From a virus: 21,890 bases of DNA. The notes beneath the pieces were generated by a model. It worked only from the letters and a program-made list of their open reading frames with translations, was not told the DNA's origin and did not search any database. The translations under genes and the position numbers were made by a program. Shown here one piece after another: positions 1 to 21,890 of this stretch (position 1 is the first letter of the stretch; each line of letters begins with the position of its first letter). The stretch is from positions 1 through 21,890 of IMG/VR virus record IMGVR_UViG_3300007871_000121; one strand, given 5' to 3'.

Positions 1-175
1 GGTTACGATAGTCGCCGCGCCTGCATGCTTCTGCAACCGAGGCCGCTATCTTGGCCCGCGTCTCCGGCGGAAACCGCCGCTTGAACCGGCCCGCGTCAAC
101 CCTGCGTCGAAACCCAGGATCCGCGTTCAACCGGCGCATCACCTCAGACTGTTGGGCCCGTCTTCGGTCATTCAT
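1..175 (-). CDS. Partial basic protein after the capsid gene, NUMOD3-like segment
   Basis: The reading frame begins with ATG at 175, 24 bases after the capsid stop, and is open to the left edge, giving 58 residues; its C-terminus is outside the window. The product is very Arg-rich. The stretch FPPETRAKIAASVAEACRRG (residues 35-54) resembles the ETR-x-K-I-x-x-S pattern of NUMOD3 modules found in homing endonucleases. The upstream ribosome binding site is weak (CGAAG). A second ATG four bases downstream is in another frame and closes quickly. The position after the major capsid gene would normally hold a head-completion gene or a homing gene insert. The identity is tentative because only the N-terminal part is visible. 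Confidence 0.55.
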   Translation of the reverse strand, partial: MNDRRRAQQSEVMRRLNADPGFRRRVDAGRFKRRFPPETRAKIAASVAEACRRGDYRN

Positions 176-199
176 CTTCGATTGTTAGTGTGCTACTGG

Positions 200-1186
200 T
201 CAGGGCTCGACGTTGACCGAGTAGGCCAGCGCGGTCGCTGGAATGTGCTCGATCTCTGCGTCCACACGGCAGGTCACGATGAAGCTCGTCACGCCCTCGC
301 GCGGGTCGCGGTAGGTCTCGAACTTGACCATTCGGCGGTATCCGGCCAGCAGGTTGAGTCGGTGACTCAGTAGGATCTCGCTGGTATCCGGCGCACCTGC
401 CGCGATGTCGAGGATCGAAACGGGCTTGATGAGAACACCCTGATACTTCAGGGGTCGCTCGCCCTCCAGCATCTGGTCACCCAGTGGGGTGCCCCGAGCC
501 GTCAGGTTGTCCCGATACTTCTCCTCGAGTCGGGCCGGCACGTAGAACCGCATGTTGGCCTTGTCCTTCTTGAAGCGGTCAGCCAGGCTCGCGAGCAAGG
601 TGCTGAAGATTGCCTGGTAGTCCTGGGCGTCGGCGGTGGCGTCGTAGTCATTGGCGCCCGTACCGTCCTTGGCAACCTCAAACCAGCCATCCAACAGACC
701 TAGGTACGCATCGGTACCCACGACTGCCGTATCGCCGTTGATCAACAGCTCCTCGATGTCGCGTCCCACACGCTCTGCGATCAGAGTGGTGAGCGTGTCA
801 CTGAAGCCGGCTCGCTCGACCTGGTCCTCGAGGACCTCGTCGGTGATCGGAACCTCACCGCGAATCAGCGAAGTGCTGATCTCGATGATGCCCGTAGTCG
901 GCTTGGCGCGGCCGGTGCCTGCCGTGGTTGCGTCGTAGGCATCCACCAGGCGCACACCCTCGACACCGGCACGCATGATGCGACTGCCGAAGTCAAGCTT
1001 GGACTCCTGCCACTTGTTGGAGTTGCTCATGACCGTGCGTACGTCCGGCAGCATCGCCTGAGCGTCGATGGCCACGCGGTAGAACTTAGCGACCTGCTCA
1101 ATGCTGAGCGGTGCCTCGCCTCCGCCGCCAAAGTCGTCAAGACTCAGCGTTGCCTTGCGCAGCAGCTCTTCGTTGTTGAGAGCCAT
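200..1186 (-). CDS. Major capsid protein, HK97 fold
   Basis: This 328-residue protein builds the icosahedral head shell. The length is typical for HK97-fold capsid proteins. The central stretch with EVPITDEVLEDQVE followed by LIAERVGRDIEELLINGD is the hallmark of this family: an E-loop/spine-helix region in which subunits carry a paired acidic helix. The C-terminal part is beta-rich, with VTSFIVTCRVDAEI. There is no long N-terminal delta domain of the HK97 type, consistent with a separate scaffold gene just upstream. The start is ATG at 1186, with AAGGAGG ten bases before it. The gene follows two acidic scaffold-like genes. The family is assigned by motif and context. Confidence 0.88.
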   Translation of the reverse strand: MALNNEELLRKATLSLDDFGGGGEAPLSIEQVAKFYRVAIDAQAMLPDVRTVMSNSNKWQESKLDFGSRIMRAGVEGVRLVDAYDATTAGTGRAKPTTGIIEISTSLIRGEVPITDEVLEDQVERAGFSDTLTTLIAERVGRDIEELLINGDTAVVGTDAYLGLLDGWFEVAKDGTGANDYDATADAQDYQAIFSTLLASLADRFKKDKANMRFYVPARLEEKYRDNLTARGTPLGDQMLEGERPLKYQGVLIKPVSILDIAAGAPDTSEILLSHRLNLLAGYRRMVKFETYRDPREGVTSFIVTCRVDAEIEHIPATALAYSVNVEP

Positions 1187-1194
1187 CTCTAATT

Positions 1195-1212
1195 GTCCTC
1201 CTTCTTGTCGTT
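1195..1212 (-). repeat. 18-bp direct repeat, copy 1 (capsid gene leader)
   Basis: On the minus strand this reads AACGACAAGAAGGAGGAC and carries the ribosome binding site of the capsid gene. An identical 18-base copy lies at 1751-1768, where it encodes the last residues (NDKKED) of the 197-residue protein and serves as ribosome binding site for the gene at 1226-1741. Confidence 0.85.
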
Positions 1213-1219
1213 TGGTGCC

Positions 1220-1239
1220 TAACCCTTAGGTCAGGGTTA
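1220..1239 (-). promoter_or_regulatory. Perfect 7-bp hairpin between scaffold and capsid genes
   Basis: TAACCCT and AGGGTTA form an uninterrupted inverted repeat around a six-base loop. It spans the stop codon of the 171-residue scaffold-like gene and ends about 34 bases before the capsid start. There is no T-run after it, so it is not a classical terminator. It could protect the 5' end of a processed capsid mRNA or modulate coupling; this role is inferred. Confidence 0.45.
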
Positions 1240-1741
1240 CGGCCTCGCCGGGATGCTTGGCGATACGCCTCATGGCGTTACCGATCTGAGCAAGGTCCTT
1301 GTCGCCACCCGTGTTCTTCTCGAGGTTGGTGTCGTCATCACCCTTGTCATCGCCCTTGTCACCGTCGTCGCCGCCCGCACTCTTCTTCACGACCGTGCCC
1401 TTTTCCAGGGCCTCGACGCGCTCGAGTGCCTTCTCTAGAGCCTCGCGAGTCACCTTGTGCTCCTCGCTGAGCTCCTTAATCGCCTTCACGATCGTGCCGG
1501 GCTCCTCGCCCTTGTCCTCGTCCTTAGCCTCACGGCCGGGAGCAAGCACCTTGGCGATGGCCGCGACTGCCTCGTTCAGGCTGTCAACGGACTTCTTGAC
1601 CTCGTCGACCGGGTTGGGCTTATCGCCCTTGTCGTCGTCATCCTTGTCGTCGTCGGCCTTGTTACCCGTGGCCTCCTCGGACTTCGCGATGGCGCCGGCG
1701 AGCTGGTCGCCTAGGCCGTCGAAGAGCTTGTCCATGTCCAT
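1226..1741 (-). CDS. Acidic coiled-coil protein, probable head scaffold
   Basis: This 171-residue protein is strongly acidic. It has two low-complexity Asp/Lys/Gly tracts (about residues 29-42 and 122-138, with DDDKGD and DDGDKGDDKGDDD repeats) flanking a heptad-like helix (about 85-115, KAIKELSEEHKVTREALEKA). Composition, helical content and position directly before the major capsid gene are those of capsid scaffolding proteins, which direct procapsid assembly and are then removed or degraded. No conserved scaffold signature was recognised, so the assignment rests on context and composition. ATG at 1741 follows the previous stop by three bases and uses the ribosome binding site inside the 18-bp repeat at 1751-1768. 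The second Met (residue 3) is an equally possible start. Confidence 0.65.
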   Translation of the reverse strand: MDMDKLFDGLGDQLAGAIAKSEEATGNKADDDKDDDDKGDKPNPVDEVKKSVDSLNEAVAAIAKVLAPGREAKDEDKGEEPGTIVKAIKELSEEHKVTREALEKALERVEALEKGTVVKKSAGGDDGDKGDDKGDDDTNLEKNTGGDKDLAQIGNAMRRIAKHPGEAVTLT

Positions 1742-1744
1742 CGT

Positions 1745-2338
1745 CTACTCGTCCTCCTTCTTGTCGTTGAGCGCGGTCGTCACGCTCTCCTTGAGCTGGG
1801 TCACGCGCTCGCGAACCTTGGTGGTCCGCTCCTCTACACTCCCATCGGAGTGGATAATGGCTGCCACGTCCTCGCAGAACGTAGGCCACTCGACCTCGAT
1901 CGCCTTCTTGAAGGCCGCCTCGGCTTCCGCCTCCTGCTGCTGTCCGAGAACACGTCCTCGAACCGCCTGCCAGAGAGCCTGTAGGGCTCCGACCCTCGGC
2001 TTAGGATACTCGGCACCCTTTCCAACATCGCCATCGGACTGCTGAGCATAGCCGAAACCATGATCAACTTCCTTAAGCCACTTTGACAGGGTACCGGCCG
2101 CAGCCTGAACCTCAGCCGGCGCGCCGGATAGGTCGGTAGCCTCGAGTGTGCCCATCAGCGTGTTAAACGCCTTGGCGAACTCCTCTTCGGCCTTGATCAG
2201 ATCCTCGAGGTCCTGGACGTCCACATCAGCGGACTTCATTACAATCCAGCCCTCCTCTTCATTGGCAGGATGATCCACGCCGGACGTTTCATCCCAGCGC
2301 ATGTCAACGATGAGCTTACGATCGTCGCTGTCTGCCAT
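1745..2338 (-). CDS. Acidic head-assembly protein, scaffold- or protease-linked
   Basis: This 197-residue protein opens with DETSGVDHPANEEEGWIVMK (residues 16-35). That resembles the motif (EVSxVDxPAN followed by a Lys-containing strand) that often ends the protease part of XkdF/prohead-protease proteins and begins the scaffold part. The rest is helical and acidic, with an Ala/Glu-rich segment around QQQEAEAEAAFKKAIE. It may be a scaffold component detached from the protease, which here lies 8.5 kb away. The start at 2338 has no spaced ribosome binding site and lies only nine bases after a TATAAT box, so translation may be leaderless. An internal Met at residue 34 has GAGGAGG before it and is an alternative start, but it would remove the conserved motif. 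Confidence 0.62.
   Translation of the reverse strand: MADSDDRKLIVDMRWDETSGVDHPANEEEGWIVMKSADVDVQDLEDLIKAEEEFAKAFNTLMGTLEATDLSGAPAEVQAAAGTLSKWLKEVDHGFGYAQQSDGDVGKGAEYPKPRVGALQALWQAVRGRVLGQQQEAEAEAAFKKAIEVEWPTFCEDVAAIIHSDGSVEERTTKVRERVTQLKESVTTALNDKKEDE
1751..1768 (-). repeat. 18-bp direct repeat, copy 2 (end of 197-residue gene)
   Basis: Identical to 1195-1212. It encodes the C-terminal residues NDKKED and supplies GGAGG for the next gene. The coding context suggests this is the original copy and the capsid leader the derived one. Confidence 0.85.
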
Positions 2339-2347
2339 CTCGGTACC

Positions 2348-2378
2348 ATTATACTACACATGAACGCATAATGGACAA
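2348..2378 (-). promoter_or_regulatory. Candidate promoter of the scaffold-capsid genes
   Basis: The minus strand has a perfect TATAAT at 2353-2348. The best upstream hexamer is TTGTCC (2378-2373), at a long 19-base spacing, so the -35 match is weak. The box follows a strong terminator and precedes the scaffold-capsid genes, which supports a fresh start of transcription. The predicted start point is only a few bases before the ATG at 2338, which would make the mRNA nearly leaderless. Confidence 0.5.
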
Positions 2379-2390
2379 AAACTAGGCAGG

Positions 2391-2428
2391 CAAAAGAAAA
2401 GCCCTCCCGGGGGTCAGCCGGAAGGACT
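2391..2428 (-). terminator. Strong rho-independent terminator of the accessory/lysis block
   Basis: On the minus strand AGTCCTTCCGG pairs with CCGGGAGGGCT (11 pairs, two of them G-U) around a seven-base loop, followed by TTTTCTTTTG. It lies 31 bases after the stop of the C2H2-like gene at 2459 and before the TATAAT box at 2348, so it separates the accessory/lysis transcript from the capsid transcript. Confidence 0.85.
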
Positions 2429-2458
2429 CTTCGGAGGTGTGGCGGTAGCTCAAATGGG

Positions 2459-2695
2459 CTATGCTATGGGGGCAGCCTCGCACTGTTTCAGAGTAGCAGT
2501 AAGCTTGTGCGAGATCCGCAGGTGGTCCTTCAATGAAGCCAGCGCGTAAGCCACGCTCGTGATCGACAGGATGCTAATCCTACACTGAGGACAGAACACC
2601 CGATAGGCTGTCACAGGCCCGGTCTTCACCGAGACCTGCTCTTCGTGAACTATGATGTCAGCTGAAAAGTCATGTAGCTCCGGAGGCTCAAACAT
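2459..2695 (-). CDS. Small C2H2-type zinc-finger-like protein
   Basis: This 78-residue protein has C35-x2-C38-x19-H58-x4-H63 (FCPQC, then DHLRISHK), a plausible single zinc site of the C2H2 kind. The spacing between the Cys and His pairs is longer than in classical fingers, with a hydrophobic helix between them. The start chosen is ATG at 2695, which overlaps the stop of the upstream gene by eight bases and has GGAGG five bases before it; upstream ATG codons lack a comparable site. It is the last gene before the terminator at 2391-2428. Function is unknown; nucleic-acid binding is only a guess from the finger. Confidence 0.7.
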   Translation of the reverse strand: MFEPPELHDFSADIIVHEEQVSVKTGPVTAYRVFCPQCRISILSITSVAYALASLKDHLRISHKLTATLKQCEAAPIA

Positions 2696-2882
2696 TGGTG
2701 CCTCCATTCTTACCCGGGCGAATCTTCTTGGCCGTCGCCACAAGGAAAGCTGTTTCCGCCTTGATCTTGTTAGCCTTGGCCATGATGTACTGGTTCACCG
2801 CGCCCAGCAAACTCAGCGAACCCAGAAACGTGATCAAGGCCGCGGCGCCCATGGCGAGTTGGATAAAGATGTTGTCTAACAT
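2688..2882 (-). CDS. Small membrane protein, holin candidate
   Basis: This 64-residue protein has one clear membrane segment near the N-terminus (about residues 6-33: IFIQLAMGAAALITFLGSLS and on) and a basic, hydrophilic C-terminal tail (KKIRPGKNGG). This is a holin-like or antiholin-like shape, though a single span and no sequence signature make that inference only. The start is ATG at 2882, with GGGGAGG eight bases before it. It follows a 3D-domain cell-wall protein and a 26-residue hydrophobic peptide, which together look like a lysis group. Other small phage membrane proteins would look the same. Confidence 0.68.
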   Translation of the reverse strand: MLDNIFIQLAMGAAALITFLGSLSLLGAVNQYIMAKANKIKAETAFLVATAKKIRPGKNGGTNV

Positions 2883-2896
2883 TTTCTCGCCTCCCC

Positions 2897-2977
2897 TCAA
2901 CAGAACAACTTGTCTAAGACAATCAACACGTCGAGTGCTACCCAAAAGATGCAACCCTTGATCCAGAGCGGTATCAC
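2897..2977 (-). CDS. 26-residue hydrophobic peptide
   Basis: A short reading frame starts with GTG at 2977, overlapping the stop of the 3D-domain gene as GTGA, with GGGAGGG six bases before the start. The product (MIPLWIKGCIFWVALDVLIV followed by LDKLFC) is almost entirely one membrane-spanning segment. It ends 14 bases before the next start. The ribosome binding site and the coupled overlap are the main support. The size would suit a lysis regulator or a small holin-like peptide, but no family is recognised. Confidence 0.5.
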   Translation of the reverse strand: MIPLWIKGCIFWVALDVLIVLDKLFC

Positions 2978-3450
2978 TGTGCCCTCCCGATGAATGTCAC
3001 CGGTGCCCAGTTACCGAGTCTAGTCAAGAGCTCCCAGCCCTCCGCGTCAAACTCGACCCAGACATCGATGTGATCACCGTGTACCTTTCCTCCCGTGTCG
3101 CCACAGAGGTACCGCACGCCGGCCAACTCTAGTATGTATTCACGGTACGCAGGATCACAGGCCGCCATGCCCGGACCGACATCGTAACCCCACTTGGTGA
3201 TGCCTCGTCCACCCGAACCTTCCTCCCAGGAGTAGAAGGACACGTAGAAGGTACGAATGGTACCGGCGAGAGGAATCGAACCTCCAATCTTCGGATTAAG
3301 AGTCCGCTGCTCTGCCAATTGAGCTACGCCGGCATCCTCTTCCATTATAACAGATGTAGGTGTAGGACCACTTGTCGGAATTGCCATGGGCCCGGTAGCA
3401 AACATACTGGTGACCCAGACAATCAGCGCAACGATGATCTTAAGTATCAT
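2974..3450 (-). CDS. Exported 3D-domain cell-wall protein with embedded tRNA
   Basis: This 158-residue protein begins with a signal-peptide or membrane-anchor segment (residues 1-19, MILKIIVALIVWVTSMFATG) and a Pro/Thr-rich linker. Residues 68-154 match the 3D domain, a double-psi barrel named for three Asp residues: D99 in AACDP, D118 in GDTGG and D129 in HIDVWV. 3D domains occur in lytic transglycosylases and other peptidoglycan-acting proteins, so a role in lysis or wall remodelling is likely. Residues 40-64 (VAQLAEQRTLNPKIGGSIPL in part) are the translation of a complete tRNA-Lys gene lying in frame inside this gene. No alternative start with a ribosome binding site was seen after the tRNA, so the open frame may be translated whole, or the N-terminal part and the domain may be separate remnants. 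Confidence 0.72.
   Translation of the reverse strand: MILKIIVALIVWVTSMFATGPMAIPTSGPTPTSVIMEEDAGVAQLAEQRTLNPKIGGSIPLAGTIRTFYVSFYSWEEGSGGRGITKWGYDVGPGMAACDPAYREYILELAGVRYLCGDTGGKVHGDHIDVWVEFDAEGWELLTRLGNWAPVTFIGRAQ
3258..3333 (-). tRNA. tRNA-Lys (anticodon CTT), CCA encoded
   Basis: A complete cloverleaf can be folded. The acceptor stem is GCCGGCG/CGCCGGT (first pair G-U), the D stem GCTC/GAGC with loop AATTGGCA, the anticodon loop CTCTTAA, the variable region AGATT, the T stem GGAGG/CCTCT and the T loop TTCGATT. The discriminator is A and CCA is encoded. The anticodon CTT reads lysine AAG codons, which are frequent in this phage. The one defect is a G27-A43 mismatch at the end of the anticodon stem. 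A perfect TATAAT lies 11-16 bases upstream. The gene sits inside the reading frame of a 3D-domain protein. Confidence 0.95.
3344..3372 (-). promoter_or_regulatory. Candidate internal promoter for the tRNA
   Basis: TATAAT at 3349-3344 ends ten bases before the 5' end of tRNA-Lys, placing transcription start a few bases upstream of the tRNA. The hexamer at the ideal 17-base spacing is AGTGGT, a poor -35 match. The box lies inside the protein reading frame (codons for V-I-M), so chance cannot be excluded. Confidence 0.4.
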
Positions 3451-3458
3451 GGCGCTAC

Positions 3459-3692
3459 CTACATCTCAAGCGTGTACCTACCCGGGTGCTGCATGCACTC
3501 GCGTAAATGACCGCGTTCCATCTCGCGTAGCATAACACCAAACCCCATACGCGCGACGTACTCCCCCTTGTTGAGGATGACCTCGCCGTCCTCACGTGTC
3601 ATCGGAAAGCGATGGCCACGCCCGAGCTTCGATCGTCTGATCGCTTGCTGCGCCGTGGTCGCCATCTCCTTGGGACTCAAGCACTCATGCAT
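3459..3692 (-). CDS. Unknown 77-residue basic protein
   Basis: No family is recognised. The protein is basic, with Arg/Lys spread throughout, four Met in the second half and no membrane segment. Two Cys (C4 and C66) are isolated and do not form a metal site. It begins with ATG at 3692 after a weak GGGG site ten bases upstream, follows the 57-residue gene with a nine-base gap and precedes the 3D-domain gene by eight bases, so it is part of the same transcript. Confidence 0.6.
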   Translation of the reverse strand: MHECLSPKEMATTAQQAIRRSKLGRGHRFPMTREDGEVILNKGEYVARMGFGVMLREMERGHLRECMQHPGRYTLEM

Positions 3693-3701
3693 CTCGTGCC
3701 C

Positions 3702-3875
3702 CTACTTGGCCAGCTTGCACGTCCGGGATTCGATCCACTTGAACTTCTCGAGCTCAAAGTCCCAGACGAGAAACTCGGCGCGGAACGGTCCACCATAGTG
3801 CACCGCAAACACGTCATAGAGATGGGCCTCGTCCGTGCCCTTGACCTCTTGCGTCACCTTGAATAGGACTGCCAT
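3702..3875 (-). CDS. Unknown 57-residue protein
   Basis: The product alternates hydrophobic and charged residues (VLFKVTQEVKGTDEAHLYDV, then FRAEFLVWDFELEKFKWIES). That pattern suggests a small beta-sheet domain, ending in a basic CKLAK tail. The start chosen is ATG at 3875, with GGGAGG eight bases before it; a GTG three codons upstream lies on the ribosome binding site itself. No family is recognised and no function is proposed. Confidence 0.62.
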   Translation of the reverse strand: MAVLFKVTQEVKGTDEAHLYDVFAVHYGGPFRAEFLVWDFELEKFKWIESRTCKLAK

Positions 3876-3904
3876 TGAACACACCTCCCGTGTTAGACTA
3901 TACC

Positions 3905-4603
3905 CTAGCCGGCCAACGCCACGCCCTCTGTGAACGCCTGGTGATACTTACTGGGCAGACGCTTGACAATGCGGTCGGGGAATTGCCGCCGACCCAACAC
4001 GAACCCGTACTCGATGAAGAGCCAGAGCAGCGCATTGCTGTTGACATAGTGCGCGCCCTCAGTCGCCGTGTCCACCACAGGTCGGACGTCCGCGAAGTAC
4101 AATGACCGCAGCTCATCCTCGCTCACCATGAAACGCAGGCGCAGTGAGACGTACCACTTGCGGTCAGGGTCGTCAGAGACATCCTCGATGTAGAGCCCCT
4201 CGTGAACCTGTGGTAGGCGCGTGACCGCAGTCTCTTGATACCGGTCGCGGAAGTCCTCCTCATAAGTGGTAGGCACCTCAGCAGAGAGCATACCGCGTAC
4301 TGCCAAGAATCCCATGGTCTGAACCAGCTCCGAGTCCAGGGCATACTTGTTGGAGCGCACACGCTCCTTGGCCTGCCGCCGCAGCATCGCGCTTACCTTA
4401 GGCCGCCACGGGACTGCCGGCACTGGCAAACGGTTCTCAATGATCTGCCGCTGCACTGACTCGGTAAGGACCTGGGTCTCACCCGTCTTGTCACCGCTCA
4501 GGTACTTGGCCAGGAACTTCTCGCCCGGGAGCCGCTGCTTGACAACATACTCACCAAACCGGTTGCGGAACCGGTGTCCCTCATTGAACTCAATCGGTCC
4601 CAT
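3905..4603 (-). CDS. Unknown 232-residue protein
   Basis: The start chosen is ATG at 4603, preceded by AAGGAGA at good spacing; the frame is open further upstream but that part overlaps the previous gene. The N-terminal 45 residues (FNEGHRFRNRFGEYVVKQRL and on, with a Gly-Asp turn) look like a small barrel. The middle is helical and basic (MLRRQAKERVRSNKYALDSE), and the C-terminal half is mixed, with WYVSLRLRFMV. It is one of the larger accessory proteins in the block. No catalytic motif was found and no family is recognised. Confidence 0.72.
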   Translation of the reverse strand: MGPIEFNEGHRFRNRFGEYVVKQRLPGEKFLAKYLSGDKTGETQVLTESVQRQIIENRLPVPAVPWRPKVSAMLRRQAKERVRSNKYALDSELVQTMGFLAVRGMLSAEVPTTYEEDFRDRYQETAVTRLPQVHEGLYIEDVSDDPDRKWYVSLRLRFMVSEDELRSLYFADVRPVVDTATEGAHYVNSNALLWLFIEYGFVLGRRQFPDRIVKRLPSKYHQAFTEGVALAG

Positions 4604-4814
4604 CGTCTGTCTCCTTTCGCGTGCGCCGCCGCTCGGCCTTGCGCTCGATCTTGCGCTTCGCCAGGTAGTCATCGAGCTCGGCCATCGGCACGTTTACCAC
4701 CCGTCCGTCAAGCTCGTGACAGGGAACGACCGTGCACGAGTTCAGGTACCGCATGGATTCGTCACTGGTCGGACTAATCCTCCGAGCGTACCATCCTGGC
4801 TCTATTGCTGCCAT
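4590..4814 (-). CDS. Unknown 74-residue basic protein
   Basis: It starts with ATG at 4814, with a strong GGAGGTG seven bases upstream, and overlaps the next gene by 14 bases, suggesting translational coupling. A segment RVVNVPMAELDDYLAKRKIE is followed by a highly basic helix (ERKAERRRTRKE) and an acidic tip. The basic tail could bind nucleic acid. No family is recognised. Confidence 0.66.
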   Translation of the reverse strand: MAAIEPGWYARRISPTSDESMRYLNSCTVVPCHELDGRVVNVPMAELDDYLAKRKIERKAERRRTRKETDDGTD

Positions 4815-4825
4815 CGTGACACCTC

Positions 4826-5041
4826 CTACCTAACTATACCTCTCGCCCGCAGCTCCTCGCCGATTGCATTGGCTGCCTTTGCGGCCTGCTGACAGATATT
4901 CATCCGTCGCGCATAGCAGCGCGGACAACCCAGCCGCGGATGCCAACAACCCTCACAGAAGACATGCCAGCACTGACCGCACACCCGGGTCACGGGCTTC
5001 TTTCCGTCACCACACCATTGACACGTGTTGCTCCAACCCAT
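4826..5041 (-). CDS. 71-residue RING-like zinc protein
   Basis: The first 42 residues carry C7-x2-C10-x13-C24-x-H26-x2-C29-x2-C32-x6-C39-x2-C42. That fits the C3HC4 RING spacing exactly and ends in the typical C-P-x-C. C21 is an extra Cys, so two separate zinc ribbons (C7/C10/C21/C24 and C29/C32/C39/C42) are an alternative reading. The remaining 29 residues form one Ala-rich helix. The ATG at 5041 shares one base with the stop of the upstream gene (TGATG). RING domains are mostly eukaryotic ubiquitin-ligase modules; in a phage this may be convergence of a small treble-clef or zinc-ribbon fold. Function is unknown. Confidence 0.72.
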   Translation of the reverse strand: MGWSNTCQWCGDGKKPVTRVCGQCWHVFCEGCWHPRLGCPRCYARRMNICQQAAKAANAIGEELRARGIVR

Positions 5042-5412
5042 CAGGCCCTAACCTTCGCTTCCCAGAACCGGCACTGTTGCTCAATATGCGTGGGCACGGG
5101 ACCGGTCTCGTGCTCGTCGTACCATGTCAGCGCCTTCGTCTGCCAATGCGCGCACTTCGCCGACGCCGCGTGATACTCGTCGTGCGACAACTCGGGCGGC
5201 CCATAGGCCAGGTAGTGCTTATAGTAGTCACACTCGTGACGGTCGCACACGTTCAACTTCGCGATCAGCTCGAGTACCTCTTTGTATCCTCTCACCTTAC
5301 CACGCTCGTGCGCCACCTCTTCGGCATCCCCGAACGAGTGATAGTCGTTCTCGAGCCGATCCTCTAGATTGGCCAGCCGCTCCTCGAGCTGTTCCTTCAG
5401 CACACTAAACAT
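5041..5412 (-). CDS. Unknown 123-residue coiled-coil protein
   Basis: The start chosen is ATG at 5412, with GAGGAGGG five bases upstream; it overlaps the stop of the previous gene by eight bases. The first 25 residues form a heptad-like helix (LKEQLEERLANLEDRLEN). A second helix follows, then a region with Cys and His (CDRHECDYYKHY, a Cys before HW, a late QQC). This could bind a metal but lacks regular spacing. No family is recognised. Confidence 0.68.
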   Translation of the reverse strand: MFSVLKEQLEERLANLEDRLENDYHSFGDAEEVAHERGKVRGYKEVLELIAKLNVCDRHECDYYKHYLAYGPPELSHDEYHAASAKCAHWQTKALTWYDEHETGPVPTHIEQQCRFWEAKVRA

Positions 5413-5767
5413 GCTTACCCTCCTCGTCCATGTACTTGCGCATCGTCCGACGCGCTTCTTGGATCGCGGCCCACCAGACCGGGTCCCGTCGGTGCAGCTC
5501 CTCGGTGATCTCCTCATCAGTCAAGCGCAGGGCAGCCTCAGCATCGTCGAGCGCCCGCAGAGCGTCACTCAGAGCCTCCTGACCCTGCACTACCTGTTCC
5601 ATGCCGGTGTTACCCTGCGCACGCCGCAATTGCTTGAGTGCTTCACGCTGCACGCCCGGGTCGATATCAGACAATTGGCGCGACAAGTGCGCATCCTTGT
5701 GTGGCGGAATCGTGAAGTCCTCAGGGTCGTCGTACCAGGTCGTGTGGTCAAGCGGGTCAAATCCCAT
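5405..5767 (-). CDS. Unknown 120-residue acidic helical protein
   Basis: ATG at 5767 follows the previous stop after two bases. The N-terminus is aromatic and acidic (DHTTWYDDPEDF). The middle is a long helix (EALSDALRALDDAEAALRLT), followed by a second helix with a WW pair and a basic-acidic tail. There are no Cys residues or membrane segments. It overlaps the next gene by eight bases. No family is recognised; the shape suggests a small helical-bundle protein. Confidence 0.68.
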   Translation of the reverse strand: MGFDPLDHTTWYDDPEDFTIPPHKDAHLSRQLSDIDPGVQREALKQLRRAQGNTGMEQVVQGQEALSDALRALDDAEAALRLTDEEITEELHRRDPVWWAAIQEARRTMRKYMDEEGKHV

Positions 5768-5769
5768 GG

Positions 5770-6042
5770 CTATTCCTCCTCGCCCTCCCCCTCGCCGCTC
5801 AAACCGTCCAGGAAGCGGTCGATGGCGCCGGCGATTTCATCGGCGCTGTCGCCCTCGAGACTGCGGTTCGCGCTCCTGAGCCAATCGCGGATCATCCGAA
5901 GCGCGTTCGTGTTCTGCTCCTCGATCACCTCATCCAGACAGTCGTGTGACCAAGCCGCAAACACTGACTGAAGCTGCTCCTGCACGCTCCAGCCCAAGCT
6001 GTTGTGGTTCTCAACGATGTCCATCAGATCCTCTAGTAGCAT
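5770..6042 (-). CDS. Unknown 90-residue acidic protein
   Basis: The protein is almost entirely helical by composition (LLEDLMDIVENHNSLGWSVQ, then an ALRMIRDWLRSAN helix) and ends in a Gly/Glu tail (GEGEGEEE). It lies between the GIY-YIG gene and another acidic helical gene with gaps of only two or three bases, so it is cotranscribed. Small acidic phage proteins of this type are often host-takeover or DNA-mimic proteins, but nothing specific supports that here. Confidence 0.66.
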   Translation of the reverse strand: MLLEDLMDIVENHNSLGWSVQEQLQSVFAAWSHDCLDEVIEEQNTNALRMIRDWLRSANRSLEGDSADEIAGAIDRFLDGLSGEGEGEEE

Positions 6043-6045
6043 GAC

Positions 6046-6363
6046 CTATGCCTCCTTCTCTGCTTTGCAGATCGGGCACCATCGCGCCCGTCCCCTACCG
6101 TGTCGCTTCATGTGACTCTCGAACTTCCGCGCTTCCCAAATGCTGTCGAACTTCCACACGCGAGCCAGCCGCCAAGTGATTCCCGCCTCGGTGATGACCT
6201 TCATCAGCCGGGCTCCGCTACCCCGGGCGTGCTGCTCGAGCCGGACCTTGAGATTCGTGGTGCTGCCCAGGTAGTGGCGTGCGTGCTTGTAAGGCGTGTC
6301 GAAGTGGATAAGGTAGACCACATTCCTCGTGGCTCGGCTGTTGGGTCGACTGGCTATTTGCAT
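6046..6363 (-). CDS. GIY-YIG family nuclease-like protein
   Basis: This 105-residue protein matches the GIY-YIG fold. VVYLIHF (15-21) and HYLGST (30-35) are the two signature strands. R41 in NLKVRLEQH is the expected catalytic Arg. E82 in ARKFESHMK is the expected metal-binding Glu, and C96-x2-C99 at the C-terminus may bind zinc. The size is that of a stand-alone nuclease domain without a DNA-binding partner, like UPF0213/YhbQ-type proteins or a stripped homing endonuclease. The first strand reads VYL instead of GIY, a common variation. The ATG at 6363 overlaps the preceding stop as TAATG. Confidence 0.82.
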   Translation of the reverse strand: MQIASRPNSRATRNVVYLIHFDTPYKHARHYLGSTTNLKVRLEQHARGSGARLMKVITEAGITWRLARVWKFDSIWEARKFESHMKRHGRGRARWCPICKAEKEA

Positions 6364-7078
6364 TAGGACTTCCTTGTCAGGCCCCGCACATCATACTGAA
6401 TGACCTGCCTGAGCCGGAACAGTGTTGCCTCGATCTTCGTCATCTTCGTCGCTCCCTCTTTCCTCTGGACCCCGTCTGGTGGAGCGCCATTCTTGGGAAG
6501 GGCCAAGACTCGCTTGGTCTTGCACTTGGTCCGGTGGCCGACTTTCGTGTTCCCACTGAAGTCCGTAGATGGACCGCCTTGACCACATAACCCTCTCGGT
6601 TGCAGATGATACCGATGTGATTCGGCAACCGGTCGGTCTCATCAACCACGTGGCAGGCCTGAGGTCGGGAAACATTGGTCCGCACCTTCTCGATGAGTTC
6701 GGCGTCGGTCAGCTTCTGGTACGTCCCGTAGTCCGTGGTGGTCCAGCAACAGCCGAAGCCGTAGAGCCGCTCGTTCAGGGTCTGCGCTCGCTGACTGCGG
6801 TACACGCAGAACACGAGGCTTTGCCAGAGTTCCTCGCTAACCCATGAATAGCGGGTCTCAGGCGTGAATCCACGGGCGTTACAGTGGCGGCAAGGGAGAA
6901 CCCTCCCGCTGTCGTAGATCACGTGTGGTTTCCGTGTTCGCCCGCAGTAGGGGCAAGGCTGACCGTGCTGGTTCTTACCATCCCGGGGGCACGGTCCGAT
7001 GTCCTTGACCGTCTTGTCACCATGACACCAGACGCAGGGCTCCGTCTCATAGATGACCCTACCGTTCTCGATCCTCAT
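6363..7078 (-). CDS. DnaJ-like zinc-cluster protein, frame broken near 6572
   Basis: The start chosen is ATG at 7078, one base after the previous stop. The first 70 residues hold C15-x2-C18, C30, C42-x2-C45 and C63-x2-C66 with Gly between them, similar to the zinc-binding cluster of DnaJ-like proteins. The frame then stays protein-like to about residue 169 (GIICNREGYVVKAV). From there the open frame, which stops at 6440, turns into unconvincing basic sequence. Another frame continues with typical codons (PSTDFSGNTKVGHRTKCKTK and on, to VIQYDVRGLTRKS) and stops at 6363, touching the GIY-YIG start. One extra C in the minus-strand GTCC at 6574-6571 would join both into about 238 residues. Alternatively the last 26 codons (ATG at 6443, ATGA overlap, GAGGGAG upstream) are a separate tiny gene. 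Function is unknown. Confidence 0.62.
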
Positions 7079-7079
7079 G

Positions 7080-7712
7080 TCAGTACCACCTCCGCGCGTT
7101 CTCCCGCGCCGCTGACTGAACATAATCCTTCATCCAGGCAGAAACATACGCTCCCGGACAAGCCAACTTGCGGTACTGCCGCAGGAGCCCCTTCATCGGC
7201 TCCCAGTTGTCGGAACAGATGTCCCGCCAGATGTCGACATAGACGGTGTCAAACACCTTGCCCCTGAACGGCGGTGCGAAGGCATCTCCCTGAATGACCC
7301 GCAGCTTGGGATGGCTGATATGCGGCTCAACGAGGGCGATAACCTGTGGCTCGATCTCCACGACCGTCACCGAGGAGACCTCCTCCTTGCGACAACAGGC
7401 GACCGGGAGCAGACCGATGCCGAGCCCGAGGATCAGAACGTCACCACGTGAAGCCTCGAGCGCCGCCACGTTGGTGTACCGCTCCAACCAGGTATCGGAC
7501 ATCCACGGATGATCACGCGTGTTCCGGCGTTCACTGAGAACGCAATAGAGCCCAGGCTCTAGACCGCGCATCGTCCAATCAAGTCGATACCGTTGCCTCT
7601 GGACCTCCTCGTCCGTGATCTCGTAATGCTTGATCCAGAACCCATCTCCCTCGGGTGGCTCCGTCGCCGGTATGATGTCGACCATGGTGGGAAAGCCGTA
7701 GGTGTATTCCAT
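7080..7712 (-). CDS. SAM-dependent methyltransferase, spermidine-synthase-like fold
   Basis: This 210-residue protein has the class I methyltransferase core. Motif I is VLILGLGIGLLP (92-103). The acidic end of strand 2 is VVEIEP (E119, E121), which binds the ribose of S-adenosylmethionine, and QGDAF (141-145) is motif III. A strand VFDTVYVD (153-160) follows. This arrangement is closest to the spermidine-synthase-like group that phages also use as small methyltransferases of unknown substrate. The N-terminal 85 residues are a separate beta-rich region. The start is ATG at 7712, preceded by GGGAGAGG, one base after the upstream stop. Its target (nucleic acid, protein or small molecule) cannot be told. 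Confidence 0.78.
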   Translation of the reverse strand: MEYTYGFPTMVDIIPATEPPEGDGFWIKHYEITDEEVQRQRYRLDWTMRGLEPGLYCVLSERRNTRDHPWMSDTWLERYTNVAALEASRGDVLILGLGIGLLPVACCRKEEVSSVTVVEIEPQVIALVEPHISHPKLRVIQGDAFAPPFRGKVFDTVYVDIWRDICSDNWEPMKGLLRQYRKLACPGAYVSAWMKDYVQSAARENARRWY

Positions 7713-7713
7713 C

Positions 7714-7959
7714 TTAATCCTCTCCCACTTCCTCGCCATAGACGGTAAGGCAATACCGCCGGTAGGCGTCCCGCCACTCGTCCTGTGTCCGGATCTCCTT
7801 GGCCAGCCGTACCGCCGAGTCCAACAACGAGAACGCCGGTACGAAGAGGTAGTCCCGCAGGAACGCCCGCAGTGCGTCCTCGTAGTACGTGTCGGTTTGG
7901 CGGGCCACGTCGAAACAGACCTCCGTGACCTTGTCGATCATGTCGTTGGTGACCTTCAT
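7714..7959 (-). CDS. Unknown 81-residue helical protein
   Basis: ATG at 7959 overlaps the stop of the HExxH gene as ATGA, so translation is coupled. The sequence is helical and amphipathic, with a tyrosine-rich centre (TDTYYEDALRAFLRDYLFVP) and an acidic end. There is no membrane segment and no metal site. No family is recognised. Confidence 0.68.
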   Translation of the reverse strand: MKVTNDMIDKVTEVCFDVARQTDTYYEDALRAFLRDYLFVPAFSLLDSAVRLAKEIRTQDEWRDAYRRYCLTVYGEEVGED

Positions 7960-8444
7960 GACTTCAGACCTCCTCTGTGAATTATGATATCTCCCCAGCC
8001 AAGCTTGGTCGCCGCCCTGAGTGCTGCCCGGTCAGCTTCGACCTCGCTGAACTGCCGAGACCATTTGCCAGTAAACTTTCCAGCACGCAGGACCGCCCGC
8101 CACTTGGCGGATTGCACGACGTGGGCAGCCTCATGCGCTAGGGTGAGTGCCCAGACCTGCAGCGGAGTCAAGCCGTTGATGATGAACGTACAGCGTTGGC
8201 GGCGGTATGAGGAATAGGTGCGCCGTGACTCATTGTAGACGACCTTGGCATCTGCCAACACGCGCTGACCGCACACCTTGTAGGGACAACGCGCGCCGCC
8301 CTTGCTGAGTCGTCCGTACCGGGTCACGAGCGCTGTCCGACCTCGTGTAGCCCGGCGCAACCGAGCCGCGGCGAGCACGTCACTGGCGATCAAGGAGAAC
8401 TCGTGCTTGAGACTCTCAAGCTCCGGGTGCATGACTAGCTTCAT
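7956..8444 (-). CDS. HExxH zinc-metalloprotease-like protein
   Basis: The start chosen is ATG at 8444 (GGAG six bases upstream, ATGA overlap with the previous stop), giving 162 residues. The centre holds HEAAH at 104-108 (TLAHEAAHVV), and FSEVEADRAA at 132-141 supplies a candidate third ligand (E134 or E136) in the manner of many zincins. C53 and C58 could form an extra site or a disulfide. The N-terminal part is a basic helix. The size and single domain resemble small SprT-like or M78-like peptidases used by phages. The substrate is unknown. The longer open frame upstream of the chosen start is low-complexity Arg-rich sequence overlapping other genes. Confidence 0.75.
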   Translation of the reverse strand: MKLVMHPELESLKHEFSLIASDVLAAARLRRATRGRTALVTRYGRLSKGGARCPYKVCGQRVLADAKVVYNESRRTYSSYRRQRCTFIINGLTPLQVWALTLAHEAAHVVQSAKWRAVLRAGKFTGKWSRQFSEVEADRAALRAATKLGWGDIIIHRGGLKS

Positions 8445-8668
8445 CTCACGCTCCAGACGCAGCCATTGTGGACCGACACGATCGCGCGATAGCGACCGTC
8501 GAGCGGGATCGCCTCGTAGACCCCGTCTTCGGGATCCTGTCCGTCCACTGTCTCGAGCAGGACCAGTGCCCGGGTCACGCACTGCGCGGCCAACTTGAGT
8601 TCCGCCTTGGTGCAATAACCCTTGACTATGAGACACCGTCCATGCCCCCACTGGTAGTCGTACTTCAT
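8441..8668 (-). CDS. Unknown 75-residue protein
   Basis: The start chosen is ATG at 8668, with AAGGAGG seven bases before it and an ATGA overlap with the 40-residue gene upstream. The protein has alternating strands and a helix (GRCLIVKGYCTKAELKLAAQ) and a C-terminal RYRAIVSVHNGCVWSVR strand pair, suggesting a small alpha-beta domain. Four Cys are scattered without zinc spacing. No family is recognised. Confidence 0.7.
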   Translation of the reverse strand: MKYDYQWGHGRCLIVKGYCTKAELKLAAQCVTRALVLLETVDGQDPEDGVYEAIPLDGRYRAIVSVHNGCVWSVR

Positions 8669-8787
8669 GCCTTGACCTCCTTCTTCGCATGGAGTTGGCC
8701 GCGGCCACGTTTGGGCGTACGCCTGTAGTGGTCCTTCTTGCCGATTCGTAGCCCGCGCCGCGGCTCGTGTCCGTGCTGTCCCCGCAT
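8665..8787 (-). CDS. 40-residue highly basic peptide
   Basis: A short frame starts with ATG at 8787, two bases after the preceding stop, with GAGGAGG upstream, and ends with an ATGA overlap into the next gene. The product (MRGQHGHEPRRGLRIGKKDH, then a second basic half) is nearly all Arg, Lys, His and Gly, like a nucleic-acid-binding tail. The ribosome binding site and both tight junctions support it. No family is recognised. Confidence 0.6.
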   Translation of the reverse strand: MRGQHGHEPRRGLRIGKKDHYRRTPKRGRGQLHAKKEVKA

Positions 8788-8789
8788 CT

Positions 8790-9164
8790 CTACTTGGCCT
8801 CCTCGACGACTGTAGGGAACCCATTGATCAGGGCCTCAAGGTTGGCCGCCAGGGCGATGGCCTTCTTGTAGTTGTTGAGGGCTGTCAGCGCCATCGCAAG
8901 GGTGCGCCGGGTGCTGCTCCAGTTAATCTTCACGCTGTAGGTGACTGTCTTCTCGTCGTTCACGTTGGAGCGCCCTGTCCGCTGGCGGCTTATGTCCACG
9001 TTCACCTCATCCGCCCAGGTACCAGACCCGATCTCTATGGAAGGAAACCCGAAGGAGAAGTCATCCTCCTCCGTACACAATGCTTCTAAAAGGTAGCCTG
9101 CCGCACGGATGATCTCTACGATCTTTGCCTCCGCCTGCTTGCTGCTGATTGTCTCGTTCTTCAT
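8790..9164 (-). CDS. Unknown 124-residue protein
   Basis: The start chosen is ATG at 9164, with TAGGAGGAG just before it, following the stop of the 42-residue gene. It has an N-terminal helix (SSKQAEAKIVEIIRAAGYLL), a beta-rich middle with charged, Ser/Asn-rich strands (NDEKTVTYSVKINWS) and a C-terminal Ala-rich helix (MALTALNNYKKAIALAANLE). Base composition here and in the next two upstream genes is somewhat less GC-rich than in the head genes. No family is recognised. Confidence 0.7.
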   Translation of the reverse strand: MKNETISSKQAEAKIVEIIRAAGYLLEALCTEEDDFSFGFPSIEIGSGTWADEVNVDISRQRTGRSNVNDEKTVTYSVKINWSSTRRTLAMALTALNNYKKAIALAANLEALINGFPTVVEEAK

Positions 9165-9175
9165 CTCAGCTCCTC

Positions 9176-9304
9176 CTAGCTCTCGGCCAGCTCTGCGAGG
9201 ATGCCTTCCTTGTGGGCCTCGATGATGTCCTTGCGAGAGAAGCCCTCGTCGAACAACCTCTTGATCTGGCACGCTATCCGCATTCTGTTCACTTCCCACT
9301 TCAT
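9176..9304 (-). CDS. 42-residue helical peptide
   Basis: ATG at 9304 follows the upstream stop by two bases (CAAGTAGAGATG), with AGAGG nearby. The product (MKWEVNRMRIACQIKRLFDE and on to EGILAELAES) is an amphipathic helical peptide with GFSRKDIIEAHKEG, a shape seen in small helix-turn-helix or adaptor peptides. Its stop codon sits next to the ribosome binding site of the next gene. No family is recognised. Confidence 0.6.
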   Translation of the reverse strand: MKWEVNRMRIACQIKRLFDEGFSRKDIIEAHKEGILAELAES

Positions 9305-9306
9305 CT

Positions 9307-9660
9307 CTACTTGACCTCTTCCTCATTGTCATCCTCTGCCGGACCAAATCCTCTTTGCCCAGTATAAATTCCAGCAGCGTGGGCATTCTTCTCGCCCGGA
9401 GTCATGTCTGTCCAAGACTTCTCCTCGAAGCCGGCCACCTGCTCGTTCAGCCTCTTGTTGTCCTCGCACAGTGGGCATCCCGCCACTGGCTCCTCGTGAC
9501 CCTGGTCAAGGTGCTCATTCTCCAGCTCAGCCTCATCGAAGCAGGTGTTGCAGAGTCCACACTGCGTGTATTCATATTCCTTCCACGTTCCCTTGCCGCA
9601 GCCTCGGCACTTAATAGTTCCTGCGTTCTTGCCCTTGTTGAACCTGGTTGTCTCTTTCAT
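9307..9660 (-). CDS. 117-residue zinc-ribbon protein
   Basis: The start chosen is ATG at 9660, with GGAGGG ten bases upstream. C18-x2-C21 and C34-x2-C37-x2-C40 form a likely zinc ribbon (CRGCGKG, CGLCNTC), and C62-x2-C65 (GCPLCED) with nearby His may form a second site. The C-terminus is acidic (EDDNEEEVK). It is the first gene after the promoter at 9682-9710, so it is the lead gene of the accessory block. That position and the zinc fold would fit a regulator, but no DNA-binding domain is recognised. Confidence 0.72.
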   Translation of the reverse strand: MKETTRFNKGKNAGTIKCRGCGKGTWKEYEYTQCGLCNTCFDEAELENEHLDQGHEEPVAGCPLCEDNKRLNEQVAGFEEKSWTDMTPGEKNAHAAGIYTGQRGFGPAEDDNEEEVK

Positions 9661-9681
9661 CTCTTCAATCCCTCCATATTC

Positions 9682-9710
9682 AATATACCATTTACACAAG
9701 GGCTTGTAAA
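9682..9710 (-). promoter_or_regulatory. Sigma-70-type promoter with extended -10 and inverted repeat
   Basis: TTTACA (9710-9705), a 17-base spacer and TATATT (9687-9682) preceded by TGG make the best promoter in the window. The -35 and spacer contain TTTACA, AAG, CTT and TGTAAA in an imperfect inverted repeat (9691-9710), well placed for a repressor. It would drive the block from 9660 leftward, directly after the terminator at 9758-9799. Confidence 0.78.
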
Positions 9711-9757
9711 GGCTTTGTTGAAGTATTTTTGAAGAGATTTTGTAGGCATGCTGACAC

Positions 9758-9799
9758 ATAAATCAAGAAGGCCGCCCGCGATCAAGCGAAGCGACCTTC
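9758..9799 (-). terminator. Terminator of the secreted-protein gene
   Basis: On the minus strand GAAGGTCGC pairs with GCGGCCTTC (nine pairs, one G-U) around a 15-base loop, followed by TTGATTT. The T-tract is short, so termination may be partial. It lies 38 bases after the stop at 9837 and before the promoter at 9682-9710. Confidence 0.65.
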
Positions 9800-9836
9800 A
9801 AGGTCTTCCGTATGGCGCCCGTTTAGGCGTCAAATT

Positions 9837-10564
9837 CTAGCGAAGGTGGTACAGGTTCGGGTCGTCGGGGATGATGTCCGATGTCCACCCGGGCTCGACG
9901 CACACCAGCGGACAGTGCTCCTCATTGGTCACAGGATCAATGGTGCACTGCTTCTCGACGGAATTGCAGCCGTACAGCTCGAGGCCGAAGACGTCAGGCC
10001 CGACGCTCTGCCAGCCGCACGGGTCCCCAGCAGGTGGACAGGCTGGGTAGCCCTCTCGTGCGTGGTAGGAAACGCCCCAATACCACTCGTCCTGACACTC
10101 GCGGGTTATGTACGCCACAGGCTCACCAAGGCCGAAGACTACATTAATACGGTTGACAATGAACCACTGATGGCGGCCGTTAAACCCGTCATCCACTGGC
10201 GGGGCAACGTCGAGCAATCTCTTACCGTCTAGATAGACGCGGAAGCCGGAGCTCTGGGACGCTCGGTACTCCATGGAAATGGCCACGGCGCCGGTAAAGG
10301 GATCGAGCATAATGGAGTCTGTCTCGGCGTCAAACCCGTGATGGCTGCCGTATGCATAGCCGTCCTCGACGTCGAGGCTGCGGACGGTGATGCTGTCGGT
10401 GACGGTGGCCAAAAAGGTCTGCTGCAGTTCCTGGAGCTGTTCCATAACGCCCAGGGTCGGCGAGTCCTGCGCTACGGCAGGGCTTCACCCCCGCCGCCGC
10501 CGAACACGGCCAGCACGGCAAAAGTTGCCGCCACTAGCGTTCCCATAATTATTCGTTTCAGCAT
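9837..10564 (-). CDS. Exported Cys-rich protein, moron-like; frame broken near 10480
   Basis: ATG at 10564 with a strong AAGGAGG starts a signal peptide (MLKRIIMGTLVAATFAVLAV plus a Gly run) but meets a stop at 10472. The next frame, open to 9837, has no start with a ribosome binding site (its first ATG is at 10445) and continues as AVAQDSPTLGVMEQLQELQQ. One extra C in the minus-strand CCC at 10482-10480 joins them into about 242 residues, with a plausible signal-peptidase site near AVAQ. The mature part is beta-rich (DSIMLDPFTGAVAISMEYRA; FRVYLDGKRLLDV) and has eight Cys near the C-terminus, probably in disulfides outside the cytoplasm. The gene is flanked by a 286-base gap upstream and a terminator downstream, as in a moron. 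No family is recognised. Confidence 0.68.
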
Positions 10565-10850
10565 GTCACTAAGCCCCTCCTTGAACTAAGATCTGCCTTC
10601 TTTTGACTATACCCCAAGTCGCGCGGTATCTCATAATCAAACGAATGTTTATCCGTGAAGTGTTCTTAGTGCCCTCTCGACACCCCAGACAACCACCCGC
10701 ACTTGACTATGTAAGAACCGACAGGCCACTTTCATGGAAGGGGAGTCTCGCAAGCCAGAATGATTTTGCATTTAGAAAATTCTCTCCCCAAAGCTAGTTT
10801 TTTTGCCCTCTACCTGGGCCCCTACCTTTGGATTTTCATTTAGTACGTCG
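10565..10850 (-). other. 286-base intergenic region before the exported-protein gene
   Basis: This is AT-richer than its surroundings. The minus strand holds a possible weak -10 box, TATAGT, near 10606-10611, without a good -35, and the ribosome binding site of the downstream gene. GGGGAG near 10788 can pair with CTCCCC near 10740, enclosing a smaller AGAAT/ATTCT stem, but no T-run follows. A 40-codon frame (10771-10649) has GGGGAGAG upstream but no recognisable product. I see no convincing gene here; a promoter region is the likeliest content. Confidence 0.4.
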
Positions 10851-13553
10851 TTACTCGGGAAATTTCTTCCGCCGGGCCACGCCACCCATGCTGTATCCAC
10901 GCAGCTTGCCCGCCTTGATCAGCTTCCAGCCGAGCTCGTTCCACACGACGCCCATGAACACGCTGTTAGCCGGAATGACGTGCGTCTTAGCGCTGCCGCC
11001 CGGCAGCTTCATCTTGATCGTCACCTCGAACGGCCATGACACGATGTCGACCCACTCGCCGATGACCTTCATGCCGCCGGTGACCAGCCCGTGCTGGAGA
11101 TAGATGTTCCGGTCGTTGGAACGCACGTACTGCCACTGCGCATCCTGCAGCACATCGCCCGTGACAGCCTCACCGTGCGCGTCAAAGTCAGGGTCCTCGA
11201 GCTGCTCGTCCGTCGCCTTGTAGAGGATGCCGAACGTATAGTGCTTCTCATCCTCGGCCTTAATGAACTTCGTGTACAGCTCGCACGTCTCGCCCGCGCA
11301 GCTAGCCATCACCCGAGGCTCTTCGTTGCCACCCTGCTGTTCAATCTCTCGCAGATGCGCCTTGGCCTCTTCCTCGGTATCGAACTCCCCGAGCTTCTTC
11401 GTACCGGTGCGGTCGTAGATCACCCACTTGTCACCTTCGCGCCGGATCATCTTGGCGAGGATGCTGGCAGCCTTCCGCGCCGGCCAACCCTGGCTCGCCT
11501 CACCGTCCGTGATCCGCTGCTCCGCGTTGACGTCGTCGCCGTTCTCCTTCTTCCAGACCGCGTAACAGTCATCACAGAACCAGGCGTGTCCGCGTCCCTC
11601 AGCCCACAGGACCTCAACGGTTGGCGTGGCCACGCAGTTCATGCACTTGTCGCGCCGCGGCATGGCCTTGGTCGCCGGCTGCTTGCCCGAGTTCAGAACA
11701 TCGTCGATCCACATTCGCACGAGCCGGTTGACCTCAAGGAACGACTGCTCCTCGACATCGGCCGGCAGGTGCGCGAACAGAGAGTTTATCTCGGTGTCAC
11801 TTAGCACGCGCCCGACAAAACCAGTGGCGAGATCAGCAACGCCCTTGCTGAACTTCTCGGACGTCTCCGTCAACACACCGAAGCGTCGGCACCGTGCGAT
11901 GGCCTGCTCGAGCGTGTGGGGATCGTGGTCCTTGTCCAGCGCTAATGGAATCGGCTTGCTCCAGATGACGGTCCCGTCCCGGTGAAGCGTCAGTCCCATG
12001 ATCTCAACGGTCAGTGTGTCGCCCGTTTCGGCTAGCTGAGTCTTGCTCGCGATCGTCTTGCCGAGCGGGAAGACCGGCTTGCCGTCGAGCTCCTCGAGTG
12101 CGGCCAGCTCAGATCCCTCCGGCACGCGCAGACCGCACAGGTAGATGTAACCGTCGTCGACCTTTGCGACCTCGAGTACCGCGACCTTAAGCTCGGCCGT
12201 TCCCTTCTGCATCGGTCGGCCTACCCGGGCCATCGCTGCCGAGCGCACCAAGAACGTGTCACCGTCCCGACCGAACTCGCCAAACGATGCTGTCTCTCCC
12301 TTGTCAAGCGCGCGAAGAGTGGACCGTCCGATGTGTGCGAAGACCAGTCGCTTGACTCCACGCTCCTTGGCCTGCTCGGCGATCGTCGTCACCATGTCCC
12401 AGCTCGCAGCCTCCGCGAACATGAGGTCGGCGCCGTCCGCCCACCCCGGGAACTCCTTGAACGACGGAGCCCACGCGACCTTGCGTCCGTCCGTCGTGAT
12501 GAGGTAACCCCAGGCATCGCCCGCAGCACCGTGTATCAGTCGCGGCTCGATGGTCGTGCTGTCGGCATAGAAGACACCGACCATCGCCTCGACTCCACGG
12601 TCCTCGGCCAGCTTGCGGATCTTCGCGATTGACGCGCTGTGGTCGTCCGTCACCAGCCACGCGTCGAGGTTTCCCTTGGGTGGATTTGCTTCGCCGCCGT
12701 CGAGCATAATGCGCCTACCGGCATGCTCAATCAGCAGGCCCGCCGGCTTATAGCGCAGCATCCTCGTCGAACCCACACCCATGAGCGTAAAGCGCAGACT
12801 AACAGCCTTGACCAGGTGAGCCTCATTGTCAGCCTCACGCAGCACCAGATCAAAGACAGGGACATAGGGACCGTCGTGGGGACCCTGTGGATTGAATGAC
12901 AAGTGTAGTCCCTTGCCGGTATCTCCCGGGTCGAGCAGGTGCTTGACCAGCGTGAACACGCTCTCATCCCAATACTTCGGCTGGTCGATGTCATCCCGCA
13001 CTAGGATGTTGAAGTCGCGCGCGTCCTCCCAGTTCCGACTGACCGCGCTGCCCACGATTGACACGTAATCGGGTATGAGTACCAGGTCACGTTGCTTCTT
13101 GACGTTGCTGAGCTTCAGCGGGGTGAGGTGCTTCATGCCGCGCCGCTTGAGCTCGGTCACGATCTCCTTGTGCGCAGCTACGACCGCTTCTGTCGGCTTC
13201 ATCGCGTGCAGCGCACGGTGCGCTAGGAACAGCTCGCCGCCGCTGATCTTCTTGAGCTTCTCCGACGTGACGTCCACTAGCTTGACCTTGACCTTGACCG
13301 TCTTCTCCTCGTCAGCGTCCGATGCCGGCTCGAACTCGATGGGCTCATAGTCATGCTCGTCGAGCCACTTCTTCGCTTCCTTGACCGTGAACTTCGTCTT
13401 GTCAAAGCGGATGGACAGAACCTCAGCCTTACCGTCTTCGGTCACGCCGAAGATGGCGTCGATGCCGGGACCGAACTTGTCGTTCACCCGCCGGACTCTC
13501 TTGTACTTACCGGGGTCGTTCATCCTGGCTGAGTGCTCGTTTGGATACGGCAT
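10851..13553 (-). CDS. XkdF-type head protease polyprotein with four inserted regions
   Basis: This 900-residue protein starts with PYPNEHSARMNDPGKYKR (residues 2-19) and a WLDEHDYEP stretch typical of the N-termini of phage putative-protease proteins. It ends (770-900) in an XkdF-like domain (YTFGILYKA; WVDIVSWPFEVTIKMKLPGG; GKLRGYSMGGVA), a presumed capsid maturation protease. Between them lie a nucleotidyltransferase-like region (about 85-245, GSAVSRNWEDARDFNILV) and a metallo-beta-lactamase-like region (256-435). In the latter, LDGG is kept but the metal motif is reduced to TDDHSAS (302-308). An OB-like region (about 452-560, GDTLTVEIMG and DKDHDPHTLEQAIAR) recalls the C-terminal domain of ATP-dependent DNA ligases. 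A C637-x2-C640/C660-x2-C663 zinc site and a WVIYDRTGTKKLGEFDTEEE module follow. The start is ATG at 13553 after GGAGGAG. Domain calls other than XkdF are inferred from motifs. Confidence 0.75.
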   Translation of the reverse strand: MPYPNEHSARMNDPGKYKRVRRVNDKFGPGIDAIFGVTEDGKAEVLSIRFDKTKFTVKEAKKWLDEHDYEPIEFEPASDADEEKTVKVKVKLVDVTSEKLKKISGGELFLAHRALHAMKPTEAVVAAHKEIVTELKRRGMKHLTPLKLSNVKKQRDLVLIPDYVSIVGSAVSRNWEDARDFNILVRDDIDQPKYWDESVFTLVKHLLDPGDTGKGLHLSFNPQGPHDGPYVPVFDLVLREADNEAHLVKAVSLRFTLMGVGSTRMLRYKPAGLLIEHAGRRIMLDGGEANPPKGNLDAWLVTDDHSASIAKIRKLAEDRGVEAMVGVFYADSTTIEPRLIHGAAGDAWGYLITTDGRKVAWAPSFKEFPGWADGADLMFAEAASWDMVTTIAEQAKERGVKRLVFAHIGRSTLRALDKGETASFGEFGRDGDTFLVRSAAMARVGRPMQKGTAELKVAVLEVAKVDDGYIYLCGLRVPEGSELAALEELDGKPVFPLGKTIASKTQLAETGDTLTVEIMGLTLHRDGTVIWSKPIPLALDKDHDPHTLEQAIARCRRFGVLTETSEKFSKGVADLATGFVGRVLSDTEINSLFAHLPADVEEQSFLEVNRLVRMWIDDVLNSGKQPATKAMPRRDKCMNCVATPTVEVLWAEGRGHAWFCDDCYAVWKKENGDDVNAEQRITDGEASQGWPARKAASILAKMIRREGDKWVIYDRTGTKKLGEFDTEEEAKAHLREIEQQGGNEEPRVMASCAGETCELYTKFIKAEDEKHYTFGILYKATDEQLEDPDFDAHGEAVTGDVLQDAQWQYVRSNDRNIYLQHGLVTGGMKVIGEWVDIVSWPFEVTIKMKLPGGSAKTHVIPANSVFMGVVWNELGWKLIKAGKLRGYSMGGVARRKKFPE

Positions 13554-13591
13554 CTCCTAGCTCTCCTCCGTAACGTCTGTTAACTTCCCCA

Positions 13592-14251
13592 TCACTCACC
13601 CAGCTCGTACATCGAAGTACGGATCGGACCGCGCCGTGTCCAGGGTCCCTTGTCATCGGGAAGTCGCGGTACCTCATAGCGCTCGAGCAGCTGACGTTCC
13701 AACTCGACCACCGTCGTTGCAAATTCAAAGGTCACTGTCGGACCGAAGACCATGTACTCATCAACCGGATTGTCCTTGCGACAACGAATCTGTCCGCCGC
13801 ACTGTCGCCGCAGTACCCAACAGTCGTCGCGGATCCCACTGTACGCGGCATAGTCCTTGTGGCCGCAGCTCGGTTCGATCCAGATCCGCTCATCAAGTCT
13901 AAGCGCCAGGATCCTCACTCGCTCGGCGCGCAACACCCCGTCCTCGTGTTCAACCACCTTGCCGCTGACATCGAGTGCACCGATCGCCATGAGCATGACC
14001 CACGGCCAACCGCCGGTGGTGCGCAGAGACTTCAAAAACGTGGGCGGCTTGTACTGTGTCGGATAGTCACTGACGACGGCGTGGATGCCGTGTAGCTTGC
14101 TCATGTTCCCGTGACCCGTGTCATCCTCGGGTGACGTGTCAGCCGCCAAGTCGGATCCATCCCAAAACGTGGACATGAACACCGACTGAAGAATCGGTAG
14201 ACGCGTCTCAGGCACGATGCGAACGCGCCATTCGCGATATGCGATCTGCAT
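13592..14251 (-). CDS. Unknown 219-residue protein in the head gene cluster
   Basis: ATG at 14251 lies 22 bases after the previous stop. The N-terminal part is beta-rich (MQIAYREWRVRIVPETRLPI). A middle hydrophobic strand (WPWVMLMAIGALDVSGKVVE) is followed by LRAERVRILALRLDERIWI, and a Cys-containing region (SCGHKDY, DDCWVLRRQCGGQIRC) may bind a metal. The position between the MuF protein and the protease suggests a role in the head or connector, but no family is recognised. Confidence 0.7.
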   Translation of the reverse strand: MQIAYREWRVRIVPETRLPILQSVFMSTFWDGSDLAADTSPEDDTGHGNMSKLHGIHAVVSDYPTQYKPPTFLKSLRTTGGWPWVMLMAIGALDVSGKVVEHEDGVLRAERVRILALRLDERIWIEPSCGHKDYAAYSGIRDDCWVLRRQCGGQIRCRKDNPVDEYMVFGPTVTFEFATTVVELERQLLERYEVPRLPDDKGPWTRRGPIRTSMYELGE

Positions 14252-14273
14252 CTATTCCTTGACTCCCGCCACG

Positions 14274-14435
14274 TCAGTCACCGCCGGTCTTCACCGCGGC
14301 CTCCTTCGTCTCAACGCGTTCAGCGCGCTCCTGAGCAAGTCGGTGTAGCAGGATGCATGACTTGCCCGTCACGCGCATCTTACGTCGGCCCTGCTCCCGA
14401 CGCTCGCGACGCTCTCCTCGTGTCTTGCCGCTCAC
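14274..14435 (-). CDS. 53-residue basic peptide
   Basis: GTG at 14435 overlaps the stop of the 54-residue gene as GTGA, with AAGAAGG upstream. The product is very basic (GKTRGERRERREQGRRKMRV) and then helical (LLHRLAQERAERVETKEAAV). The same stretch could be read as the end of a 105-residue frame starting at 14591, but the first half of that frame is low quality and overlaps a better gene with a stronger ribosome binding site. No family is recognised. Confidence 0.62.
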   Translation of the reverse strand: MSGKTRGERRERREQGRRKMRVTGKSCILLHRLAQERAERVETKEAAVKTGGD

Positions 14436-14596
14436 GCCGGCACCTTCTTTTCCTCTTCCGTCTTTACTGGCTGAGGGACCTTCTGTGGCTGGGTCGGAAT
14501 ACCGGGCGCCACATAGAACGGATTGCCCGTTCGCTTTGGCTCGCGCGTAGTACGCCGAATGGGCGCTCGTGTGCCCATAGTGATCACCCAATACAT
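14432..14596 (-). CDS. 54-residue Pro-rich peptide
   Basis: ATG at 14596 lies four bases after the MuF stop, with GCAGGAG seven bases upstream. The product has a basic start (APIRRTTREPKRTGNPFYVA) and a Pro/Gln/Lys-rich end (PQPVKTEEEKKVPA). A second Met at residue 7 is an alternative start. It lies in a frame masked by a longer reading frame, and the ribosome binding site and the coupled overlap decide for it. No family is recognised; it is probably a small head-associated protein by position. Confidence 0.65.
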   Translation of the reverse strand: MYWVITMGTRAPIRRTTREPKRTGNPFYVAPGIPTQPQKVPQPVKTEEEKKVPA

Positions 14597-14600
14597 TATA

Positions 14601-15566
14601 TCACTCCTGCGGTGGAAAGAGTTCCATGGGTGGAAGCCAGCCTCTAGTGTCGGCTCCGATATCGCATCGACAGTTAGGATGAAACGGTGGGTGCATGCCG
14701 TGACCGCCGAAGTCCCGGGTCACGTCAGTCCAACCCATGCTCGCCGCGTCTTGACAAAACGAACACACGGGTGAGATGGCCGCGACCGGTGACTTGGCCG
14801 CAGTTAGTACTCGACGCGCCTTGATACCGTTGCGCTCCATGACGGTCTGCGCCGTAATACCGTAGGACCGGGCCGTCTCGGTTCGTGCGATCTGCAAAGC
14901 CTTCCACTTCGTGATGTCCTTCAACCTAGACTGTACTCCCTTCGTCGCCTGTGCGATCGTCATGGGCCTGCGGGGATCCGTCGCTTCGACCAGAAGGTCA
15001 GCCACGTTGACCGCATGCTCAGCAGCCGCATCGGCGAGCATCGACTCAACTTGCTTCGCGAGTTCAGGGAACAGTTGCTTCCAAGATGCTGCGGCGTCCT
15101 CCCACACGATCTCACTCGGCAGACCCAGCCCACCGAGCGCCGCCGATGTCGCGGTCTCCGCCGCGCCGGCCAGCGTGTCAATGAGTTCCGCGGGCGAGAT
15201 GTCCATTGCGCCAGCAACCAGATCCTCAAGCGCTTTACTCACCTGCGCCGTGATGGTTGGAATCGCACCCGGGGGCAGAATCGGCTTGTCCTGCTTTGCC
15301 AACTCGGTCGGGTCGACCAAGATGTGCGGCGCCCACAACCTGCGCGACGCGATGATCAGTCCGCGCATCGGCAATGACTCATCCATGTGTATCATAAACC
15401 GCGCAGCCTCTCGTGTGATCTGTCGCTCAACCTTGCGCCGCTTTAGGTACTCGAGGTACCACTTGGCCTGCGGCGTTCGACTGGCCTTCCAGAGCCACTG
15501 AAGGTGCTGGTGCAGATCGAACAGCTGTCCCCTGAACTTATTCGTCCTCGTGCGTCTCACCGCCAA
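14601..15566 (-). CDS. MuF-type minor head protein
   Basis: This 321-residue protein carries the Phage Mu gpF-like domain at its C-terminus: WKALQIARTETARSYG (221-236), then C268-x2-C271 in CSFCQDA and HPPFHPNCRCD (292-302). The Cys and His residues form the conserved metal-binding end of the family. MuF proteins sit at the portal vertex inside the head and help assembly or are injected with DNA. The N-terminal half is helical. The likely start is TTG at 15566, with GAGGAG seven bases upstream, overlapping the portal end by 29 bases; GTG two codons later is the alternative. There is no toxin domain after the MuF domain. Confidence 0.87.
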   Translation of the reverse strand: MAVRRTRTNKFRGQLFDLHQHLQWLWKASRTPQAKWYLEYLKRRKVERQITREAARFMIHMDESLPMRGLIIASRRLWAPHILVDPTELAKQDKPILPPGAIPTITAQVSKALEDLVAGAMDISPAELIDTLAGAAETATSAALGGLGLPSEIVWEDAAASWKQLFPELAKQVESMLADAAAEHAVNVADLLVEATDPRRPMTIAQATKGVQSRLKDITKWKALQIARTETARSYGITAQTVMERNGIKARRVLTAAKSPVAAISPVCSFCQDAASMGWTDVTRDFGGHGMHPPFHPNCRCDIGADTRGWLPPMELFPPQE

Positions 15567-17070
15567 GTGCCGACTCCTCTACTTCCTCGTGTAGCATACG
15601 CATCAGCTCGTCCACGGCCTCAAGTCGCTGAATGACCTCCTCGGTCATCACCATTCCCTGTGGGTTGTCGGCCGTCGCGGCAGCCATCACCGCTGGGCTC
15701 GCGCCGTGCTCGGTCATGAACTCCTGTAGCGTCATGTCCAACCCGTCACGCGACTCCATGCCCAACCGCTCACGTCCTTCGTTCAGTGTCATGAGGTTGA
15801 TCTTGATCTGCTCCGCAACAACCTTGGTGTCCATCATCTCGTCCGAGAGATCCATGTCCTCGAGAGTGATCTTCCAAGACGGCTTCTGTGCCGCTTCCGT
15901 CCCCTGTGCCTTCGGATATTCCACACCGAGGAAGCGGTTCAACCGGTCGGCCAACACTGACTGCCCGGGGGCGATCACGCCGTTCTTATAGGCAAAGATA
16001 ATGTCCGCCGTGACACTGCCACCCAGGCTACCGCGCGTCACAAAACCCAACCGGTCAGGCGGCATACGATGCGCAATGAGAATGTTGCGATCGGTCAGCT
16101 CCAACAGCCGTGTGAAATGCAAGTCATTCTGCGGAAGCGCCATGCTCTTGATGACCACCTCGACTTGATCGCCTCCCAGCGCTAGCAGCAAGTTACGGTG
16201 AGGATCCGATCCTGCACCGTGCTGTGTCTTGAGTTCCCCCTCCAAGTCTTCCAGCAGGGCGTCAACCTTCTCCTCGTTCACGCCGCTGATCACGATCATG
16301 TGACGTGGCTCTCGGGCGTTGCTGAAGAACTTGATATTGAAATCCCGGGCCGCGATGGCCAGCGTGATGTGTCCAAGTGCAGCAATATAGGTCGGAATGC
16401 CATACCATGTGCTTCGACGAGACGGCTTGCGGAACACGAGGAACTCATTGGCCAACTTGTCGTGGCCCACGCTCTCCCAAGCCTGTCGACCGTCACTCGC
16501 TAGGATCTGTTCCGGCATGGCGTTCCAACGCTTGAACCACACGACCTTGCCGTGACGCATCTGTACGAAACGCTTATTGTCCTGGTGAGCGCGAACGGTG
16601 TGCGCCGGCACATGCCACATCTTCTTGATGACACCACTCGGATCGCGCCCGAGCTCGAGCACTCCCCAGCCGACCGTCTCATAGTCAAGCCACATAGCGT
16701 TGAGGATCTCGATGAGGGTCGCCTCAGCAGCCAGCCCGTCCAGCCATTCTAGGATCGCGTCCTTGATCTCATCGTTAGCGTCGTCTTCGGTCGGTTCAAG
16801 CTGAATACCCGAAGCAATGACATCCAATGCCTTCTGTTCAAGCGCCGCCGCATGCACTGGATGTGATTCGGCCAACAGCACGAGCTGTTCCATCGAGTAA
16901 GGTGGCTTGCGCACGAGCGTACCGTAGGCTGACACGCCCGCGAACGGGTCCTCGGTCAGCTGCTTGGACCGCACCTCGTCGTCCGGCCACGTGGCAGCCT
17001 TCCCGGTAGGACCAAACCAGATCGCCTTGGCCAATCGCGTCCGGCCCTCTTCCTCACCTTGCTTCGCCAT
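15538..17070 (-). CDS. Portal protein
   Basis: This protein of about 510 residues forms the dodecameric ring through which DNA enters and leaves the head. It has the PBSX/HK97-like portal pattern: an early helical part (AAALEQKALDVIASGIQLEP), a middle beta domain (WHVPAHTVRAH; FVQMRHGKVVWFK), a long helix with NIKFFSNAREPRHMIVISG, and the wing-stem motif near AHRMPPDRLGFVTRGSLGGS. The C-terminus is acidic (EEVEESALGGETHEDE). The start chosen is ATG at 17070, two bases after the previous stop, with GGAG before it; a GTG three codons earlier overlaps that stop. It lies between the terminase and the MuF protein as expected. Confidence 0.87.
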   Translation of the reverse strand: MAKQGEEEGRTRLAKAIWFGPTGKAATWPDDEVRSKQLTEDPFAGVSAYGTLVRKPPYSMEQLVLLAESHPVHAAALEQKALDVIASGIQLEPTEDDANDEIKDAILEWLDGLAAEATLIEILNAMWLDYETVGWGVLELGRDPSGVIKKMWHVPAHTVRAHQDNKRFVQMRHGKVVWFKRWNAMPEQILASDGRQAWESVGHDKLANEFLVFRKPSRRSTWYGIPTYIAALGHITLAIAARDFNIKFFSNAREPRHMIVISGVNEEKVDALLEDLEGELKTQHGAGSDPHRNLLLALGGDQVEVVIKSMALPQNDLHFTRLLELTDRNILIAHRMPPDRLGFVTRGSLGGSVTADIIFAYKNGVIAPGQSVLADRLNRFLGVEYPKAQGTEAAQKPSWKITLEDMDLSDEMMDTKVVAEQIKINLMTLNEGRERLGMESRDGLDMTLQEFMTEHGASPAVMAAATADNPQGMVMTEEVIQRLEAVDELMRMLHEEVEESALGGETHEDE

Positions 17071-17072
17071 CG

Positions 17073-17513
17073 TTACCACTCCAGTCTCGCGCTCGCCCTG
17101 ATGTTGTACATCGTCCTGATGTTCCAGACCATGATCGCGGCGTCACCTCGGACGATCGGATTGGTGAAGCTTACCTCACCTTGCTTAACCGCAACGTAGG
17201 TCGATATCGGTCGAAACTCAATCAGACCTGCCGGCCCATCAACGTCGATATCGACATATAGATACAGATGTCGCGGTCCGCTTCGTCGCCATCTCACTTC
17301 CCATTGTATCACACGGATCGCCGAGTGGGAAGATCGACGATTAACCCGCCGCACAGCACGCGCAACCTCCTGTCTAACCAACCCCGCAGTCTCATAGACG
17401 GCGCCCGTACCCCGGCGCAACCCCAATACCACCTCGCGGCGGGTGCGGCCGTCCTGGGTCGTCATCCAACGCCCCCGTCGACTCTTGCTCAAAATGTCAC
17501 TCCAGGCTGACAC
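17073..17513 (-). CDS. Unknown 146-residue protein before the portal
   Basis: The likely start is GTG at 17513, one base after the previous stop; ATG at 17465 is an alternative. The N-terminal half is very basic (LVRQEVARAVRRVNRRSSHS). The C-terminal half is beta-rich (LYLYVDIDVDGPAGLIEFRP; AAIMVWNIRTMYN). It has no Cys. The position between methyltransferase and portal suggests a structural or packaging role. No family is recognised. Confidence 0.66.
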   Translation of the reverse strand: MSAWSDILSKSRRGRWMTTQDGRTRREVVLGLRRGTGAVYETAGLVRQEVARAVRRVNRRSSHSAIRVIQWEVRWRRSGPRHLYLYVDIDVDGPAGLIEFRPISTYVAVKQGEVSFTNPIVRGDAAIMVWNIRTMYNIRASARLEW

Positions 17514-17514
17514 A

Positions 17515-17709
17515 TTAGCGCACCAAGACGGAGTTGATCTTCGCGATCGTTCGCAATGAGAACTCGTGCGGCTCATGGGTCTCTGGGTCAAAGCCCAGGA
17601 ACATCGGCGTATCGCGCCCGTCCGGCGCTCGCTGCATCCAGGCCGCCACGGCGAGCACGTGCTTCCCGCCCTTCAGCTCAACCTCGAGCACTCCTGACAG
17701 ATATATCAT
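17515..17709 (-). CDS. Unknown 64-residue protein
   Basis: The start chosen is ATG at 17709, overlapping the methyltransferase stop as ATGA; upstream start codons overlap the coding end of that gene. The product is beta-rich at the N-terminus (MIYLSGVLEVELKGGKHVLA), with an acidic loop (FDPETHEPHEF) and a final basic helix. No family is recognised. Confidence 0.64.
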   Translation of the reverse strand: MIYLSGVLEVELKGGKHVLAVAAWMQRAPDGRDTPMFLGFDPETHEPHEFSLRTIAKINSVLVR

Positions 17710-18206
17710 AGCTGGTCTCCCCATGCGGCCCACCCCGGGCGCGCTCGCCTAGCGAACAGCTCGAGATAGGGACCGTTGAACATTCGCTCCGCGATGTCAT
17801 ACAGCTCTTCAGGCTTGTGCGAGTGGTCCTGCACGGGCGCGAAGAACCAGGACGGTTGCGAACGAAACTTGACCTCCGGCCGACCGCGCGTTCCCAGGAG
17901 AATCAGCTCGTGTGACGACCTGAAGTAGTGACCCATGCCCATCCGCGGCTTGACCCACACGGCCATCGTCTTGTAGTTGAATCCCCAGGCTTCCATTACA
18001 CGCAGCCCGTCGTTGACCATCGCGCTCGGACACCAGAGCAACAGCACGCAGTCCGGCAGCGCGAAGCGCTCGACCGGCAGCTGACAGATTTCATCCAACG
18101 CCATGGTGTCATAGAAGCGACTAAGTCGCCGGTTCGGCGTTCCCCGATCCCTGAATGCCCAGGGCGGGTCCGCCATGATAACTCCGAATCCTAACTGTAG
18201 CATCAT
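17706..18206 (-). CDS. MT-A70 family DNA N6-adenine methyltransferase
   Basis: This 166-residue protein has the catalytic DPPW at 13-16 (IMADPPWAF), the TMALDEICQLP helix, LLLWCPSAM, and the SAM-pocket motif HELILLGTRG. The C-terminal signature is HSHKPEELYDIAERM, then LELFARRARPGWAAWGDQL. These are the features of the MT-A70/phage adenine methyltransferase family, which methylates adenine N6 in DNA and protects phage DNA from host restriction. No target-recognition domain is present, which is usual for this short family. It overlaps the nuclease gene upstream by four bases (ATGA). Confidence 0.9.
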   Translation of the reverse strand: MMLQLGFGVIMADPPWAFRDRGTPNRRLSRFYDTMALDEICQLPVERFALPDCVLLLWCPSAMVNDGLRVMEAWGFNYKTMAVWVKPRMGMGHYFRSSHELILLGTRGRPEVKFRSQPSWFFAPVQDHSHKPEELYDIAERMFNGPYLELFARRARPGWAAWGDQL

Positions 18207-18694
18207 GTCAATCCCTTTTGCCCAAGGTCATCGTCGGTCAAGTGAATCACCGCGACAACGCCCCGGTCCACGAGATACGCGTCACGATAAGCCTCGCGTT
18301 CCTTATCTTGATGATGATGCCAATACATACCATCCGCCTCGAACACGAGCCCGTGACTCAACACGAAAGCATCGACCACATAGCGACCGAAGCGTACCTG
18401 CTCCTGAAAGTCGAAGCCGGCTATCTGGAGTAACTGACATAGGGCCAATTCCAATGACGACTGTTTGCAGTAGCCGCGAAGTACTCTCCTAGCCGCAGAG
18501 ATCGACATCTTCAGTCTCGAGGCCGCATTGGGCCTGATGCCCATTGGCCTCGTATGCGGATGTGGCTTGCCCTTGTGCGTCCGCGACATCCGTCGCCGTG
18601 TCTCAGCCGAATGCTTATGCCCAGTAAACCGCGTGGACCTCGCCCGAGCATCCTGAGACCAAGGATCATTTTGAGAAAACTGACGCCCACGCAT
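18203..18694 (-). CDS. Vsr-like (EDxHD) endonuclease with NUMOD3 repeats
   Basis: The start chosen is ATG at 18694, two bases after the terminase stop; a longer frame from 18766 overlaps the terminase end. Residues 24-43 (TGHKHSAETRRRMSRTHKGK) form a NUMOD3 DNA-binding module, and residues 55-70 look like a second, weaker one. From residue 79 the protein is Vsr-like: E82 in SSLELALCQLL, D108 in YVVDAF, EADGMYWH (119-126), D138 and a final strand AVIHLTDDDL. This arrangement is that of EDxHD homing endonucleases (I-Bth0305I type). It lies directly after the terminase gene, a common homing target, and its stop overlaps the methyltransferase start. Confidence 0.82.
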   Translation of the reverse strand: MRGRQFSQNDPWSQDARARSTRFTGHKHSAETRRRMSRTHKGKPHPHTRPMGIRPNAASRLKMSISAARRVLRGYCKQSSLELALCQLLQIAGFDFQEQVRFGRYVVDAFVLSHGLVFEADGMYWHHHQDKEREAYRDAYLVDRGVVAVIHLTDDDLGQKGLT

Positions 18695-18696
18695 AA

Positions 18697-20112
18697 TCAA
18701 ACCCGTATTATCTTGTGCGGCATCGCGCCGCGCTTCACGTGATAGCGACCCGAGCAGATCTGCCAAGCCAACGCCAAAGCGACCAGCTCGTCCGGCGAAT
18801 GTCCCTTGCCATAGAGGTCGTCCTTGAGCACATACCGGTGAACAGACATCAACGATGCCATACGCGGTAGCACAATCTCTTGCTTATCCACCGCCGTCTC
18901 GTAGTCGATGAACATCTTGTTCTTGTTGGATCCGGTGATAATGAAGTCCTCGACCTTCTTGCCCACGATGTAATGAGCCACCACGTCACCCAGACCGGTT
19001 GCATCATGAATTCCCTTGCCCGGGTAGCGCTCAAGTCTCGTGTTGAACCGCCCGATCAATCGCGGCCACGGCTCACGGTACCGGCGCTCAATAGCGACCA
19101 ACCGCGCCGGTGTGCAATCATGCCGTATCGTCACAATGACCGTCAAGTCTCGCTTCCGCGCCCAGTCAGCAGCGGTCACATAATCCGCATCCTTCTTGGG
19201 CTTCTCCAGTTCGTAGTATTCGTTGATGTGATCCTCAAGACGTCGACCCGCAAAGAGATGACGCAACATCGACTCATTGAAGACCGAGCCGCCCTCGACC
19301 GGCGTCTCCAACTCATACTCAACGCGCCACATGGAGTCAGAAACCTCGGTACGCTTACGCTCAACCTCCGACATCGGTAGCCAGCTCCCGGGGTTGTCAT
19401 CATGCTCCACGACCTCGCGCCAACACCAGCGACGGACCGGCCAACCGCGCTCAACCGCGCGCTTGAGAAGTGTGGTCATCGTACCTGACTCGTGCTGGTG
19501 CGTTGAGGCCAGCACCGTCTGCGCCGGCCGTGTCGGATCGGTTGTCAACGTCTGGCCCATCGCGGCGTCCATGATCCGTTCGTCCATCTCGTCGACCTCG
19601 TCAAGTCGCAGCCTGTGAGGGTGAGGACCACGAGCCGACCGCTGTGATGCTGTCAGAGCTCGAATCCAGTTACCACGCAGCATCTTGGTCCGCCATGATC
19701 CGATGTCACCGTCAACGAAAGTCTCCGCCGTAATCACCGGTTGCGTCGGATCCTCAGGTTGGATCTCGTGCCGCCACGCCGCCGCCATCGACTCGTGCAC
19801 CCGGCGCGATTGCTCGCCCGAGCCACCAAGGACCGTGCAGTTATACTCAGCCAGCGCCTCGAGACTGGCGAGCGCAGCCAGCATTACGGTCTTGCCCGAC
19901 CCTCGTGTTGCGAGCCAGATAATGATGGGATACTGCGCGAAGTACGCCTCGGTCAACGCATCAAATGGTGAGATGTGACCGTCACAGCACGCGCACTCTG
20001 GGAACGTCAGACCGAAGGCGTTCTTCAGAACCTGCTTTAGCTTCTCCTGATCGCCGTCTCTGATGTCCCAGTTGTTCGGCTTCCAATATTCATCGTTCGA
20101 AGTCGAGTCCAT
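18697..20112 (-). CDS. Terminase large subunit
   Basis: The DNA-packaging motor has ATPase and nuclease parts. The start chosen is ATG at 20112, with GAGGAGAT at ideal spacing; an upstream Met in the same frame overlaps more of the RusA gene. Walker A is ATRGSGKT (68-75) and Walker B is RLRLDEVDEMD (acidic D171/E172). The RNase H-like nuclease acidic residues are D316 in TAADWARK, D370 in HDATGLGD and D441 in HSPDELVALALAW. The N-terminal Cys cluster (FPECACCDGH) could bind zinc. The length (471) suits a complete protein. No small terminase subunit was recognised in the window. Confidence 0.92.
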   Translation of the reverse strand: MDSTSNDEYWKPNNWDIRDGDQEKLKQVLKNAFGLTFPECACCDGHISPFDALTEAYFAQYPIIIWLATRGSGKTVMLAALASLEALAEYNCTVLGGSGEQSRRVHESMAAAWRHEIQPEDPTQPVITAETFVDGDIGSWRTKMLRGNWIRALTASQRSARGPHPHRLRLDEVDEMDERIMDAAMGQTLTTDPTRPAQTVLASTHQHESGTMTTLLKRAVERGWPVRRWCWREVVEHDDNPGSWLPMSEVERKRTEVSDSMWRVEYELETPVEGGSVFNESMLRHLFAGRRLEDHINEYYELEKPKKDADYVTAADWARKRDLTVIVTIRHDCTPARLVAIERRYREPWPRLIGRFNTRLERYPGKGIHDATGLGDVVAHYIVGKKVEDFIITGSNKNKMFIDYETAVDKQEIVLPRMASLMSVHRYVLKDDLYGKGHSPDELVALALAWQICSGRYHVKRGAMPHKIIRV

Positions 20113-20527
20113 TGATCTCCTCGAAGGGTTTGACGATGACCTTGACCCCCGGGTTGGCATCGGTGTAGAGCTTCATCGGAACCGCTCGAATCACCTGCGC
20201 GTCGTCAACATACAGCACCCCGGTCAACGCGTCGAGAATTGCCCGCAGGTACTTATCGACATCACCGTCATACCGCCCCCAGGGCAGTGGTCGCTTGACC
20301 GTCTTGGGTCTAGGCAGAAAGAACACGACGGTCACATCGAATCCACACGCAGCCAACGGTTCAGCGTCCCACTGTCGCTTGGCCTCATCATGCACGGCTC
20401 GTTGCCACGCCTTGAGGTGCTTTGGTCCCTTGAAGAAGATATTGCCCGTGGTCTTTGACTTGATGGCAGACCAAGAGCCCTTCGTCACGGGCTTCCCCGG
20501 GACCCAAAAGTTAAGCAGCACAGTCAC
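20090..20527 (-). CDS. RusA-type Holliday junction resolvase
   Basis: This 145-residue protein matches the RusA fold. FFLPRPKTVKRPLP (69-82) is followed by YDGDVDKYLRAILDALTGVL (86-105) and YVDDAQV (106-112). The Asp residues D89, D91 and D109 correspond to the metal-binding aspartates of RusA, which cleaves four-way DNA junctions as a dimer. Phages use it to debranch replicated DNA before packaging, in keeping with its position just before the terminase gene, which it overlaps by 23 bases. Start is GTG at 20527; a second GTG two codons later is possible because no strong ribosome binding site is seen. Confidence 0.9.
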   Translation of the reverse strand: MTVLLNFWVPGKPVTKGSWSAIKSKTTGNIFFKGPKHLKAWQRAVHDEAKRQWDAEPLAACGFDVTVVFFLPRPKTVKRPLPWGRYDGDVDKYLRAILDALTGVLYVDDAQVIRAVPMKLYTDANPGVKVIVKPFEEINGLDFER

Positions 20528-20533
20528 GTTCTA

Positions 20534-21043
20534 CTATACCCGCTTGGGCTTGACGCGCCGCTTACGCTTCTTTTTAACCGCCTTCTTCGGTCGGCCCACA
20601 ATGTTCCACAGCAGCTCCTCGATGAACTGCTTGGCATCGGCCGGCTTGACGTCGGCGCGGCACCCACCACAGAACATGCAGACCAGCGGTTCGAACCCAC
20701 GACAGAAGTCACACGTGCGGTACTCAGGTCGCTTGACCCCGCAGTGCGCACACGTAGCTGACTCCTTCGGATAGCCCGCATAGCGGTGTCGGCCCGAGTT
20801 CGACTTGAGACAGTCAACGCTGCGGACAAACTTGAGCGCCTCCGCAACCACGCGCAACGCATAGCCCGGGGGAATGTTCGTGGGAAACTTGATCGCCTTG
20901 GGCTTCGGCCGCTCAGACTTCTTACCAGCGGTCGCCCGCTCGATGTCAGCCATAGTCTTGGCCTTCGGCTTGGGCCGCACCAGCTTGACCCCGCCCGGGG
21001 TCTCATCATCTGGCAACCAGAGTCCCTTGTACTCAGGCATCAT
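20534..21043 (-). CDS. 169-residue multi-zinc-site protein with basic tail
   Basis: The protein has C98-x2-C101, C111-x2-C114, and C122-x2-C125-x2-C128 (CAHCGVK, CDFCRGF, CMFCGGC), enough for two zinc sites. It has basic, Pro-rich flanks (RPKPKAKT; KKSERPKPKAIKFP) and a strongly basic C-terminal tail (KKAVKKKRKRRVKPKRV). This composition fits nucleic-acid binding. The start at 21043 overlaps the stop of the small membrane-protein gene as ATGA, with a second Met as alternative. It precedes RusA by six bases. No family is recognised. Confidence 0.72.
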   Translation of the reverse strand: MMPEYKGLWLPDDETPGGVKLVRPKPKAKTMADIERATAGKKSERPKPKAIKFPTNIPPGYALRVVAEALKFVRSVDCLKSNSGRHRYAGYPKESATCAHCGVKRPEYRTCDFCRGFEPLVCMFCGGCRADVKPADAKQFIEELLWNIVGRPKKAVKKKRKRRVKPKRV

Positions 21044-21198
21044 TCACACTCCACATAACGGTGCCCCCACTTGAAGTGTTTCCACAGACGCTCGTGCAGG
21101 AAGTACATGCCCACGCGAACAGGAAATACCACGCCGCCGATGGCCAGGGCTGCCAGAAGGTTACCTGTAACAAGCAGCGCCACCACTGCAACCGTCAC
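21040..21198 (-). CDS. 52-residue small membrane protein
   Basis: GTG at 21198 with AGGAGGT ten bases upstream starts a single-span membrane protein (VAVVALLVTGNLLAALAIGG is the span). A basic, aromatic cytoplasmic-type tail follows (VRVGMYFLHERLWKHFKWGH). The stop overlaps the zinc-protein start as ATGA. The ribosome binding site, the coupled overlap and the clear membrane topology support it. No family is recognised. Confidence 0.65.
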   Translation of the reverse strand: MTVAVVALLVTGNLLAALAIGGVVFPVRVGMYFLHERLWKHFKWGHRYVECE

Positions 21199-21213
21199 GA
21201 GGCCGCTGACCTC

Positions 21214-21276
21214 CTAAGTCACTCCCTTGGCAAGCGAGCGCTCGGGGGTGCTCACCTGCACGTATCGTTCGTCCAT
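21214..21276 (-). CDS. Possible 20-residue peptide
   Basis: ATG at 21276 follows the previous stop by six bases, with GGGAAG nearby, and the product is MDERYVQVSTPERSLAKGVT. Its stop overlaps the ribosome binding site of the next gene. It is too short to judge by content and may simply be leader sequence. Confidence 0.3.
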   Translation of the reverse strand: MDERYVQVSTPERSLAKGVT

Positions 21277-21282
21277 CGTGGA

Positions 21283-21552
21283 TCACTTCCCTGCCCTCGG
21301 CCAAGCTCTCTGCACGGCCACGATGCCCCACATCGTTGCGCCGAACAGAGTCGTTACTGCCGCCTGCGGTAGGTCCTGAGACTGCAGGCATACGGCGATT
21401 ATGTACAATCCTGGAGACAGGAGCAGACTGGAGGTCAGAGGTACGCCCTGAAACTTCCGCCCTGCCCAGATCGTCGGGATCACCGCGGCTGAGATGATCA
21501 GCTGAGTGAAGGCAATCGTAGTGTCGGCATACGGTGCTAGAAACTCAAGCAT
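21283..21552 (-). CDS. 89-residue membrane protein
   Basis: Three hydrophobic segments (about 13-31, 40-57 and 64-82: FTQLIISAAVIPTIWAG; LTSSLLLSPGLYIIAVCLQS; AAVTTLFGATMWGIVAV) predict a small inner-membrane protein with a short basic end. The start overlaps the stop of the upstream gene by eight bases. Such proteins occur in many phages as unknown or holin-like proteins; no specific role can be given here. Confidence 0.7.
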   Translation of the reverse strand: MLEFLAPYADTTIAFTQLIISAAVIPTIWAGRKFQGVPLTSSLLLSPGLYIIAVCLQSQDLPQAAVTTLFGATMWGIVAVQRAWPRAGK

Positions 21553-21890
21553 CCTTTTCCTCCTCGTCTAACTCCGCGGCACCGATAACATCAAGGACAA
21601 CCTTGACGGCCTGTTCGCGCGTGTGTACGATCACGCTTGAGATCTCGCGGATGAAACCATGACTGTGCGGATTCTCCTCACCCGGCTCCATGATGGTCAC
21701 AACGAACTTGCGGTAGGCCAGGCATATTCCAAACTCGACGCACGTACCGATACTCTTCTCAGTGCACCCAAGCAGGTCAGCAACCATGATATAACAACGC
21801 CGCACATCGTTGTAATCACGCGCTACGATCGCAGCATCCGTGCTAGTCGGGGAACGATAGCCCCCGGACTTGAGCACCTGCTGCCCCGAC
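21545..21890 (-). CDS. Nucleoside 2-deoxyribosyltransferase-like protein, N-terminus cut
   Basis: The frame is open to the right edge, so the true start is outside the window; a GTG at 21877 is internal in appearance. The visible part has RDYNDVRRCYIMVADLLG, then GTCVEFGICLAYRKFVVTIM, in which the Glu of VEFG is the expected catalytic nucleophile of this family, and a C-terminal helix after SVIVHTREQAVKVV. These enzymes transfer deoxyribose between bases and, in phages, adjust nucleotide pools or destroy nucleotides. The typical N-terminal strand (KIYLAGP-like) should lie just upstream. Its stop overlaps the membrane-protein start by eight bases. Confidence 0.72.
   Translation of the reverse strand, partial: SGQQVLKSGGYRSPTSTDAAIVARDYNDVRRCYIMVADLLGCTEKSIGTCVEFGICLAYRKFVVTIMEPGEENPHSHGFIREISSVIVHTREQAVKVVLDVIGAAELDEEEKDA

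Follow-up and report, generated by a model that had tools for sequence, protein, structure and literature searches.

The window analyzed here, the whole of a 21.9-kb record from an uncultured tailed phage, contains an uninterrupted 158-codon frame that runs straight through a complete tRNA-Lys gene on the same strand. The likeliest reading of the sequence, with chances put at about even, is that this frame is a real gene encoding an exported 3D (MltA/Sps-type) peptidoglycan enzyme, which would straddle a resident, functional tRNA-Lys gene. That ribosomes translate through the tRNA stretch is likewise put at about one half. Export of the protein, its enzyme activity, and competition between the two products are predicted.

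The minus strand carries the head genes of the window, and a block of small genes, tRNA-Lys(CTT) among them, separates the protease gene from the capsid gene:

18697-20160, minus strand: terminase
15538-17079, minus strand: portal
10851-13553, minus strand: protease
200-1186, minus strand: major capsid

In the 900-aa product of 10851-13553 (minus strand), the match to the XkdF-like protease (Peptidase_S78_2) was confined to the last 140 residues, and the long N-terminal part had no confident Pfam assignment. The minus strand also encodes two proteins of the homing-endonuclease type, a NUMOD3/DUF559 protein (18203-18766) and a GIY-YIG protein (6046-6363). In two relatives, L017 and L018, the NUMOD3/DUF559 gene is shortened or relocated beside the terminase end.

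Features in and around the frame are given below, with matches to L104 (IMGVR_UViG_3300031707_000094), the closest syntenic relative:

3702-3884, minus strand: upstream neighbor, 46% over 61 aa to L104 4915-5091
3459-3692, minus strand: 77-aa gene with coding bias, directly upstream of the 158-codon frame and without a homologue in L104
2974-3450, minus strand: uninterrupted frame of 158 codons, ATG to stop, through the tRNA (ORF list)
3334-3450, minus strand: codons 1-39, signal-peptide-like start and Pro/Ser/Thr linker (hydropathy, predicted helix)
3344-3352, minus strand: TGTTATAAT, an extended -10-like element inside the frame, 10 nt upstream of the tRNA
3258-3333, minus strand: tRNA-Lys(CTT), CCA encoded (ARAGORN, Rfam RF00005, cloverleaf)
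2989-3252, minus strand: 3D (MltA/Sps-type) domain, residues 67-154 (phrog_6631, hhalign, coding bias in frame)
3154-3156, 3097-3099, and 3064-3066, minus strand: 3D Asp residues D99, D118, and D129, respectively
2688-2882, minus strand: downstream small membrane-protein gene, 49% over 47 aa to L104 5339-5479, which comes directly after the L104 tRNA; its product is holin-like by its hydrophobic stretch only

ARAGORN found tRNA-Lys(CTT), on the minus strand, as the sole tRNA in the window, and the Rfam model RF00005 matched it with 69.1 bits (E = 2e-13). The two programs agree with the initial annotation, which had placed a complete tRNA-Lys with an encoded CCA at 3258-3333. The molecule has the attributes of a functional tRNA (a complete cloverleaf, anticodon, CCA, and a score above threshold), with a G.A mismatch topping the anticodon stem and G.U pairs at 1-72 and 49-65 as its blemishes. 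The gene is probably resident and functional, and its transcript would mature. In the surrounding frame, which was correctly reported as open across the tRNA (ATG at 3450 to 2974, 158 aa, uninterrupted by a stop), the tRNA covers codons 40-64 in full and extends one base into codon 65. Residues 40-64 are thus the translated tRNA, as had been claimed, and this stretch reads AGVAQLAEQRTLNPKIGGSIPLAGT. The remaining two frames of the tRNA carry stops.

An open frame across a tRNA is cheap and is no evidence alone, because 173 frames with an upstream start crossed a tRNA in a survey of 272 distinct phage tRNAs, a sample that was not random since a T-arm pattern scan had supplied most of its loci. 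False proteins are known to arise from ORFs over tRNAs, and that frames of this kind are common and usually spurious argues against a real gene (PMC9710616). Like spurious ORFs of the AntiFam type, the window frame includes a stretch ('GVAQLAEQRTLNPK..GGSIP') that is plain tRNA translation. It differs from them in having a signal-peptide-like start and a 3D domain that flank the tRNA in frame, and the AntiFam description of parts outside the tRNA as random does not apply to it. When the 173 frames were ranked by hydropathy, the window frame (2.93) and a frame in the relative L002 (2.92) came first, followed by a value of 2.39. No homologue of the whole fused protein was found in the phages, viral contigs, and related phage records searched, a point against a real gene. 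Among the titles and abstracts listed in literature searches, none described a tRNA within a translated phage gene.

Codons 1-39 translate to MILKIIVALIVWVTSMFATGPMAIPTSGPTPTSVIMEED. Upstream DNA was shuffled and scored in this frame for a basic residue near the N-terminus plus a 12-residue stretch with a hydropathy of at least 2.9, a threshold taken from the observed value; 0.00005 (ATG only) to 0.0004 of the shuffles matched. The signal peptide that had been annotated ahead of the tRNA is a prediction, and the occurrence of a signal-peptide-like start in exactly this frame argues for a real gene. Structure prediction without an alignment gave a mean pLDDT of 42, and the signal helix alone (residues 2-17, pLDDT 71 to 85) was confident. 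The position of the start codon, ATG 3450, 9 nt past the stop codon of gene 3459-3692 just upstream, also argues for a real gene. Against it stand a weak ribosome site at this ATG (-3.7 kcal/mol, when many neighbors have about -9 to -12) and the absence of codon bias in codons 1-39. For comparison, gene 1745-2338, which is conserved in relatives, has a ribosome site of only -2.8 kcal/mol.

Beyond the tRNA, a full 3D domain with all three Asp residues had been reported, and this was upheld. D99, D118, and D129 are in register with known 3D domains, with spacings of 19 and 11, and hhalign against three known 3D domains gave a probability of 95%. The Pfam model PF06725 scored 13.9 to 15.0 bits (E = 0.03 to 0.06), below its curated cut-off of 23.8, and the similarity therefore rests on hhalign and on a match to phrog_6631 (E = 4e-4). 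Codon bias is present in the 3D part, in frame, and counts toward a real gene. The initial annotation called the protein "lysis-type", a label that is an inference; many 3D proteins are wall-remodelling enzymes. No close relative of the 3D protein was found among the phages and viral contigs searched, and a PDB sequence search gave nothing useful. A tblastn search at a loose E-value returned 14 records, mostly Bacillus SPO1-like phages, with the same alignment coordinates; some are annotated as 3D or cell-wall-binding, and with E-values of 1 to 7 they are no proof by themselves. The 3D family profile had no match above the cut-off in related phage records and one sub-threshold match in the record of L005. 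The viral collection was also scanned for a tRNA T-arm followed by DTGG at the right distance, using an exact pattern that misses variants, and by translation none of the 52 loci obtained was a 3D gene.

The layout of the predicted protein resembles that of Sps/3D proteins with the SpsC arrangement (Bacillus subtilis YuiC, MltA superfamily), in which a signal peptide and a short linker precede one catalytic 3D domain, and this likeness is a further argument for a real gene (PMC4499186). YuiC also has three Asp residues (D129, D151, and the catalytic D162), spaced 22 and 11, so that the last two are 11 apart in both proteins (PMC4499186). The window protein differs in that its linker is encoded by a tRNA gene and its Pfam score is under the cut-off. 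The first strand of the domain matches that of 3D proteins from Bacillus phages (SPO1 group, phi18 gp066) and Psychrobacillus phage Perkons (FEVTFYS in those, FYVSFYS here), whereas those proteins have a long coiled-coil-like N-terminal part and their genes lack a tRNA.

The domain opens with RTFYVSFYS (KIFEVTFYS in Perkons) only two residues past the tRNA, which leaves no room for a normal start, and between the tRNA and the domain none of the in-frame starts has a ribosome site that could serve. A 3D domain without an ordinary start of its own, beginning at this point, again argues for reading the frame as one gene. Of all in-frame starts, the AUU of codon 59, which follows the GGAGG of the T arm, has the best ribosome site. 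Two products might then be made, the signal-peptide ORF being a small membrane protein in its own right and the 3D protein starting at this AUU with no export signal. No in-frame match to a ribosome site in the gene is stronger than GGAGG-TTCG-ATT (-8.7 kcal/mol), but GGAGG is standard T-stem sequence, AUU starts are very rare and weak, and a 3D enzyme without an export signal would need a holin; we regard two products as improbable. The earlier suggestion that the protein is translated through the tRNA keeps the backing, by sequence only, of the in-frame signal peptide, the lack of an ordinary 3D start, the domain opening two residues past the tRNA, and the ATG 9 nt after the upstream stop.

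Relatives were sought with several proteins. The capsid protein retrieved L002 (61%), L004 (64%), L005 (54%), and L083 (61%), the last being a contig binned as an Ardenticatenales MAG (Chloroflexota), and the gene before the scaffold gene retrieved L101 to L105; gene 3905-4672 as a query retrieved none. L104 and L004 have a common end sequence and appear to be parts of a single genome. In L104, homologues of 4826-5041, 4590-4814, and 3905-4672 come first, then the gene for a 557-aa exported protein and a homologue of 3702-3884, then tRNA-Lys, and last homologues of 2688-2954 and 2459-2743. The homologous tRNA-Lys thus lies between homologues of the same neighbor genes, but it is not within a long gene: it begins 16 nt past the stop of the upstream gene, with no TATAAT in those 16 nt, and the next gene follows about 87 nt beyond it. 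Neither a 3D gene nor a homologue of gene 3459-3692 is present at this locus. Among six records searched, the best matches to the window tRNA were the L104 tRNA (79 to 80%) and a tRNA-Lys in the tRNA array of the L002 phage (81%), with the Ardenticatenales MAG ranking behind them; the tRNA therefore belongs to this phage lineage. Because L104 carries a homologous tRNA in this position but lacks the 3D gene, the tRNA either held its place before the 3D gene came or is independent of it, and the proposal that a tRNA was inserted into a pre-existing 3D gene gains no support. L101 to L103 have a short interval with no tRNA at this place, and no tRNA was found on the available stretches of L105 and L083. 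The comparison of relatives proposed earlier turned up a tRNA without the 3D gene, in L104, and no 3D gene starting after a tRNA, since none of the relatives examined carries this 3D gene.

The conserved tRNA in L104, without a 3D gene, fits a somewhat unlikely alternative in which recombination at the resident tRNA put a start-less 3D fragment behind it. The shared frame would be luck, the upstream hydrophobic ORF a separate small gene or a remnant, and the 3D part not usefully made. The weak ribosome site and unbiased codons of the 5' end agree with such a chance fusion or dead gene; the prior for a shared frame is about one third, and frames across tRNAs are often open. This alternative is opposed by an intact 3D part, in which coding bias and all three Asp residues are present, and by an upstream ORF that supplies, in frame, exactly the export signal that such a domain requires. 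The initial idea of two remnants resembling one gene may also hold. An assembly chimera, with reads of two related phages, each with a tRNA at this place, joined within the tRNA so that the signal-peptide and 3D sides come from different molecules, seems highly improbable. The sequence comes from an uncultured fragment, and no DNA at this place is better conserved among the relatives than the tRNA, but both flanks match the L104 gene order, 76 nt is a short anchor for a join, and the product would need to make in-frame, functional sense.

A frame of similar build was found in L002 (IMGVR_UViG_3300035660_000005), which has no tRNA-Lys at this place; a lone tRNA-Pro (8230-8303) lies upstream of the same scaffold-side gene. 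It sits inside a 103-codon frame (locus 8069-8380) with a signal-peptide-like start (chance 0.00005) and a Pro/Ser/Thr/Ala-rich linker, and the ATG overlaps the upstream stop as TGATG. The two arrangements share the start, the linker, the in-frame tRNA, and the scaffold-side gene downstream, and a tRNA-Pro in a like frame argues for the window frame being a real gene. They differ in the tRNA, in the neighbors, and in the 3D domain, which was considered for the L002 ORF and rejected, as only about 24 codons follow the tRNA. Genes adjoining the tRNA-Pro are not homologous to those of the window, and common descent of both arrangements is therefore not established.

Other tRNAs and exported proteins were noted in the relatives. 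The L002 phage has an array of at least 18 tRNAs (L025 51-1580, minus strand), distant from the lone tRNA-Pro. In L016 (5966-6039) and L017 (3699-3772, plus strand), contigs nearly identical to the window phage, a tRNA-His lies between genes a few kilobases before the terminase gene. At L104 5147-5340 (plus strand), AGGAGG (5147-5152) stands right before the tRNA-Lys, and a GTG (5161), 8 nt further, opens a 59-codon frame that crosses the tRNA and whose hydrophobic tail overlaps the start of the next gene; it is possibly chance, or a third frame of the tRNA-crossing kind. L016 4966-5958 and L104 3249-4922 (both plus strand) encode predicted exported proteins with long Thr/Pro repeats and no Pfam match. 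Their C-terminal PNTGGGG or PNNGGGG, hydrophobic segment, and (in L016) basic tail resemble a sortase-type anchor.

The tRNA had also been credited with a TATAAT of its own. The hexamer is present 10 nt upstream, but TATAAT is not rare in the window (3 found, 1.2 expected), and no -35 box was called at this site. The longer TATAATGG occurs at only two sites in the window (0.10 expected; 1 of 100 shuffles gave two), before the tRNA and before gene 1745-2338, which suggests that the octamer may be a phage promoter motif. A transcript begun at the internal TGTTATAAT could cover the tRNA and the downstream genes but not the signal peptide. Ahead of gene 1745-2338, TATAATGG (2346-2353, minus strand) is preceded by a terminator-like hairpin (2396-2432, minus strand), and the matching place in L104 has a like hairpin and TGATACAAT. 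The capsid-side genes are therefore probably transcribed as a unit of their own.

If the frame is a real gene, translation would begin at ATG 3450 and yield first the signal peptide and the Pro/Ser/Thr linker; ribosomes would then read the tRNA stretch as further linker and enter the 3D domain. The tRNA would be made from the same strand, either from its own extended -10 promoter or by excision from operon RNA, and each RNA molecule would serve as tRNA or as 3D mRNA, never both. Bacterial tRNA genes normally stay clear of translated frames, since processing cuts RNA. Here RNase P would have access to a tRNA stem within the mRNA, a point against the real-gene reading, and it is plausible that tRNA processing would cut the 3D mRNA. 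This cut could itself have a use, a decidedly doubtful extension in which one RNA yields either a tRNA or an exported wall enzyme: RNase P cuts at the tRNA ends would destroy the enzyme mRNA, moving ribosomes would prevent tRNA folding, and the mutually exclusive outputs could time the appearance of the enzyme, with L002-type relatives using other tRNAs.

Were the frame fortuitous, the locus would show how convincing such fusions look and how the gene order of a relative helps to judge them. If it is a real gene, an exported enzyme that takes its linker from a tRNA would be a rare case of one strand doing double duty as tRNA and protein sequence. It would also warn that a blanket discard of ORFs over tRNAs can lose a real gene, and would show a phage gene built around a resident RNA gene.
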